Shown here in pieces: positions 1 through 64,000 of a stretch of 64,000 bases of DNA. The notes under the pieces are model-generated. The model saw nothing but the letters and a program-made list of their open reading frames with translations, was not told the origin of the DNA and made no database searches. The stretch is from NCBI GenBank assembly GCA_029222685.1, contig JARHVB010000085.1:186001-250000 (forward strand). The letters run 5' to 3'. The position numbers and the translations under genes are program-made. This DNA comes from Terripilifer ovatus. GTDB lineage: Bacteria > Pseudomonadota > Alphaproteobacteria > Rhizobiales > Beijerinckiaceae. Every line of letters begins with the position of its first letter. Position 1 is the first letter of the stretch.

Positions 1-274
1 CGTCGGCGCGATAGCCGCTCAGTTTCGGCAATTCCATCGTCACTTTCGTCCCGTTCAGGGTCGCCGGGCCGATCGAGACATTCTGCGGCAATTGCGAAAA
101 AGGATTGAAAAACAAGGCTGCGACGAAGCCGGCGACCGCCACGCTCGAACCCAGAATGATGACCCGGCGCCAGCGCCGCACGCGGCGCGAATGGCGGTCG
201 GCCTGCGCGAACGCCCGCGCCCGGTCGACCCGCGTCCGCGAGCCATCGTCGTATTCAAGTGCTGTTCCGGTCAT
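1..274 (-). CDS. lptC: LPS export protein LptC, N-terminal part (cut by window edge)
   Basis: LptC is the bitopic inner-membrane subunit of the Lpt bridge that passes lipopolysaccharide from LptB2FG to periplasmic LptA. The first 91 residues are present. They show a charged, Arg-rich cytoplasmic start (about residues 1-37), one membrane segment (about 38-58, RVIILGSSVAVAGFVAALFF) and the beginning of the periplasmic domain with the family-typical stretch VSIGPATLNGTKVTMELPKL. The ATG is at 272-274; the gene runs off the left edge. It lies 138 bp downstream of rnd on the same strand, the usual alphaproteobacterial order rnd-lptC-lptA-lptB. Identification rests on this context and the N-terminal pattern; the rest is not visible. 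Confidence 0.85.
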   Translation of the reverse strand, partial: MTGTALEYDDGSRTRVDRARAFAQADRHSRRVRRWRRVIILGSSVAVAGFVAALFFNPFSQLPQNVSIGPATLNGTKVTMELPKLSGYRAD

Positions 275-412
275 TTGCAGGTGCGCGCTTTGGCGTATGC
301 GGTCATAAGAAATGCGGTCTGGAGCGGGACATTACCCTGCCGCCGGTGGATGGCAAACTTGGGGCTGAACGCTGCAAATGGGGACGAAAATCCTCAGGGC
401 AATCGTCAGCGC

Positions 413-1027
413 TCATTCGTGGGCGAAAATATCGTTCTCGGGCCAGCCCATCAGGTCGAGCCTGGCCCGCGCCGGCAGAAACTTGAAGCATTCGCCGGCG
501 ATCTCGCGGCGATTTTCCCGCGCCAGCATGATGTCAAGCTTGCGCCGCAATTCGTGCAGGTAGAGCACGTCGGACGCGGCATAGGCCAATTGTGCGTCGG
601 TCAGCTTTTCGGCCCCCCAGTCGGAGGATTGCTGCTGTTTTGACAGTTCGCTGCCGGTCAGTTCGCGCACCAGGTCCTTCAGCCCGTGCCGGTCGGTATA
701 GGTCCTGGCCAGTTTCGAGGCGATCTTGGTGCAATAGACCGGCTCAGGCATGACGCCGAAGGCATGGTAGAGCACGGCCAGATCGAAACGGGCGAAATGG
801 AAGATCTTCGTCACGGTCGGGTCGGCGAACAGGGCTTCCAGATTGGGCGCGCGGGTCTGCCCCTGGGCGATCTGCACGACCTCGGCCGAGCCGTCGCCGC
901 GCGAAAGCTGCACCACGCACAGGCGGTCGCGGTGCGGCTGCAGGCCGAGAGTTTCGGTGTCGATTGCGACGGCGTCGCCGAACGAAATATTGGCGGGCAG
1001 GTCGCCCATATGCAGGCGGTTGGTCAT
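413..1027 (-). CDS. rnd: Ribonuclease D (short form, DEDDy 3'-5' exonuclease)
   Basis: A 3'-5' exoribonuclease of the DEDD superfamily, expected to trim stable RNA 3' ends. The 204-residue protein is essentially the catalytic domain: ExoI DTET near residue 23, ExoII FHFARFDLAVLYH near 73-85, and ExoIII with YAASD near 148-152. It lacks the C-terminal HRDC domains of E. coli RNase D (375 aa), which is normal for the short alphaproteobacterial form. The ATG at 1025-1027 (MTNRLHMGDL) is chosen because upstream in-frame codons are low-complexity and unlike the family. lptC follows on the same strand, probably in one operon. Confidence 0.88.
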   Translation of the reverse strand: MTNRLHMGDLPANISFGDAVAIDTETLGLQPHRDRLCVVQLSRGDGSAEVVQIAQGQTRAPNLEALFADPTVTKIFHFARFDLAVLYHAFGVMPEPVYCTKIASKLARTYTDRHGLKDLVRELTGSELSKQQQSSDWGAEKLTDAQLAYAASDVLYLHELRRKLDIMLARENRREIAGECFKFLPARARLDLMGWPENDIFAHE

Positions 1028-1118
1028 GAGGGCGCTTTTCGTGTGCCTTGTGACAGAATTCGGACCCTGCTTATCGCGTCCGCGGGCGCCAGCCGTCAAT
1101 GTCTGATTGGCGGGCTGG

Positions 1119-1397
1119 TTACCCCGCGACCTTCTCGCCGGACAGGAGGGCAACCGCCAGATAGACCAGCGCGCCGGCCATGAAGCCGCCGAAGCGCCAT
1201 TCCATCGCCAGCGGCGGCGCGCCGGTGCGGGCGGCCAGGCGCATCAGCCCGAGGTCGATGATGAAGGACACGATCAGCAGCCAGAACAACGGCGGCACCG
1301 GCCCGCTGGCAATGCCCGGATGGAATTTTGCCGCGACCGCCAGCACCAGGCCGGCGACGCACATGGCGGCAATATAGAGAATGCGGGGCGAGGGCAT
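1119..1397 (-). CDS. Small integral membrane protein of unknown function
   Basis: A 92-residue protein starting MPSPRILYIAAMCVAG, with three hydrophobic stretches (about residues 7-24, 32-50 and 62-82) that look like membrane helices. I do not recognise a family. The start at 1395-1397 is preferred over a longer in-frame reading to 1475 because the extra residues are hydrophilic and overlap a palindromic repeat. It lies between livF and rnd on the same strand. Function unknown. Confidence 0.6.
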   Translation of the reverse strand: MPSPRILYIAAMCVAGLVLAVAAKFHPGIASGPVPPLFWLLIVSFIIDLGLMRLAARTGAPPLAMEWRFGGFMAGALVYLAVALLSGEKVAG

Positions 1398-1423
1398 GTG
1401 TCGGAACTCCTGATGAGGTTGGC

Positions 1424-1477
1424 AGGATGTGTCGAGATTCATGTTAGGCCCGGTATCACGTGAATATCGGCACACCT
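1424..1477. repeat. Short palindromic repeat, family C (outer arms only)
   Basis: A 54-bp imperfect palindrome: aggatgtgtcgagattcatg pairs with the reverse complement of cacgtgaatatcggcacacc. The same arms flank the 144-bp element at 28834-28977, so this looks like the core-less form of one repeat family. It overlaps the TAG stop of livF, exactly as the larger copy overlaps the stop of the aldehyde dehydrogenase gene. It could also act as a 3' hairpin for the liv transcript. Confidence 0.6.
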
Positions 1478-2189
1478 AGTCCAGGCCGAGAAACTTCGCG
1501 CCGAAACTCTTGTCGTTGAGCAATTGGTCGCGCGTGCCCTCCAGCACCGAACGGCCGTTCTCGATCACATAGGCGCGATCGACGAATTCCAGCGCGCGAT
1601 GGGTGTTCTGCTCGACGAGCAGGATGGTGATGCCCTGCTGCGCGATGTCCCGCAGCGCCGCCATGACCTCCTGCACGATGATCGGCGCGACGCCGATGAA
1701 CGGCTCGTCGAGCAGCAGACAGCGCGGCCGCGACATCAGCGCGCGGCCGATGGCGACCATCTGCTGCTGGCCGCCGCTGAGCGTGCCAGCCGCCTGCGCA
1801 GACTTCGTCTGCAGGACTGGAAACATGGCATAGACCTGCGCCAGCGACTGAGCCAGTTGCTTGCGCGGCTGCGCAAGATAGGCGCCCATTTCGAGGTTCT
1901 CGCGCACCGACATGTCGGTGAACAGCCGGCGGCCTTCGGGGACGAGGCCGATGCCGCGCGCCAGCCGCGACGGCACCGGATCACTGGTGATGTCGCAACC
2001 GTCGAACTCGATGCGCCCGCCCATGGTCGGATAATAGCCGACGATGGCGCCGAGCGTCGTCGACTTGCCGGCTCCATTGGCGCCGAGCAGGCCGATGCGT
2101 TCGCCCGGCTCGATCTTCAGGCTGATGTCCCACAGCGCCTGCAGCGGGCCATGCGCGACGGCGAGATTGGTCACGTTGAGAAGGCTCAT
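1476..2189 (-). CDS. livF: Branched-chain amino acid-type ABC transporter ATPase LivF
   Basis: One of the two ATPases of a HAAT-family (Liv-type) ABC importer. The 237 residues have Walker A GANGAGKST (about 35-43), signature LSGGQQQ (about 138), Walker B LLLDEP (about 158) and the H-switch in LLVEQN. The length is normal for LivF. It is the last gene of the operon livH-livMG-livF and overlaps the fused livMG by 4 bp (ATGA), which implies translational coupling. The substrate cannot be read from the ATPase; many Liv paralogues in this order import aromatic acids or amides rather than leucine. Confidence 0.93.
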   Translation of the reverse strand: MSLLNVTNLAVAHGPLQALWDISLKIEPGERIGLLGANGAGKSTTLGAIVGYYPTMGGRIEFDGCDITSDPVPSRLARGIGLVPEGRRLFTDMSVRENLEMGAYLAQPRKQLAQSLAQVYAMFPVLQTKSAQAAGTLSGGQQQMVAIGRALMSRPRCLLLDEPFIGVAPIIVQEVMAALRDIAQQGITILLVEQNTHRALEFVDRAYVIENGRSVLEGTRDQLLNDKSFGAKFLGLD

Positions 2190-3970
2190 GCGCGCTTCTC
2201 CTTACGCGCGTCCTTTTCATTGGAATGGCCGAGATAGGTGGCCAGCACCCGCTCGTCTTTCACGGCCTCCTGCAACGGCGCGTCGGCGATCACCGAGCCG
2301 CTGTCGAGCACCACGAGGCGGTCGACCACCCGTGCCAGCGCCGAGAAGATGTGCTCGACCCAGATGACGGTAATGCCGTAGCGGTCGCGGATTTCGCGGA
2401 TATGCTCGACGAAGGTGCGGATCTCGTTGATCGAAAGTCCTGAAGCGACTTCATCGACGAGGAGCAATTTCGGCTCGCCCGCCAGCGCGCGCGCCAGTTC
2501 GAGCGCCTTCTTCTGCTGCAGGCTCAATTTGTCGGCTCGCGTCTCGATCTGCGCGCCAAGTCCGACGAAGCGCGCGAAGGCTTCGGCCGACTGCATCGCC
2601 TCGCGAAGCGGCACCGCGCCGCGACCGAAGCTGCGGCCGATGGCGATACATTCGCGCACCGTCAACTCGTTGAACGGGCGCGGGATCTGATAGGTGCGGC
2701 CGATGCCGAGGCAGGCGATCTCGTCGGCGCGCAGGCCCGAAATATCCTGCCCATCGACAATGATGCGTCCGCCCTTCGGCCGGTAGATGCCCGAGATGAG
2801 ATTGAACAGCGTCGTCTTGCCCGAGCCGTTGGGGCCGACGAGGCCGACGATCTCGCCCTGGCGCACGTCGATCGACACCTCGCGCACGGCGACGTTGCCG
2901 CCGAACGCCATGGTCGCCGCCTCGCAACGCAAAACCACTTTGCTCTTGTCGAGATCGGGCGCGCGCAACGGCAAAGCGGCGTGGTCGCCGGCAGCCATGG
3001 CGGGCGCGCCTTCGAAATGGCTCTCGCGCGCCAACCAGGCAAGACGCTTATTGTTGGCGATGACCCTCCAGCGCAGCAGGCCGCCAGGAAGGAAGCGGCC
3101 GATCACCACAATGACCAGCCCATAGACCGCGCCCTGCAGCATGGAGAGCTTGACGAGCAGAACCTGTTGCAGGGACGACAGCAGGATTACGCCGATCAGC
3201 GGTCCCAGCAGCAGACCTGAACCGCCGAGAAGGGCGGCGGCGATGGGGACCAGCGCCACGCTGAGATTGAACATTGTATAGGGATCGATGAAGCTGAATT
3301 GCCAGGCCTGGATAGCGCCCGCGAGGCCGGCAAACATTGCGCTCAGGCCCAAGGTCAGCACCTTCACCGGAAACAGCCGGATGCCGCAGACTTCGGCAAC
3401 CTGTTCATCGTTGCGGATCGCCCGAATGGCGTAGCCGAAGCGCGAGCCCATCAGCCACCATGTGGTTGCGAGAGTCAGCACCACGAGAACGGCAGCCATG
3501 TAATAGGCCGGGATCAGCACATAATTCGGCGGCAGGGTCACGCCTTCGCTGCCCTTGGTGATCTCGGTGAGGTTGCTGGCGAGCAGTTCGCACAACGGCA
3601 CGATGGTCAAGGTACCGAAGGCGAAATAATCGCCCTTCAGGCGGAACAGCGGAAACGACAGGATGAAGGCCGCAAGTGCTGCGACGACGATGGCGGCGGC
3701 AAAACTCGGCGCCAGCGGCACGCCGCGGATCAGCAGCAGACAGAACGCGTAGGCACCGATGCCGTAAAAGGCATAGTGGCCGAGATTGAGATAGCCCATC
3801 TGGCCGTTCACCCAGTCCCAGCTCTGGGCGATGACGAAAGTGATCAGTAGAATGAAGGCGAACGAAACCGGATAGGGACCGGCCACGATAGGCAGGACGC
3901 CCAGCGCGGCGGCGAAGGCGGCAATGCCAGCGAATGCGACCGGACGCGACGAACTCACGCTCTTTTCCAT
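2186..3970 (-). CDS. livMG: Fused LivM permease - LivG ATPase of a Liv-type ABC transporter
   Basis: A 594-residue fusion of two subunits that are usually separate. Residues 1-305 are the LivM-type permease: multiple membrane helices and the family motif GQMGYLNLGHYAFYGIGAY near 56-74. After a polar linker (about 306-344) comes a complete LivG-type ATPase: Walker A GPNGSGKTT 379-387, signature LSLQQ 482-486, Walker B LLLVDE 502-507, and H-switch in WVEH 537-540. The reading frame is continuous through the linker, so the fusion is in the sequence. The start at 3968-3970 (MEKSVSSSRP) overlaps the end of livH by 16 bp. In-frame codons further upstream lie within livH and are not coding. Confidence 0.93.
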   Translation of the reverse strand: MEKSVSSSRPVAFAGIAAFAAALGVLPIVAGPYPVSFAFILLITFVIAQSWDWVNGQMGYLNLGHYAFYGIGAYAFCLLLIRGVPLAPSFAAAIVVAALAAFILSFPLFRLKGDYFAFGTLTIVPLCELLASNLTEITKGSEGVTLPPNYVLIPAYYMAAVLVVLTLATTWWLMGSRFGYAIRAIRNDEQVAEVCGIRLFPVKVLTLGLSAMFAGLAGAIQAWQFSFIDPYTMFNLSVALVPIAAALLGGSGLLLGPLIGVILLSSLQQVLLVKLSMLQGAVYGLVIVVIGRFLPGGLLRWRVIANNKRLAWLARESHFEGAPAMAAGDHAALPLRAPDLDKSKVVLRCEAATMAFGGNVAVREVSIDVRQGEIVGLVGPNGSGKTTLFNLISGIYRPKGGRIIVDGQDISGLRADEIACLGIGRTYQIPRPFNELTVRECIAIGRSFGRGAVPLREAMQSAEAFARFVGLGAQIETRADKLSLQQKKALELARALAGEPKLLLVDEVASGLSINEIRTFVEHIREIRDRYGITVIWVEHIFSALARVVDRLVVLDSGSVIADAPLQEAVKDERVLATYLGHSNEKDARKEKRA

Positions 3971-4833
3971 AGAGCCAGCCCGCGCGGAAACAGGACGAGA
4001 ATGATGAGCAGCAGCACGACGCTGATCGCCGGCGCCCATTTCGGCGCCCAGAGGAAGGCGGTGAAGGATTCGGCCACGCCCAGCATGATGCCTGCGATCA
4101 TCGCACCGGCCAGATTGCCGATGCCGCCGATGATGATGATGGTGAAGGCGCGCACCGTCAGGCTGAAGCCCATATAGGGATCGACCGGATAGATCATTGC
4201 GTAAAGCACGCCGGCGATGGCGACGAGGCCGGAGCCGCCGGCGAATGTCAGCGCCTTGGCGCGCGGTCCGTTGACGCCGCAAATGGTTGCGCCCAGCGGG
4301 TCCTGCGTCACGGCGCGCACGGCACGGCCGAACCAGGCATATTTGAGATAGAGATGCAGGATGATCGTCAGGCCGATGATGCCGGCGAGAATCCACACCT
4401 GCGTCAACGGCACGATGACATCGCCGAATTCGAGGATTTCGGAGCGCACCGGAATATTCTGCTGGTTGGTGCCGGCAACGACGCCGGTGATGTCGCTCAT
4501 CATGATGAGCGAGCCGACGGTGATGAGCACGGTGCCGATCGTCTCGTCATGCTTGCCGCGGCTCGCCAGCGGCCGCAGCAGCGCCGCATGGAACAGATAG
4601 CCGAACAGAAACACCGGCAGGACGAGCAGCGGAATGATGAGGATGGGGTTCCAGCCGGTGGCGGCGAAGATCAGGCTTGCCACGACGCCGGAAATCGCCA
4701 GCAGGGTGCCATGGGCGATGTTGAGAATATTGGCGACACCGTAGACTAGCGACAGGCCGAAGGCGACAAGGGCGTATATGCCTCCCAGAAGCAATCCGCT
4801 GAGCAGGACCTGAACCAGAATATCGATCGACAT
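3955..4833 (-). CDS. livH: Liv-type ABC transporter permease LivH
   Basis: The first permease subunit of the importer, 292 residues and almost entirely hydrophobic. It carries the LivH hallmark near the N-terminus (GGIYALVAFGLSLVYGVANILNIAHG, about residues 16-41). The ATG at 4831-4833 (MSIDILVQVLLSG) begins the first helix; an upstream in-frame extension is polar and was rejected. The gene heads the minus-strand operon livH-livMG-livF and is divergent from the binding protein at 5135, with 301 bp between the starts. Confidence 0.93.
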   Translation of the reverse strand: MSIDILVQVLLSGLLLGGIYALVAFGLSLVYGVANILNIAHGTLLAISGVVASLIFAATGWNPILIIPLLVLPVFLFGYLFHAALLRPLASRGKHDETIGTVLITVGSLIMMSDITGVVAGTNQQNIPVRSEILEFGDVIVPLTQVWILAGIIGLTIILHLYLKYAWFGRAVRAVTQDPLGATICGVNGPRAKALTFAGGSGLVAIAGVLYAMIYPVDPYMGFSLTVRAFTIIIIGGIGNLAGAMIAGIMLGVAESFTAFLWAPKWAPAISVVLLLIILVLFPRGLALWKRA

Positions 4834-5134
4834 ATAAAGCCCGCCTCCCAGGGGCCCCGCCGATCCTGGTGAATCGCCGGACAATTCGTCAGCAAAATAT
4901 CTCGGAGTGTCGGTGTGTCCGACCTGTTTCGTGCCTTGAACCGATTGCGTCGCATGCAACACGAAGCCTTGCATGGCGTCAATACGCGGTTGGGATTCGA
5001 TGTGGACGTAATTCCCGTGCGCTTCCTTGACAGTGACCGCGAATATGAAATCATCGTTCCGACCTGTCGCCGCAAAAAAGCTCGGCCGTCAAGCGGACTC
5101 TGAGCGTCGGGGGAGTGATCGGGAGGAGAGGGTA
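4834..5134. promoter_or_regulatory. Divergent intergenic region with imperfect dyad at 4944-4983
   Basis: These 301 bp separate the divergent starts of livH and the binding-protein gene and must hold both promoters. I see no convincing gene. The clearest structure is an imperfect inverted repeat: attgcgtcgcatgcaa at 4944-4959 faces ttgcatggcgtcaat at 4969-4983 across 9 bp. It could be an operator for a local regulator. A good ribosome binding site (gggaggagaggg) precedes the start at 5135. I cannot fix -10/-35 boxes by eye. Confidence 0.35.
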
Positions 5135-6349
5135 ATGTCGAGATTGAAGATGGGCGCCGCTGTGGCGGGCGTATTATCGCTTGTGGCCGCGGCGAGCGCC
5201 GTTCAGGCCAAACAGAACTCGTGCGACGACCCAATTGTGATCGGCACGACGATTTCCATGACCGGTCCTCTGGCCAGCCTCACGACCGGCTGGGACCGGG
5301 TGACGGAAGCGCTTGCCGCCGAGATCAACAAGCCCGGCGGCATCATGATGAGCTCATGCAAGAAGCGCGTGCCGATCAAATTCGTCATCTATGACGATCA
5401 GGGCAATCCGGCGACGGCGACCAGCCTGCATGAGAAAATGGCGACGGTCGACAATGTCGATGTCTTTGCCGGCGTCGACTGGAGCTTCGTCGTTGGGCCA
5501 GTCTCCAACATTGCCGAGAAATACAAAATTCCGATCATCGGCGGCAATGTGGCGACGCCGGCCCTGTTCGAGCGCGGCCTGAAATACTTCTGGGCGACGC
5601 CGTTTCCGATGACTTTCAACTGGGACGCCAACTTCGCCGACATGTTGAAGAACGTCGATCCCAAGCCGAAGACTATCTTCTGGGTGACGCAGGACAATCC
5701 CGTCTATAAGTCGGTCCAGGACATCTGGATGAAGAAGCACGAGGCCGCCGGCATCAAGACCGTCGGCGCGGAAATCTTCCCCAACGACCTGAAGGATTTC
5801 AGCTCCATCGTGCTGAAGATCCGCGCCGCCAAGCCTGACATCGTCTACATCAACTCGTTCGACAATGTGGCCGTTCCGCTGGTGCAGCAGATGCGCCAGA
5901 TGCGCATCAAGGCGATGGACGTGCATTTCCCCATCGCGTCGGCGGCGCTGCAGCAGCAAACCCAAGCCTATGGCGGAATCGAAGGCATGACCAGCGTGGC
6001 TTCGTGGATCCCCGGCGTAAAGAGCGACTACACCGAGATGATCCAGAAGGTTTACACCGACGCGAAGCTCGATCTCGCGGCGACGGCGACCAACATGCCC
6101 CGCTTCACCGCCTATCTCGTCATGATCCAGGCGATCGAAAAGGCTGGTGTCGTCGATCGGGAAAAAATCAGGGAGGCATTATTCAAAGGCACGTTCAAGG
6201 GCCCCAATGGCGATATTACCTTCGACGAGACCGGCGCGCCTGATACCAAGACCCTGGTGACGCAGATTCAGGACGGCAAGTTTACCGTCGTCTGGCCAGC
6301 GGCCTCGTCGACCAGCAAGCTGCGCTGGCCGGCGCCGACCTGGCAGTAA
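5135..6349 (+). CDS. Periplasmic substrate-binding protein of Liv-type ABC transporter
   Basis: A 404-residue periplasmic receptor of the Peripla_BP_6 (LivJ/LivK-like) family. It has a signal peptide (MSRLKMGAAVAGVLSLVAAASAVQA, cleavage near residue 25), then the opening strand IVIGTTISMTGPLA with the ligand-site pattern, and GVDWSFVVGPVSNIAEKYKIPIIGG in the first lobe. The start is set by a strong GGAGGAG site 7-12 bp before the ATG at 5135. It is divergent from livH-livMG-livF, which it presumably serves. A terminator hairpin follows at 6361. The ligand is unknown; similar receptors near aromatic catabolic genes often bind aromatic acids or amides. Confidence 0.92.
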   Translation: MSRLKMGAAVAGVLSLVAAASAVQAKQNSCDDPIVIGTTISMTGPLASLTTGWDRVTEALAAEINKPGGIMMSSCKKRVPIKFVIYDDQGNPATATSLHEKMATVDNVDVFAGVDWSFVVGPVSNIAEKYKIPIIGGNVATPALFERGLKYFWATPFPMTFNWDANFADMLKNVDPKPKTIFWVTQDNPVYKSVQDIWMKKHEAAGIKTVGAEIFPNDLKDFSSIVLKIRAAKPDIVYINSFDNVAVPLVQQMRQMRIKAMDVHFPIASAALQQQTQAYGGIEGMTSVASWIPGVKSDYTEMIQKVYTDAKLDLAATATNMPRFTAYLVMIQAIEKAGVVDREKIREALFKGTFKGPNGDITFDETGAPDTKTLVTQIQDGKFTVVWPAASSTSKLRWPAPTWQ

Positions 6350-6360
6350 TCCACTATAGG

Positions 6361-6403
6361 AACGGCAAGCGGATCGATCAGTCCCGCTTGCCGTTCATTT
6401 TTT
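6361..6403 (+). terminator. Rho-independent terminator of the binding-protein gene
   Basis: A 12-bp stem (aacggcaagcgg with ccgcttgccgtt) is followed by a run of T's (catttttttg). It lies 11 bp after the TAA of the gene ending at 6349. Its 3' half lies inside the end of the convergent TctC gene, whose TGA stop (complement at 6378-6380) falls in the loop. Confidence 0.8.
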
Positions 6404-7475
6404 TGCCGAGCTCGATGTAGTCGCGGATGAAGGCGCGCATTTTCGGTTCTGGGTTGGCCGCCAGTTGGAACAACTGCTCGGCCTTCTCGTCGGTGACGTA
6501 GCGCGGCACGAATTTGATCGTCTTGTTGGCTTCGTCGCGATAGTCGGCATCGTTCTGCAGGCCCTGCAGCCCCTGCTTCAGAGCCGCGATGGAGTCTTTC
6601 GGCGAGCCCGGCGGCACGACGAGAATGCGCAGGAATGTGGTGCCGACTGCATTGATGACGCGATAGGCATCCCATAGCTCGCCCTTCGGCGCTTCGCCTT
6701 TCATCTTGATGTAGAAGTCGCGGAAGTGCAGAGCGTCGATGCCGTCGGCATCGGGCAGGCGCGTATAGCTGTCGCCGTCGTTGATGAAATCGAACCAGAC
6801 CGGCACCGCTTCGCCGGTCTTCACCAGGGCAGGCTCGATGGAGGCGCGGTAGGTCGGCATGGATTCGTTGAAGAACTCGATCTCCTTGCGCTGGAAGGCA
6901 AGGCGCGCCTCGGCGGAGCCGGGATAGCCGGAGACGTAGCGATACTTGATGCCGAGGAGGTCGAGCCCCATGCGCATGCGCACGTCCTTGTCGCTTTCGG
7001 TCGCAAGGCCGCCGACCCAGAAATTGCCTGCTTTCATCAGGTCGGCCGCGGTCTTGATGCCGGGCGCTACATCGCTGCGCATATAGGTGACGCTGATGCC
7101 GGGTCCGCCGGCGACGAAGCCGAATTTGCGCAGGTCGATCTGAATGCCGGGATCGCCCATGGCGGTCTTGGAGGCAGCGCCGGTGAAAAAGCCCACCGTC
7201 AATCCATCGGGCGCAGCGATCTGGCCGAGCCAGTTGACGCCGATGACGCCGCCGGCGCCGCCCATGTTCTTGACGATCACCGTTGGATTGCCGGCAAGAT
7301 GTTTGCCGATATGGCGCGCAAGGAGCCGCGCCTCCACATCGGTGGGACCGCCGGGCGTGAAGTTGACGAAGACCGTCAGCGTCTTGCCCTGATAGAAATC
7401 GGCGGCCTGCGCGGACAATCCGGCCAGCCCTCCGGCCATTGCCAGTCCACGCAGAATCCATGCGAGACGCTTCAT
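6378..7475 (-). CDS. TctC/Bug-type periplasmic solute-binding protein
   Basis: A 365-residue extracytoplasmic receptor of the tripartite tricarboxylate carrier (TctC, Bug) family. The signal peptide MKRLAWILRGLAMAGGLAGLSAQA is followed by the family pattern LTVFVNFTPGGPTDVEARLLARHIGKHLAGNPTVIVKNMGGAGG (about residues 33-76). No TctA/TctB membrane genes are in the window, which is common for these orphan receptors. It is the third gene of a likely minus-strand operon Rieske oxygenase - acyl-CoA dehydrogenase - tctC (gaps of 35 and 45 bp), so it may bind that pathway's substrate. The start has a good AGGGGAAGG site. Confidence 0.88.
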   Translation of the reverse strand: MKRLAWILRGLAMAGGLAGLSAQAADFYQGKTLTVFVNFTPGGPTDVEARLLARHIGKHLAGNPTVIVKNMGGAGGVIGVNWLGQIAAPDGLTVGFFTGAASKTAMGDPGIQIDLRKFGFVAGGPGISVTYMRSDVAPGIKTAADLMKAGNFWVGGLATESDKDVRMRMGLDLLGIKYRYVSGYPGSAEARLAFQRKEIEFFNESMPTYRASIEPALVKTGEAVPVWFDFINDGDSYTRLPDADGIDALHFRDFYIKMKGEAPKGELWDAYRVINAVGTTFLRILVVPPGSPKDSIAALKQGLQGLQNDADYRDEANKTIKFVPRYVTDEKAEQLFQLAANPEPKMRAFIRDYIELGKKMNGKRD

Positions 7476-7520
7476 CCTTCCCCTCCCGTGAAACGATCGC
7501 GTGCGGCGGTCAGCAGGACG

Positions 7521-8672
7521 TCAATACGTCTTCAGCACATGCCTCGCGATCACCATTTTCATCACTTCGCTGGCGCCCTCGGTGATGCGGTAGCTGCGCT
7601 GCTGTCGCCACATCTTCTCGATCGGCAGGTCGGTCGTCAGGCCGATGCCGCCGTGGATCTGCATGCAGGCATCGGCTGCCTTGAAAGCCATCTCGTCGGC
7701 GAAATATTTGCAGACGAAAGCGTCGTTGCGCGCGTCCTCGCCGGCCTCGACCTTGGCGGCCGCCTTGTAGACGAGCAGCCGCGCCGCTTCGAGATTGATG
7801 TACATGTCGGCCAGCATGAACTGGATGCCTTGTCGTTCCGCGAGCGGCTTGCCGAATGTCACGCGCTGCTTGGCATAGTCGGCCGCGAGTTCCAGGCTGC
7901 GTTCGGCGACGCCCAGCGCCCGCGCGCCGTGATGCACGCGCCCGACCGCCAGCCATTTCTGCGCAAATTTGAATCCCTCGCCTTCGCCGCCGACCCGCTG
8001 GCTGGCGGGCACGCGCACATTGTCGAGGACGATTTCCCACGGCCTGTCACCCATCATGGTCTGATATTGCGCGCCCAGCCTGACGCCGGGCGTGTCCATA
8101 TCGACCAGGAAGCAGGAAATGCCGCCGCGCGAGCCCTTGGCGCGATCGGTCGCCGCCATCAATTGCATGAAATCGGCCTTGCCGGCGCCGGTGATGAAGC
8201 GCTTGGTGCCGTTGATCACGTAGTGATCGCCGTCACGCACCGCCGTGGTGCGCATCGAGGCCGGATCGGAGCCGGCATCGGGTTCGGTCTGTGCGAAGCA
8301 GGCGCGCTTCTCGCCGCGCAGCACCGGCAGCAGATACCTCTCTTTCATCTCGCCTTCGAGATCATAGAGGATGGCGCGCACGGTCGGTCCGGTGATGCCG
8401 TGGCCGCGCGCCGGCAGCGCGATGGTGCGGGCGAATTCCTCCCAGACGATAACGCTCGCCATCAGGCCCATGCCGAGGCCGCCATATTCCTCCGGCACGT
8501 CCATGAACCAGATGCCGATCTCCTTGGCGCGCTTTTCGAATTTTTCGCGCCATTCCGGCTTCAGCTCTTCGCCGTCGCAGGTTTCCCGTTCGACCGGAAT
8601 CATGTCCTCGTTGACGAAGCGGCGGAGCTGATCGCGGAACAGACACAATTCTTCCGGCAGCGAAAAATCCAA
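7521..8672 (-). CDS. Acyl-CoA dehydrogenase (ACAD family)
   Basis: An FAD-dependent acyl-CoA dehydrogenase of 383 residues with the standard three-domain layout: helical N-terminus, central beta domain with CFAQTEPDAGSDPASM (about 126-141) and a C-terminal helical domain with QIHGGIGLTTDLPIE. The catalytic base is expected at Glu365 in RITEGASE, aligned with YEGT of MCAD-like enzymes. The reading begins at TTG (complement of 8670-8672) behind a purine-rich aggggggaac site; no better ATG is seen. It is closely similar to the dehydrogenase at 62039, including long identical stretches. The substrate is unknown; operon position next to a Rieske oxygenase suggests a ring-derived or branched acyl-CoA. 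Confidence 0.92.
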   Translation of the reverse strand: MDFSLPEELCLFRDQLRRFVNEDMIPVERETCDGEELKPEWREKFEKRAKEIGIWFMDVPEEYGGLGMGLMASVIVWEEFARTIALPARGHGITGPTVRAILYDLEGEMKERYLLPVLRGEKRACFAQTEPDAGSDPASMRTTAVRDGDHYVINGTKRFITGAGKADFMQLMAATDRAKGSRGGISCFLVDMDTPGVRLGAQYQTMMGDRPWEIVLDNVRVPASQRVGGEGEGFKFAQKWLAVGRVHHGARALGVAERSLELAADYAKQRVTFGKPLAERQGIQFMLADMYINLEAARLLVYKAAAKVEAGEDARNDAFVCKYFADEMAFKAADACMQIHGGIGLTTDLPIEKMWRQQRSYRITEGASEVMKMVIARHVLKTY

Positions 8673-8707
8673 AGCCCGTTCCCCCCTGTCTTCTATTTTA
8701 AGTGTCG

Positions 8708-9910
8708 TTATTTCGCGGCGGCCATTTCGTGCGCCAGTTTGTTCAGTTCGGAATTGAGGCTGAGCCGCACCATGTCATTGAGAGCAGGGTCGCGGATGAC
8801 GCCGTCGGGATCCTTGCCCTCCTGCACGATCTGGATCTGCTGCCTGAGCATGTTGCGATACATGACGATGCCGCGGTCGCCCATGCCGATCAGTTCCGTG
8901 GTCCGGTCGAACACACGCCCTTGCGTCTCCCAGGCCATCTGGTCCTGATAGACGAAATGATCGAGGCGATAGTCGCCGTCGGGCTGCAGCGGATCCGGCA
9001 GCCACGATACCGGAATGTCTTCGTCTGCCTGTTTGACCCTGCTGCCGTCCACATTGGCCTGAAACTCGACCCAGTAGATGGCGAGGTTCTCATCATCGAC
9101 CGGCACGCGGAAATGCATGGTCAGCTTGGGGCCTTGCGGCGCCACCAGGATGTTGGGGAAGATCGCCGGATGCCCGGATTCTTTCTGCGGCCGGTCGCCG
9201 CCATAGGTCCGTACCTTGCGGATGCCGCTCCAGGCCGGCTCGCGGCAGAACTCGAATTCATAGGATTCGATGGGCCGGCTGAAATAGGCGAGGTCCGCCG
9301 CCCATGGCTTGCGGTCTTCCGGCCGGTCCTTCAGCGCCCGTTCGAACAGCCGTGCATGCAGCCAGTAGGTGTGTGTCGGATCGAGCGAGTTTTCCTGCGC
9401 CTGCAGCCAGTTGCAGCGGTGCGGCGGCAGCACGACGATGCTGCGGACGCCGTCGTCGCGCACCAGCATCTCCCAGCGCGGCAGCAGCGGCGCCGGCGCC
9501 GGTCCGAGATATGCGAAGATCAGCCCGGCAAGCTGCTGCACCGGATAGGACGTCTGGCAGGCCTGCTTCATCAGCGGGCTGTTGGCGCGCTCATAGGGCT
9601 GCTCGATGCACTCTCCATCGACGTTGAATTTCCAGCCGTGATAGGCGCAGCGCAATCCATCGTCCTCGATGAAGCCGAAGTAGAGCGAGGCGTGCCGGTG
9701 CGGGCAATGTTCGGGAATGAGGCCGAGGCGGCCTTTGCCGTCGCGAAACAGTACGAGATCCTCGCCGAGAATGCGCACGCGCTTGACCGGCTTGTCGTCG
9801 CTGATTTCCTTGGCCACGGCGACAGGCATCCAGTAGCGCCGCATCAGTTCGCCGCAGGGCGTGCCTTTGCCGACCTGTGTGAGGAGAAGGTTGTCTTCCG
9901 CCGACAGCAT
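8708..9910 (-). CDS. Rieske non-heme iron oxygenase, phthalate 4,5-dioxygenase-like alpha subunit
   Basis: The terminal oxygenase component of a ring-hydroxylating or demethylating Rieske system, 400 residues. The [2Fe-2S] site is CPH (Cys69, His71) and CAYH (Cys88, His91). The mononuclear iron site is in ENSLDPTHTYWLH with His180 and His185, preceded by the bridging Asp177. The N-terminus (LLTQVGKGTPCGELMRRYWMPVA) is typical of the phthalate-dioxygenase-like, reductase-dependent group. No reductase or ferredoxin is encoded nearby, so electrons must come from elsewhere. It is the first gene of the likely operon with the acyl-CoA dehydrogenase and tctC that follow. Confidence 0.92.
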   Translation of the reverse strand: MLSAEDNLLLTQVGKGTPCGELMRRYWMPVAVAKEISDDKPVKRVRILGEDLVLFRDGKGRLGLIPEHCPHRHASLYFGFIEDDGLRCAYHGWKFNVDGECIEQPYERANSPLMKQACQTSYPVQQLAGLIFAYLGPAPAPLLPRWEMLVRDDGVRSIVVLPPHRCNWLQAQENSLDPTHTYWLHARLFERALKDRPEDRKPWAADLAYFSRPIESYEFEFCREPAWSGIRKVRTYGGDRPQKESGHPAIFPNILVAPQGPKLTMHFRVPVDDENLAIYWVEFQANVDGSRVKQADEDIPVSWLPDPLQPDGDYRLDHFVYQDQMAWETQGRVFDRTTELIGMGDRGIVMYRNMLRQQIQIVQEGKDPDGVIRDPALNDMVRLSLNSELNKLAHEMAAAK

Positions 9911-9999
9911 GGGTTCCTCCTGTTTTTCATTTTTGGTACGGGCGGGATTCGAGCCTGCCCATACATTGTATCAGACGGTAGGCCCGGGCGCGTGAGGCG

Positions 10000-10017
10000 T
10001 CAATATCGGCCGAAATT
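10000..10017. repeat. Small near-perfect palindrome 3' of the FMN-GltS-like gene
   Basis: Caatatcggccgaaattg is almost its own reverse complement (one mismatched pair). It lies 16 bp beyond the stop of the minus-strand gene ending at 10033 and could be a short hairpin in its 3' end or a decayed member of the family C repeats; flanking gtgaatctag recalls that family. No T-run follows on either strand. Confidence 0.35.
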
Positions 10018-10032
10018 GTCGTGAATCTAGGC

Positions 10033-11463
10033 CTATTCCGTGCCGGTATTGCGGAAACCCGCGATGCCGCGTTCGACTTCGGTCACATGGTGCAGGGCGA
10101 AATCCTGCGGCCCGGCGATGCCGCAGGCGTGTGCGATCATCTCGACCTCTTCGATGATGCGCTCGACATAATGTTTGACGCGAACCGATTTGTCGGTTGG
10201 GTCAAGACCGGCGATCAGCCGGGGATTGACGGATGTGACGCCTGTCGGGCAATTGCCGGTGCCGCATTTCATCGCCTGGATGCAGCCGATGGAAAACATG
10301 AAGCCGCGTGCGCTGACGACGAAGTCGGCGCCCATGCACAGCGCCCAGGCCACCTTGTCCGGCGTTACCAGTTTGCCGGCACTGACGATGCGGATGCGAT
10401 CCTTAAGGCCATGCCGGGCACGCGCATCGACCACATAGGGCAGGGCCAGTGTGATCGGCAGGCCGACATGGTCGGCAAGTGCTGCCGGCGCAGCACCGGT
10501 GCCGCCTTCGCCGCCGTCGACATGCAGGTAATCCGGACAGCCTTCGGGATTGTGGACGCAATCGGCAAACCATTCGTCGAGAAAGGCCGGGTCGCCGACG
10601 ACGAATTTGACGCCGACCGGGCGGCCGGTGACCTCGCGCACTCTCTTGATGAAATCACCGAGCTGGCGCACGTTGCCGATGTCGTGGTGCCGGTTCGGAC
10701 TGATCGATGGCATGCCGACAGGAATGCCGCGAATGAGCGCGATCTCCTCGGTGACCTTGACGCCCGGCAGCAGGCCGCCCTTGCCGGGCTTGGCGCCCTG
10801 GCCGAGTTTCACTTCGAACATGCGAATGTTTTCGTGCGCTGCAATGGCGCGCAGTTTATCGTCGGACAGATTGCCGGCCGCATCGCGCACGCCATATTTT
10901 GCCGTGCCGATCTGCATGATGATGTCGCCGCCGCCTTCCATGTGATAGGGCGACAGGCCGCCTTCGCCGGTGCCCATCCAGACGCCGGCCATTTTGGTGC
11001 CGCGCGACAGGGCGCTGACGGCGGCGTGGCTGAGCGCGCCGAAGCTCATGCCGCTGAGGTTGAAGAAGCTCTTCGCCATATAAGGCTTGGCGCAGGCGCC
11101 CGGCCCCTCGGCGATGCCGATCTGCTTGCCGGGAAACGAGCGCCGGTCTTCATCGAGCAGCGGAAACGATGCGTTGCGAAAGGCGAAGCTCGGCGTCGCC
11201 GAACTGCCGAAGCTGATCAGGTTCGGCACGCCCTTGGCCGAACGATAGATCCACGAGCGTTCGAGACGGTTGAAGGGACGTTCGGCCCAGTCCGGCAGAT
11301 ATTGGTATTGCCGCATATATTCGCCCCAGGTCTCGGCGAAATAGCGGACATGGCCGATGACCGGGTAATTGCGCAGGATCGTGTGCTGGGTCTGGCGGAC
11401 GTCATGGATGTAGATGGCGGCGACGAGGCAGACGAAGATGAACAGCAGGACGATCCAAAACAT
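10033..11463 (-). CDS. FMN-binding glutamate synthase family protein
   Basis: A 476-residue protein equivalent to the FMN/synthase domain of glutamate synthase large subunit (GltB), without amidotransferase or GXGXG domains. An N-terminal membrane anchor (MFWIVLLFIFVCLVAAIYI) precedes the barrel. Motifs include FNLSGMSFGALSHAAVSALSRG, HVDGGEGGTGAAP and a cysteine cluster CIQAMKCGTGNCPTG, which matches the spacing of the [3Fe-4S] ligands in GltB. These stand-alone proteins are widespread and their reaction is not established; glutamate synthesis from ammonia is only a guess. It sits 122 bp upstream of the Rieske gene on the same strand. Confidence 0.9.
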   Translation of the reverse strand: MFWIVLLFIFVCLVAAIYIHDVRQTQHTILRNYPVIGHVRYFAETWGEYMRQYQYLPDWAERPFNRLERSWIYRSAKGVPNLISFGSSATPSFAFRNASFPLLDEDRRSFPGKQIGIAEGPGACAKPYMAKSFFNLSGMSFGALSHAAVSALSRGTKMAGVWMGTGEGGLSPYHMEGGGDIIMQIGTAKYGVRDAAGNLSDDKLRAIAAHENIRMFEVKLGQGAKPGKGGLLPGVKVTEEIALIRGIPVGMPSISPNRHHDIGNVRQLGDFIKRVREVTGRPVGVKFVVGDPAFLDEWFADCVHNPEGCPDYLHVDGGEGGTGAAPAALADHVGLPITLALPYVVDARARHGLKDRIRIVSAGKLVTPDKVAWALCMGADFVVSARGFMFSIGCIQAMKCGTGNCPTGVTSVNPRLIAGLDPTDKSVRVKHYVERIIEEVEMIAHACGIAGPQDFALHHVTEVERGIAGFRNTGTE

Positions 11464-11615
11464 GCGGGGCTCCAGATCTTAATTCGGGAATCCGGCAGAT
11501 TGGACAGTCCGGATAGGAGGGAAACGAGGCCGGCGAATATAGACCGGCGAATTTTTAAATCGAGGGATGGAATAAAGACCGCAATGGCATGGCTGGGTTC
11601 TGCCTGCCGAATACG

Positions 11616-12707
11616 TCATTCCGATGAAACTTTCCCGCCACCTGAAATTTCCTTTGCATCCACGGATTTGGGCTGCAGCACGGCCTTCACCCGGTCGCGC
11701 ACCTCCTTGGGCGCGCCGATCAGCTCATCGATCAGTCGCGCCATGGCTTCGCCCGGCATCGGCCGGATTTCGGCATGCTGCTTTTCCGCGTCGGCGATGA
11801 ATTCGGGGTCTTTGACAGTGGCCTCGAACGCCTGGCGCAAGGCCGTGACCCGCTCGGCCGGAACCCCTGGCGTCGTCGCCAGCGGTCGCCCGACCATGAC
11901 GGCGCGGGTCATGAACTCGATCACGGGCTGGTCCTGCGGCCTGACTTTCTGATCGATCAGCAGCGGCACCTCCGGCAGGCCGGGCTCCTTCTGCAGGCCG
12001 ATCTGAATGAGCGGAACGATGAGCTTCTGCGGAATGTAATCCGGCTTCGACGCCATGTAATCCGAGTAGGGGTTGGCGCCGCGGCCTTCCACTTCGCCGC
12101 GCTCCATCGCCAGGTCGATGTGCTGGCCGCCGGCATAGCCGAACACGATCTTGAATTTCGTATCCAGCACATTGTTCATGAAAGCCGGCAATTGCACGGA
12201 GATCGATCCCGCGCCGGTCGAGCCGATCGTCGTCTCCCGGCGGCGGGCATCGTCCAGATTCTGCGTCGGCGACGTATGCCAGACGACGAGCAACTGGTTC
12301 GAATAGACCACATTGGCGATCCAGTTGAACGTGCGCAGATCCGATTTGAACTGCGGCGACAGGCCGAGCGCCTGATCGATGGGCAGCCCCTGGCTGACGA
12401 TCTGCAGGACGGTGCCATCCCTCGGCGCCACCTGCACCATGTAATTGGCCGCGACGATGCCGCCGCCGCCGGGCATGTTGACCGGCAGCATGTTCGGATT
12501 GCCCGGAATATGTCTCCCCATATGGCGGGCGATGAGCCGCGACAGCAGGTCATAACCGCCGCCGGCCTCCGTGCGGATGACGAAGCGTATCTGTTTGCCC
12601 GATCCGCCGTAGAAATCGCCGATCGCGTCTGCGGCAGCGGGGCTTTCAACAACAGGACCTGCGGCAGAACAGATGGCAAAAAGCACAAGCTTGCGTGCCG
12701 GCCGCAT
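11616..12707 (-). CDS. TctC/Bug-type periplasmic solute-binding protein
   Basis: A 363-residue receptor of the TctC family, second of four in the window. The signal peptide runs to about residue 27. The family core IRFVIRTEAGGGYDLLSRLIARHMGRHIPGNPNMLPVNMPGGGG is at about 39-82. The GGGYD version is also in the copies at 24228 and 60831, so these three form a closer subgroup than the one at 6378. A strong GGGAGGAT site precedes the ATG at 12705-12707. No TctAB genes are nearby. The downstream gene is the FMN-GltS-like protein, 152 bp away. Ligand unknown. Confidence 0.88.
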   Translation of the reverse strand: MRPARKLVLFAICSAAGPVVESPAAADAIGDFYGGSGKQIRFVIRTEAGGGYDLLSRLIARHMGRHIPGNPNMLPVNMPGGGGIVAANYMVQVAPRDGTVLQIVSQGLPIDQALGLSPQFKSDLRTFNWIANVVYSNQLLVVWHTSPTQNLDDARRRETTIGSTGAGSISVQLPAFMNNVLDTKFKIVFGYAGGQHIDLAMERGEVEGRGANPYSDYMASKPDYIPQKLIVPLIQIGLQKEPGLPEVPLLIDQKVRPQDQPVIEFMTRAVMVGRPLATTPGVPAERVTALRQAFEATVKDPEFIADAEKQHAEIRPMPGEAMARLIDELIGAPKEVRDRVKAVLQPKSVDAKEISGGGKVSSE

Positions 12708-12950
12708 GGCATCCTCCCTGGCGGGCAGTGCAGTCGACGCTTCCCGCGCCTTGCAGACATATTAGCCGAGATCGGGCGATTGTCTCGCCGCCTTGCTTGG
12801 CGGCTGCCGCGCTGCGAAACCCAGCTTGGCCCTGCCCTGGCAGTATTTATTTCATTCCGCGACAACCATTTGAAGGACTTGCCCTTTACGAACTTGTCCC
12901 ACCCATCTTAGATAGACCTTCATAAAATCGTCACAGAACGGTAGCGTAGC

Positions 12951-14738
12951 GTGTTCGCCAGGGTCATCGGATCGGTTTTCAAAAGACGACGCTTCAGGGG
13001 AGGCTTCGACAGCAGAGGCAACCTGTCGTCAGTGTTGGGCAAGGCTTCGCCGATCGGCGGACGCCTGCTTGCCTTCATTTTGACCTGCTGGATCGGCTTC
13101 ATCGCCTTCACCGAACCGGACTTTCCGCTCTTCGCGCTCGTTGCCGCATTTTTTGCTGCGCTGGTTGTCTTCCTCTCGGTGTTGAGCCGCCGTCCCGGAT
13201 TTGGCCTGGCCGTGGCGACTTTCGTCTTCGTTGCCGTTTATGTGACGTCGGCCTTCAAGTTCAATGTCGCGGCGATGAACCTGCACGTCTACGACGTGAT
13301 TTTCTATCTTTTCAGCGTCGCCCAGTTGAGCTTCTTCATCGAGACCTATTCGGCTGCGGCAACCGTGTTTGGCGCCATCATCGCCGTCACCTTGCTGCTG
13401 ATGGTCATCAGCTTCAGGCTCGAGACACCCCGCTGCTTCGGTTCGATCGGCGGCTCTGTCGCAGCTGTTACGGCGCTCGCCGTGCTGATCGGCTCGGGCA
13501 TGGCTCTCGGCGCCCGCAAGCCGACCTTCTTCGACGATGGGCGGCATGTGTTTTCGGCCTTCATCGGGTCGCTGACCGATCTTCCGGCGCTGATGCGCGC
13601 CAAAGGCTTCTTCGAGATCAGTGCTCATGCAACGCTTTCGCCGACGGTCGCCGCCCCGATCACCTGCAAGCCCGGCAAGGACGCGCCCGACATCGTCCTT
13701 TTCCTCAACGAATCCGCCATGCCGGAGGGCGTCTATCCGCAGTTGCATTATCCGGCCGAACTGGCGCCGTTCTTCCGCTCCGACGACGGCAGAACCCATC
13801 GTCTGCGCGTCGAAACGTTCGGCGGCGGCACCTGGTTGTCCGACTTCTCGGTGCTGACCGGACTGCCAACCAATACATTCGGCAATCTGCGTAATTTCGC
13901 CACCCAGCTCATGACCGGCCGTTTGCGTCATTCGCTGCCGCAGTATCTGAAAGCCTGCGGCTATGACACGACGATGATCTACCCGTCTCTGGCGGAATTC
14001 GCCGGCTCGGGCCGCTTCTACCGTGCCATCGGCTTCGATCGCATCATCGACCGCCAGGTGCATCATGCTTCCGACGACCGCCAGCGCGATGCCTTCTACT
14101 ACGACCAGGTTGTGAAAGTGCTCGACGCCAGCCGTGCGAAGCAAGGTGAGTCCGGCGTGCGCCGGCCGCAGTTCATCGTCGCTTCCAGCATGTCGACCCA
14201 TTCGCCGTGGAACTTCCGTTTCGCGCCGGAAATGCTGAAGAAAGGCGAGACCACGCGTTGGACGGGCGATGCGGAGTTCGACGAATATCTGTGGCGCATG
14301 GTGCTCGCCAAACGCGACCGCGATGCGTTCCGCGCCACGCTGGCGCAGCGGTTTCCGCAGCAGCCGTTCCTGTTCGTCAATTACGGCGATCACCAGCCGG
14401 CGTTGACGCGGCTGCCTCTGGCCCATGCGACCGAGATCGCCGACACCGGCGTCGCCTGGCAGCTTGATCCGGCGTCGCGCGCCTTCGAGACCTATTATGC
14501 GATCGAGGGTTTGAACTTCACCCTGAAGGCGCAGCCGCCGGATGTGCCGATCCTCGAGATTCCCCATCTCGCCGCGCTGACGGTCGCGGCCGCCGGCCTG
14601 CCGCTCGATCCGGTGTTCGAGCGGCGGATGTGGCTCATCGACAAATGCGACGGCCTCTATGCCGACTGCAAGGACCGCGGCGCGGTTCTCGCTTTCCAGC
14701 GCTACATGCTGGACTCGGGTTGGATCGTTCAGCCGTAG
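12951..14738 (+). CDS. Membrane-anchored sulfatase-family phosphoglycerol/phosphoethanolamine transferase (LTA synthase-like)
   Basis: A 595-residue inner-membrane enzyme. About five membrane helices in the first 200 residues precede a periplasmic sulfatase-like domain (alkaline phosphatase superfamily). It shows DIVLFLNESAMPEG with the first metal-site Glu, GGGTWLSDFSVLTGLP with a Thr in the nucleophile position, and NYGDHQPALTR with the Asp/His metal ligands. The layout resembles LtaS, MdoB (OpgB) and EptA-type transferases that move phosphoglycerol or phosphoethanolamine onto envelope glycans or lipid A. The start is a GTG at 12951 without a clear ribosome site, so the exact N-terminus is uncertain. 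It is divergent from the TctC gene at 12707. Confidence 0.82.
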   Translation: MFARVIGSVFKRRRFRGGFDSRGNLSSVLGKASPIGGRLLAFILTCWIGFIAFTEPDFPLFALVAAFFAALVVFLSVLSRRPGFGLAVATFVFVAVYVTSAFKFNVAAMNLHVYDVIFYLFSVAQLSFFIETYSAAATVFGAIIAVTLLLMVISFRLETPRCFGSIGGSVAAVTALAVLIGSGMALGARKPTFFDDGRHVFSAFIGSLTDLPALMRAKGFFEISAHATLSPTVAAPITCKPGKDAPDIVLFLNESAMPEGVYPQLHYPAELAPFFRSDDGRTHRLRVETFGGGTWLSDFSVLTGLPTNTFGNLRNFATQLMTGRLRHSLPQYLKACGYDTTMIYPSLAEFAGSGRFYRAIGFDRIIDRQVHHASDDRQRDAFYYDQVVKVLDASRAKQGESGVRRPQFIVASSMSTHSPWNFRFAPEMLKKGETTRWTGDAEFDEYLWRMVLAKRDRDAFRATLAQRFPQQPFLFVNYGDHQPALTRLPLAHATEIADTGVAWQLDPASRAFETYYAIEGLNFTLKAQPPDVPILEIPHLAALTVAAAGLPLDPVFERRMWLIDKCDGLYADCKDRGAVLAFQRYMLDSGWIVQP

Positions 14739-14751
14739 AGGCTGCTGGCAT

Positions 14752-15543
14752 TCAGCCCTTCAGCAGCGCGCGCAGTTCCGCACTCACGTCGTCGGGAACC
14801 TCCAGCGGGCTGAGATGGCGGGCGCCCTTGACGATCCTGAACGTCGAGCCGGCGATGCCCGCATGCAGCGCTTCCGCCATGGGGATCGGCGTCGCATAGT
14901 CCTCCTCGCCGACGAGCACACGTGTCGGCGCCTTGATGCCGGCGAGATAGTGGCGCAGGTCGGCTGTGCCGAGCATGCGGCAGGTTTCGGCATAAGCTTC
15001 GAGATCGTTGCGCAGGAACACGTCGATGCAGTGATCGACGACCGCTGGATTGGCCTCACGGAAGGCATCGCTGAACCAGCGCGTCTTCTGGAATGCGATC
15101 AGACCCTTCAGACCTTCGGTGAGAGCCTTGGACGCCCGCTCTTCCCATTGCGCCGGAGCGTCCGCGCCATACCAGGCCGTGGTGTCGAACAGGCCGACGC
15201 CGCTGACGCGCCGCGGATGCTGGCCGGCGAAGGCGAGCGTAATGCAGCCGCCCATGGAAGCGCCGGCGACGACCGCGTCCTGCCACCCCACATGGTCGAA
15301 CAGGTCGGCGAGATCGTCGGCGAACTGCGCCGCGGTATAGGCCTGGTGCGGCTTGTCCGACTGGCCGTGGCCGCGGCAATCCCAGGTCAGGATCGAGGCT
15401 TCGCCGGACAGTCGTTCTGCGACAGGCGCCCAGAAACTGCGGTCCATGGCCAGCGAATGGGTGAGGGCGATGCGATGCGGCGCATTTGCACGGCCAGACA
15501 GGTCGTAGGCGATTTCTATTTTGTCACGGGTCTCGGCAAACAT
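14752..15543 (-). CDS. Alpha/beta hydrolase, 3-oxoadipate enol-lactonase-like
   Basis: A 263-residue cytoplasmic hydrolase resembling PcaD (3-oxoadipate enol-lactone hydrolase). It has the nucleophile elbow GASMGG (Ser97), the preceding WDCRGHGQSD strand typical of the family, a probable acid in the VLVGEEDYATP segment (Asp near 218) and the catalytic His in KGARHLSPLE. The start at 15541-15543 (MFAETRDKIEIAYD) begins the first strand; longer in-frame readings run antisense through the DUF47 and PiT genes and are not real. No other pca genes are adjacent, so the substrate is not assured. It is divergent from the phosphate gene set at 15808. Confidence 0.85.
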   Translation of the reverse strand: MFAETRDKIEIAYDLSGRANAPHRIALTHSLAMDRSFWAPVAERLSGEASILTWDCRGHGQSDKPHQAYTAAQFADDLADLFDHVGWQDAVVAGASMGGCITLAFAGQHPRRVSGVGLFDTTAWYGADAPAQWEERASKALTEGLKGLIAFQKTRWFSDAFREANPAVVDHCIDVFLRNDLEAYAETCRMLGTADLRHYLAGIKAPTRVLVGEEDYATPIPMAEALHAGIAGSTFRIVKGARHLSPLEVPDDVSAELRALLKG

Positions 15544-15807
15544 GATCGCGTCCGTTTCGATGCGTGGTTCTGGAACTGTTTCGCGCCCCTGCTGCCGCTT
15601 TCCGGTAGCATGGCCGCCGGTATTTGGCGGAAATGCGGGCCAAAGTCCAAGCCGGAAGTCATGTCGCAGACGTTTCGCACATGCACTGCGCCTGTCGGCC
15701 GCCTTCCCGGACCCGAAACGCTTTACTTCCAGAGACGTGGAACCTACGGCTGACTGGAACGATAACCTGGAGCCGATTCGGCGCGAAAGAGACTGTTGGG
15801 GGCGGGC

Positions 15808-16452
15808 ATGCTGGGCTGGTTCCAGGCTTTGATGCCAAAGGAAGACCGGTTTTTCGACTATTTTGACAAGCACGCGCGATTGTCGAGCGAGGCGGCGGAA
15901 GCCCTGAGGGCACTGCTCGCCGGCGGTGATGCCGTGCCGCTCAACGGCGCGCGCATTATCGAGCTCGAAAATCAGGCCGACCAGGTGACGCGCGACGTGC
16001 TGCTGGCCGTCCGCAGGACCTTCATCACGCCGTTCGATCGCGGCGACATCCGCGAGCTCATCACCTCGATGGATGACGCCATTGACCAGATGCGCCAGAC
16101 GGTCAAGGCGATTTCCCTGTTCGAGGTCACCTCCTTCGAGCCTGAAATGCAGCAGATGGGCGACCTCATCGTCGATTCCGCCAAACTGACAATCGAGGCG
16201 GTGCGGCGTCTCAAGACCATGCGGCAGGACGCCGCCAAGCTCGCCGCGCTCTCGACGCGGATCACCAGGCTCGAGGAAGAATCCGACGAATTGCACGACA
16301 TCGGGTTGAAGGGCCTGTTCAAGCGCCATGGCAACAGCAGCCCGATGGCCTATATCGTCGGCAGTGAGATTTACGGGCATCTGGAGAAGGTCGTCGATCG
16401 CTTCGAGGACGTTGCCGACCGGGTGAACGGCATCGTCATCGAACATTTGTAG
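15808..16452 (+). CDS. DUF47 (PhoU-like) protein, partner of PiT phosphate transporter
   Basis: A 214-residue helical protein of the DUF47/TIGR00153 family, PhoU-like proteins that almost always sit beside a PiT transporter and are thought to regulate it. The family pattern is visible: LENQADQVTRDVLLAVRRTFITPFDRGDIRELITSMDDAIDQM (about residues 53-95). The ATG at 15808 (MLGWFQALMPKEDRFFDYF) matches family starts better than a TTG four codons earlier. The PiT gene begins 18 bp downstream, so the two form an operon. Confidence 0.92.
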   Translation: MLGWFQALMPKEDRFFDYFDKHARLSSEAAEALRALLAGGDAVPLNGARIIELENQADQVTRDVLLAVRRTFITPFDRGDIRELITSMDDAIDQMRQTVKAISLFEVTSFEPEMQQMGDLIVDSAKLTIEAVRRLKTMRQDAAKLAALSTRITRLEEESDELHDIGLKGLFKRHGNSSPMAYIVGSEIYGHLEKVVDRFEDVADRVNGIVIEHL

Positions 16453-16470
16453 GATCGGACGACAACGGAC

Positions 16471-17475
16471 GTGGAAGCCAATTTCGCCCTCTATGCCTTG
16501 ATCGGACTGATCGCCGTAGCGCTGGTGTTCGATTTCCTGAACGGCTTGCACGATGCCGCCAATTCGATCGCGACGATCGTGTCCACCCGCGTGCTGCGGC
16601 CGCAGTATGCCGTCTTCTGGGCGGCTTTCTTCAATTTCATCGCTTTCCTGTTCTTCGGCCTGCATGTGGCGACGACCGTCGGCACCGGCATCATCACGCC
16701 CGAGATCGTCGATGACCGCGTCATCTTCGGTGCCTTGATGGGCGGCATCGTCTGGAACGTGGTCACCTGGATCGGCGGTATCCCGTCGAGCAGCTCGCAT
16801 GCCCTCATCGGTGGCCTGCTCGGCGCCGGCGTCGCCAAGGCGGGCTTCGGCGCGGTCGTGCTCGACGGCGTGGTCAAGACGGTTCTTGCCATCTTCCTGT
16901 CACCGATGGTCGGCTTCATGATCGCGCTGCTGCTGGTCCTGCTCGTCTCCTGGGCTTTCCTGCGGGTCAGCCCTTTCGCGGTCGATGGCACATTCCGCTG
17001 GTTGCAGTTCGGCTCGGCTTCGCTCTATTCCCTCGGGCATGGCGGCAACGATGCCCAGAAGACCATGGGTATCATCGCAGTTCTGCTTTATTCGCATGGC
17101 ACAATGGCCGATGCGTTCTATGTACCGTTCTGGGTGGTCCTATCCTGTCAGGCGGCGATGGCGCTGGGAACGCTTTTTGGTGGATGGCGAATCGTGCATA
17201 CTATGGGCTCGAGGATCACGCGTTTGTCGCCGATGCAGGGGTTCTGCGCGGAGACCGGTGGTGCGATTACCTTGTTCATGGCAACCGGTCTGGGCGTTCC
17301 TGTCTCCACGACCCATACGATCACTGGCGCCATTGTCGGCGTCGGGGCAGCGCGCCGCGTTTCGGCGGTTCGCTGGAATATCGCCCGTGGCATCGTATTC
17401 GCATGGATTGTGACTATGCCTGCGGCAGCGCTGATTGGCGCTGTCTTTTTCGCCCTTACGGGAGTATTTCGCTGA
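16471..17475 (+). CDS. pit: Low-affinity inorganic phosphate transporter, PiT family
   Basis: A 334-residue inner-membrane phosphate transporter using proton or metal-phosphate symport. Two PiT signature repeats are visible: LNGLHDAANSIATIVSTRVL near residues 24-43 and, in the second half, GHGGNDAQKTMGIIA near 189-203. About ten hydrophobic helices are present. The start is GTG at 16471. It is preceded by the DUF47 gene and followed at 1-bp spacing by a Nudix gene, so all three are probably co-transcribed. No clear Pho box is visible upstream of the operon. Confidence 0.93.
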   Translation: MEANFALYALIGLIAVALVFDFLNGLHDAANSIATIVSTRVLRPQYAVFWAAFFNFIAFLFFGLHVATTVGTGIITPEIVDDRVIFGALMGGIVWNVVTWIGGIPSSSSHALIGGLLGAGVAKAGFGAVVLDGVVKTVLAIFLSPMVGFMIALLLVLLVSWAFLRVSPFAVDGTFRWLQFGSASLYSLGHGGNDAQKTMGIIAVLLYSHGTMADAFYVPFWVVLSCQAAMALGTLFGGWRIVHTMGSRITRLSPMQGFCAETGGAITLFMATGLGVPVSTTHTITGAIVGVGAARRVSAVRWNIARGIVFAWIVTMPAAALIGAVFFALTGVFR

Positions 17476-17476
17476 A

Positions 17477-17941
17477 ATGACGATGAGTGCGACCAACCCT
17501 CCGGAGACTCAAAGCGGCGGACCGCACGCGCAGTACGCCGCGTTGCCGTATCGCCGTGGCACCGGTCTCGAGGTCATGCTGGTCTCTTCGCTTGATTCCG
17601 GCCGCTGGATCATTCCCAAGGGCTGGCCGATGGAAGGCTTCACCGGTTTTGAGGCGGCCGCGCGGGAGGCCTTCGAGGAGGCCGGCCTCGTCGGCGCCAT
17701 CGAACAGCAGTCGATCGGCTTTTTTCACTATCAGAAGCGCCGCAAGAACGGCGCCGTCTGGCACTGCCGGGTGGAAGTCTTCCCGATGGAAGTGAAACAG
17801 CAGCGCAAGAAATGGCCTGAAAAACACGATCGGACCACGAAGTGGTTCAGCGTGGAACAGGCGGCCGCGCTGGTGCGGGAGCCCGAACTTGCCGACATCA
17901 TGCGCCGGTTCGAGGCGGCGATGAAAGTGCCGCACGGCTGA
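17477..17941 (+). CDS. Nudix hydrolase (DIPP-like)
   Basis: A 154-residue Nudix hydrolase. The Nudix box GFTGFEAAAREAFEEAGL (about residues 55-72) fits the GX5EX7REUXEEXGU pattern. WIIPKGWP before it is typical of diphosphoinositol polyphosphate phosphohydrolase-like and diadenosine polyphosphate hydrolase members, which cleave X-diphosphates. The ATG at 17477 follows the PiT stop by 1 bp; MSATNPP at 17483 is an alternative start. The close coupling to a phosphate transporter suggests a role in phosphate or polyphosphate-nucleotide balance. A strong terminator follows. Confidence 0.88.
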   Translation: MTMSATNPPETQSGGPHAQYAALPYRRGTGLEVMLVSSLDSGRWIIPKGWPMEGFTGFEAAAREAFEEAGLVGAIEQQSIGFFHYQKRRKNGAVWHCRVEVFPMEVKQQRKKWPEKHDRTTKWFSVEQAAALVREPELADIMRRFEAAMKVPHG

Positions 17942-17960
17942 AGCAGCCCGCAGGTGACCC

Positions 17961-17999
17961 AATGAAAACGCCCGGTCTAACGGCCGGGCGTTTTCATTT
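17961..17999. terminator. Bidirectional rho-independent terminator
   Basis: A perfect long stem: aatgaaaacgcccgg (17961-17975) pairs with ccgggcgttttcatt. A's on the left and T's on the right let it work on both strands. It lies between the convergent Nudix gene (ends 17941) and the carrier-protein ligase gene (ends 18056). Confidence 0.9.
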
Positions 18000-18055
18000 T
18001 ACATGCTGCACGCAGGTGCGAACCTCACAGGGAGTTATGTCTGCGAGACAGTTCG

Positions 18056-19000
18056 TTATGGCCAAAGAACCTGGCGAACCGCCTCGGGCCACTGCGCCGT
18101 CTCGCAGCCGTGGTGCTTGAACAGCGCCAGCGCCACCCGCTCCATGCCGAAGCCGACGCAGGCGGTATGAGCGACGCCGCCATCGGCTGTCGGGATGTTC
18201 CACAGCGATCCGAAGTGATCCTGATGGTAGTTGAACGACAGGCAGGCCGTCGGCTTTTCCTCGCTGGTGACGGGGATCAGCAGTTCGAATTTCAGCCCGG
18301 TGTCGCGCTGGTTGTTGGCCAGCATGCGGCCGGCGCGGCCGAAGAACGGGTCGTTGGCGACATCGACCTTCAGCGGCACGCCGAGCGATGCCATCATCGT
18401 CTGCCCGCGCTCCAGCCATGTTTCGCGGAAGGCACGAACCTGCTCCGGCGAGCCGATGCGGACATATTCGCGCATGCGGAACATCTGCATGCGCGCCGGA
18501 TCCTTCGAGGGCTCATGGCGGAAGCAATAGGATTGCAGGTCGTAGAGCCGGCCTTCGGGCGGCAGCGGGCCGCGCTTGGCGACGGTCGGATAGAGCGGAT
18601 AGCAGGCGGCCGGCGTCAGCACGATGTCGGTTGCCTGCTGCTGGCCGGTCCAGTCCTGGCCTGCTTCGAGTTCGGCGAGCAGGGTACAATGGTCGGCATC
18701 GCCGCCCATGAAGCTGTGCACGGTGCCGGCGAGCTGCGGAAAGCTCTTCATATAGCCGCTCTTCTCGAACAGCGGCCGCGCGATGCCCGGCGGAAAATGG
18801 ATCGACGTGGCGGCGTCGTGCTTGCCGTGGCGCGTCACCAACCGGTCGAATGCCTTGATGACATCCTCGAAGGCGCCGGAGCGGCCATAGAGTCCGTCGA
18901 CACCGCTGTCGAACAGGACCCCCTTGTCGAACAGTTCGTTGAGAAACTCCTCCTGGGCGGAGAGCCCGGTGGGCGCATCGGCACGGGTGTGAATATTCAC
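18056..19000 (-). CDS. Amino acid:[carrier protein] ligase (class II aaRS-like, Bll0957 type)
   Basis: A 314-residue homologue of the catalytic domain of atypical seryl-tRNA synthetase, lacking a tRNA-binding domain. This family (Bradyrhizobium Bll0957, Agrobacterium Atu2573) is known to activate small amino acids with ATP and load them on the phosphopantetheine of a small carrier protein instead of tRNA. Class II motif 2 is [20 protein letters not shown] and motif 3 [12 protein letters not shown]. Cys133, Glu178 and Cys281 occupy the positions of the family's zinc ligands. The GTG at 18998-19000 is chosen because AGGAG lies 8 bp before it; another GTG three codons earlier is possible. The partner carrier protein is encoded 70-80 bp upstream. 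Which amino acid it uses (Gly or Ala likely) and its cellular role are unknown. Confidence 0.92.
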
Positions 19001-19079
19001 GACGGGCACTCCTCAGACGCGGCATTTTCAAGCGAAGTGGAGACCGGTTCGCGTGAAGAAAATGCTCTCTGTTAAACGT

Positions 19080-19325
19080 TTAGGCAGCGGCGCGGGTCAG
19101 TTCGGTGACGGCTGTTTCGATCGAGCGGATGGTGGCGAAAGTGCGCCGGTTGAGCATGCGCTCGGGGAATTCGATGTCGAAGGCGTCTTCCAGCGCCAGC
19201 ATCAACTGCACCGAAGCAAACGAAGTGAGGCCGGCTTCATGCAGGTCGGCGTCGTCGGCGAGCGTGCTCGCGGGGACCGGCAGCTTGGCGGCTTGATCGA
19301 GAATGGCGCGGATACGGTCGGTCAT
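19080..19325 (-). CDS. Acyl carrier protein, dedicated partner of the aminoacyl ligase
   Basis: An 81-residue carrier protein with the four-helix ACP pattern. The phosphopantetheine-accepting serine is Ser35 in LHEAGLTSFASVQLMLALED, a variant of the usual DSL motif with LTS. It is placed directly before the amino acid:[carrier protein] ligase, as in Bradyrhizobium where the ligase charges its neighbouring carrier. It is therefore expected to carry a glycyl or alanyl thioester rather than a fatty acid. The ATG at 19323-19325 has an AGGA site; a longer in-frame reading upstream was rejected. Confidence 0.9.
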   Translation of the reverse strand: MTDRIRAILDQAAKLPVPASTLADDADLHEAGLTSFASVQLMLALEDAFDIEFPERMLNRRTFATIRSIETAVTELTRAAA

Positions 19326-19534
19326 CGGCGGGTCCTGAATATGCGTGGTGAAGGTCACGACATAATAAGAGCTCAGGCCCTGCAAAAAATATGAACAATT
19401 TGAAGATTTAACGCGGATCATTCTTCTCGGTTTACAGACCGTTTAACGAACCTCGGGAATTTGCGTTAATGGCCCGGGCGGAGCGGCCGATGCCAGGGCC
19501 GGTCGCGAAAAAGCCAAGTCCATGGAGATGAAGC

Positions 19535-19918
19535 CTAATAGCAGACGAAGCCGTTGCCGGCCGCCCGCGTGGCGCCGTTCATCGATTCCAGCGTCATGCG
19601 GATGTCGCCGGTGAGTCGGTCGAGATCGGCTTGCGGCAGGACCGCATCGTCAAGCCCGCCGAGCCAGTCGGCGAAGTCGCGCCTGCGGGTCGATGTCTCA
19701 CTTGCCTCGAGACGGTCCTCGACAAAGGCAGCCAGGGCGTCGCGGCCGTCCTGGCGGTAGCGGTGGCGGAGGAATTCCAGGAGATCCTGCTCGACCGCAC
19801 CGGGATCGAGCGGGACATGGAAGCCGCCCGCGCACGAGCAGCCGGCGAGATGCGGCGCGAAGATCATCGCCCCGCTCCACAGCCGCGAAAGCTCCTGTCC
19901 GACAGTCTCGGATTCCAA
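19535..19918 (-). CDS. Small hypothetical protein upstream of the aminoacyl carrier protein
   Basis: I do not recognise this reading of up to 127 residues. It begins at TTG (complement of 19916-19918); an ATG at 19865-19867 (MIFAPHLAGCSCAGGF) is an alternative giving 110 residues. It contains a conspicuous GCSCAGGFHVPLD segment near residues 26-38, a charged helical middle rich in Arg, Asp and Glu, and ends in GNGFVCY. It lies 209 bp upstream of the carrier protein gene on the same strand and could belong to the aminoacyl-carrier system, perhaps as an acceptor or accessory. That role is only inferred from position. Codon bias looks like its neighbours. Confidence 0.5.
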   Translation of the reverse strand: MESETVGQELSRLWSGAMIFAPHLAGCSCAGGFHVPLDPGAVEQDLLEFLRHRYRQDGRDALAAFVEDRLEASETSTRRRDFADWLGGLDDAVLPQADLDRLTGDIRMTLESMNGATRAAGNGFVCY

Positions 19919-20170
19919 TGGTTCGCTCCGGAAATTCTGGTCGAAAAATACAACTAACGTGATAGAGAGTGCGGAATCGAGCCTCTTCGACTTGACTGCA
20001 ACCCTCTAACTACAAGCCTTCTCGACAGAAGTCTTGCACCAACCGCCGGCGGCCTCCGGCGTCTCCGCGGCGTGGCACGCCTGCGGCAGGCGGCGACCTC
20101 GTGCCATCGATATGGGAGAAAACCGCGGGTCTGCCAAGGCCGCGCGGGCCAAAGGAATGAACAAGACAGA

Positions 20171-22297
20171 ATGAAACAGCCAGCCACGCAAACCGGCCGC
20201 GCTCCGGCCGCCAGCAAAATCCGCCAGAAAATTCGCCAGAACATTCGACTTGCCGCCGACATCGGCGGAACCTTCACCGACGTTGCAGCTTTCGACGAGC
20301 GAACCTCCCGCCTTCTGCTCGGCAAGACCCTGTCGACGCCGAAACGGCTGGTCGAGGGTATTTCCGACGGCGCCGCCAAGGCTGGCGCGGAATTCGCCGA
20401 CGCCGCGATCTTCCTGCACGGGTCGACTGTCGCCATCAACACCATGCTCGAGCGTAACGGCGCCAAAGCGGCGCTGATCACCACCCAGGGTTTCCGCGAC
20501 GTCTACGAGATCGGCCGCATCAACCGGCCCGACGCCTACAACCTCTATTTCAAGAAGCATGATCCGCTGGTGCCGCGCTCGCGCCGCTTCGAGGTGCGCG
20601 AGCGCCTGACCGCCGAAGGCGATGTGCATGAGCCGCTCGACGAGGCCGGCGTCCACGCCGTCTGCGACAAGCTCATTGAACTCGGCATCGAAGCCGTCGC
20701 CATCATGTTCCTGCATTCCTACCGCAATCCGGCGCACGAGATCCGCGTCCGCGACATCGTGCGCGAGCGCATGCCGGGCATCTTCGTTTCCGCATCGCAT
20801 GAACTGTCGCAGGAATATCGCGAGTTCGAGCGCGTCTCGACCGTGGTCTCCAACGCCTACGTCGGTCCGCGCGTGCGCGACTATATCGCCGAGATCGACG
20901 GCCATCTGAAGCAGGAGCATTTCGACGGCTCGTTCCTGCTCGTGCAATCGACCGGCGGCCTTTATGAATCCGCGCAGGCGCAACAGCAATGCATCCGCAT
21001 GCTCGAATCCGGCCCCGCCGCCGGCGTCGTCGGCACGCAGGCGCTGTGCCAGGCGATGGGTGTCGGCGACGCCATCGCCTTCGACATGGGCGGCACCACG
21101 GCGAAGGCCGGCGTGATCTATCAGGGCCATGCGCTGACGACGAGCCTCGCGCTTGTCGGCGGCTATGAACGGGCGCTACCGATCCAGATGGCGATGATCG
21201 ATATTTTCGAAGTCGGTACCGGCGGCGGCAGCATTGCCTGGCTCGACGACGGCGGCGCGCTCCATGTGGGGCCGCGCAGCGCCGGCGCCGAGCCGGGTCC
21301 TGCCTGTTACGGCCGCGGCGGCGACCAGCCGACCGTGACCGACGCCAATCTCGTGCTCGGCCGGCTTGGCGCCGATCGCTTTCTCGGCGGCGAGATGAAG
21401 CTCGACATCGAGGCCGCGCGCGAGGCGATCGACAACAAGATCGCCAGGCCGCTGGGCTTGACGGTGACGCAGGCTGCGGCGGGAATTCTACGCATAGCCG
21501 CCACCACCATGTCGCTGGCGGTGAAGACGGTGACGACCGAACGCGGCCTCGATTCGGCAGCCTTCCCGCTCGTCGCCTATGGCGGCGCCGGGCCGCTGCA
21601 TGCCGCCGCCATCGCCCGTGAGATCGGCATGGCGCAGGTCATCGTGCCGCGCGCGCCGGGCCATTTCTGCGCCTTCGGCATGCTGCACTCCGATCTGCGC
21701 TACGACTTCGTCCGCACCTGGCCGGCACGCCTGGCGCAATTGTCCTTCGCCGATCTCGATCGCGTCTATGGCGAACTGATCGCCGAGGGCGAGGATGCCC
21801 TGACGCGCAGCGGCGCCACCAATGCCAAGGTGCGCGTCGTGCGCTCGGCCGACGTGCGCTATGTCGGCCAGGAACATGCGGTGACGATCGAACTGCCGGT
21901 CAATGTCCTGAAGAAGGAAGACCGCGCCGCGATCAAGACCCTGTTCGATGCGGAGCACCAATTGCGCTACGGCACCTGCGCGCCGATGGAAGCTGCCGAG
22001 CTCGTCAGCCTGCGCGCCACCGTGACCGGCGTCATGCGCAAGCCGAAGCTGGAGCGGATCGCCAAGGGAACGGCGACACCGCCGAAAGCATCGTTGCGCG
22101 GCACGCGAGCCGTCAATTTCGGCGATGCGGCAGCGAAGAAGACCAATGTCTATGGCCGCGACGAGTTGAAGGCCGGCAACCGCATCCGCGGCCCGGCGCT
22201 GATCGAGGAGCATGCCTCGACGACGGTGGTGTTTCCGTCGGACAGGCTTGTCGTCGACAGCTTCGGCAATCTGGTGATCGAGATCGGGAGAGCGTGA
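20171..22297 (+). CDS. hyuA: Hydantoinase/oxoprolinase subunit A (HyuA)
   Basis: A 708-residue ATP-dependent hydantoinase/oxoprolinase A subunit of the ASKHA-like fold. RLAADIGGTFTDVAAFDE near residues 24-41 is the phosphate-binding motif, followed by FLHGSTVAINTMLERNGAKAALITTQGFRDV. The middle has the GGTTAKAG and GTGGGSIAW motifs of the ATPase fold. With HyuB it hydrolyses cyclic amides such as N-methylhydantoin or 5-oxoproline, or acts in related carboxylases; the substrate is not readable. The ATG at 20171 is chosen; upstream codons are Arg-rich noise. hyuB starts at the hyuA stop (TGATG), and a TctC gene follows, so a three-gene operon is likely. Confidence 0.92.
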   Translation: MKQPATQTGRAPAASKIRQKIRQNIRLAADIGGTFTDVAAFDERTSRLLLGKTLSTPKRLVEGISDGAAKAGAEFADAAIFLHGSTVAINTMLERNGAKAALITTQGFRDVYEIGRINRPDAYNLYFKKHDPLVPRSRRFEVRERLTAEGDVHEPLDEAGVHAVCDKLIELGIEAVAIMFLHSYRNPAHEIRVRDIVRERMPGIFVSASHELSQEYREFERVSTVVSNAYVGPRVRDYIAEIDGHLKQEHFDGSFLLVQSTGGLYESAQAQQQCIRMLESGPAAGVVGTQALCQAMGVGDAIAFDMGGTTAKAGVIYQGHALTTSLALVGGYERALPIQMAMIDIFEVGTGGGSIAWLDDGGALHVGPRSAGAEPGPACYGRGGDQPTVTDANLVLGRLGADRFLGGEMKLDIEAAREAIDNKIARPLGLTVTQAAAGILRIAATTMSLAVKTVTTERGLDSAAFPLVAYGGAGPLHAAAIAREIGMAQVIVPRAPGHFCAFGMLHSDLRYDFVRTWPARLAQLSFADLDRVYGELIAEGEDALTRSGATNAKVRVVRSADVRYVGQEHAVTIELPVNVLKKEDRAAIKTLFDAEHQLRYGTCAPMEAAELVSLRATVTGVMRKPKLERIAKGTATPPKASLRGTRAVNFGDAAAKKTNVYGRDELKAGNRIRGPALIEEHASTTVVFPSDRLVVDSFGNLVIEIGRA

Positions 22298-24231
22298 TGG
22301 CCAAGGCAGCACGCAAAGCAGTGAAAAAGACCATGAAGAAAACAACGTCTCCGGTCCGCAAGACGGCGAGCAAGACCAAATCTGCGAAGGCCTCCCGCAT
22401 CGCCAAATCCGCCGCGAAGAAAGAGGTTCGCAAGACCTCCGCTTCTGCCGTGAAGGCGGCGGAAAAGCGCGCGCCGAAGCGGCGCTTCGCCAAGAGCGAT
22501 CCGATCCTGACCGAGATCATTCGCAACGGCGTGCTGGCGGTGACGGAAGAGATGAAATCCAACCTCATGCGCACCGCCTACAATATGATCATCTACGAGG
22601 CGCTGGATTTTACCGTTGGCCTCTACACGGCCGATGGCGATACGATCTCCATCGGTCTGGGCCTCCCGATGTTCATTCGCGGCATGGCCGAGACCATACG
22701 CCAGAAACTGCGCCACTTCGGCAGGGACAATCTGGAGCCTGGCGACATTCTCGTCACCAACGACGCCTATCTCACCGGCAGTCACCTCAATCACTTCACC
22801 TTCAGCCTGCCGATCTTCTTCGAGGGCGAATTGTGCGGCTGGGCCTGCTGCATGGCGCACTGGCCCGATGTCGGAGGAACGCTTGGCGGCGTGACGACGG
22901 ATATCTATTCCGAAGGCATCCAGATCCCGATCGTCAAGTATCAGAAGGCCGGCGTCGTCAACCAGGATCTCGTCGACATCATCCGCATGAACGTGCGCCT
23001 GCCGGACCGTGCCATGGGCGACCTGCGCGCCCAGATCACGGCGGTGAAGACAGGCGAGAAGCGCTTCAAGGAACTGCTCGCCCGCTACGGCCGCGAGGAA
23101 GTCGCCGACGCCATCCGCAACATCATGGCGCAATCGGAACGCTCGGCCCGCGCCCGCACCCGCGAAATTCCCGACGGCACCTATGAGGCGACGTCCTATA
23201 TGGACGACGACGGCGTCGAGATCGGCAAGCGCGTGCCGATCAAGGTGAAGGTCATCGTCGAAGGCGAGAACATCACCATCGATCTCACCGAGATGAGCGC
23301 GCAGGTGCGCGGCTTCTACAATTCCGGCGAGACGACCGGCTATGCCTGCGCCCAGGTCGCCTACAAATGCCTGACCTCGCCGACGGATTATCCGATCAAC
23401 GAAGGCAGTTTCCGTTCCCTGAACGTGAAGCTGAACAAGGGCACCGTCGTCAGTGCGGTGAAGCCGGCGCCGATGCGCTGGTGGATGACATTCCCGATGA
23501 CCATCGTCGACACCGTGTTCAAGGCGCTGGCGCCGGCGATCCCCGACCGCGTCATCGCCGGCCACCATGCCGATCTGATCAGCGTCAATCTGCACGGCAT
23601 TCATCCGCGCACCGGCGGCTTCTTCCTCGGCGGCTTCGGCCCGCTCGGCGGCGGCTGGGGCGCCAAGCTGACCGAAGACGGCATGAGCGCCACGGTCTGC
23701 CTCAACGACGGCGACACCCACAACAGCCCGGTCGAATCGGTGGAAGCGAAATTCCCCTATCTGATCGAGAGCCTGTCCTTGCGCAGCGGCTCCGGCGGCG
23801 CCGGCAAATATCGCGGCGGCCTCGGCATCGAGCGCAAGGTGACGGCGCGTGTGCCGCTGACCCTGAATGCGCAGGTCGAGCGCATGCACTGCACGCCGTG
23901 GGGGCTGAACGGCGGCCATGACGGCTTCGGCAATGAGGTCACGGTCTATACAGAAAAGGGCGAGAACCGCGACGTGCAGAACGCCAAGGTCTTCCTGCGC
24001 CGCTTGCAGCCGGGCGAGGGCTTCTATGCCCGCTCTGGCGGCGGCGGCGGCTTCGGTCCGCCGCTGGAGCGAGATCCAAATCGCGTTGCACTCGACGTGG
24101 CGGAAGAATATGTGAGTGCCGAAGAAGCCCGCAACACCTACGGTGTCGTGCTCGACGCCAATGGCGCGCCGGATTGTGCCGAGACGGAAAAGCTTCGCAA
24201 TAATCTGTTGGAGGAGGGGAAACAACAATGA
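22297..24231 (+). CDS. hyuB: Hydantoinase/oxoprolinase subunit B (HyuB) with basic N-terminal tail
   Basis: A 644-residue HyuB subunit. From about residue 67 it is a normal family member: DPILTEIIRNGVLAVTEEMKSNLMRTAYN, then ILVTNDAYLTGSHLNHFT, with metal-site candidates in the AHWPDVGG stretch, and GGFGPLGGGWGAKLTEDGMSATVCLNDGDTHNSPVE near the end. The first 66 residues are unusual: 18 Lys and 7 Arg against 2 Glu, with Ala/Ser/Thr, resembling a histone H1-like tail. The ATG at 22297 shares one base with the hyuA stop, which supports the long start; ATG at codon 13 is an alternative. The tctC gene overlaps its end by 4 bp. Confidence 0.92.
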   Translation: MAKAARKAVKKTMKKTTSPVRKTASKTKSAKASRIAKSAAKKEVRKTSASAVKAAEKRAPKRRFAKSDPILTEIIRNGVLAVTEEMKSNLMRTAYNMIIYEALDFTVGLYTADGDTISIGLGLPMFIRGMAETIRQKLRHFGRDNLEPGDILVTNDAYLTGSHLNHFTFSLPIFFEGELCGWACCMAHWPDVGGTLGGVTTDIYSEGIQIPIVKYQKAGVVNQDLVDIIRMNVRLPDRAMGDLRAQITAVKTGEKRFKELLARYGREEVADAIRNIMAQSERSARARTREIPDGTYEATSYMDDDGVEIGKRVPIKVKVIVEGENITIDLTEMSAQVRGFYNSGETTGYACAQVAYKCLTSPTDYPINEGSFRSLNVKLNKGTVVSAVKPAPMRWWMTFPMTIVDTVFKALAPAIPDRVIAGHHADLISVNLHGIHPRTGGFFLGGFGPLGGGWGAKLTEDGMSATVCLNDGDTHNSPVESVEAKFPYLIESLSLRSGSGGAGKYRGGLGIERKVTARVPLTLNAQVERMHCTPWGLNGGHDGFGNEVTVYTEKGENRDVQNAKVFLRRLQPGEGFYARSGGGGGFGPPLERDPNRVALDVAEEYVSAEEARNTYGVVLDANGAPDCAETEKLRNNLLEEGKQQ

Positions 24232-25253
24232 GAAAACACATCCGCATACTTGCTCTGTTCGCCAGCTTCGCCGGCGCGACCACGGTGGCGCATGCGCAAC
24301 AGAGCGTCGAAGATTTCTACAAGTCGAAGCCGATCAACTTCATCATCGGTACCGGCGAGGGCGGCGGCTACGACTTCAGCTCCCGCTTCGCCGCGCAGTA
24401 TCTCGGCAAGTTCCTGCCCGGCAATCCGACGATCGTTCCAAGAAACATGCCGGGCGCCGGCAGCATCGCCGCCGCCGAGTATATGTTCTCGGTGGCACCG
24501 CACGACGGCACCTATCTGGCGATGTTCCAGCCGACGTTCATCCTCGAAAAGCTGAACGATCCGCGCCGCAAGTTCGTATCGCAGGATTTCACCTATATCG
24601 GCCGCATGGATTCGAGCACCCTGGTCGGGCTCGTCTCCGACAAGTCGCCGGCGCAGACCATCGAGGAAGCCAAGAAGACGGAAGTGATCCTCTCCGCCAA
24701 TGCGGCGGCCGGCACCTCGGCGACGATCCCCTGGGCCCTCAACCGCATGATCGGGACCAAGTTCAAGGTCATCCTCGGCTATAATTCGAGCGCCGCCATG
24801 GGGCTCGCCATCGACCGCGGAGAAGCCTTCGGCAACGGCAGCACGAGCTGGGATTACCTGCTGACCAAGCAGGACTGGTTCGACGAGAAGAAGATCAAGA
24901 TTCTCTACGTGATTGCGCTGGAGCGGTTTTCGAAGCTGCCCGACGTGCCGACGGTTATCGAACTCGTCTCCGATCCGCGGCACAAGAACGCCCTGAAGCT
25001 GATCTCGTCCACATCCTCGGTCGGCCGCGCCATCGTCGCTCCGCCGAACAACGAGCCGACGCGCACGGCAGCGCTGCGCGCCGCTTATGAAGCCATGGTA
25101 AAGGACCCGACCTTTCTCGCCGATGCCGACAAGCGCAAGCTGGGCGTCGATCCGCTCGACGGCAAATCGCTGCAGGCGCTCGTCGCCGATGTGGCGACGC
25201 AGCCGCAGGATATCGTGGATCTGCTGAAAGAGATGACCTTGCCGCCGAATTGA
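24228..25253 (+). CDS. TctC/Bug-type periplasmic solute-binding protein
   Basis: A 341-residue receptor with signal peptide MRKHIRILALFASFAGATTVAHA and the family core INFIIGTGEGGGYDFSSRFAAQYLGKFLPGNPTIVPRNMPGAGS (about residues 36-79). It overlaps hyuB by 4 bp (ATGA), so it is translationally coupled to the hydantoinase genes and probably binds their substrate or a precursor in the periplasm. No TctAB transporter subunits are present. It belongs to the GGGYD subgroup with the copies at 11616 and 60831. Confidence 0.9.
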   Translation: MRKHIRILALFASFAGATTVAHAQQSVEDFYKSKPINFIIGTGEGGGYDFSSRFAAQYLGKFLPGNPTIVPRNMPGAGSIAAAEYMFSVAPHDGTYLAMFQPTFILEKLNDPRRKFVSQDFTYIGRMDSSTLVGLVSDKSPAQTIEEAKKTEVILSANAAAGTSATIPWALNRMIGTKFKVILGYNSSAAMGLAIDRGEAFGNGSTSWDYLLTKQDWFDEKKIKILYVIALERFSKLPDVPTVIELVSDPRHKNALKLISSTSSVGRAIVAPPNNEPTRTAALRAAYEAMVKDPTFLADADKRKLGVDPLDGKSLQALVADVATQPQDIVDLLKEMTLPPN

Positions 25254-25270
25254 TGGGCTGAGCCTGACGC

Positions 25271-25394
25271 CCTCGTCCTTCGAGACGCGCCCTGCTGGCG
25301 CTCCTCAGGATGAGGGCTTCTGGGTTGGCTCCGTCAGTGCATCCCAAGCCTTCATCCTGAGGAGCCGGCGGAGCAGGCGTCTCGAAGGACGAGG
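25271..25394. repeat. Dispersed palindromic repeat, family A
   Basis: A 124-bp element with two about 49-bp inverted arms: cctcgtccttcgagacgc at the left faces gcgtctcgaaggacgagg at the right, and ctcctcaggatgagggctt faces aagccttcatcctgaggag. This type is widespread between genes in Rhizobiales. It lies between the convergent ends of tctC (25253) and the LLM oxidoreductase gene (25407) and may also terminate both. Confidence 0.85.
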
Positions 25395-25406
25395 GAGAAG
25401 CAAAGG

Positions 25407-26651
25407 CTACAACGGCGCCTCGGCCAGCTTGCGTTCCATGTCCGGAAAATCCTGCGCGAACATTTTCGCCGTCTCCGCGCGCAGGCGCGGTGCCACATGT
25501 TCGGCGAACAGCTTCATGCTCTTGCGCGCATGCTCGGCCTTCATATTGCCGATGTGGAACTGGATGAGCAGGTTGCCGACCTTGGCCTCCTGCACCAGCT
25601 CCAGGATGGCGCGATAGACCGTCTCCGGACTGCCGACGAGGATGGATTGCGCCTTGCGCAATTCTTCCCAGTCTTTCACGTCGCCCAGCATCGGCTGGCC
25701 CGGCGTCGAATGCTGGAGATATTGCCGGAAGTCGGCGGTCGTCATGTTGGGAATGCCGGGCCCCGCAGTCATCGAGCGGCCCTCCTGCCGCAGATGCCCC
25801 TTGAAGCAATTCTTGATGAAATAGAAAATGCCTTCCTGCGACTCCTGCTGCGCCTGTTCGTCAGTCTCGGCCACATAGACCGACATCAGAATGCCCATGC
25901 GGAACGGGTGATAAGTCTCGCCGTGTTCTTCCAGCACTTTGGCGAACTGGACGCGTCCCTTGGCGAGTTCGGCGCCGTGCTGGCGCGACGACAGGAAGTA
26001 GCTGTAGCCGCGCTTGGCCACCTGCGCCATCGTCTCGCGCGAGCGCGAGCCCGGAATCCAGATCGGCGGATGCGGCGTCTGCGTCGGCTGCGGCCACGGG
26101 TTCACATAGCGCATCGGGTAATGCTTGCCCTCGAAGGCGAAAGGCCCGCCGCGTGTCCACGCCGCATGAATGAGGTCGACCGCTTCCCAGAACTGCTCGC
26201 GCTGGATAGCAGCCGGCGTGTCGTAGTTGAACGTTTCCTGGCCGGCACCTGGCGCAAAGCCTGCTACGACCCTGCCATCTGACATATTGTCGAGCATGGC
26301 GTATTCTTCCGCCACGCGCAGCGGGTTCATGTGCAGCGGCAGCAGATTGGCGAGCACGATGATCTTGGCGCGCGTCGTGCACTGGGTCAGCGCGGCGGCG
26401 ATCAGGTTTGGCGCCGGCATCAGGCCGTAGATATTCTGGTGATGCTCGTTCAGCACCATGCCGTCGAAGCCGAGGACGTCGGCCTGTGCGAGCTGGTCGA
26501 TATATTCGCGCAGCAGTCCCTTGCTGCGCACCGGGTCCCATAAGGTGTTCGGAACGGTGATCCAGCCGCTGTCATACTTCTCGTCGAAATCCGGCGGCAG
26601 GTACGGATAGGACATGAAATGCCAGGCGAAGAGTTGGACAGGGCGTTCCAT
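25407..26651 (-). CDS. LLM-class flavin-dependent oxidoreductase
   Basis: A 414-residue luciferase-like monooxygenase (TIM-barrel, FMN or F420 type; FMN expected here). Typical stretches are GFDGMVLNEHHQNIYGLMPAPNL (about residues 59-81), ANLLPLHMNPLRVAEEYAMLDNMSDGRVVAGFAPG and PIWIPGSRSRETM. The gene lies 16 bp after an alpha/beta hydrolase on the same strand, so they are co-transcribed. A second LLM gene is upstream. Such pairs usually oxidise small organic compounds with a separate flavin reductase; the substrate is unknown. Confidence 0.9.
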   Translation of the reverse strand: MERPVQLFAWHFMSYPYLPPDFDEKYDSGWITVPNTLWDPVRSKGLLREYIDQLAQADVLGFDGMVLNEHHQNIYGLMPAPNLIAAALTQCTTRAKIIVLANLLPLHMNPLRVAEEYAMLDNMSDGRVVAGFAPGAGQETFNYDTPAAIQREQFWEAVDLIHAAWTRGGPFAFEGKHYPMRYVNPWPQPTQTPHPPIWIPGSRSRETMAQVAKRGYSYFLSSRQHGAELAKGRVQFAKVLEEHGETYHPFRMGILMSVYVAETDEQAQQESQEGIFYFIKNCFKGHLRQEGRSMTAGPGIPNMTTADFRQYLQHSTPGQPMLGDVKDWEELRKAQSILVGSPETVYRAILELVQEAKVGNLLIQFHIGNMKAEHARKSMKLFAEHVAPRLRAETAKMFAQDFPDMERKLAEAPL

Positions 26652-26667
26652 CGGCGTTTCCTCTTGA

Positions 26668-27474
26668 TTATTGGTGCTTCAAGGCACCTTCGGGCACGAG
26701 CTTGCAACGGCGGAGAAATGCGATCATCGCCGTGTCGAAGCCGGCCGCATCCTCGATGCAGCAGGCGTGGCCGGTGTTCGGCAGCGTAAATTGGTCGGCG
26801 CCGGGAATGAGCGAGGCGGTGAGTTTGCCTGCCTCCAGCGATTCGTCATATTCGCCATTGATGACCAGGGTCGGCACCTTCACGCCAGGCAGCCGGTCGG
26901 TCATGTCGAAATTGCCGCGGGCGCGGAAGATCTGCGAGATGCATTTCGACGACAGGTTCTGCGAATTCTCGACGAAGAGATCGAGCAGCCATTTGCCGCG
27001 CGGCGTGTCAGCGAAGCCCGGCGCCACATAGCCGCGCATCAGGGTCATCATGTGCGGGCCGGGATCCTGCGGGTCGAAGCCTGCGACGATGCGCTCGGGA
27101 TCGCGCGGCCCGCTGCTCGATCCGCCGACGAGCACCACGGCCTGCGTCATCTGCGGGTGCTCGATCGCCATCAAGAGCGCGATGCCGGAGCCGACGCTGA
27201 CGCCGGCAAAGATGGCGCGGTCGATCCCCTCGTCGGCGCAGACGCCGAGCACGTCATTCATCATGTCGCGCAAGGTGAACGTGGTTTCAGGCTTGTCGGA
27301 CAGGCCGTAGCCGCGCAGGTCGATGGCGATGACCCGGTAGAACGGCGAGAACCGCGCCACCTGATGCAGCCACAGCCGCCGGTCGAACGGATTGGCGTGG
27401 ATGAGGACGAGGGGCGGCCCATCGCCATGCACCTCGTAATGAATCCTGAGGCCGTTTTTCGAACTGTAGGGCAT
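26668..27474 (-). CDS. Alpha/beta hydrolase
   Basis: A 268-residue alpha/beta hydrolase. HANPFDRRLW carries the oxyanion segment, GVSVGSG holds the nucleophile Ser (about residue 93), an acid is expected in NGEYDESL and the catalytic His in LPNTGHACCIED. The closest general types are ring-cleavage C-C hydrolases and enol-lactonases. It lies between two LLM oxidoreductase genes on the same strand and probably acts on a product of one of them. The ATG is at 27472-27474. Confidence 0.87.
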   Translation of the reverse strand: MPYSSKNGLRIHYEVHGDGPPLVLIHANPFDRRLWLHQVARFSPFYRVIAIDLRGYGLSDKPETTFTLRDMMNDVLGVCADEGIDRAIFAGVSVGSGIALLMAIEHPQMTQAVVLVGGSSSGPRDPERIVAGFDPQDPGPHMMTLMRGYVAPGFADTPRGKWLLDLFVENSQNLSSKCISQIFRARGNFDMTDRLPGVKVPTLVINGEYDESLEAGKLTASLIPGADQFTLPNTGHACCIEDAAGFDTAMIAFLRRCKLVPEGALKHQ

Positions 27475-27509
27475 GGTTGGCTCGTGGTGCTGTATGGCTT
27501 CAATCTCGG

Positions 27510-27630
27510 TGTGTCATTCCCGCCAAGCGAAGCGCAGAGCGGGAATCCAGAGGCAACGTCAACGTTCTGGACTTCCGCCTTGGCTCCTGGATTCCCGCTC
27601 GCACACTGCGGCGCGTCGGGAATGACACCT
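27510..27630. repeat. Dispersed palindromic repeat, family B (copy 1)
   Basis: A 121-bp element bounded by gtgtcattcccg and cgggaatgacacc, with inner inverted segments agcgggaatccag and ctggattcccgct. The left 46 bp are identical to the copy at 46443-46564. It lies between the alpha/beta hydrolase start (27474) and the end of the upstream LLM gene (27651). Confidence 0.85.
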
Positions 27631-27650
27631 AGACAAGTCCGGCATACTCT

Positions 27651-28766
27651 CTAGGCCAGCGCCCGCTCGGCCTGGGGCGCTGCCGCCCGCAGCCGCGGCG
27701 CGACGTCCTTCGCCAGCAGGGTCAGGGATTCGCGCTCCCATTCGGCGTTCGGTCCGCTCCAGTCCATGCCCGAGATCAGCAGGGTGCCGAACGGCCCGGC
27801 CTGCGCGCGCAGGGCCGCGAGCTTCGCGGCCACCGTGTCTGGCGAACCGTAGATGACGCGCGCATCGATCATGCTCTCGATCGTCAGGTCGCTGTCGGGC
27901 ATGGCCGGGTCGGACTTCAGCGCCGCCAGGCGGCCGAGGCCTGAGAGCACCGTGTGCATGTGATGGAAGAAATGCGCGAAGGAGCTGCGCTTGTCGTGCA
28001 GGCGCGCACGTGCTTCCGCGTCGCTGCCGGCGACGAAGACGCTGCGCACCACCCGCCAGTCACGGCCTTCTGCCGGCTTGCCGTATTCGAGGCGGCCCTC
28101 CTGGAACATCTTCCAATGGTTGCCGACAAGCGACTGGTCGATCAGCCCGCTCGTCAGCGGCAGATAGCCCCGCGCGGCGCCAAGCCGGATGGTCGAGGAA
28201 TTGGCACTCGCCGCGGGAATGACGATATCGGGCCGGGGCGACCGGTAGGGCTTGGGCATGAAGCCGAAGCCGATATCGCGATTGACCGACTTGTCGATAT
28301 CGATCGTCCAGAACTCGCCCTTGAAGTTATAGGGAGGGTCCTGCGACCAGATCTTCTGGATCATGTCGAGGGATTCGATCAGCATGCGCTGGCGAACCTT
28401 CTCGTCCGGCACTCTGAACAATTGGAAGTCGGAGCCGAGGCTGCCGGTGCCGGCGCCGAAGATCAGCCGGCCCTTGCTCATGTGATCGAACTGCGCCAGT
28501 TCGGCGGCGATCACCGCCGGATGCCGGTTCGGGAGGTTGAGCACGCCCGGCGCGAAGGTCAGGTTCTTCGTCTGGTTGACAAGGCTCGCCATGAACATCA
28601 GCGGCGAGGGCAGCGGCTCGCTGACGGCGGAAAAATGCTCGCCGACCCAGAGCTCGTTGAAACCGAGTTCGTCGAGCAGCAGCGCCTTGGTGTAATCCTC
28701 GTCGATGACGTCGTGCAGCGCGCGCCCCACCGGGTGCAGCGGCATCATGAACATTCCCAGGCGCAT
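27651..28766 (-). CDS. LLM-class flavin-dependent oxidoreductase
   Basis: A 371-residue luciferase-like monooxygenase, distinct from the one at 25407. It shows LLDELGFNELWVGEHFSAVSEPLPSPLMFMASL (about residues 30-62), the strand FAPGVLNLPNRHPAVIAAELAQFDHMSKGRLIFGAGTG and a C-terminal YGSPDTVAAKLAAL helix typical of the class. A GGAGGAAG site precedes the ATG at 28764-28766. It lies between mmsA and the hydrolase/LLM pair on the same strand, separated by repeats on both sides. Substrate unknown. Confidence 0.9.
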   Translation of the reverse strand: MRLGMFMMPLHPVGRALHDVIDEDYTKALLLDELGFNELWVGEHFSAVSEPLPSPLMFMASLVNQTKNLTFAPGVLNLPNRHPAVIAAELAQFDHMSKGRLIFGAGTGSLGSDFQLFRVPDEKVRQRMLIESLDMIQKIWSQDPPYNFKGEFWTIDIDKSVNRDIGFGFMPKPYRSPRPDIVIPAASANSSTIRLGAARGYLPLTSGLIDQSLVGNHWKMFQEGRLEYGKPAEGRDWRVVRSVFVAGSDAEARARLHDKRSSFAHFFHHMHTVLSGLGRLAALKSDPAMPDSDLTIESMIDARVIYGSPDTVAAKLAALRAQAGPFGTLLISGMDWSGPNAEWERESLTLLAKDVAPRLRAAAPQAERALA

Positions 28767-28833
28767 TGGCTTCCTCCGCCGATCTGGATTTTCGGCAAGG
28801 CTAGCAGGTTTGCTGGGACAGAGCGAGGCCCAT

Positions 28834-28977
28834 AGGGTGTGCTGAGATTCACGTCAGACCGAGCCGAAAATGGTGGTTCTCGAGAACCGGAGCGGAGCGT
28901 ACTTTACGTACGTGAGCACCGGAAGCGCAGAGAACCGCCATTTGCAGGCCGGTATCACGTGAAGATCAGTGCACCCT
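28834..28977. repeat. Dispersed palindromic repeat, family C (full copy)
   Basis: A 144-bp nested palindrome. Outer arms agggtgtgctgagattcacg and cgtgaagatcagtgcaccct are inverted; inside, gaaaatggtggttctc faces gagaaccgccattt around a core with tacgtacgtgagcaccgg. The outer arms alone occur at 1424-1477. The right end overlaps the TAG stop of mmsA. Confidence 0.8.
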
Positions 28978-30472
28978 AGTTCATCGTCGGGATGACGAAG
29001 CTGGCGCCATCCTTGACGCCGCTCGGCCAGCGCGAGGTGACCGTCTTGGTCTTGGTGTAGAAGCGGATCGAATCCGGCCCGTGCTGGTTGAGATCGCCGA
29101 AGCCCGAGCGCTTCCAGCCGCCGAACGTGTAATAGGCGATCGGCACCGGGATCGGCACATTGACGCCGACCATGCCGACCTGCACGCGCGCCGAGAAGTC
29201 TCGCGCCGCATCGCCGTCGCGGGTGAAGATGGCGACGCCGTTGCCGTATTCATGATCGTTGCACAGGCGCAGGGCGTCTTCATAGGCGTTGGCGCGAACG
29301 ACCGAGAGAACGGGACCGAAAATCTCTTCCTTGTAGATGCGCATATCGGGTTCGACATGGTCGAACAGGCAGCCGCCCAGATAGAAGCCGTTCTCATAGC
29401 CCTGCATCCTGAAGCCGCGGCCGTCGACCACCAGCTTGGCGCCTTCCTTGATGCCGAGATCGACATAGGACTTCACCTTGTCGAGGTGAGCCTTGGTGAC
29501 GAGCGGGCCATAGTCGGCGCTCGAATCCGTCGAGGGGCCGATCTTGAGCGATTCGACCCGCGGGATAAGCCGCTTCACCAGTTCGTCCGCCGTTGCCTTG
29601 CCGACCGGCACCGCGACCGACACCGCCATGCAGCGCTCGCCGGCCGAGCCGTAGCCGGCGCCGATCAGCGCGTCGACGGCCTGGTCCATGTCGGCGTCGG
29701 GCATGATCACCATATGGTTCTTGGCGCCGCCGAAACATTGCACGCGCTTGCCGCTGGCGCATCCGCGCGCATAGACATATTCGGCGATGGAGGTGGAGCC
29801 GACAAAGCCGATGGCCTTGATGTCGGGGTCGTCGAGCAGGGCGTCGACGGCTTCCTTGTCGCCGTTCACCACGTTGAGAATGCCCGGTGGCAGGCCGGCC
29901 TCGATCATCAGTTCGGCCAGTCTGAGCGGTACGCCGGGATCGCGTTCCGACGGCTTGAGAATGAAGGCATTGCCGCAGGCGATGGCCGGCGCGAACTTCC
30001 ACATCGGAATCATCGCCGGGAAGTTGAACGGCGTGATGCCGGCGACGACGCCGAGCGGCTGGCGCATCGAATAAATGTCGATGTTGGGGCCGGCGCCCTC
30101 GGTATATTCGCCCTTCATCAGGTGGGGAATGCCGATGGCGAATTCCACCACTTCAAGTCCGCGCTGAATGTCGCCCTTGGCGTCGGCAACGGTCTTGCCG
30201 TGCTCGCGCGCCAGCAATTGCGCCAGCGCATCGTAGTCGCGGTTGAGCAGCTCGACGAATTTCATCATCACGCGGGCGCGCCGCTGCGGATTGGTCGCGG
30301 CCCAGGCCGGCTGCGCGGCCATCGCGTTTTCGACGGCGGCGCGGACTTCGGCTTTCGACGCCAGCGGCACCCTCGAAATGGTTTCGCCGGTCATCGGTTC
30401 GAAAGCGTCGGCAAAGCGGCCGGAGGTTCCTTTGACGTGCTTGCCGCCGATGAAATGGGTTGTTTCCTGCAT
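28976..30472 (-). CDS. mmsA: CoA-acylating methylmalonate-semialdehyde dehydrogenase
   Basis: A 498-residue aldehyde dehydrogenase of the MmsA/IolA type, which converts methylmalonate semialdehyde (or malonate semialdehyde) with CoA and NAD to propionyl-CoA (or acetyl-CoA) and CO2. The N-terminus HFIGGKHVKGTSGRFADAFEPMTGE is characteristic. The catalytic Cys is in GYGSAGERCMA (about residue 282) and GFVGSTSIAEYVYARG is the nucleotide-binding turn. It belongs to valine or inositol breakdown or to beta-alanine-type routes. The ATG follows a gagaggaag site. LLM and hydrolase genes follow on the same strand. Confidence 0.93.
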   Translation of the reverse strand: MQETTHFIGGKHVKGTSGRFADAFEPMTGETISRVPLASKAEVRAAVENAMAAQPAWAATNPQRRARVMMKFVELLNRDYDALAQLLAREHGKTVADAKGDIQRGLEVVEFAIGIPHLMKGEYTEGAGPNIDIYSMRQPLGVVAGITPFNFPAMIPMWKFAPAIACGNAFILKPSERDPGVPLRLAELMIEAGLPPGILNVVNGDKEAVDALLDDPDIKAIGFVGSTSIAEYVYARGCASGKRVQCFGGAKNHMVIMPDADMDQAVDALIGAGYGSAGERCMAVSVAVPVGKATADELVKRLIPRVESLKIGPSTDSSADYGPLVTKAHLDKVKSYVDLGIKEGAKLVVDGRGFRMQGYENGFYLGGCLFDHVEPDMRIYKEEIFGPVLSVVRANAYEDALRLCNDHEYGNGVAIFTRDGDAARDFSARVQVGMVGVNVPIPVPIAYYTFGGWKRSGFGDLNQHGPDSIRFYTKTKTVTSRWPSGVKDGASFVIPTMN

Positions 30473-30581
30473 GGTTCTTCCTCTCGCTCCACGCTTTGTA
30501 GGGCATGATACCGAAAGTTGAAACCCGGTTTTCGGTTGGGGAACGCCAAACCAAATGGCATGCTCGCCGGATGTTCGCCTG

Positions 30582-31826
30582 TCAGAACCGGTCGGCGAGG
30601 CGCTGCAGATGTGATGCGACCCGCGGCATTCGCAGCGACCCGGCGAGAATGACCGCGGAAAGCAGTTGTGGGCGCAGACGCGGCGTCAGCTCCGGACTGC
30701 GATTTTTCGGCATTGCATTCAGGTCGACCTGGTTCCCGTTCCAGGACACGGACCTGCCCGAGAATGCACTGCAATACAGCACCGGCAGAAGCGCATCGCG
30801 CAGGACGACCGCCGGCAGGCTGGTCCAGGCCAGCGGCCAGCCCGCAATACGGGCCAGCAGAAGCTCCGGAACATACCACACGCCCAGCAGTCCCGCGCCC
30901 GCCAGCAGCGGCGACCAGCCGAGTTCGACGGCGACGAAGAGCACGGCGGCCACCGGCGGCAGCACGCCGCTGAAGATTTCGGGCGCGAACAGCACCGGGA
31001 AACTGGCGCGGCGCAGACGCGCCCAGCGCAGATGGCGGTTCCAGACCTGCCTGAACGTCCGGTGGCCGAGCGGCTGCGGGTAGGGCGGTCCCGCAACGGC
31101 GATGTCGGCCGCCTTCGACCGCATCATCTTGGTCGAGGCCGCGTCCTCTGCCGGTTCGCTGGCAAGTGTCTCGAACCCACCGCGTTCCAGATCGCGGCGG
31201 CGGAACATCAGCGATTTGCCCTGGGCAAAGCCGAAGCCCAGCGTGTCGACCGCATATTGGATGCGCGCCTGATAGGTGTTCAGCATGGCGCATTCCACAT
31301 GCGCCCAGAAGCCTTGCGGGCTGGCGCCGAAGGCTGGCGACGTCACCATGCCGGCACCGTCGCGCCACGAGGCCATCAGCCTGTGCAGGTAGTCTGCCCC
31401 GACCAGCAGATTGCTGTCGGTGAAGACGACAATGTCGTAGCGCGCAGCACGCCAGCCGCTGGCCATGTTGTTGAGTTTCGGATTCGAACCCAGCCGTTCG
31501 GCGCCGATCAAAAGGCGCGCTGGAATCTCGGGGTGCTTGGCGATGGCGGCACGCGCCAGCCCGACGATCGGATCATCGGCATCGGCAACGCAGAACAGCA
31601 CTTCGTATTCGGGCCAGTCGATGGCGAATGTCGCCTCCAGCGTCTGCGCCGAGAAGGTCTCGAGGCCGCACAGCGGTCGCACGATCGAGATGCCGGGATG
31701 TGGGCCGCTTACGGCAGCGGGCCGCGCCCCCGGCGGGCAACGCACAATCGCAATGGCGGTGCTGACCAGTTGGATCGCTACCAGAACGGCAACGAAGACG
31801 ATTGCAAGCAGAACCTCGATCGACAT
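30582..31826 (-). CDS. GT21-type glycosyltransferase (ceramide glucosyltransferase/HpnI-like)
   Basis: A 414-residue membrane glycosyltransferase with an N-terminal helix, a GT-A domain and C-terminal membrane segments. Motifs are SIVRPLCGLE, the DAD pair in FCVADADDPI, FTDSN, and QVWNRHLRWARLRR as the Q/RXXRW motif of ceramide glucosyltransferases. Likely products are glycosylceramide-like or hopanoid glycolipids; HpnI is a close relative, but no hopanoid genes are nearby. The start at 31824-31826 (MSIEVLLAIVFVAV) begins the first helix. It is divergent from the LpxH-like gene at 31939. Confidence 0.85.
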   Translation of the reverse strand: MSIEVLLAIVFVAVLVAIQLVSTAIAIVRCPPGARPAAVSGPHPGISIVRPLCGLETFSAQTLEATFAIDWPEYEVLFCVADADDPIVGLARAAIAKHPEIPARLLIGAERLGSNPKLNNMASGWRAARYDIVVFTDSNLLVGADYLHRLMASWRDGAGMVTSPAFGASPQGFWAHVECAMLNTYQARIQYAVDTLGFGFAQGKSLMFRRRDLERGGFETLASEPAEDAASTKMMRSKAADIAVAGPPYPQPLGHRTFRQVWNRHLRWARLRRASFPVLFAPEIFSGVLPPVAAVLFVAVELGWSPLLAGAGLLGVWYVPELLLARIAGWPLAWTSLPAVVLRDALLPVLYCSAFSGRSVSWNGNQVDLNAMPKNRSPELTPRLRPQLLSAVILAGSLRMPRVASHLQRLADRF

Positions 31827-31938
31827 GCCTGACAGCAATACCGATTCGGGTTGACGGCAATATGACGCCATCTGTCACGAAAGTGAGACACAAATCACGC
31901 ATCAGCACAGCCATGGCTCATGACAGCGAGATTGTCTC

Positions 31939-32739
31939 ATGGCGAATTCAAGGCACGTAAGAGCGCTCTTCCTGTCGGATGTGCATCTAGGGACGCGCGG
32001 TTGCCACGCCAACGATCTGCTCGATTTCCTCAAGGTCTACGAGGCCGACACGATCTATCTCGTCGGCGACATCGTCGATGGCTGGCGTCTTCGGCAGAGC
32101 TGGTACTGGCCGCAGAGCCACAACGACGTCGTGCAGAAAATGCTGCGCAAGGTGCGCAAGGGCGCCAGGGTCATCTACGTTCCCGGCAATCACGACGAGT
32201 TCTTCCGCGATTATGTCGGCTCGAATTTCGGCGGCATCGAGATCGAGGAAGAGACGATCCATGAATGCGCCGACGGCCGGCGCATGCTGATCCTGCACGG
32301 CGACAAATTCGATACGGTCGTGCGCAACGTGCGCTGGCTCGCCCTGCTCGGCGACTGGGCCTATGATTTAGCCATCTGGCTGAACGGCCATATCGCCCGC
32401 GTGCGCCGCTATCTCGGCCTGCCGTACTGGTCGTTCTCGCAATGGAGCAAGGACAAGGTCAAACGCGCGGTGAGCTTCATCGTCGCCTTCGAAGAGGCCG
32501 TGGTGACGGACGCCAAGCGCAACGGCGTCGACATGGTCATGTGCGGCCACATCCACAAGCCGGTGATCAAGACGATCGACGGCGTCCTCTACATCAACAC
32601 CGGCGACTGGGTCGAATCATGCTCCGCTGTGGTCGAGCATGCCGACGGCAAGATGGAGCTGATCCACTGGCACGATGTCGCCGCAGAATATTCGATCGTC
32701 GACGATGAGCCGGCCCTGGCGCAGGAGCTGGCTGTTTAA
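31939..32739 (+). CDS. UDP-2,3-diacylglucosamine diphosphatase-like metallophosphoesterase
   Basis: A 266-residue calcineurin-like phosphoesterase of the LpxH-related family. The metal-site motifs are complete and in order: SDVHLG (about residue 14), GDIVDGW (about 41), GNHDEFF (about 81), HGDKFD (about 120) and GHIHKP (about 199). LpxH hydrolyses UDP-2,3-diacylglucosamine to lipid X in lipid A synthesis; relatives at loci like this one, next to glycolipid glycosyltransferases, may act on other pyrophosphate-linked lipids. It is divergent from the GT21 gene and faces the GT4 gene at 32943. Confidence 0.87.
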   Translation: MANSRHVRALFLSDVHLGTRGCHANDLLDFLKVYEADTIYLVGDIVDGWRLRQSWYWPQSHNDVVQKMLRKVRKGARVIYVPGNHDEFFRDYVGSNFGGIEIEEETIHECADGRRMLILHGDKFDTVVRNVRWLALLGDWAYDLAIWLNGHIARVRRYLGLPYWSFSQWSKDKVKRAVSFIVAFEEAVVTDAKRNGVDMVMCGHIHKPVIKTIDGVLYINTGDWVESCSAVVEHADGKMELIHWHDVAAEYSIVDDEPALAQELAV

Positions 32740-32760
32740 CGAGACCGAGCCTCAGCCTCT

Positions 32761-32897
32761 CCGTCATGCCCGCGCTTGTCGCGGATGTCCACGCCGTGAC
32801 GCTTCATCGATATTGCAGAAGAGCTCTATGGCGCAGGTATTTCTTTAGCATGACGCGAACCACGGCGTGGGTGCCGGGCACAAGGCCGGGCATGACG
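32761..32897. repeat. Dispersed palindromic repeat, family D (copy 1)
   Basis: A 137-bp element bounded by ccgtcatgcccg and cgggcatgacg, with inner inverted gtccacgccgtg and cacggcgtggg. This sequence type is common between Bradyrhizobium-like genes. It lies between the convergent LpxH-like and GT4 genes. A shorter relative is at 54552-54616. Confidence 0.75.
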
Positions 32898-32942
32898 CGG
32901 TGGAGAGACGATGGTTCCTGAAAGTTATCGATCTCAGATCAT

Positions 32943-34115
32943 TCAAGATCGCTTCGTCACGCGGCTGTCGGTCAGCGCCGTCTCAAGAATGCCGATGAAG
33001 CTGCGGGCGCTGTGCTCCAGCGAATGCATGGCGCCGACCCTGCGGCACACGGCACGGTCGATGGCAAGCGCCGAGAGCGCTGCTTCCCGCAGATCCTCGC
33101 TCATCACGCCACACGCCTCACCAGCGAAGATCGCGCGGGCGCCTTCCGATGGATAACATGCCACCGGCGTGCCGGCGGCCAGCGCTTCCGCCATCACGAG
33201 ACCATAGGTGTCGGTGCGGCTTGGAAACACGAAGACATCGGCGCAGCGGTAGATGGCGCCGAGTTCGACGCTCGGCAACTCGCCGAGAAAGCGCGCGTCC
33301 GGATAACGCTGTTCGAGCGCATCGCGCGCCGGGCCGTCGCCAGCGACAAGCTTGCTTCCCGGCAGATCGAGGTCGAGGAAGGCCTCGAGATTCTTCTCGA
33401 CCGCCAGACGCCCGGCGAACAGGAACAACGGCCTCGGCAGATCGAGCTCAGCCGCTGGCCCGTTGGCAAACGTGTCGACATCGGTGCCGCGCCGCCACAG
33501 CACCGTGCGTGAAAAACCGCGCGCGGCGAGTTCAGCGGCAAGGCCCGATGTTGCCGTCATCGTCGCCATGGCGCCGTTGTGAAACCAGCGCAGGGCTGCA
33601 TAGGTCCATCGTGGCCGAATAATCGGCCAGCGCGCCGAAATATATTCGGGGTAGCGCGTGTGATAGCAGGTGGTGAAGGGAATGCCCCTGGCACTGCAAT
33701 GCAGCCGCGCCATCAGGCCCAGCGGCCCTTCCGTGGCGATATGGACGATGTCCGGATTGGCGGCAGCGATCTTTTTCGCCACGGAGCGGGGCGTGGCCAG
33801 CGCCAGCTTGATGCCCGGATAGGACGGCATCGGCAGCACGCGATAGCCTTCCGGCGTCAGCAGATGCAGATCGACGCCGTACCAGGGCAGTTCGCGCGCC
33901 AGCCATTCGTAGGTGCGCGCCACGCCGTTGATCTGCGGCCGCCAGGCGTCGGTGACGATCAGCAGGCGTAAGCGGGCAGGCGAGCGGGTCTGGCGGAAAA
34001 CGGACGGTAGACGCTCCGCCGTGCGCAAAATCCCTGCAGACAGGACCTCTGCGGAGAACACCCCCGCAGGCATGACGCCGGCGGCCAGGGTCGCGTGAGC
34101 GGTTGGGCAGCCCAT
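32943..34115 (-). CDS. GT4-family glycosyltransferase
   Basis: A 390-residue GT-B glycosyltransferase of family GT4, similar to MgtA/SqdX-type lipid glycosyltransferases. Features are LRLLIVTDAWRPQINGVARTYEWLARELPWYG (about 49-80), HIATEGPLGLMARLHCSARGIPFTTCYHTRYPEY, LFLFAGRLAVEKNLEAFL and FPSRTDTYGLVMAEALAAGTPVAC with the conserved donor-site Glu. The start is uncertain: ATG at 34113-34115 gives an unusual 48-residue leader, and ATG at 34071-34073 is an alternative. With the GT21 and LpxH-like genes it forms a glycolipid set. Confidence 0.87.
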   Translation of the reverse strand: MGCPTAHATLAAGVMPAGVFSAEVLSAGILRTAERLPSVFRQTRSPARLRLLIVTDAWRPQINGVARTYEWLARELPWYGVDLHLLTPEGYRVLPMPSYPGIKLALATPRSVAKKIAAANPDIVHIATEGPLGLMARLHCSARGIPFTTCYHTRYPEYISARWPIIRPRWTYAALRWFHNGAMATMTATSGLAAELAARGFSRTVLWRRGTDVDTFANGPAAELDLPRPLFLFAGRLAVEKNLEAFLDLDLPGSKLVAGDGPARDALEQRYPDARFLGELPSVELGAIYRCADVFVFPSRTDTYGLVMAEALAAGTPVACYPSEGARAIFAGEACGVMSEDLREAALSALAIDRAVCRRVGAMHSLEHSARSFIGILETALTDSRVTKRS

Positions 34116-34187
34116 CCCGTAGATCTCCGGTGGGAGCAGTCAGGATGTCCAACATCAGATTCGCGCGTCGATACGATGACAGAGAAC

Positions 34188-35213
34188 CTAAAATTTTATC
34201 GTCTTCCCGTCGTACCAGGCTCGCATCAGGTGATGGGCGATGGCGATCGGATTGGGCGCCTGATAGCCGTCGGGATGGGTCTGCGCCAGCATCAGTTCGA
34301 CGTCGCGGCGGCTGAACCAGCGGCAGTCCTCCAGCTCCTTCGGGTCGATGACGATGTCGCGATTGAGCGCTTCGGCGACGCAGCCCATCATCAGGGAACT
34401 CGGGAAGGGCCAGGGCTGCGACGCTACATAAGCGACCCTGCCGGTCCTGATTCCTGATTCCTCGAGGATTTCCCGGCGCACCGCGTCTTCCATCGTTTCG
34501 CCGGGCTCCAGGAACCCGGCCAGCGCCGAATACATGCCCTTGCCGAACCGGCCGGAGCGGCCGAGCAGGCAATCGTCACCGCTCACCGCCAGCATGATGA
34601 CGACGGGATCGGTGCGCGGGAAATGCTGCGCCCCGCAATTCGGACATTCCCGTCGCCATCCGGCGCCGGCGGGATTGGAGGGCGATCCGCAGGCGCTGCA
34701 GAAGCGGTGGCGGGCATGCCAGTACATGACACTCTTGGCCTGGCCGAGATAGCCGATCTGCTCGGCCGGCAGGTGGCCCTCCGTGGTGATGGCGCGCAAA
34801 TCGCGGACCGCCAGATCGCTCCGCCCCGGGATAATCTGCCGGCGCGTGTCGATCAGGCCGTCGGCGCTGACGGTTTCGACGATTGAAATGGCGTCGTCGT
34901 CGAGCAGCAGGGCGAAAAGCGGCTGGATGGCCGCCGGATCTTGGGACTGGCCCTGGGATTGCCCCAGAAAGACCGTTTCGCGGAGGTCCCCGAGCGCCAT
35001 GGCCTCGTTGCGGGTGAAAAGCGGGTCGTATTTCGCGTTCCCCTCTTTCAGCACCGGCCGGTCGCGGCCGATGACGACGAATCTGGCGGCAGGGTCGTTC
35101 AACTGCGATTCGAGGAAATCCGGCTCGTCCCGGCGTTCTGACAGGCGGTTTATCGGGTTGAAAGCATAGCCGGTGGCAGCGGAAAGCTCATGAAACGGAT
35201 TTTGGGCGGGCAT
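34188..35213 (-). CDS. nudC: NAD(P)H pyrophosphatase NudC
   Basis: A 341-residue Nudix enzyme that hydrolyses NADH to NMNH and AMP and can remove NAD caps from RNA. The zinc ribbon CSACG...CPNCG (about residues 168-190) is intact, the Nudix box GFLEPGETMEDAVRREILEESGI follows, and SQPWPFPSSLMMG is the family's NAD-binding SQPWPFPxS motif. It is longer than E. coli NudC (257 aa) because of an N-terminal domain, which is usual in Alphaproteobacteria. The start at 35211-35213 is well separated from the 4.5S RNA gene on the opposite strand. Confidence 0.95.
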   Translation of the reverse strand: MPAQNPFHELSAATGYAFNPINRLSERRDEPDFLESQLNDPAARFVVIGRDRPVLKEGNAKYDPLFTRNEAMALGDLRETVFLGQSQGQSQDPAAIQPLFALLLDDDAISIVETVSADGLIDTRRQIIPGRSDLAVRDLRAITTEGHLPAEQIGYLGQAKSVMYWHARHRFCSACGSPSNPAGAGWRRECPNCGAQHFPRTDPVVIMLAVSGDDCLLGRSGRFGKGMYSALAGFLEPGETMEDAVRREILEESGIRTGRVAYVASQPWPFPSSLMMGCVAEALNRDIVIDPKELEDCRWFSRRDVELMLAQTHPDGYQAPNPIAIAHHLMRAWYDGKTIKF

Positions 35214-35333
35214 CTGGCCTCGGACTTATGGTTTTCTTGATCCGGGCAGTTTCGCCCGGCAGCCGGGGGACGGCAATTGGAAACTTCGCACGCCATGCTT
35301 GCGAAACCCGGTCCGCCCTGCCAAATAGGGGTC

Positions 35334-35427
35334 GGGAGGTTGGCGGTGGACGTTCCACTCGCCAACCGGGTCAGATCCGGAAGGAAGCAGCCCTAACGAG
35401 ATCGGGCGGGTCTCTGTCCAGCCTCCC
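35334..35427 (+). ncRNA. ffs: Signal recognition particle RNA, small bacterial type (4.5S)
   Basis: The hallmark domain IV is present: gtcagatccggaaggaagca at about 35370-35389, with the GGAA tetraloop and asymmetric loop that bind Ffh. Outer ends gggagg (35334-35339) and cctccc (35422-35427) pair, and the arms between them (ggttggc.../gccaacc) fold into the usual hairpin, giving about 94 nt. The position directly upstream of dnaX is the usual one in Alphaproteobacteria. Confidence 0.95.
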
Positions 35428-35519
35428 ACTTGCATTCAAATCTGGCCGGCAAATCTGGCCGAATGACCCGGGGCTTGCCCCGATGTCGGCCTTGCGAGGC
35501 GACGAACGGCGGCGAGGCG

Positions 35520-37445
35520 ATGAACGACGGGCGCGATGTGGAAACTTCCGGAGCGCCCGGCGCTGAAGAGGCTTCGCTTGGCTTCGATCTGGGACCTGCG
35601 GCCAAGCCTGCAACTCTAGCGCCTGTGACTGCCGTCCCATCGACCGGCGCCTATCGCGTTCTCGCCCGCAAATACCGTCCTTCGAGTTTCGACGACCTGA
35701 TCGGCCAGGAAGCGATGGTGCGCACCCTGACCAATGCGTTCAAACTCGACCGTATCCATCAGGCCTATCTGCTGACCGGCGTGCGCGGCGTCGGCAAGAC
35801 GACCACGGCGCGCATTCTGGCGCGCGCGTTCAACTACGAATTGCCGGCCAAGGACGGCCATCCGGCCATTGACAAGCCGTCGATCGACATGCCCGAACTC
35901 GGCGTCCACTGCCAGGCGATCATCGAATCCCGCCATGTCGACGTGATCGAGATGGACGCCGCCTCCCATACCGGCGTCGACGACGTGCGCGAGATCATCG
36001 AAGGCGCGCGCTACCGCCCGGTGATGGCGCGCTACAAGGTCTACATCATCGACGAAGTGCACATGCTGTCGAAGTCGGCGTTCAACGCGCTGCTGAAGAC
36101 GCTCGAGGAGCCGCCGGAGCATGTGAAGTTTCTCTTCGCCACGACGGAAAGCGAGAAGGTGCCGGTCACCGTGCGCTCGCGCTGCCAGCGGTTCGATCTG
36201 CGCCGCGTCGAGTCGGATGTGCTGATCGAGCACCTGGCGCGGCTCTGCGCCAGCGAAGGCGTCAACATCAACGAGCGCGCTCTGGCGCTGATCGCGCGGG
36301 CGGCCGAAGGCTCGGTGCGCGATTCGCTCTCGCTGCTCGATCAGGCCATCGCCCATGCGGCCGGCGGCGAGGCAATCTCGGCCCGCAACGTGCGCGCCAT
36401 GCTCGGCGCCGGCGATCGCGGCAGAGTCGTCGACCTGTTCGAATATCTGATGAAGGGCGATATCGCCGCGGCGCTCGATGCGCTGAAGGAGCAATACGAC
36501 CAGGGCGCCGATCCGGCGCTCATTCTCACCGACCTCGCCGAATTCGTGCATTTCGTGACGCGCCTCAAGCTGGCGCCGGAATCCCGCCTCGACGCTTCCA
36601 TCACCCAGGACGAACGCACGCGAGGCAAGGCCTTTGCCGAGCAGTTGACGCTTGGTCTCCTGACGCGCGCCTGGCAGATCATCTCGAAAGGCATCACCGA
36701 CGTGAAAACGTCGCCACGGCCTTTGGCCGCGGCCGACATGGTGCTGGTGCGCATGGCCTATGCGGCCGATCTGCCGACACCGGAAGAGGCTTTACGCAAA
36801 CTGGCCGAGACGGGCGGCGATGCACCTTCCGCGCCGCGTGGCGCTCCTTCCGGCGGCAGCATGTCGTCAGGCGGCGGTTCGGGCGCATCGGCCTCTGCCG
36901 CGGCGCGGCCGATGCTGGCGACGACGACGGCGCAGCCATCCGCCGCTCCGCGTGCGATGGCGCGTACGCAGCCGAGCACCGCGCCGCGCGTTCAGCTTGC
37001 CCGCTTCGAGGACGTGGTCACCCTGGCGCAGGTCAACCGCGACATCCAGCTCAAGATCGCGCTGGAGCGCGATGTGCGCCTTGTGCGTTTCGAGCAGGGT
37101 TCGATCGAGTTTTCGCTGGTCCCCGGCGCCTCGCCACAACTGGCAGCCAGCTTGTCGCGCCGTTTGCAGGAATGGACCGGCGAGCGCTGGATGGCTGTCG
37201 TCGTCTCGGCTGAAGGCGCGCCGACGCTGAGTGAGCAGAAGGAAGCCCGCGAGCAGGATAAGATGGTCGGCGTCCGCGCCGATCCTCTGGTGCGCAGCGT
37301 GCTGGAACGATTTCCGGGTGCTGAGATTGTCGCCGTGCGGTCTCCCGAGGCCGCGCCTGAGCCCGAAGCCATTCCGACCGGCGGCGGCGAGACGGGCGAT
37401 GAAGTCGCCTATGTTGATCAGGCCTATACCGAAGATGACCTTTAA
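35520..37445 (+). CDS. dnaX: DNA polymerase III subunit tau/gamma
   Basis: A 641-residue clamp-loader ATPase of the replicative polymerase. Motifs are YRPSSFDDLIGQEAMV, Walker A GVRGVGKTTTARIL (about residues 92-105), Walker B IIDEVHMLSKSAFNALLKTLEEPP and sensor-1/SRC SRCQRFDLRR. A low-complexity Ala/Ser/Gly/Pro linker (about 440-520) separates the clamp-loader part from the C-terminal tau domain. The zinc-finger cysteines of E. coli DnaX are largely absent; only one Cys (ELGVHCQAI) remains, which I believe is usual in this class. The ATG at 35520 follows a ggcgaggcg stretch. ybaB and recR follow in one operon. Confidence 0.96.
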   Translation: MNDGRDVETSGAPGAEEASLGFDLGPAAKPATLAPVTAVPSTGAYRVLARKYRPSSFDDLIGQEAMVRTLTNAFKLDRIHQAYLLTGVRGVGKTTTARILARAFNYELPAKDGHPAIDKPSIDMPELGVHCQAIIESRHVDVIEMDAASHTGVDDVREIIEGARYRPVMARYKVYIIDEVHMLSKSAFNALLKTLEEPPEHVKFLFATTESEKVPVTVRSRCQRFDLRRVESDVLIEHLARLCASEGVNINERALALIARAAEGSVRDSLSLLDQAIAHAAGGEAISARNVRAMLGAGDRGRVVDLFEYLMKGDIAAALDALKEQYDQGADPALILTDLAEFVHFVTRLKLAPESRLDASITQDERTRGKAFAEQLTLGLLTRAWQIISKGITDVKTSPRPLAAADMVLVRMAYAADLPTPEEALRKLAETGGDAPSAPRGAPSGGSMSSGGGSGASASAAARPMLATTTAQPSAAPRAMARTQPSTAPRVQLARFEDVVTLAQVNRDIQLKIALERDVRLVRFEQGSIEFSLVPGASPQLAASLSRRLQEWTGERWMAVVVSAEGAPTLSEQKEAREQDKMVGVRADPLVRSVLERFPGAEIVAVRSPEAAPEPEAIPTGGGETGDEVAYVDQAYTEDDL

Positions 37446-37467
37446 GGACGATCTTTAAGGATTTGCG

Positions 37468-37791
37468 ATGAAAGACATCATGGGACTGATGAAAAAAGCG
37501 CAGGAGATGCAGAGCCGCATGCAGGACATGCAGGCCGAGCTCGAGCGCACGGAAGTGGAAGGCCTGTCGGGCGGCGGGCTTGTCCGCGTGACCCTGACAG
37601 CCAAGGGCGCCATGAAAGGCGTCGCCATCGATGCCTCGCTGCTGAAGGCCGACGAGAAGGAAATCGTCGAGGATTTGATTCTGGCCGCCCATGAAGATGC
37701 TCGCAAGAAGGCCGAGCGCGCCATGGAAGAGAAGATGAAATCCATCACCGATGGCCTGCCGCTGCCGCCTGGCATGAAGCTTCCCTTCTGA
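37468..37791 (+). CDS. ybaB: YbaB/EbfC nucleoid-associated protein
   Basis: A 107-residue DNA-binding protein of the YbaB/EbfC family. Pattern: [47 protein letters not shown], the family's coiled N-terminal helix followed by the beta-hairpin, and a C-terminal helix ending [12 protein letters not shown]. It lies between dnaX and recR, its standard place. It binds DNA as a dimer; its exact role is not settled. Confidence 0.95.
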
Positions 37792-37801
37792 GTTGCTTCT
37801 G

Positions 37802-38407
37802 ATGGCTGAGCGCGTTGCGGGCCCCGAGATCGAGCGGCTGATTCAATTGCTGGCGCGGCTGCCGGGTCTTGGTCCGCGCTCGGCGCGCCGCGCCGCGCTG
37901 CACCTCATCCGCAAACGCGAGGAATTGCTGGGCCCGCTGGCCGACGCCATGCAGGTGGCGCATTCGCAAATCGTCACCTGCTCGTCCTGCGGCAATGTGG
38001 ACACTGTCGATCCCTGCACGATCTGCGCTGACGCGCGCCGCGACGGCTCGACAATCGTCGTCGTCGAAACGGTGTCCGATCTTTGGGCGCTGGAACGCTC
38101 GGGCGCCGTGCGGTCGCGCTATCATGTGCTCGGCGGCACCTTATCGCCGCTCGACGGCGTCGGCCCCGACGATCTCAACATTGGCAATCTGGTGGAGCGC
38201 GTCTCGAGCGGCGAGGTCAAGGAAGTCATCCTGGCCGTCAACGCTACGGTCGATGGCCAGACCACAGCTCATTACATCACCGATATCCTCTCGCACACGC
38301 AAGTCAAGCTGACGCGCCTGGCCCATGGCGTGCCGGTGGGCGGCGAGCTTGACTATCTGGACGAGGGCACTTTGTCCGCCGCCATCCGCCAGCGCACGAC
38401 ATTTTGA
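37802..38407 (+). CDS. recR: Recombination mediator RecR
   Basis: A 201-residue RecR, which works with RecF and RecO to load RecA at gaps. It has the helix-hairpin-helix [20 protein letters not shown] (about 15-34), the zinc finger [16 protein letters not shown] (about 57-72) and a Toprim domain with [15 protein letters not shown]. The ATG at 37802 ([14 protein letters not shown]) matches the family start; a TTG three codons earlier is less likely. It is third in dnaX-ybaB-recR. Confidence 0.95.
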
Positions 38408-38489
38408 TGTTGCCCTCCGCGCGCTGACCAGCCGATTGCAGTAGCATCACCGTCGCCAGCATTTTCCGGCAGTAAATCTGGAGGCGAAT

Positions 38490-38846
38490 ATGCAGAGGCA
38501 CTCGGCAATTTATGGACTGGCCGGCGCGGTGGCGCTGGTGGTGATGTCCGCTCTCTTCACGCTCACGGACGCGGCTGCACGCGAGCATTCCGGCAGACAG
38601 GCGCATGCGGCCAAGCAACATCTTGCCAGGCATCTGCCGGGCCATGTTCGGCATGCGCCCGTGATGCCGCTTCAGGGTGGCGCACGGATGCTGGAGGGAT
38701 ACGGCCCCGTCGCGCAAGGCGCGCCCGTGGTCGGCGCACCATTCGGCTATAGCGGCTGCTATGGCAGCCGCGAGCAGATCTATGTCGCAGGCCAGGGCCT
38801 CGTCTGGCGTCCGCGCGTCGACTGTCCATACAAAGATTTTCCATAA
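38490..38846 (+). CDS. Small exported protein of unknown function
   Basis: A 118-residue protein with an N-terminal hydrophobic signal (about residues 8-27) and a mature part rich in His, Gly, Pro and Ala, with two cysteines (GCYGSREQ and RVDCPYK) that could form a disulphide in the periplasm. A ctggaggcg site precedes the ATG at 38490. I do not recognise a family. It lies between recR and the convergent feruloyl-CoA synthase gene. Confidence 0.65.
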   Translation: MQRHSAIYGLAGAVALVVMSALFTLTDAAAREHSGRQAHAAKQHLARHLPGHVRHAPVMPLQGGARMLEGYGPVAQGAPVVGAPFGYSGCYGSREQIYVAGQGLVWRPRVDCPYKDFP

Positions 38847-38856
38847 GACTTGACGG

Positions 38857-40707
38857 CTACCGCCGCGCGATCAGCACCGCGTCCGACGGTGTGTCGCTAT
38901 AAAGATCATCAACCAGCGCCTGGCGCAGGTCGAGCACGGCACGCTGGTTGATCGATCCCTTGTCGGTCATCTCGCCCTTGTCCATCGACGGCGGCGTTTC
39001 CATGAACATGATCCGCTCGACGCAGGTGGAACTGCCGGTGCTCGTCTTGCGCAGGGCGTCGAGCATCTGCTGCAGCTTCGAGCGCACGGCCGGATGCTGC
39101 AAGACTTCGGCCGGCGGCGCATCGGTTTCGCCGCTGAGCTTGCGCAGCACCGCCATATCGGGAAAGGCGAGCGCAGCGATATAGTCGCGATCGAGGCCGG
39201 CGATCACCGCGTCCTGCACATAGGGCGCGAAGCCATCGATGACGGCCGCGCGCAGATTGCCGACGCTCACCCAGGTGCCGGTCGACAGCTTGAAATCTTC
39301 GGCGATGCGGCCGTCGAAGATGAAGCCCTGTGAGACGTCGCCCTCGCTGACGAAGCGCAGCGCATCGCCGATCCTGTAGAAGCCTTCCTCGTCGAAGGCC
39401 TTTGCCGTCAGCTCCGGCTGCCGCCAATAGCCCGGCGTGATCAATGCGCCGCGAACGCGCGCCTCGTACTTTCCGCCCGAGGGCACCAGTTTCAATTCGA
39501 CGCCGCGCGCCGGCACACCGACCTTGCCGGCGCCCACCATCGTCATGTCGGCGGCCATGGCAAACGGCGCCGTCTCGGTCGATCCCAGTCCCGAGAGGAT
39601 GACGATTCGCTCGCCGCAGGTTTCCACGGCGATTTCGTCGAGCGCGCTCCACACATGCGGCGACATGCCGGCGCCGGCGTACCAGAACATGCGCAGGCGG
39701 CTGTAGAGATTGCTCCGCAGTTGTTCGTCCGCGCGTAAATGCGGGATCAGCGCGTCGAACCCCTTCGGCACGTTGAAATACCAGGTCGGCGCCACCTCTT
39801 TGAGATTGCGCACGGTCGCCGCCAGGCCGGCCGGCGTCGGTTTGCCGTCGTCGATGTAAAGCGTGCCGCCGTTGTAGAGCACGAGGTTGAAGTTATGATT
39901 GCCCCCCGCCGTATGGTTCCAGGGCGACCAGTCGAGCACCACCGGCGGCTCGTCCTTCATGAAGGCGAAATGCTCGGTCGCCATCTGGATGTTGGCGCAC
40001 AGCATCAGCTGCGTGTTGATGACGCCTTTGGGAACGCCGGTCGAACCGGAGGTGAACAATATCTTTGCGATCGTATCGGGACCGATCGCCGCGTGCGCCG
40101 CCTGGAGCTGCGGAGAAACCGGCGTCGCCGCCAGTTGCGAGAACAAGGTGCATGCGCGGCCTTCGATCGGACTGGTCGTGACGATGATTTCGATGTCCTT
40201 TGCGACGACCGCATCGATCGCATTGGCAAAGGCTGTGCCGTTGCTGGCGAAGACAAGCCCCGGCGTCAGCAGGTCGTAGACATGCCGAAGCTTCTGGAAA
40301 TCCTTCGAGACGAGCGCATAGGCCGGCGCGATCGGCGCGTAGGGGATGCCGGCATACAGCGCGGCGAGGCCGAGCAGGGCATGTTCGATGTCATTGCCCG
40401 ACAGGATCAGCAGCGGCCGGTCCGCCGAGAGCCCGCGCTGCAGCAGGCCGCTCGCCAGGGCCCGCACGGTCTCCAGCGCCTCTCCATAGGAGACGTGCCG
40501 CCATGCGCCTTCCGCATCGCGCTCGGCGAGATAGGTCCGCTCGGGCGCGATCCTGGCCCAATGTTCCAGCCGCTCCGTCAGCTTGGGGGGGTAGGGACCG
40601 AGAGGATGCAGGTTGCGCACATAATAGATGCCGTCGGAACCTTGCTCGATGGCGGCCGCGACGGCGCCTAGTCTTGCATCACGAACGGCAGGGGACTCTT
40701 TCAGCAT
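38857..40707 (-). CDS. fcs: Feruloyl-CoA synthase
   Basis: A 616-residue adenylate-forming CoA ligase of the feruloyl-CoA synthetase group, which activates hydroxycinnamates (ferulate, p-coumarate, caffeate) with ATP and CoA. Motifs are the P-loop LFTSGSTGVPKGVINT (about 216-231), LDWSPWNHTAGGNHNFNLVLYNGGTLYIDDGKPTP, which is very typical of Fcs, GLGSTETAPF, and the C-terminal lysine segment EMTDKGSINQRAVL. Its start overlaps the livM stop (TGATG), so it is co-translated with a Liv ABC transporter. No enoyl-CoA hydratase/aldolase (ech) or vanillin dehydrogenase gene is adjacent. Confidence 0.92.
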   Translation of the reverse strand: MLKESPAVRDARLGAVAAAIEQGSDGIYYVRNLHPLGPYPPKLTERLEHWARIAPERTYLAERDAEGAWRHVSYGEALETVRALASGLLQRGLSADRPLLILSGNDIEHALLGLAALYAGIPYAPIAPAYALVSKDFQKLRHVYDLLTPGLVFASNGTAFANAIDAVVAKDIEIIVTTSPIEGRACTLFSQLAATPVSPQLQAAHAAIGPDTIAKILFTSGSTGVPKGVINTQLMLCANIQMATEHFAFMKDEPPVVLDWSPWNHTAGGNHNFNLVLYNGGTLYIDDGKPTPAGLAATVRNLKEVAPTWYFNVPKGFDALIPHLRADEQLRSNLYSRLRMFWYAGAGMSPHVWSALDEIAVETCGERIVILSGLGSTETAPFAMAADMTMVGAGKVGVPARGVELKLVPSGGKYEARVRGALITPGYWRQPELTAKAFDEEGFYRIGDALRFVSEGDVSQGFIFDGRIAEDFKLSTGTWVSVGNLRAAVIDGFAPYVQDAVIAGLDRDYIAALAFPDMAVLRKLSGETDAPPAEVLQHPAVRSKLQQMLDALRKTSTGSSTCVERIMFMETPPSMDKGEMTDKGSINQRAVLDLRQALVDDLYSDTPSDAVLIARR

Positions 40708-41687
40708 CAGCGTTTACCGAAACGGTGCTGGATCTCGCCGACGATGCCGCGGCGAAACAGCAGGATGCACAGGATGAAGATGGCGCCGATCACCGCATTG
40801 ATCGGCAGGCCGGAATCGGCCAGATAATCCTCCATCGAGACCACGACGGCGGCGCCGACCACGGGGCCAAACAGCGTGCCGAGGCCCCCCAGCAAAGTCA
40901 TCAGGATGACGCTGCCGGAGGTCGACCAGTGCACGTCGGTCAGGGCCACGATCTTGAAAGCGATGGCCTTGGTGGAGCCCGCGAGCCCGGCCATGGTCGC
41001 CGACAGAACGAAGGCCATGAGTTTGTAGCGATGGACCTCATAGCCGAGTGAAATGGCGCGCGGCTCGTTGTCGCGAATGGCTTTAAGCAATTGCCCGAAG
41101 GTCGAATTGGTCATCCGGTGCATGGCCACGAACCCGATGAGGAAAACCACGGCGGTCGCGTAATAAAGCACGAAAATATTGTCGAGATCGAATGTACCCA
41201 GCACCTTGCCGCGTGGAATGGCGCTCAGGCCGTCTTCCGCATGGGTAAAGGGCAGTTGTAGCGCCAGGAAGTACACGAGCTGCGCCAGCGCCAGGGTGAT
41301 CATGGCGAACTGCAGGCCCTGCCGCCGCACCGACACGTAGCCGAACAGCAGGCCGACAGCCGCTGCTGCCGCCGTGCCGCAGACAAGCGCCGCCTCGAAC
41401 GGCAGGCCCCATTCCTTGGCGGCATGGCCGGCGACATAGCCGGCGGCGCCGAAGAAGGCCGCGTGTCCGAAGGACAGGAGGCCGCAGGAGCCGAGCAGGA
41501 GATTGAAAGCGCAGGCGAACAGCGCGAAGCACAGCACTTTCACCAGAAAGATGGGATAGAAGAAGAACGGCGCTGCCAGAAGCGCCGCTATGCCCAGGCC
41601 ATACCAGACCAGCGTCAGGTCGCGCCCGGCGGATTTCAGGCCTGGCGCTGTGACGGGCGAAGTTGCCTGCAACGTTTCCTGCGACAT
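40707..41687 (-). CDS. livM: Liv-type ABC transporter permease LivM
   Basis: A 326-residue permease with the LivM pattern LLLGSCGLLSFGHAAFFGAAGYVAGH (about residues 64-89) and, later, a conserved loop LKAIRDNEPRAISLGYEVHRYK. About ten hydrophobic helices are present. The start at 41685-41687 (MSQETLQATSP) is chosen; an in-frame extension into livH was rejected. It is the fifth gene of the operon binding protein-livG-livF-livH-livM-fcs. Confidence 0.92.
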   Translation of the reverse strand: MSQETLQATSPVTAPGLKSAGRDLTLVWYGLGIAALLAAPFFFYPIFLVKVLCFALFACAFNLLLGSCGLLSFGHAAFFGAAGYVAGHAAKEWGLPFEAALVCGTAAAAAVGLLFGYVSVRRQGLQFAMITLALAQLVYFLALQLPFTHAEDGLSAIPRGKVLGTFDLDNIFVLYYATAVVFLIGFVAMHRMTNSTFGQLLKAIRDNEPRAISLGYEVHRYKLMAFVLSATMAGLAGSTKAIAFKIVALTDVHWSTSGSVILMTLLGGLGTLFGPVVGAAVVVSMEDYLADSGLPINAVIGAIFILCILLFRRGIVGEIQHRFGKR

Positions 41688-41689
41688 GA

Positions 41690-42559
41690 TCAGCGCTCCC
41701 GGCCGAAGAGACCGGCGGGCCGGATCAGCAATACGACGAACATGATGACGAAGATGACCATATTGGAGCCTTGCGGGTAGACCACTTTCGTCAGCCCTTC
41801 CAGAAGGCCCAGCATCATGCTGGTGACGATCGATCCAAGGATCGAGCCCATGCCGCCCACGACCACGACCGCAAAGACGACGATGATCAGATCGGCGCCC
41901 ATCAACGGGCTCACCGGATAGATCGGCGCGGCGAGAACGCCGGCTGCGCCCGCGAGCGCCACGCCGATGCCGAAGCCCACCGTCATCAGGCCGGGCACAT
42001 TGACGCCGAAAGCGCGGGTCAGGGTCGGGTTCTCCGTCGCCGCGCGCAGGGTGCGCCCGAGCGATGTCTTCTCGATGGCGAACCATGTGGCGAAGCAGAA
42101 GACGACGGAGGCAAGCACCACCCAGCCGCGATATTTCGGCAGGAACATGAAGCCGAGATTATACGCCCCACCCAGTTCCGGCGGCACGGCATAGGGCCGG
42201 CCCGCGGTGGCGAAGAAATAGACGAACATCCCCTGGATGAACATCATGATGCCGAACGTCAGCAGCAGCCCGTACATATGATCGAGATTGTAGACCCGCC
42301 GCAGCAGCGTCTTCTCGATGGCCGCGCCGACAAGACCGACGATCACCGGCACCAGCAGCAGCGCCCAGAAATAGCCGATGCCGGCCCAGCGAAACAACAT
42401 CCATGTGGTGAAGCCGCCGAGCATATAGAACGCGCCCTGGGCGATATTGGTGATGCCGAGCAGGCCAAAGATGATGGCAAGCCCGAGACTCAGCATGGCA
42501 TAGAACGAGCCATTGATGAGGCCCACCAGCAATTGACCAAACAGCGCCTGCATCGACAC
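41690..42559 (-). CDS. livH: Liv-type ABC transporter permease LivH
   Basis: A 289-residue permease with the LivH hallmark GLINGSFYAMLSLGLAIIFGLLGITNIAQGAFYMLG (about 13-48). The start is GTG at 42557-42559, nine bases after an AGGAG site; an ATG two codons later is too far from it. It lies 2 bp before livM and 12 bp after livF, in the second Liv operon of the window. Confidence 0.92.
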   Translation of the reverse strand: MSMQALFGQLLVGLINGSFYAMLSLGLAIIFGLLGITNIAQGAFYMLGGFTTWMLFRWAGIGYFWALLLVPVIVGLVGAAIEKTLLRRVYNLDHMYGLLLTFGIMMFIQGMFVYFFATAGRPYAVPPELGGAYNLGFMFLPKYRGWVVLASVVFCFATWFAIEKTSLGRTLRAATENPTLTRAFGVNVPGLMTVGFGIGVALAGAAGVLAAPIYPVSPLMGADLIIVVFAVVVVGGMGSILGSIVTSMMLGLLEGLTKVVYPQGSNMVIFVIMFVVLLIRPAGLFGRER

Positions 42560-42571
42560 GTGCGCGTTCTC

Positions 42572-43283
<712 letters not shown>

Positions 43284-43291
<8 letters not shown>

Positions 43292-44051
43292 GGTGCTCGC
43301 TTCCCACATAGGCTTCGATGACGGCGGGGTCGCGGGAGACCACGTCATACGTGCCTTCCGCCAGCCGCTCGCCGCGCGCCAGGACGGTGATCTGGTCCGA
43401 CAGGTTGGCGACGATCGACAGATTGTGCTCGACCATCAGAACCGTGCGGTCGCGCGCGACAGTGCGGATAAGGTCGGAGATGCGTCCGACATCCTCGTGC
43501 CCCATGCCGGCGGTCGGCTCGTCGAGCATCAGCAGTTCCGGGTCCAGCGCCAGGGTCGTCGCGATTTCCAGCGCCCGGCGCCGGCCATAGGGCAGTTCCG
43601 ACGCACGTGCGTGGGCATAGCTCTCGATGCCGACATCGCACAGTAGGGCCATGGCGCGGTCATCCAGCGCATGCAGCACTTTCGATGACTTCCAGAAGGC
43701 GAACCCGTCGGGGCGGAAGCGCTGCAGGGCAATCTTGACGTTTTCGAGTGCCGTCAGGCTGGCGAAGACGGCCGAGATCTGGAACGAGCGCACCATGCCG
43801 AGACGCGCCACTTCGCTGGCGCTCCTGGCTGTAATATCCGTGCCCTTGAAAAAGATGCGTCCGCGCGTTGGCGGCAGGGTCTTCGTCGCGAGGTTGAAAA
43901 TCGTCGTCTTGCCGGCGCCGTTGGGACCGATCAAAGCGTGGATGGAACCCCTGCGCACATCGAGCGAAAAATCGCGCACCGCCAGAAAGCCGAAGAATGA
44001 TTTCGACACATTCTCCAGCCGCAGAATCGGCTCATCAGCACCATTAGACAT
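43284..44051 (-). CDS. livG: Liv-type ABC transporter ATPase LivG
   Basis: A 255-residue ATPase with Walker A GPNGAGKTT (about residues 38-46), signature-region SELPYGRRRALEIATTLA in the LivG style, Walker B LLMLDEPTAGM and switch VEHN. It follows the binding-protein gene by 80 bp and overlaps livF, consistent with a single operon. Confidence 0.92.
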
Positions 44052-44131
44052 GTTCGGTCCGACGTTTGTTCACTGGTGCTTGCCGCTGCGTGGAGGCAAA
44101 GCCCGCACGCAGCGGAATATCCACGAGTCTG

Positions 44132-45346
44132 CTACTTCTTGGCCAACGCCGGGCAGGCATTGTCCGACAACGGCCGAAACACATCTTCGCCCTTCATCTG
44201 GCGCACCACCTTGATCAGGTCCCATTCGCCCTTGGATTCGGCCGGCGTCTTGACCTGAACGAGGAACACGTCGTGCACCATGCGGCCGTCTTCGCGCAGC
44301 ACGCCGGCGTTGGTGAAGGCGTCCTTGACCGGCGTGGCGCGCATTTTCGCGATCACCGTCTTGGGATCGGTCGAATTCGTTGCCTGTACGGCCTTGAGAT
44401 AGTTCAGCACCGCCGAATAGGTGCCGACCTGGAAGGTCGAGGGCGCGGTCTTGCGGCGCTCGATAAAGCGCTTCATGAAGGCGGCGGCTTCCGGATTGAT
44501 GTCCGGGGTCCATGTCGTCGTGAACATGCTGCCCTGTGCCACTTCCAGGCTCGTGCTCTTGATGGCGGGCAGGGAGTCGAGGCCGAGCGCCGCGATCTTC
44601 TGGCCGCCGGCGATGAGCCCGAATTCGCGCGCCGCCTTCACTGAATTGATGCCGTCATCGCCGCCGTTGTTGAGCGCGACGACCTCAGCCTTCGAAGCCT
44701 GGGCCTGCAGCACGAAAGACGAAAAATCCGTAGTTCCGAGCGGCGCCTTGACGGAGCCTACCACGGTCGCGCCGAACGGCTTGATCGATGCGATCACCGC
44801 CTGCTCGAGCCCCAATCCGAAGGCGTAGTCCGCGGTGATGAAGAACCAGCTCTTGCCGAGCTGCGGGACGGCCTGGCCGATGGTCCGGCCGATCTGATAG
44901 GTGTCGTAAACCCAGTGGACCGAATGATCCGGATCGCAGGCCTTGCCGGTGAAATCGGCGGAACCGGCGCTGGTCAGCAGCACCATGCGGTTCTTCGACT
45001 TGGCGATATCGAGAACGGCGAATCCAACCGCGGAATTCACCAGATCGGTGATGACGTCGACCTTGTCGATATCGAACCAGCGGTTGGCCAGAGAGACGCC
45101 AACATCGGGCTTGTTCTGATGGTCGCCGGCGAGAACTGTAATCGGGATGCCGTTGATCTTGCCGCCGAAGTCCTCCGCCGCCATTTTTGCGGCTTCGACG
45201 GAGCCGTTGCCGGAATTCTGTTCATAGCCGCCAGAAAGATCGGTCAGCACGCCGATCTTGATTGAACCGTTGGCGATCTGCGCCTGAGCGCAGGTTGACG
45301 CAAGCATCAGCGCAAGTGCTGACGCAGCAAAGCCGGAAACGCGCAT
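44132..45346 (-). CDS. Periplasmic binding protein of the Liv-type transporter linked to feruloyl-CoA synthase
   Basis: A 404-residue Peripla_BP_6 receptor with signal peptide MRVSGFAASALALMLASTCAQA, the opening IKIGVLTDLSGGYEQNSGNGSVEAAKMAAEDFGG and the lobe ITADYAFGLGLEQAVIASIKPFGATVVG. It heads the operon with livGFHM and fcs. In Rhodopseudomonas palustris a similar arrangement (CouPSTU) imports p-coumarate and related acids, so a hydroxycinnamate or other aromatic acid is the likely ligand; this is inference from context. The start has a cctgggaggga-type site in good register. Confidence 0.92.
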   Translation of the reverse strand: MRVSGFAASALALMLASTCAQAQIANGSIKIGVLTDLSGGYEQNSGNGSVEAAKMAAEDFGGKINGIPITVLAGDHQNKPDVGVSLANRWFDIDKVDVITDLVNSAVGFAVLDIAKSKNRMVLLTSAGSADFTGKACDPDHSVHWVYDTYQIGRTIGQAVPQLGKSWFFITADYAFGLGLEQAVIASIKPFGATVVGSVKAPLGTTDFSSFVLQAQASKAEVVALNNGGDDGINSVKAAREFGLIAGGQKIAALGLDSLPAIKSTSLEVAQGSMFTTTWTPDINPEAAAFMKRFIERRKTAPSTFQVGTYSAVLNYLKAVQATNSTDPKTVIAKMRATPVKDAFTNAGVLREDGRMVHDVFLVQVKTPAESKGEWDLIKVVRQMKGEDVFRPLSDNACPALAKK

Positions 45347-45429
45347 GACTCCCTCCCAGGAAACGCAAAAGCGGCCCGAAGATAGGAATGCACGCGCGAT
45401 AATGTCAATCTCCCTGATATTAAACTTTA

Positions 45430-46410
45430 TCAGTAGCTGCCGGCATTCCGCGCCCGCGCCACCAGCAGCGGCACGACCATGTCGAGCGTCGGCGTTTTGA
45501 TTTCGGCCTGCCGCGCAAGGTCTTGCAGGATGAGATAGGAGCTCTCGATCTCCATCCTGCGGCCGCGTTCGAGGTCCTGCAGCATCGACGGTTTGTGCGG
45601 CGACACGGTGGGATTTATCCTCGACTTCTCGATATCGAAGCCGGTGTTGTTGAAACCGTGGGCACGGGCAACTGCATCGGCCTCCGACTGAACGGCAAGC
45701 AGGACATCCTGCGTGCCCTTGTCGCCATGCACCTGTCCGATGGTGCCGCCGGTCAAAGTGCAGATCGCGAAATTGCCGACGACCCCTATATATTTCTCCC
45801 ACATTGGAACGCGCACCTCATCGGCGGCTTCCATGGTGATGTCGGTGACTTTCAAATCCTCCTCCACGAGCTTGCGCGATGCGGCCGCATTCGACGCCAG
45901 CGCGGGACCGATGGCGACCCTGCCGCCAGGCCGCGTCGCATGGATGACGCCGGGCTCGCGGATTTCGCCGCCAGACCAGCAGACAAAGCCCAGCGCCCGC
46001 TCGGCACCGATCGCCTTGTGCAGGACACCATGAGGATCGAGGCGGCTGAGATCGAGACGGACCCCGTTCGGCTGGAAGCCGTCGCCATAGAACCAGAAGA
46101 TGCCGTTCACCGCGAAGCCGACCATGGTCTTGGGGCCAAGCAGCGGCGCGATCGCGCCGGCGACCTCTTCCAGCGCCGGTGTCTTGGTGGCGATGATGAC
46201 AAGATCCTGTGCGCCGAAATCCCCCGGTGATGCTGAGGCTGCGATCTTATGGGTGAAGCTTTCCTTCGGATTGGTGACGGTCAGGCCCTTGGCGCGGATG
46301 GCGTCGAGATGCGGGCCGCGCGCGATAGCGCTGACATCATGCCCGGCGCGCACCAGCGCGCTTGCCAGCATGCCGCCGATGACGCCTGCGCCATAGATGC
46401 AAATCTTCAT
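45430..46410 (-). CDS. 2-dehydropantoate 2-reductase (ketopantoate reductase, ApbA/PanE-like)
   Basis: A 326-residue NADPH-dependent reductase of the ApbA/PanE family. The N-terminal Rossmann motif is CIYGAGVIGGMLASALVRAGHDV (about residues 3-25), VIIATKTPALE follows, and the C-terminal helical domain has MWEKYIGVVGNFAICTLTGG with the catalytic Lys and conserved Asn. Ketopantoate is the classical substrate, but paralogues in aromatic catabolic neighbourhoods may reduce other 2-oxo acids. It lies between an ACMSD-like gene and the fcs transporter operon, all on the minus strand. Confidence 0.88.
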   Translation of the reverse strand: MKICIYGAGVIGGMLASALVRAGHDVSAIARGPHLDAIRAKGLTVTNPKESFTHKIAASASPGDFGAQDLVIIATKTPALEEVAGAIAPLLGPKTMVGFAVNGIFWFYGDGFQPNGVRLDLSRLDPHGVLHKAIGAERALGFVCWSGGEIREPGVIHATRPGGRVAIGPALASNAAASRKLVEEDLKVTDITMEAADEVRVPMWEKYIGVVGNFAICTLTGGTIGQVHGDKGTQDVLLAVQSEADAVARAHGFNNTGFDIEKSRINPTVSPHKPSMLQDLERGRRMEIESSYLILQDLARQAEIKTPTLDMVVPLLVARARNAGSY

Positions 46411-46442
46411 GGGGATCTTTCCTGTTGGACAGCTGCAATCTT

Positions 46443-46564
46443 GGTGTCATTCCCGCCAAGCGAAGCGCAGAGCGGGAATCCAGAGGCAACGCGACGGATC
46501 AATTGATACTTGTGGGCTTCTGGATTCCGGCTCGCCCGCTGCGCGGGCATCGGGAATGACACCC
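46443..46564. repeat. Dispersed palindromic repeat, family B (copy 2)
   Basis: A 122-bp element starting ggtgtcattcccgccaagcg and ending cgggaatgacacc, with inner agcgggaatccag facing ctggattccggct. The left 46 bp match 27513-27558 exactly; the centres differ. It lies between the ketopantoate reductase-like gene and the ACMSD-like gene. Confidence 0.85.
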
Positions 46565-46582
46565 CTGGTTTGCCTTCCGGCC

Positions 46583-47575
46583 TTAAAGCTTCAGCAGCCG
46601 TTTGGCATTGCCCGACATGACTTTCGCCAGATCGTCTTTGGAAAGGCCAACGCTTTCGACGGCCTTGATCGTCTCGGCGATGGGGCCGAGCGGCGCGTCC
46701 GTCGAGAACACCACATGTTCGGCACCGAAAAATTCGAGGCCGGTGAGGAGGCCCGTCCGTGCGCCGAACATGGCGGTGTCACCGTAGAAATTATGGAAGT
46801 ATTCGAGATGCGGCCGCTTCAGTGACGGAAGCACTTTCGAATAGTCCTCGTCGGTGGTGCGGCCGCCGAGCACATCGAGGCCGGGACCGACTCTGCCGTC
46901 GTAATAGGGAATCATGCCGCCGCAATGATGGGTGATGATGTTGAGTTTCGGATAGCGGTCATAGAGGCCCCATAACACCAGGCGCGACATTGCCACGGAT
47001 GTCTCGTAGGGCCAGCCGAAACACCACCACATTTCGTAACGTGATTTCGCCTCGCTCGCATAATCGGTCATGTCCGATGTGCGCGCCGGATGCAGCCAGA
47101 TCGGCAGATCGTGTTTCGCCATCGCGGCGAAGATCGGTTCATATTTCGCCTGGTCGAGCGGCTCGCCGGCGACATTGGTGAAAATCTGGATGCCGCTGGC
47201 GCCGAGTTTGACGACGGCGCGGTCGATTTCCTGCACGGCAGTCTCGATGTCATGCATCGAGATGGCGGCGGCAAAGCCCGGGAAGCGGTCCTTGTGGCGG
47301 TCGCACAACTCGGCCATGGCATCATTGGCCACGCTGGCAAGATGGCGCGCCACATCGGCGGTGGCGATGTCCTCGAGCGGCGGGTTCGGCAGCGAGATGA
47401 TCTGCTGGTAATCCGAGCCGATCTTGTCCATGGCGCGAAACCGCACGTCGAGATCGAAGAGCGGAGGAATGCCGCGCAGGCGCGCGCCGATATTGCCCAG
47501 TTTCGGCGACGTTTTTGTCAGTTCCGTATAGAATTTATCCGGAAAAATATGCGTGTAGATATCGATCGCCTGCAT
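46583..47575 (-). CDS. Amidohydrolase of the aminocarboxymuconate-semialdehyde decarboxylase (ACMSD) family
   Basis: A 330-residue TIM-barrel amidohydrolase of the ACMSD-like group (decarboxylases and hydrolases of carboxylated muconates and aromatic acids). Visible are IDIYTHIFP at residues 4-12, a metal-site His in ILTHH-like NIITHHCGGMIPYYDGR, and FSTDAPLG near the end with the conserved Asp. The first position of the usual HxH metal pair is Tyr7 here (Y-T-H), so metal binding may differ. The ATG at 47573-47575 begins the first barrel strand. Neighbouring genes suggest a role in aromatic ring breakdown. Confidence 0.85.
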   Translation of the reverse strand: MQAIDIYTHIFPDKFYTELTKTSPKLGNIGARLRGIPPLFDLDVRFRAMDKIGSDYQQIISLPNPPLEDIATADVARHLASVANDAMAELCDRHKDRFPGFAAAISMHDIETAVQEIDRAVVKLGASGIQIFTNVAGEPLDQAKYEPIFAAMAKHDLPIWLHPARTSDMTDYASEAKSRYEMWWCFGWPYETSVAMSRLVLWGLYDRYPKLNIITHHCGGMIPYYDGRVGPGLDVLGGRTTDEDYSKVLPSLKRPHLEYFHNFYGDTAMFGARTGLLTGLEFFGAEHVVFSTDAPLGPIAETIKAVESVGLSKDDLAKVMSGNAKRLLKL

Positions 47576-47674
47576 GGACGGTTTCCCCCGGCTGCTTGTC
47601 GTTTCGCGCGGCAACCTAGCATGCGGAGGATAACCTCGCTACGCCGATGCGACGCCGGCAGAGCCGGAAGCTTG

Positions 47675-49471
47675 TTATTCGGCTGCCAGCGCCATGGCAG
47701 GCTGATTTTTCGGCGGCTGCTGCGTCTCAGCATTTTTGACGCAGTCGAGAATGAAATCGTGCAGCAGCGGTACGAGCAGCGCGCGATCTTCGGCGGATGT
47801 GAAATTGTGGTCGAGCGCAGCCACCTGGGCAAATTTGAAGCTTGGATAAGTGATGTGCGAGCCATTGCGTCCAAGCTGCATTTTCATTTCGTCGATGCCG
47901 CCGTCGCCCAGCGAATAGGCCATGAGCACGCGCAAGCCGCGCCGGCGGAAGTCCGCGAACGTGTCGAGAATGAAACGATGCTCCTTGTCGCCGACTTCGG
48001 CGGCGGCATTGAAGGCCCGCAGGAACCGCGTGCGGACGACGCGAAGGATCCGTTCGCAGATGGTCCGCAGGATGCCGCGCGTGTCCACATCGCCCTTGAG
48101 CAGCCGCAGCCAGATGGCGGGCTGACGCAGCATCGACAGATAATAATTCACCGAGGAATAGACGATCAGCCGCGCACTCGCATCCCAGACGAATTTCTGC
48201 AGGTTGATCATCGCCACTGCCGTGAGCCGCGGTTCGATCGCCGCCGCCTGGAAGGCGAGATAGGCGCCGCTGCAGATGCCCGACAGGGCGGGATTGCGGA
48301 TGCCCTGCGTCTCCAGCCAGTCGACCGCCGCCGTCACATCGGCGCGCGAGTCAGCAACATAGAAGACACGCGTGGGACGATCTACCAGATCCGGCGTTTC
48401 GCCGATGCCGCTCGTATCGATGCGCAAGGTCGAAATGCCCAGCGACGCAAGACGTCTCGCGATCTCGACGGTCTGTCGGCCCCAGCCGACATGCGGATTT
48501 GCGCCGGTGTTGAGAAGGATGAGAACCGGCGCCGCCGCTAGCATCTGTTTCGCCCGGCACAAGATTCCGAAGACCTGATTGCCCGTACCGAATTGCGCCG
48601 CGGTCTCGATGAAGGCGTCGCCTTCGAGGCGGGCTGTTTCGGGGCGCTTGCTGCTGCTGCTGCCGGCCGGTGGCGCTGTGCCGATCCAGTCGGCCACCTG
48701 GGTGAGATCGGCACGCGGCGGATCGGCGCTCGACGGATCGGTGAGAAGCGAATTGAAGCCGAGGAAATCCTGCAAGCTTACGCGGGCGCCGGCCGTGCGC
48801 CATTGCTGGCCTAGATCCTCCGCGGCAAGCTGACCGGATGGCGCAAGGATCATGATATCCATTGCCGGCGGCGGCAGGCTTTTCAGATCCATGCGGTTCA
48901 GAGCATCGAACGACATCTGGCTCAGGCGAAATCCATCGAATTCAAGTGGCGCAATGCTCGCCTCTGTCGTGCCATCGGGCCTGTTTTCGGGTCTGGCGAG
49001 GGAAGCGGTCGATGCGTCCTTGGCTTTGGCGATCCGATAGAGCGACCGCATTTCACGGACATAACGTTTGCCCGATACGATCGGCGCCATCAGCACCACA
49101 CGCTGGGCACCGGCCTCCTTGCCGACGAAAGCTGCGATCGAAGCGCCCAACCGTAAACCGACGAGGATCACATTCTTGACGCCGCTCGTGGCTTTCAGCC
49201 AGTCGATGGCGGCGAGCGCGGACTTGCACCGGCTGTCGATCGCATCGAGCGTCGCCTCATCGCCAAGCGAGTCGCCCGTGCCGGGAAAATCGAAACGCAA
49301 GGTGGGAAATCCACGCGAGGCGCAATCCTCTGCCAGCAGACGCATGCTCTTATGGCAAGCCAATGCCTCGACGCCGAATGGCGCAAGCAATACGATTCCC
49401 GTATCGCCTGCGGCTTCGTGATACATGCCGAAACAAGGGCCGAACGTCACCGCTTGCAAAGAAGGCTCCAT
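47675..49471 (-). CDS. Tandem alpha/beta hydrolase (two hydrolase domains, no serine elbows)
   Basis: A 598-residue protein made of two alpha/beta hydrolase-like domains, about residues 1-265 and 290-585, joined by a Ser/Pro-rich linker. The first resembles exosortase-associated hydrolases (RFDFPGTGDSLGD, then GLRLGAS), and its elbow has Arg107 where Ser is expected. The second has TLRIDTSGIGETPD and the elbow SGICSGAY, with Cys400 in the nucleophile place as in dienelactone hydrolase; a possible His is in ALDHNFTS. No signal peptide. It is divergent from the dehydrogenase-like/DUF1839/GH2 operon across 315 bp and probably shares its pathway. Function unknown; thioesterase or acyltransferase activity is possible. 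Confidence 0.8.
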   Translation of the reverse strand: MEPSLQAVTFGPCFGMYHEAAGDTGIVLLAPFGVEALACHKSMRLLAEDCASRGFPTLRFDFPGTGDSLGDEATLDAIDSRCKSALAAIDWLKATSGVKNVILVGLRLGASIAAFVGKEAGAQRVVLMAPIVSGKRYVREMRSLYRIAKAKDASTASLARPENRPDGTTEASIAPLEFDGFRLSQMSFDALNRMDLKSLPPPAMDIMILAPSGQLAAEDLGQQWRTAGARVSLQDFLGFNSLLTDPSSADPPRADLTQVADWIGTAPPAGSSSSKRPETARLEGDAFIETAAQFGTGNQVFGILCRAKQMLAAAPVLILLNTGANPHVGWGRQTVEIARRLASLGISTLRIDTSGIGETPDLVDRPTRVFYVADSRADVTAAVDWLETQGIRNPALSGICSGAYLAFQAAAIEPRLTAVAMINLQKFVWDASARLIVYSSVNYYLSMLRQPAIWLRLLKGDVDTRGILRTICERILRVVRTRFLRAFNAAAEVGDKEHRFILDTFADFRRRGLRVLMAYSLGDGGIDEMKMQLGRNGSHITYPSFKFAQVAALDHNFTSAEDRALLVPLLHDFILDCVKNAETQQPPKNQPAMALAAE

Positions 49472-49786
49472 CGCCGGGATGCTCCACCCGAACGATAGAC
49501 TGATAGCCGATCCGTACTTCCATGGTGGTAAAACACCCGGCGATTTGATGCGAATGCATAATGAATCGTAAACCGGTTTGAACGGATATGATTAACGCGC
49601 TCAGACGACGGCTTGCCCGCGCTGACCATTCTGAACGAAAGACGACGCAGGACAGTCACTTACGATACCGGCGCGAATTCGAAACGACGGTCCGGTCGCG
49701 TCACCCGTGTGGCGATCCGCTTAAGCCTTTCTACAGGCCGGACAAGTATACCGGGGCCAGTGAGTTCGAGCAGCGGGGCCGGGGGT
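49472..49786. promoter_or_regulatory. Divergent intergenic region
   Basis: These 315 bp lie between the divergent starts at 49471 and 49787 and should carry both promoters. I find no convincing gene. A perfect 10-bp palindrome aaaccggttt at 49570-49579 within an AT-richer stretch is the most noticeable element and could be a regulator site. A gggggt stretch directly before 49787 serves as the ribosome site. Confidence 0.3.
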
Positions 49787-50986
49787 ATGGGCATTGCGAT
49801 CAAGACGGCGGATCAGAAAGCCGCGGCGGCAGTTGCGTTCCGGCAGCGCGCCGAAGCCGTCGCCATTGTGGCAAAGCAATATGCGGGCGAGGTCGACCGG
49901 GATGCCCGGTTTCCTCATGAAGCCTTGCAGGCGTTGAAAGAAGCGCGCCTTCTCGGCATGCAGGTCGCTGTCGACCTGGGCGGCGACGGCGCCGGCTTGT
50001 CGGATATCGCCGAGGTCTGCACCATGCTGGGCCAGGATTGCGCCTCCACCGCGATGATTTTCGCCATGCATCAGATCAAGACCTCGAGCCTGGTCTCCCA
50101 TGGGTGCGACAGCAAGTGGCATCGCGGCTTCATGCAGGCGATCTGCGAGCAGCAATTGCTGCTGGCGTCGGCCACGACGGAAGGCGGCGTCGGCGGTGAC
50201 ATGCGCAGCAGCATCTGCGCGATCGAGCCCGAAGGCGATATGTTCCGGCTGCACAAGGAAGCCAATGTCATTTCCTATGGATCCGTCGCCGATGCCATTC
50301 TGATCACCGCCCGCCGCAATGCCGAAGCCTCGAGTTCCGATCAGGTGATGGCCGTGGTGCTGAAAGGTCAGTACAACCTACAAAAGAAGCTTGCCTGGGA
50401 TACGCTGGGCATGCGTGGCACCTGTTCCGAAGGCTTCAAGTTCGATTCACTGGCGCCGCGCGAACAGATTCTCGACAAGCCCTTCGCCGAGATCGCCGGA
50501 CAATCCATGCTGGCGACCGCGCACATCCTGTGGGGCAGCGTCTGGTTCGGCATTGCGTCCGATGCGATCGCTCGCGCCCGCATGTATATTCGCAACGAGG
50601 CACGCAAGAACCCGGGCACGATCCCCAACGGCGCGGTCCGCCTGACCCAGGCCGTCGCCAGCCTGCAGCGCATGAAAGCCGATATCCTCGATGGCCTTCG
50701 GCGGTTCGAGACGGCGAAGGAAAACGACGAAGAGCTCTCTTCCGTTTCCTTTGCCATCGCCATGAACAACCTCAAGGTGAACTGTTCGACCGCGGCTGCC
50801 GATATCGTGCGCGAAGCCATGCTGGTCACGGGCATCAACGGCTACCGTAACGACAGTCCCTACAGCGTCTCCCGCCATATGCGCGATGCCATGTCGGCGG
50901 CCTTGATGGTCAACAACGACCGGATCGTCGGCAATGTTTCCAAACTGATGTTGATCGGGCGCAACGAAACCAGTCTTTTCAACTGA
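49787..50986 (+). CDS. Acyl-CoA dehydrogenase-like flavoprotein (probable acyl- or aminoacyl-carrier oxidase)
   Basis: A 399-residue member of the acyl-CoA dehydrogenase superfamily. The N-terminal helical domain has FPHEALQALKEARLLGMQVAVDLGGDGAGLSDIAEVC, the beta domain LLASATTEGGVGGDMR, and the C-terminal domain RHMRDAMSAALMVNNDRIVGN. Where typical dehydrogenases have YEGTNEI with the catalytic Glu, this has MVNNDRI, so the usual base is missing; flavin monooxygenases and some carrier-protein-linked oxidases of the superfamily share this. The ATG at 49787 (MGIAIKTADQ) is chosen over a long noisy extension. It is 11 bp from the DUF1839 gene and lies in the same operon. Substrate unknown. Confidence 0.85.
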   Translation: MGIAIKTADQKAAAAVAFRQRAEAVAIVAKQYAGEVDRDARFPHEALQALKEARLLGMQVAVDLGGDGAGLSDIAEVCTMLGQDCASTAMIFAMHQIKTSSLVSHGCDSKWHRGFMQAICEQQLLLASATTEGGVGGDMRSSICAIEPEGDMFRLHKEANVISYGSVADAILITARRNAEASSSDQVMAVVLKGQYNLQKKLAWDTLGMRGTCSEGFKFDSLAPREQILDKPFAEIAGQSMLATAHILWGSVWFGIASDAIARARMYIRNEARKNPGTIPNGAVRLTQAVASLQRMKADILDGLRRFETAKENDEELSSVSFAIAMNNLKVNCSTAAADIVREAMLVTGINGYRNDSPYSVSRHMRDAMSAALMVNNDRIVGNVSKLMLIGRNETSLFN

Positions 50987-50997
50987 AAGAGCCTGTC

Positions 50998-51990
50998 ATG
51001 CCGGTGATCCTGCCTCATCTCGATGCGAAGACCTACGTGCCGCATGCCCTGCATGCCAGCGACCGCAACTGGATCGAGACGAATTGCTACGTCGATCTCT
51101 GGATCGAACTGCTGGCCTCGCTCGGCATGGCGCCTGAAGCCATGCTCGGTTTCACCGTCACACAGGATTTCGAAGGCGATCAATTCACCTTTTTCAAGCC
51201 GTCGACGGATACGCTGCAATCGCTATACGGCGTCGAAACGTCCGAACTGGCGATGTTCGATAACTGCGAGCGTCATTTCGTGACGCAGGCCGCGCGGGGA
51301 CGTTTCGTGCTCGTCGAGGTCGACGGCTATTTCCTGCCCGATACGCGCGGCGTTACCTATCGGAGCGGCCATAGCAAGACGACCATCTGCATCAACGAGA
51401 TCGATCCTGCCGCACGGCGGCTCTCGTATTTCCACAATGCGACTTACGCCACCCTCGACGGCGACGATTACGATGGCATCGTCAACGCCGGCGGGAAGAC
51501 TCATGACGGCCTTGAGACCCTGCTGCCCTATACCGAATTCGTCAAAGTGCCGGCGAAGCGAAAGCCGCTTGACGTGGAGGCGGCTGTCAACCGGCTTGCG
51601 ATGGAGATGTCGCGGCGGCCGCAAACCAATCCGCTGCGTGAGTTCAAGCTGATCTTCCCGGCGCATGTGGAGGATCTGCTGCAGCGGCCGGAAGCCTATT
51701 TCCATACCTATGCCTTCAACACGCTGCGCCAATGCGGCGCCAATTTCGAGTTGCTGGCAAGCCACCTGAACTGGCTGGGCGAGGCGGCCCGGATCGATCT
51801 GTCGGCGCCGGCCCTCTCGGCGCAGGTGATATCGGAAGGCATGAAGGCGTTGCAATTCAAATTGGCCCGCGCTTTGGCGCGTCGTCGTCCAGACGGCCTG
51901 AGCGACTTTCTCGAGCCGCTCGCCGATCATTACGATCAGGCGATGAGCTCCCTCGACAGCAAGATCGCGCCGCGCTCCATGGCCGCCTGA
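50998..51990 (+). CDS. DUF1839 family protein, BtrH-like putative acyltransferase
   Basis: A 330-residue protein of a family without assigned function. The N-terminal half has WIETNCYVDLWIELL with Cys30, and RFVLVEVDGYFLPDTRGVTYRSGHSKTTICINEID with Asp109 and His125. This arrangement (NC-x-x-D/L helix, then VDxYYLP...H...GYD) resembles the BtrH N-terminal family, papain-like enzymes that transfer an aminoacyl group from a carrier protein to an amine in butirosin synthesis. The C-terminal half is helical. No signal peptide. It sits between the dehydrogenase-like gene and the GH2 gene. The acyltransferase role is inferred from pattern similarity seen by eye and is unproven. Confidence 0.82.
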   Translation: MPVILPHLDAKTYVPHALHASDRNWIETNCYVDLWIELLASLGMAPEAMLGFTVTQDFEGDQFTFFKPSTDTLQSLYGVETSELAMFDNCERHFVTQAARGRFVLVEVDGYFLPDTRGVTYRSGHSKTTICINEIDPAARRLSYFHNATYATLDGDDYDGIVNAGGKTHDGLETLLPYTEFVKVPAKRKPLDVEAAVNRLAMEMSRRPQTNPLREFKLIFPAHVEDLLQRPEAYFHTYAFNTLRQCGANFELLASHLNWLGEAARIDLSAPALSAQVISEGMKALQFKLARALARRRPDGLSDFLEPLADHYDQAMSSLDSKIAPRSMAA

Positions 51991-52003
51991 GCGGATAGAA
52001 TCC

Positions 52004-54469
52004 ATGTTCCTGCCGACCAGCCGGGCGCAAGACGATATCGAACTCGTTGCGGGATGGGATATGGCGCTCGCTGCGGCGGGACAGTTTGCCGATGCCGCGC
52101 AGGCGCAGCAACATGCCGGCTGGAAACCCGCAGGGCATCTGGCGCCGGCTGAAGCCATCTTCCGACGCGGCGGATTCGCTTTGCCGGCCGCCGCCAAAAA
52201 TCTTCACGATTGCGATGTCTGGTATCGCTTGCGGCTCGACCAGCGCGGCGATTTCATCCTTGCGTTCGAGGGACTGGCGACCATCACCGACGTCTGGCTC
52301 GACGATCGCCTGGTCCTGCAAAGCAACAGCATGTTCGCAAGGCATCATGTCCGGGTTACGCTTCACGGCGGTGAAACGCTGGTGCTTGCCTTCAGGAGCC
52401 TGGGCAAACGTCTCGCCGAGGTCACCGGCAAGCGCGCACGCTGGCGCGTGCCGATGATCGTTGAACAGACTCTTCGTTTCCTGCGCACCACATTGCTCGG
52501 CCATATGCCCGGATGGTGTCCGGATGTCGCCATCGTCGGGCCCTGGCGGCCGATCCGGCTGATCGCGGCATCCCGTCCGGAATTGCGCGATCTCCGCATC
52601 GAGGCGCGGCTCGACGGCGGAACGGGGAATCTCTCCGCGGGCTTCACGGCCGGCGCGAACATCATGCGCGGCCAGCCGATCCGCCTGCGCTGTGGCGGGC
52701 AGGCCGTGACCGGTGAATGGCGCGATGATCAATGGTCGGCGCAGATCGCGATCGCGGACGTCGAGCCCTGGTGGCCGCATAGCCATGGCGAACCGCATCT
52801 CTATGCGGTGGATGTCGAGCTGGACGGCGCATGGTATTCGCTGGGAAAGACCGGCTTCCGATCGCTGGTGATCGAGCGCGGCAAGGATGGCGCCGATTTC
52901 GCATTCGTCGTCAACGGCGAACGCGTGTTCGCGCGCGGCGTCTGCTGGTCGCCGCCTGACATCGTCGCGTTTCCGTCGAGCCGCGACGTCTACGAACGCG
53001 AATTGCGGCTGGCGAGAGACGCCGGCATCAACCTGATCCGCGTTTGCGGCACAACCGTCTATGAGCCGCAGGTCTTCCACGATCTCGCCGACGAACTCGG
53101 CATCATGATCTGGCAGGATCTGATGCTGGCGAATTTCGATTATCCGGTTGGTGATCCCATATTTCGCCAGACGCTGTTGAACGAGACGAAAGAGTTTCTG
53201 GCCCAGCGCCAGGGCTCGCCATCTCTGGTGGTGCTGTGCGGCGGCAGCGAAATCAGCCAGCAGGCGGCGATGATGGGTCTGCCGTCTTCCCTGTGGAGCA
53301 ACAGCTTCCTTGATGAAGATGTTCCGGCCTTGCTGCACGCATTGCGACCGGATGTCGCCTATGTCGTCAACTCGCCCTGCGACGGCGACCTGCCGTTTGT
53401 CGCCGACTATGGCGTCGGCCATTATTACGGCGTCGGCGCGTATCGCCGGCCGTTGGAGGACGCGCGCCGCGCCGATGTCGCATTTGCCGCCGAATGCCTG
53501 GCGTTTTCCAACATGCCGTCGCGACAGGCGCTCGCGGCGATGCAACTCGACGAAGCAACGCCGCTTGATATCTGGAAGACGTACGTGCCGCGCGACCGTG
53601 GCGCCTCGTGGGATTTCGAGGATATCCGCCACCACTACATGCACGAACTTTATGGCGTCGACCCGGAGGCGCTGAAGCGGCAGGACTTCTCCCGTTATGT
53701 CGGCTTCGCCCAGGCGGCGACCGCCGAAGTGATGGAGGCCGTCTTTGCCGAATGGCGGCGTCCGCGCGGCCGCACAGCCGGGGGCGTCGTGCTGATGTGG
53801 AAGGATCTGGCGCCTTCGCTGGGCTGGGGCGTCGTCGATCATGCGGGCGAACCGAAGGCAGCCTATTATGCACTGAAGCGTGCCTTTCGCCCGGTGCAGT
53901 TGCTGGCAAGCGACGAGGGCGTCAACGGCTTGCAGGCCCATGTGCTCAACGAGCGCGCAAGGACCTTGCGCGCGATCCTGTCGCTTGAATGTTTGCGGGA
54001 CGGCCATGTGCGCGTGGCGCAAGGCGCGCAGGAGATCGAAGTCTCGGGACGGTCGACACTGGCCGTTTCGGCGACGGCTCTGCTCGGCGGATTCTTCGAC
54101 ACGACCTATGCCTACCGCTTCGGTCCTCCTGCTCATGACGCGAACGTTCTTCGCCTCACCGATCGCGATAGCGGCGACCTCTTGGTCGAAGCCGTGCATT
54201 TCCCCTCCGGACGCGGACAGGAGCGTCATGACGCGGGTTTGGAAGCTGCCGCCGAACGGCAGGGAGATCAATTCTGGCTTGTTGTCAGCTGCAAGCGCCT
54301 GGCGCAGGCCGTGACGATCGAGGATCGCGCCTTCCAGCCGGGCGACAATTACTTTCACCTCGCGCCCGGAGCGCCGCGGCGCATTTTGTTGAGTCGGATG
54401 CCCGGATATACGGGCGATCCCGGCGGCATCGTCTCGGCGCTGAATGCTTCAGGCAGGGTTAAATATTGA
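52004..54469 (+). CDS. Glycoside hydrolase family 2 protein, beta-mannosidase-like
   Basis: An 821-residue GH2 enzyme with the beta-mannosidase layout: jelly-roll domain (about 20-190, with WKPAGHLAPAEAIF and FEGLATITDVWLDD), an immunoglobulin-like domain (190-290) and a TIM barrel (290-650, starting FVVNGERVFARGVCWSPPD). The acid/base is expected at Glu416 in LVVLCGGSEIS; the Asn normally before it is Ser here. The nucleophile is expected at Glu497 in FAAECLAFSNMPS. There is no signal peptide, so it is cytoplasmic. It starts 13 bp after the DUF1839 gene. Its sugar substrate is unknown; it might process a glycosylated product of the neighbouring genes. Confidence 0.87.
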   Translation: MFLPTSRAQDDIELVAGWDMALAAAGQFADAAQAQQHAGWKPAGHLAPAEAIFRRGGFALPAAAKNLHDCDVWYRLRLDQRGDFILAFEGLATITDVWLDDRLVLQSNSMFARHHVRVTLHGGETLVLAFRSLGKRLAEVTGKRARWRVPMIVEQTLRFLRTTLLGHMPGWCPDVAIVGPWRPIRLIAASRPELRDLRIEARLDGGTGNLSAGFTAGANIMRGQPIRLRCGGQAVTGEWRDDQWSAQIAIADVEPWWPHSHGEPHLYAVDVELDGAWYSLGKTGFRSLVIERGKDGADFAFVVNGERVFARGVCWSPPDIVAFPSSRDVYERELRLARDAGINLIRVCGTTVYEPQVFHDLADELGIMIWQDLMLANFDYPVGDPIFRQTLLNETKEFLAQRQGSPSLVVLCGGSEISQQAAMMGLPSSLWSNSFLDEDVPALLHALRPDVAYVVNSPCDGDLPFVADYGVGHYYGVGAYRRPLEDARRADVAFAAECLAFSNMPSRQALAAMQLDEATPLDIWKTYVPRDRGASWDFEDIRHHYMHELYGVDPEALKRQDFSRYVGFAQAATAEVMEAVFAEWRRPRGRTAGGVVLMWKDLAPSLGWGVVDHAGEPKAAYYALKRAFRPVQLLASDEGVNGLQAHVLNERARTLRAILSLECLRDGHVRVAQGAQEIEVSGRSTLAVSATALLGGFFDTTYAYRFGPPAHDANVLRLTDRDSGDLLVEAVHFPSGRGQERHDAGLEAAAERQGDQFWLVVSCKRLAQAVTIEDRAFQPGDNYFHLAPGAPRRILLSRMPGYTGDPGGIVSALNASGRVKY

Positions 54470-54551
54470 AGCTCGTTTATAAACTTGCGGAATTGCTGGA
54501 ACGGGTATGAACGACGTTTGCGTCGTGATGCCTGAGTGAACCAAGCGCGCC

Positions 54552-54616
54552 ATGGCCGGCCTTGTGCCGGGTACCCAACCATGTCCCCGGGCTGAACAAC
54601 AAGGCCGGGCATGACG
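54552..54616. repeat. Dispersed palindromic repeat, family D (short copy)
   Basis: A 65-bp element with ggccggccttgtgccgggta at the left facing ccgggctgaacaacaaggccgggcatgacgg at the right. The segment aaggccgggcatgacg also ends the copy at 32761-32897. It lies between the convergent GH2 and kup genes. Confidence 0.65.
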
Positions 54617-54635
54617 GCGAGGTGGAGGCCGTCGC

Positions 54636-56558
54636 TTAGATCTTGACCTGTGCGCCCAGTTCGACGACGCGGTCCGACGGGATCGAGAAGAAGTCCGTCG
54701 CATTCGCCGCCTGCTTGGACAGCGCGATATAGAGCTGGTCCTGCCACATCGGCATGCCCGAGTTCGGCGAGGCCTTGAGCGAGCGGCGGCCGAGAAAGAA
54801 CGATGTCGTCATGATGTCGAACTTCAACCCGCTCTTGCGCATCAGGGCAAGCGCTGCAGGCACACGCGGGCTCTCCATGAAGCCGTAGTGCAGCCTGATC
54901 TTGGTGAAATCGTCCGAGAGCTTTTCGATCTCGTAGCGGTACTCGCGTGGTACTCGCGGCGTATTTTCCGTATGGACGGAAACGATGAACACACGCTCGT
55001 GCAGAACCTTGTTGTGTTTGAGATTGTGCATCAGCGCAGCCGGCGCGCTGTCGGAATCGGCAGTGAGAAAGATGGCGGTGCCGGGAACGCGTGTCGGTTT
55101 CGATTTTTCCAGCATGCGGATGAGTTCCCGCGTCGGGATCGAATCCTTTCGCGTCTTCTGCTCGAGGAAGAACGTCCCGCGCAGCCATGTCCACATGGTC
55201 AGCACCATCATCGCGCCGATGAGGACGGGCACATAGCCGCCATCCATCAGCTTGAGGATGTTCGACGCGAAGAAGGCCAGCTCGACCGACAGGAAGGCCC
55301 CTGCAAACAGAATGCAGCCGACCAGCGGCCAGCGCCAGATGTGCCAGGCGACGAAGAAGATGAGACAGGAATCGACCACCATGGAAGCGGTGACGGCAAT
55401 GCCGTAGGCGGAGGCCAGCGCGCTCGATGAGCGGAAGATCAGCACCAGCAGGACGACGCCGACCAGCAGGATCCAGTTGACGCGGGGAATATAGATCTGG
55501 CCTTCCTGCGTATCCGACGTGTGGTAGATTTCAAGCCGTGGCAGCAGGCCGAGCTGGATCGCCTGCCGGGCGAGCGAATAGGCGCCGGTAATGGTCGCCT
55601 GGCTGGCGATCACCGTCGCGGCGGTCGCCAGGATGACCAGCGGCAGCAGGGCCCAGTCCGGTGCCATCAGGTAGAAGGGATTTTCGATCGTGCCTGGATC
55701 ATGCAGGATCAGCGCTCCCTGTCCGAGATAATTCAAAATCAGCGACGGAAAGACGAACAATATCCATGCGTATTGGATCGGCTTGCGGCCGAAATGCCCC
55801 ATGTCGGCATAAAGCGCCTCGGCACCGGTGACGGCAAGGAAGACGCTGCCCATGACGACGAAGCTGATGATGCCGTGACTGAACAGAAAATACAGCGCGT
55901 GCGCCGGATTGAAAGCATACAGGATGCGCGGCGCGTCGCCGATATGGAGCAGGCCAAGAACGGCAATGACGATGAACCAGACCAGCATGACGGGGCTGAA
56001 CCATCGCGCGACGCCGCTCGTGCCCTTGCGCTGGACGATGAACAAGGTCACCAGGATGACAAGCGCGATCAGCGTCACGTAATGATCGAAAAAGGGCGTG
56101 ACGAGTTTCAGGCCTTCCACCGCCGAAAGCACCGAAATGGCTGGCGTAATGATGGCGTCGCCGGTGAACAGCGCAGCACCGGCTATGCCGAGAATGAAAA
56201 TGGCGGTCGACTTTCCGCCGACGGCTTTGCGCGCCAGCGCCATCAGCGCCAGCGTGCCGCCTTCGCCCTTGTTGTCGGCGCGCATGACGAACACGACGTA
56301 TTTGACGGTCACGACGACAAACAGCGCCCAGATCAGCAGCGAGACGACGCCGATGACATCGGTTTCGTTGACGCTGCCGCGTGACTTCGCGTGAAACAGG
56401 GATTCGCGCAGGGCGTAAAGCGGGCTCGTGCCGATGTCGCCGTACACGACACCCACGGAACCGAACGCCAGTGCCAGTAGTCCGGGTTGTCCAGGATGAC
56501 CGGCGTCCTGACGCCCATGCGGACTGGTCGACGGTAACGCTTCTTGGCCCGGCAACAT
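54636..56558 (-). CDS. kup: Potassium uptake protein Kup
   Basis: A 640-residue K+/H+ symporter of the KUP/HAK/KT family. The diagnostic GVVYGDIGTSPLYALRES motif is near residues 36-53, followed by about twelve membrane helices and a cytoplasmic C-terminal domain ending VELGAQVKI. Further family segments are GDAIITPAISVLSAVEG and GEGGTLALMALA. The gene is single, with no neighbour in an operon; it is divergent from hrpB. Confidence 0.95.
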   Translation of the reverse strand: MLPGQEALPSTSPHGRQDAGHPGQPGLLALAFGSVGVVYGDIGTSPLYALRESLFHAKSRGSVNETDVIGVVSLLIWALFVVVTVKYVVFVMRADNKGEGGTLALMALARKAVGGKSTAIFILGIAGAALFTGDAIITPAISVLSAVEGLKLVTPFFDHYVTLIALVILVTLFIVQRKGTSGVARWFSPVMLVWFIVIAVLGLLHIGDAPRILYAFNPAHALYFLFSHGIISFVVMGSVFLAVTGAEALYADMGHFGRKPIQYAWILFVFPSLILNYLGQGALILHDPGTIENPFYLMAPDWALLPLVILATAATVIASQATITGAYSLARQAIQLGLLPRLEIYHTSDTQEGQIYIPRVNWILLVGVVLLVLIFRSSSALASAYGIAVTASMVVDSCLIFFVAWHIWRWPLVGCILFAGAFLSVELAFFASNILKLMDGGYVPVLIGAMMVLTMWTWLRGTFFLEQKTRKDSIPTRELIRMLEKSKPTRVPGTAIFLTADSDSAPAALMHNLKHNKVLHERVFIVSVHTENTPRVPREYRYEIEKLSDDFTKIRLHYGFMESPRVPAALALMRKSGLKFDIMTTSFFLGRRSLKASPNSGMPMWQDQLYIALSKQAANATDFFSIPSDRVVELGAQVKI

Positions 56559-56751
56559 ACGTAAGCCTTGTTTAAAAAAGAGCAGCCCCAGACGCGGCGG
56601 CAGCCGTGTTCGAGATCGGAAAGCGATATACTATCTTCCGCGCGGCGGAACAAATCGGCCGTTTCTGCCTGGGGACTTGACGCGAATTGGCGTGGGTTGA
56701 CCTGAGGTTGACTTGGCTCTTGCCCTCCGCCGGGCAGGCTGGCACAGAAAT

Positions 56752-59235
56752 ATGATGTTTGGCTGGAAATTCGCTCTTCCGATCGACGAGGTTTCCGGCG
56801 CGCTGCATGCGGCGCTGGCAGCTTCCAGCCGCGTCGTGCTGGTCGCGCCGCCGGGCGCCGGCAAAACCACGCGTGTGCCATTGGAAATGCTGCGCCAGGA
56901 ATGGGTGGAGGATCGCAAGATCATCGTTCTCGAACCGCGCCGGCTGGCGGCGCGCGCGGCTGCCTTGCGCATGGCGCAGACATTGGGCGAAGAGGTTGGC
57001 GAAACGGTCGGTTTGCGCGTGCGGCTGCAATCGCGCATCGGCCCGAGGACGCGAATTGAAATCGTCACCGAAGGCGTCTTCGCGCGTATGATCCTCGACG
57101 ATCCGGCGCTCGATGGCATTGCGGCGGTTGTCTTCGACGAATTCCACGAGCGCTCCCTTGATGCTGACATGGGGCTGGCTCTGGCGCTCGATGCGCAGGC
57201 GGGATTGCGGGAGGATCTGCGCATTCTTGTCATGTCGGCGACGCTCGATGGCGCGCGCGTAGCCGCCTTGCTCGACGACGCGCCGGTCATCCAGAGCGAG
57301 GGCCGGGCTTTCCCTGTCGTGACCCATTACGTCGGCCGCGATCCGCGTGCGCGCATCGAGGACGAGATTGTCCGCGTCGTCATGCAGGCCTTGCGCGGCG
57401 AAGTGGGTTCGCTGCTGGTCTTCCTGCCCGGCCAGGGCGAGATCGTGCGCACCGCCGAGCGATTGCGCGAACGGATCACCGACGCTTCCGTCGATATCGC
57501 GCCGTTGTTCGGCGCCATGGACAGGCGCGCACAGGATCTCGCCATCGAGCCCACCACTTCAGGCCGCCGCAAGATCGTGCTCGCCACATCCATTGCCGAG
57601 ACCTCGCTCACCATCGAAGGCGTCCGCATCGTCATCGACAGCGGCCTGGCGCGCGTGCCGCGCTATGAGCCGGATATCGGCCTGACGCGGCTGGAGACGG
57701 TGCGCGTCTCCCGCGCCGCCGCCGACCAGCGTCGCGGCCGCGCCGGCCGCACCGAGCCGGGCGTCTGCTACCGGCTGTGGGAAGAGGCAGCGACGGGCGC
57801 CCTGCAGCCCTATGCGACGCCGGAGATTCTCGCCGCCGATCTTTCGTCGATGATGCTCGATCTCGCCGAATGGGGCGCGCGCGATCCGGCGTCGCTGCGC
57901 TGGCTCGATCCACCGCCGCAGGCCGCGGTCAACGAGGCGCGCAATCTGCTGCGATCGCTCGGCGCGCTCGACGCTGAAGGCGCGATCACGGAAGGCGGCC
58001 GGGCGATCCGCTCTCTGGCCTTGCCGCCACGTCTGGCGCGGATGGTGGTCGAGGCGGCGCGTGTCGGCGAGGCGGATCTCGGCGCCGACATTGCGGCCGT
58101 GATCGTCGAGCGCGGCCTCGGCGGCGATTCGCTTGATGTGTCGGCGCGGATCGAACGCCTGACGCGGGATCGCTCGGCCCGGGCGCAGGATGCGCGGCGT
58201 CTCGCGCGCGGCTGGGCCGACAAGGCGCGTTCATTGTCGCAAACTAAAGTGCGAGAAGATTACGATCTTGACCGCATCGGCGCCTTGCTCGCCACCGCCT
58301 TTCCGGATCGCATCGCCAAAGCCCGCGGCAAGCCCGGCGAATTCCTCATGGCCAATGGCCGCGGCGCGTCATGCGAGGCCCACGACGTCTTGGCGAAAGC
58401 GCCTTATCTCGCCATCGCCGAAGTGTCGGGCAGGGCGGCGGCGGCGCGCATCCTAGCCGCAGCACCGTTGACCGTCCAGGATATCGAGAGCGTTGCCGGC
58501 GCTGCTATCGAGACGGCTGACGAAACCAGTTTCGATCGCGCCAGCGCTTCGCTGCGGTTGCGGCGGGTCCGCCGGCTCGGCGCCATTGCGCTTGGCGAAC
58601 AGCCGCGGCCTGTGATCGGTCCCGATGCCGCGCGGGCACTTGCCGTCGGCATCGCGGGATTGGGCATCGAGCGTCTGCCATGGAGCAAGGCGCAGAAGCA
58701 GTGGCGCGACCGCGTTCTGTTCCTCCGCCGGGCGGAAGGCGATATCTGGCCTGATCTCTCCGATGCCGGCCTCGCCGCTGATCCCGCAACCTGGCTCGCG
58801 CCTTTCATCGAAGGGCGATCGTCATTGGCGGACATTTCGGCCGATGATCTCGATGCAGCCTTGAAAGCTCTGGTACCGTGGGATCTGGCGCGCAAGCTCG
58901 ATGCGGAAGCGCCGACCCATTTCGAAGCGCCGACCGGCTCGCGCGTCGCCGTGGACTATGACGCCGAAGGCGGCCCCGTGCTGGCCATTCGCGTGCAGGA
59001 ACTGTTCGGCCTTTCGCAGCATCCCGCGCTCGCCGGCGGGCGCGTGCCGCTGACCCTGCACCTGCTGTCGCCGGCGCATCGGCCGATCCAGATCACGCGC
59101 GATCTGCCCGGTTTCTGGAAAGGTTCATGGAGTGCGGTGAAATCGGAAATGAAAGGCCGCTATCCGCGCCATGTCTGGCCCGACGATCCGGCGAGCGCGA
59201 CGGCGACCGCGCGGGCCAAGCCGCGCGGGACATAG
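56752..59235 (+). CDS. hrpB: ATP-dependent RNA helicase HrpB
   Basis: An 827-residue DEAH-box-type helicase. Motif I is APPGAGKTTRVP (about 33-44), motif Ia LEPRRLAARAAALRMA, motif II DEFHERSLDADMGLAL, motif III SATLDGARVA, motif IV VFLPGQGEI, motif V LATSIAETSLTIEGV and motif VI QRRGRAGRTEPG. The C-terminal HrpB-specific domain follows, ending FWKGSWSAVKSEMKGRYPRHVWPDDP, which is highly typical. The ATG at 56752 (MMFGWKFALPIDEV) fits the family; a TTG 13 codons earlier does not. Its RNA target in bacteria is not well known. Confidence 0.95.
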   Translation: MMFGWKFALPIDEVSGALHAALAASSRVVLVAPPGAGKTTRVPLEMLRQEWVEDRKIIVLEPRRLAARAAALRMAQTLGEEVGETVGLRVRLQSRIGPRTRIEIVTEGVFARMILDDPALDGIAAVVFDEFHERSLDADMGLALALDAQAGLREDLRILVMSATLDGARVAALLDDAPVIQSEGRAFPVVTHYVGRDPRARIEDEIVRVVMQALRGEVGSLLVFLPGQGEIVRTAERLRERITDASVDIAPLFGAMDRRAQDLAIEPTTSGRRKIVLATSIAETSLTIEGVRIVIDSGLARVPRYEPDIGLTRLETVRVSRAAADQRRGRAGRTEPGVCYRLWEEAATGALQPYATPEILAADLSSMMLDLAEWGARDPASLRWLDPPPQAAVNEARNLLRSLGALDAEGAITEGGRAIRSLALPPRLARMVVEAARVGEADLGADIAAVIVERGLGGDSLDVSARIERLTRDRSARAQDARRLARGWADKARSLSQTKVREDYDLDRIGALLATAFPDRIAKARGKPGEFLMANGRGASCEAHDVLAKAPYLAIAEVSGRAAAARILAAAPLTVQDIESVAGAAIETADETSFDRASASLRLRRVRRLGAIALGEQPRPVIGPDAARALAVGIAGLGIERLPWSKAQKQWRDRVLFLRRAEGDIWPDLSDAGLAADPATWLAPFIEGRSSLADISADDLDAALKALVPWDLARKLDAEAPTHFEAPTGSRVAVDYDAEGGPVLAIRVQELFGLSQHPALAGGRVPLTLHLLSPAHRPIQITRDLPGFWKGSWSAVKSEMKGRYPRHVWPDDPASATATARAKPRGT

Positions 59236-59236
59236 A

Positions 59237-59276
59237 GCTGCAAATAAATAATCCCGGCGGCATAGCGGCCGGGATT
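59237..59276 (-). terminator. Terminator of the nucleotide-sugar dehydrogenase gene
   Basis: A stem of aatcccggc (59250-59258) with gccgggatt (59268-59276). Read on the minus strand, the stem is followed by T-rich attatttattt, so it terminates the minus-strand gene ending at 59298. It also sits just after the hrpB stop at 59235 on the plus strand. Confidence 0.75.
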
Positions 59277-59297
59277 GTTCATACTATGGATGAGGCC

Positions 59298-60608
59298 TCA
59301 GGCCGCTTGGGCGAACAGGCCACAGGTATCGAGAACCTTCTGGTTGCCGCGCAGGGTCAGCACCTTGAACGCCTTGTGCGCCACCAGGGCGACGACCATG
59401 TCGGCATTGGCCGCCGCTTCGAGATCGTTGGTGACGGCGAAGCCCGGCTGCTTCTTGCCCGCAAGCAGGGCCGAGGCGAAGGGATCGATGGCGATCATCT
59501 TGCTGCCGAGCTTCGCGTGCAGGGCTTCGGCGATCTCATAGGCCGGGCTCTCACGGAAGTCGTCGACGTCGGCCTTGTAGCTCAGACCGAGGCAGGCGAC
59601 GGTTCCGCCGGTCCTGGCATGCTCAGTCAGGATTTGCTCGAGCACATAATGCGCCTTGGCATCGTTGACCTGGCGGGCCGTGCGGATCAGCGGCGCGCGT
59701 TCTGGCATGCTCTCCCACAGGAACCATGGATCGACGGGAATGCAATGGCCGCCGACGCCAGGACCGGGCGTCAGGATGTTGACTCTCGGATGGCAGTTGG
59801 CCAGCTCGATGACTTCCTTGGTGTCGACGCCAAGACCGGCGAACAGCATGGAGAGTTCGTTGGCGAAGGCGATGTTGACGTCACGGAAGGAATTCTCCGT
59901 CAGCTTCACCGCCTCGGCGACGCGCGCCGAGGTGATGTGGATCTTGCCGTTGACGAACGAGCGATAGAGCGCGGCGGCCTTTTCGGCGCAGCGCGGCGTC
60001 ATGCCGCCGATGACGCGGTCGTTCTCGACCAGTTCGGTGATCATGCGACCGGGGATGACGCGCTCCGGGCAATAGGCGACAGCGACATCGGACGTGTCAC
60101 CCTTCTGGTGCGGGAAGGTCAGATCGTTGCGGCGCTTGGCGAGCACTTCCGAGACGCGATCGCAGGTGCCGATCGGCGACGTCGATTCGACGATCACCAG
60201 GTCGCCGGACTTCAGGTGCGGGGCAATGCTCTCGGCAGCCTTGAGCACGAAGGAAAGATCGCAGACCTTGTTGCCTTCGCCATCGGGAACGGCGGGCGTC
60301 GGCACGCAGATCATGAAAATGTCGGCGGCCGCAACCTCGGTCGAGGCCGAGAGATGGCCTTCCTCAACCGCGTTGTTGACGAGGGCCTCAAGACCGAGTT
60401 CGTGGAAATGGCACTTGCCGGCGTTGATGGTGGCGACCGTGTTGCGGTTGATGTCGACGCCGCGCACATTGAAGCCGCGGGAAGCGGCGAGCGTGGCGGT
60501 CGGCAGGCCGATATAGCCGAGGCCGATGATGCAGACGTTCTGGAACCAGGCCTTCCGAGCATAGGTGAAAGGAACGAAATCATGGAGGGATTGCTTCTGG
60601 AAATTCAT
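59298..60608 (-). CDS. Nucleotide-sugar dehydrogenase (UDP-ManNAc/UDP-Glc dehydrogenase family, WecC-like)
   Basis: A 436-residue NAD-dependent four-electron dehydrogenase that oxidises a UDP-sugar to the uronic acid, most like UDP-N-acetyl-D-mannosamine dehydrogenases. The Rossmann motif is NVCIIGLGYIGLPTATLAASRGFNV (about 24-48), ESTSPIGTCDRV follows, and the catalytic Cys is in GPGVGGHCIPVDPWFL (about residue 278). The C-terminal domain has LGLSYKADVDDFRESPAYEI. The ATG at 60606-60608 (MNFQKQSLHDFVPF) is chosen; upstream codons run into non-coding sequence. It is a single gene, so the polysaccharide it serves is not evident. Confidence 0.92.
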   Translation of the reverse strand: MNFQKQSLHDFVPFTYARKAWFQNVCIIGLGYIGLPTATLAASRGFNVRGVDINRNTVATINAGKCHFHELGLEALVNNAVEEGHLSASTEVAAADIFMICVPTPAVPDGEGNKVCDLSFVLKAAESIAPHLKSGDLVIVESTSPIGTCDRVSEVLAKRRNDLTFPHQKGDTSDVAVAYCPERVIPGRMITELVENDRVIGGMTPRCAEKAAALYRSFVNGKIHITSARVAEAVKLTENSFRDVNIAFANELSMLFAGLGVDTKEVIELANCHPRVNILTPGPGVGGHCIPVDPWFLWESMPERAPLIRTARQVNDAKAHYVLEQILTEHARTGGTVACLGLSYKADVDDFRESPAYEIAEALHAKLGSKMIAIDPFASALLAGKKQPGFAVTNDLEAAANADMVVALVAHKAFKVLTLRGNQKVLDTCGLFAQAA

Positions 60609-60830
60609 GGTGGCCTCGGTGTCTGATCCGCCAGCCGCAGCGGACTTCGACAACCCCATTTGCACAGGCCATTCCAAAAATAATCGGCGAATTTTTCTTA
60701 ATTTGAAGCAAGATTACACGGTCATGAGGCGATTCCTCGAAACCCGCTGGTACGTTTTAACACATCGAAAATCCCGTTTTGGGACTTGTGCCAGAGCAGG
60801 AAGATTCATCGCGCCGGGGATGCCTCCGGA

Positions 60831-61862
60831 TCAGCGCGCGGTTCCCTCGAGAGCTGCCTTGGTTCGCTCGATAACATCCTTTGGCGTCGCCAATATCTGA
60901 ACAATCGCGGATTGCACCTCTTCTCCCGTCATCGGATCGAGATCGATCTGCAATCTCCGTGCCTCGGTTATGAAATCATTATCCTTAACGGTGGCATCGA
61001 AGGCGCGGCGCAGGATTTCAACGCGCGCATCCGGCACGCCGGGCGGTGCCGCCAGCGGCCGGCTGATGGCGGTGGAGAGCGACAGAAAGCGCGCGATCGG
61101 CTCCTTCACCGCATCTCCCTTCACGAGATCGAGAAGCAGCGGCACATCCGGCAGGTCATTATCCTTCTTCATGCCGATCTGGATTAAAGGCACCAACTGC
61201 TTGTCCTGCACCGCGCGCGCCATCGTCGCCTTATAGCTCGGCCAGGTATTGGTGCCGCGCCCTTCGATCTCGCCGCGTTCCATGGCGAGGTTGAGCGGGC
61301 CGCCGCCCGCGTAGCCGTAGACGACCTTGAAGCGCGTGCCGAGCAGGGCGTTATAGACCGTCGGAATCTGTCCATCGGGCGATCCGGCCCCCGTCGAGCC
61401 GACGATCACGTCGCGGCGCTTGGCGTCCTCGATCGTCTTCGTCGGCGACGTATGCCAGACGGCGGTGACGTTCGGCGCCTGGCTGAAATTGCCGATCCAT
61501 TTGAAACTGCCGAGCGAGGCCTGCAGGCCGGGCTGGCCGGTCGGCTCGTGCACGACAAGGCCCTGACCCACGAGCGTGAGAAACGTGCCGTCCTGCGGCG
61601 CCGACTTGGCGGCATGGTTGAACGCGGTAAGGCTGCCGGCGCCCGGCATGTTGAGGACCAGGATCGAAGGGTTGCCTGGAATATGCTTGCCGTAATGCCG
61701 CGCCATCATGCGCAGCAAAGTGTCATAGCCACCGCCGGGCGCGGTATGGGTCGACATGGAAATGGTGCGGCCGGCGTAAAAGTCGTCGGCCAGTGCCTGT
61801 GTTCTTATGGCAGACGCAATGCACAGCATCGTGAAACATGCGGTCGCGGTTCGCCGGAACAT
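60831..61862 (-). CDS. TctC/Bug-type periplasmic solute-binding protein
   Basis: A 343-residue receptor with signal peptide MFRRTATACFTMLCIASAIRTQALA and the family core ISMSTHTAPGGGYDTLLRMMARHYGKHIPGNPSILVLNMPGAGS. Closest within the window is the protein at 11616 (shared AVWHTSPTK/VWHTSPTQ, RGEIEGRG/RGEVEGRG and YGYAGG/FGYAGG stretches). It is divergent from the acyl-CoA dehydrogenase at 62039, 176 bp away. Ligand unknown; no TctAB nearby. Confidence 0.9.
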   Translation of the reverse strand: MFRRTATACFTMLCIASAIRTQALADDFYAGRTISMSTHTAPGGGYDTLLRMMARHYGKHIPGNPSILVLNMPGAGSLTAFNHAAKSAPQDGTFLTLVGQGLVVHEPTGQPGLQASLGSFKWIGNFSQAPNVTAVWHTSPTKTIEDAKRRDVIVGSTGAGSPDGQIPTVYNALLGTRFKVVYGYAGGGPLNLAMERGEIEGRGTNTWPSYKATMARAVQDKQLVPLIQIGMKKDNDLPDVPLLLDLVKGDAVKEPIARFLSLSTAISRPLAAPPGVPDARVEILRRAFDATVKDNDFITEARRLQIDLDPMTGEEVQSAIVQILATPKDVIERTKAALEGTAR

Positions 61863-62038
61863 ACGGAATCCTCCCGAAGGTTTTCTTATTGGCGGACATT
61901 AGACAGGCGACCGCGCTGGCTCAAGCGGCGATAGCGGCGATTTGCGGTGAGGCACGGCGGCGGCTAATGTTTGTCGAAGACAAGCAAGAAAAGCGATCGC
62001 CGAGGAAATGCTGCCGGTGTGCCGGCAAGGAGTGAAAA

Positions 62039-63196
62039 ATGGTTTCGTTCGTCCTGCCCGAAGAATTGCGGATGCTGAAGGACAATCTTCGCCGCTATGT
62101 CGATGCGGAAATGATTCCCCATGAACGTGACAGCGTCGCGGAGGATGAGTTTCGTCCCGGTTGGCGTGAGCGTTTTCAGGAGGGCATGAAGAAGCTCGGT
62201 CTGTGGATGATGGACGTGCCGGAAGAGCATGGCGGCGGCGGACTCGATCTGCTCGCCAAATCGGTGGTCTGGACGGAGCTCGGCCGCACTATCGCGCTGC
62301 CGGCGCGCGAAGACCTGATTACCGGTCCGTCGGTGCGCTCGATTCTCTACAGTCTCGAAGGCGAATTGAAGGAGAAATATCTTCTGCCGGTCTTGCGCGG
62401 CGACAAGCGCGCCTGCTTTGCTCAGACGGAGCCTGATGCCGGTTCCGATCCGGCCTCGATGCGCACCACTGCCGTGCGAGACGGCAACCATTATGTCATC
62501 AACGGCACCAAGCGTTTCATCACCGGCGCCGCGAGGTCGGATTTCATGCAGCTCATGGCGGCGACCGACCGCAGCAAGGGGTCGCGTGGCGGCATCTCCT
62601 GCTTTCTTGTCGATATGGACACGCCTGGCGTCAGACTTGGTGCGCAATATCAAACCATGATGGGCGACAAGCCGTGGGAGATCGTGCTCGACAACGTCCG
62701 CGTGCCGGCCACCAATCTCGTCGGCGAGGAAGGCAAGGGCTTTTCGCTGGCGCAGAAATGGCTCGGCGCGGGCCGCGTCAAACATGGTGCGCGCGCCGTT
62801 GGCGTCGCCGAGCGCTCGCTCGAAATGGCGACCAGCTACGCCAAGCAGCGCGTCACCTTCGGCCGTCCGCTCGCCGATCGCCAGGGCATTCAATGGAAGC
62901 TGGCCGATATGTATATGGAGCTTGAGGTGGCGCGCATGCTGGTGTGGCGTGCCGCGTCCCTCATCGACCAGGGCGAAGAGGCACGGGTCGAGGCTTATCA
63001 CTGCAAATATTACTGCGACGAGATGGCCTTCCGCGCCATCGACACCTGCATGCAAATCCACGGCGGCATCGCGCTCACCACCGACCTGCCGATCGAGCGG
63101 ATGTGGCGCCAGCAGCGCAGCTATCGCATCACCGAGGGCGCCAGCGAGGTCATGCGCACGGTCATCGCCCGCCATGTGGTGAAGGCGTATGGATAG
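62039..63196 (+). CDS. Acyl-CoA dehydrogenase (paralogue of the one at 7521-8672)
   Basis: A 385-residue FAD-dependent acyl-CoA dehydrogenase. It shares long near-identical stretches with the enzyme at 7521, for example around CFAQTEPDAGSDPASM and the KGSRGGISCFLVDMDTPGVR segment, so they are recent paralogues. The catalytic base is expected at Glu366 in RITEGASE. A strong aaggagtga site precedes the ATG at 62039. It is divergent from a TctC gene, and its paralogue also neighbours one. The substrate is unknown. Confidence 0.93.
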   Translation: MVSFVLPEELRMLKDNLRRYVDAEMIPHERDSVAEDEFRPGWRERFQEGMKKLGLWMMDVPEEHGGGGLDLLAKSVVWTELGRTIALPAREDLITGPSVRSILYSLEGELKEKYLLPVLRGDKRACFAQTEPDAGSDPASMRTTAVRDGNHYVINGTKRFITGAARSDFMQLMAATDRSKGSRGGISCFLVDMDTPGVRLGAQYQTMMGDKPWEIVLDNVRVPATNLVGEEGKGFSLAQKWLGAGRVKHGARAVGVAERSLEMATSYAKQRVTFGRPLADRQGIQWKLADMYMELEVARMLVWRAASLIDQGEEARVEAYHCKYYCDEMAFRAIDTCMQIHGGIALTTDLPIERMWRQQRSYRITEGASEVMRTVIARHVVKAYG

Positions 63197-63327
63197 GTCG
63201 TTCAGATCGTCGCGGGCTGTCCACTCACCGGCCGATGGCCGCGTGACCGGCTTTTGGGCTTCCTAAAGCCGGTCCGGGGTAATAAAACGCAATTCAGACC
63301 AATCAAGGATCGGCAGAAGGACAGGAA

Positions 63328-63897
63328 ATGACCCAACGCAAGCCATTCATCGTCGGTATTGGCGGTACCACCCGCACGGGCTCGTCTTCGGAGCAGGCGC
63401 TGGCTTTGGCCCTCGGCTACGCCCGCGAACAGGGCGCCGAGACGAAAATGTACGGCGGCAACGACCTGCTTCTTCCGATGTATGATCCTGATCCGGGCAC
63501 GATGACAGAGGCGGGGCGTCACCTGATCGAGGACCTGCGCAAGGCAGACGGCATCATCCTGTCGTCGCCCTGCTATCATGGCGGCGTGTCCGGCCTCGTC
63601 AAGAATGCGATCGACTATACCGAGGAAATGCGCGCCGACCCGCGCGTCTATTTCGACGGCCGCGCCATCGGCGCCATTGGCGTCGGCTACGGCTATCAGG
63701 GCCCCGGCATGGTATTGTCGCAACTGCGCCAGATCGGCCATGCGCTGCGCGGCTGGAACGTGCCGCTCGGCATCGCCGTCAATTCGGCCGTGGTCAAGTT
63801 TCAGGACGGCAAATGTTCCGAACCGGCGATCGCCAAGCAGATCGAGATCATGGCCGGCCAGGTCGTCCAGCACGCCAAGAACTTCATGGTCGCGTGA
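63328..63897 (+). CDS. NADPH-dependent FMN reductase
   Basis: A 189-residue flavodoxin-like reductase of the FMN_red family. The FMN-phosphate loop is GIGGTTRTGSSSEQAL (about 11-26), SSPCYHGGVSGLVKNAIDYTEEM is the conserved second loop, and GVGYGYQGPG is a flavin-binding segment. Such proteins supply reduced FMN to two-component flavin monooxygenases, for example LLM enzymes; it could serve those at 25-28 kb. It lies 131 bp after the acyl-CoA dehydrogenase on the same strand with a possible site acaggaa. Confidence 0.9.
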   Translation: MTQRKPFIVGIGGTTRTGSSSEQALALALGYAREQGAETKMYGGNDLLLPMYDPDPGTMTEAGRHLIEDLRKADGIILSSPCYHGGVSGLVKNAIDYTEEMRADPRVYFDGRAIGAIGVGYGYQGPGMVLSQLRQIGHALRGWNVPLGIAVNSAVVKFQDGKCSEPAIAKQIEIMAGQVVQHAKNFMVA

Positions 63898-63913
63898 CGG
63901 CGGTTTGTTAGCG

Positions 63914-63945
63914 GGAAGTTGCCCGGTTCATCCCGGGCAATTTCC
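63914..63945. terminator. Stem-loop after the FMN reductase gene, probable terminator
   Basis: The 13-bp stem ggaagttgcccgg pairs with ccgggcaatttcc (one G-T pair) around a six-base loop, 17 bp after the gene ends. There is no clear T-run, so termination is likely but not certain. The last 55 bases of the window beyond it show no gene I can support. Confidence 0.5.
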
Positions 63946-64000
63946 ACCAAAACGTCGAAAACGAACTCGAAGCCGACGAACCTGCGCCGTATTTCCGCCT

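Follow-up and report, generated by a model that had tools for sequence, protein, structure and literature searches.

Six genes of Terripilifer ovatus, encoding a carrier protein, a flavoprotein, an amino acid--[acyl-carrier-protein] ligase (aa:CP ligase), a DUF1839 protein, a GH2 glycosidase and a double alpha/beta hydrolase, belong to a conserved cassette whose members are jointly present across genomes, share one history and encode proteins with recognizable folds and conserved residues. In the window, by which we mean the entire stretch of 64,000 nucleotides that was analyzed, the cassette is divided between two blocks that lie 28.3 kb apart at the nearest (Table 1). We consider it probable that the six genes constitute a single pathway, split in this lineage, and that its steps follow the order proposed below, in which a small amino acid loaded on the carrier would probably be joined to an amine, most likely that of a sugar. 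A preliminary description of this DNA had placed the ligase and carrier, some 30 kb away, in one pathway with the block at 47675-54469, and this assignment is strongly supported by co-occurrence in 18 genomes, by gene order and by agreeing trees. The four genes of that block have open, intact and coding-like frames, and each falls in the family that had been named for it.

Table 1. Features of the two blocks and related genes (positions in the window unless a locus is named)
Feature	Position	Strand	Remarks
Amino acid--[acyl-carrier-protein] ligase (aa:CP ligase), SerRS-like and lacking a tRNA-binding domain	18056..19009	-	PRK07080.1
Carrier protein, phosphopantetheine Ser	19080..19325	-	81 aa from likely internal start; open frame to 19421
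127-aa Cys-containing protein adjoining carrier	19535..19918	-	four related genomes; no Pfam or NCBIfam match
Double alpha/beta hydrolase	47675..49471	-	one gene; N half hydr2-like, C half hydr1-like with Cys nucleophile
Spacer separating the divergently oriented hydrolase and flavoprotein genes	49472..49786		likely both promoters, judged from gene layout alone
Flavoprotein of acyl-CoA-dehydrogenase fold, both usual catalytic Glu absent	49787..50986	+	399 aa from likely start
DUF1839, predicted papain-like carrier-dependent condensing enzyme	50998..51990	+	PF08893; Cys30, Thr128/Thr129, His146
GH2 beta-mannosidase-like glycosidase	52004..54469	+	PF22666 and PF17753 above cut-off; 5n6u/2je8 relatives
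UDP-N-acetyl-D-mannosamine dehydrogenase	59298-60677	-	507 bits, cut-off 459; 4.8 kb from GH2
DUF1839 genes of the two-copy genomes	L173:13908-14960 and 18735-19718; L168:10435-11421; L169:127-1050

Joint presence across genomes

Four of the genes were searched genome-wide, and the flavoprotein and carrier were judged within loci. Of 150 sampled genomes from the order Rhizobiales, 18 contained DUF1839, the window's genome included; the double hydrolase (at E 1e-30), the close subfamily of the ligase (at least 60% identity) and the close subfamily of the GH2 glycosidase (at least 41% identity) were each likewise present in 18 of the 150, and the four lists name the identical 18 genomes. The two identity cut-offs were chosen after wide gaps had become visible, the next ligase standing at 50% and the GH2 proteins of genomes without DUF1839 at no more than 28%. 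Beyond the 18, the ligase search returned 12 further genomes of the order (eight at 46-50% identity and four weak) and the GH2 search 16 further genomes at 23-28% identity, from which it follows that the ligase family extends beyond the cassette; in this sample it occurs without DUF1839 in 12 of 30 ligase genomes. Among the sampled members of families f1, f16 and f28, all four genes are present or absent jointly.

Samples of the class and of the phylum contain DUF1839 in 2 of 240 and 12 of 299 genomes, and the three samples combined yield 27 distinct DUF1839 genomes, all of which carry the ligase (27/27). The two genes adjoin in 26 of these, the exception being the window's own genome. The grouping is far beyond chance. 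The statement in the preliminary description that these families occur together in Rhizobiales holds for the same 18 genomes, and genomes with DUF1839 but without the ligase, which it had named as evidence against a shared pathway, are absent from the order, class and phylum samples.

Gene order and history of the split

At the 17 other loci of the order, the genes for carrier, flavoprotein, ligase, DUF1839 and GH2 lie on one strand in a fixed order (17/17); the hydrolase gene is inside the fetched locus in 13 of the 17 and elsewhere in the genome for the other four. Among the best 80 of 524 relatives, which make up the named loci, the five-gene order is present in 77, the ligase stands beside DUF1839 in 79 (the exception being L069) and the hydrolase lies within the locus in 58, genes having been called by a codon-model script. 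One locus (L109) has no GH2 gene within the 11.3 kb covered, and another (L131) no carrier or flavoprotein gene within the 6.5 kb covered. According to the plasmid records, all six genes stand in a row on megaplasmids of Azospirillum and of the betaproteobacterium Mycetohabitans; in one record the GH2 gene is missing from the gene table and was recovered by tblastn.

The split seen in the window recurs in a close relative (L069/G150). In L069, the block from hydrolase through flavoprotein and DUF1839 to GH2 has the same neighbors as in the window, and its contig also encodes, at a distance of about 30 kb, a ligase 87-88% identical to the window's. Two other relatives, L091 and L070, carry an intact cassette next to the gene for the 127-aa protein and a HyuA homologue, and these same two genes also flank the ligase and carrier genes of the window. 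Trees unite the window with L069, L091 and L070 for the ligase (99/97), the flavoprotein (100/99) and GH2 (99/98), and the DUF1839 tree contains the same grouping, weakly (83/90, not starred). On the strength of the L091 and L070 neighborhoods and the four agreeing trees, the cassette was most likely once intact at the place of the ligase and was broken in an ancestor of the window and L069, duplication with complementary loss being a possible alternative. Independent histories of the two loci, the other outcome that the preliminary description had said would count against it, are thus not what is seen, the trees of both halves agreeing on the window's relatives.

The identity figures did hint at different origins for the two halves. 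Between the window and L069, the DUF1839 proteins are 62% identical, the lowest of 276 dependent pairs (ligase 85-91%), and the flavoproteins 69%, with 6 of the 276 pairs as low or lower; the GH2 value of 60% is not unusual, since 50 of the 276 pairs are as low or lower. The agreement of the four trees led us to reject separate origins, and makes one history with faster change in the relocated half the simpler account. A genome of another order (G335) has carrier, flavoprotein, ligase and DUF1839 genes on one contig and the GH2 and hydrolase genes side by side on another, a split that is independent of the one shared by the window and L069. Retention of the scattered genes argues for one function.

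The 127-aa protein, in which the motif GCSCAG and a Cys near the C terminus stand out, has its gene in four genomes among the loci examined (the window, G150, L091 and L070) and matched no Pfam or NCBIfam model; it is lineage-specific and probably outside the pathway.

Ligase, carrier and flavoprotein

Residues were counted in 98 sets from which sequences with a stop or a missing stretch had been dropped (n = 92 for DUF1839, 97 for the flavoprotein, 96 for GH2, 96 for the ligase, 94 for the carrier and 64 for the hydrolase), and the counts are not independent, because at least four order loci among the 17 duplicate one of the named loci (L049/L110, L055/L146, L059/L092 and L060/L113). The ligase scores 503 bits against the NCBIfam equivalog model PRK07080.1, well over its cut-off of 357, and 334 bits against PDB 4h2w and 318 against 3mey/Bll0957. 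Its residues C136, E181 and C284, which we take to be the zinc ligands (Cys, Glu, Cys) of the SerRS-like core, line up with 4h2w and are conserved (E181 and C284 in 96/96, C136 in 95/96 with one gap). The carrier scores 110 bits against PRK07081.1 (cut-off 72) and 39.8 bits against PF00550, and its Ser67, in the numbering of the 113-aa frame, is kept in 94/94. Neither adenylation nor condensation domains of the NRPS type were found among the Pfam matches of the six cassette proteins, all of which look cytoplasmic by eye.

The open frame of the flavoprotein begins at 49613, and the start at 49787 is the likely one since 17 gene-called relatives are 387-410 aa long. Its acyl-CoA dehydrogenase superfamily fold is recognized both by Pfam (PF02771 and PF00441 above cut-off, PF02770 below) and by the top Foldseek matches, among which acyl-CoA dehydrogenases, KijD3 and the monooxygenases DszC/TdsC are matched about equally by the model. 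At the position that we take to be that of the MCAD catalytic glutamate, 96 sequences have Ile or Val and one has a gap; at the presumed IVD position, all 97 have Ala or Ser. With both usual glutamates absent, ordinary acyl-CoA desaturation appears doubtful, to judge by the alignment. Three residues beyond the MCAD place there is a conserved acid (Asp in 85, Glu in 11, one gap), which by virtue of that closeness could still act, in substitution for the lost glutamate. Also conserved are His95 (96/97), His246 (97/97) and an N-D/E-R motif (96, one gap), in the 399-aa numbering. The likeness to prolyl-carrier-protein dehydrogenases drawn in the preliminary description has to be given up, as the protein reaches 37.8 bits against the NF045652 cut-off of 650 and both catalytic glutamates are missing.

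The DUF1839 protein

The DUF1839 protein scores 381.8 bits against PF08893 (cut-off 22.5). No relatives of solved structure were found by sequence, and an AlphaFold2 model (pLDDT 89.2, pTM 0.89) was compared with the PDB using Foldseek. At E <=0.001 there were 19 matches, all to chains from AziU2-U3 (3), CtaG (8) and CcbD (8), at TM 0.44-0.67 and at identities of 10-14%, which make the kinship a distant one. CtaG and AziU2-U3 are the best of them (E 4e-8 to 7e-7, 10-14% identity), CcbD being matched at E 8e-5 to 8e-4 and 11-13% identity, and phytochelatin synthases are found among the weaker matches (E 0.04 and above). Cys30, Thr128, Thr129 and His146 are kept in 92/92 aligned sequences. The fold matches and the invariant Cys30 sustain the earlier proposal of a likeness to BtrH, and so to the papain-like acyl-transfer group.

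A passage in PMC10318531 assigns DUF1839 to the papain-like group and gives its triad as C-(T/S)-H, in which His and Thr/Ser are swapped, and guesses at glycan-related work from genome context. Set against the canonical Cys-His-acid order, the swap described in that passage puts Thr/Ser at the His place, and in our alignment Thr128/Thr129 and His146 are invariant. The variants named in CtaG entry titles (C11A, H128A and D144N) suggest an active site of Cys, His and Asp in that enzyme; judged by spacing, the Thr and His of DUF1839 would stand where the His and Asp of the CtaG type are expected.

In Cupriavidus metallidurans (L173) and in G611 (L168), the DUF1839 copy of the operon lacks both Cys30 and the KTT motif, which were lost jointly. 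These two are the only operon copies in which the catalytic Cys is missing, and each genome keeps an intact copy, which in L173 lies nearby, with Cys30 and KTT, and in G611 is found on another contig (L169) together with the hydrolase. Joint loss accompanied by an intact second copy is what would be expected if the Cys and Thr cooperate and the activity is needed somewhere in the genome, and the two copies may represent an enzyme and pseudoenzyme pair.

Glycosidase and double hydrolase

In the GH2 protein, which by eye has no signal peptide, E416 and E497 are present in 95/96 sequences, with one gap; from the fold family, we take them to be the catalytic pair. The cysteine elbow that had been described for a tandem hydrolase is confirmed in the C-terminal half (GICSG, with the Cys in 64/64), and the tandem proves to be one minus-strand gene with two halves. 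At the matching place of the N-terminal half the 64 sequences have Arg (17), Gly (45) or Ser (2), and with Arg or Gly there this half is mostly without a nucleophile.

The two halves match the exosortase A-associated hydrolase models TIGR03100 and TIGR03101 at 102.6 and 106.3 bits, below the cut-offs of 168.45 and 202.75; the other six double hydrolases that were scanned are all likewise fused and below both cut-offs. Fusion as a specialty of the window is ruled out, the homologues that were called or scanned being fused alike. The Rhizobium double hydrolase has an additional N-terminal stretch of about 500 aa, giving lengths of 1,103 aa in NLR16a (L171:16874-20185, computed from the coordinates) and 1,108 aa in L049. 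The window's genome also encodes, on contig C2, a second, stand-alone double hydrolase (L177:8311-10041, minus strand) that is 32% identical to the first and, as judged by eye, adjoins general metabolic genes.

A proposed pathway and its alternatives

In the order of steps that we favor, the ligase would first activate Gly or Ala with ATP and transfer it to the phosphopantetheine thiol of the carrier; members of the aa:CP ligase family load Gly or Ala on a neighboring carrier according to PMC5370406. The flavoprotein may then oxidize the carrier-bound aminoacyl group, probably in a reaction other than ordinary acyl-CoA desaturation, after which the acyl group would pass to Cys30 of DUF1839 and from there to an amine, for which an amino sugar is the most likely bearer, to give an amide. 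The GH2 glycosidase and the Cys hydrolase would act on glycan or acyl intermediates, whether to trim, to proofread or to release them.

The closest precedent for the third step is CcbD, which, as summarized in PMC12945683, works by a ping-pong mechanism in which a Cys accepts carrier-tethered proline and hands it on to the amine of a thiooctose; the proposed role of DUF1839 is alike in that an amino acid held on a carrier would be attached, by way of a catalytic Cys, to an amino sugar. The triad given for CcbD is Cys-His-Glu, whereas that published for DUF1839 is C-(T/S)-H. Activation in the lincosamide synthetase, to which CcbD/LmbD belongs, is ascribed in a passage of PMC4351081 to the NRPS adenylation domain LmbC, whereas in the cassette it would fall to a ligase derived from an aminoacyl-tRNA synthetase. 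More tentatively, and with less confidence than we place in the single pathway itself, we envisage a complete new route to modified glycoconjugates, possibly the native role of one branch of the aa:CP ligases, in which a flavoenzyme lacking the usual base makes an unusual acyl group (for example N-oxidized or alpha-oxidized) from the ligase-loaded Gly or Ala, a rearranged papain-like enzyme forms the amino-sugar amide, and the dedicated glycosidase and Cys hydrolase complete or proofread the product.

The surroundings of the cassette bear on whether such a product would decorate a surface polysaccharide or, as in mycothiol or lincosamides, be a small diffusible aminoacyl glycoside. Among 138 genes flanking 17 cassettes of the order, the glycosyltransferase group 1 model is matched 17 times, the flippase model (Polysacc_synt) 6 times, the O-antigen ligase model 5 times and the bacterial sugar transferase model 4 times. 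In 144 genes from 16 control regions on the same contigs, about 50 to 500 kb off (G137 supplied none), no such surface-sugar family appears among the 25 families listed of 235, so that single matches may be hidden. These flanking genes speak against a diffusible metabolite, as does the lack of an exporter or resistance gene in the cassette, and we regard that reading as somewhat unlikely, even with three points in its favor: the nearest characterized condensing enzymes yield small molecules, the six proteins look cytoplasmic by eye, and no glycosyltransferase or flippase cluster is annotated around the six-gene cassettes of the Azospirillum and Mycetohabitans megaplasmids in the PLSDB tables, which are incomplete. 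The megaplasmid cassettes do indicate that a surface-polysaccharide setting is not constant.

In the window itself, the neighbors of the hydrolase-to-GH2 block are unrelated genes, apart from one for a UDP-N-acetyl-D-mannosamine dehydrogenase, the only gene nearby that was recognized as a surface-sugar gene and possibly the source of the acceptor sugar. L069 has a similar gene at the same place, as judged from the start of its sequence. In Rhizobium sp. NLR16a (L171:6558-9384), efp, epmA and a lysine-2,3-aminomutase-like gene precede the cassette, the three being another modification system derived from a synthetase.

It is less likely still that DUF1839 acts on the carrier protein as a thioesterase or proofreading hydrolase, or transfers the acyl group to a protein or lipid amine, with the sugar amide formed elsewhere or never. 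Papain-like Cys enzymes can hydrolyze as well as transfer, the order of the triad is unusual and phytochelatin synthases do appear among the weaker fold matches; however, all 19 significant matches are natural-product enzymes, of which CcbD forms amides in a carrier-dependent manner, and the cassette already contains a separate Cys hydrolase. Independence of the window's two loci, with the ligase and carrier serving another process and the block a chance gathering, we consider very improbable, for the 28 kb between them and the faster divergence of the relocated half (DUF1839 62% and flavoprotein 69% against ligase 87%, compared with L069) are outweighed by the phylogenetic profile, the gene order, the L091 and L070 synteny, the agreeing trees and the integrity of both halves in two diverged genomes.

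Relation to earlier work

Two ligases of the same family as that of the window, Bll0957 of Bradyrhizobium and Atu2573, which we take to be the aa:CP ligase of Agrobacterium, were reportedly characterized as aa:CP ligases by Mocibob et al. in 2010 and 2013. Ligases of the Bll0957 type are about 50% identical to the window's. At three such loci (L066, L067 and L068) the ligase gene adjoins one for the same kind of flavoprotein, the ligases being 46-48% and the flavoproteins 41-44% identical to those of the window, a carrier match is present in two of the three, and no DUF1839, GH2 or hydrolase gene was found in the loci fetched; by eye, the ligase-only loci have no obvious common replacement for DUF1839.

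The pathway had been called undescribed, which is only partly so. A note in proof of 2010 (PMC2922099) predicted an StRS-based aminoacyl-sugar pathway that forms an amide on a surface amino sugar, from the same association of ligase, carrier, redox enzyme, Atu2574, glycosidase and liposaccharide genes; the locus numbers Atu2573 and Atu2574, the latter from that note, fit the adjacency of ligase and DUF1839. The redox enzyme is called Rossmann-fold in that passage, whereas we find an acyl-CoA-dehydrogenase fold, and the passage does not include the double hydrolase, the Pfam family, co-occurrence counts, splits or a structural match. What is new relative to the 2010 prediction is the sixth gene, the identical co-occurrence, the structural support, the two independent splits and the degenerate DUF1839 copy with its intact partner. 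No experimental test of the predicted pathway was found in the literature searched, a scope that took in few subscription papers.

Implications

If the proposed pathway is correct, a carrier-loading aa:CP ligase of hitherto unknown purpose would acquire a role that can be tested. An aminoacyl-tRNA-synthetase descendant would then take the place of an NRPS adenylation domain in the joining of amino acids to sugars, and DUF1839, a papain-like family on which the literature searched yielded one paper, would gain its first role. Given a defined set of six genes that includes a carrier and a condensing enzyme known by name, and given only a few likely acceptors, the question of what these ligases do becomes directly testable.
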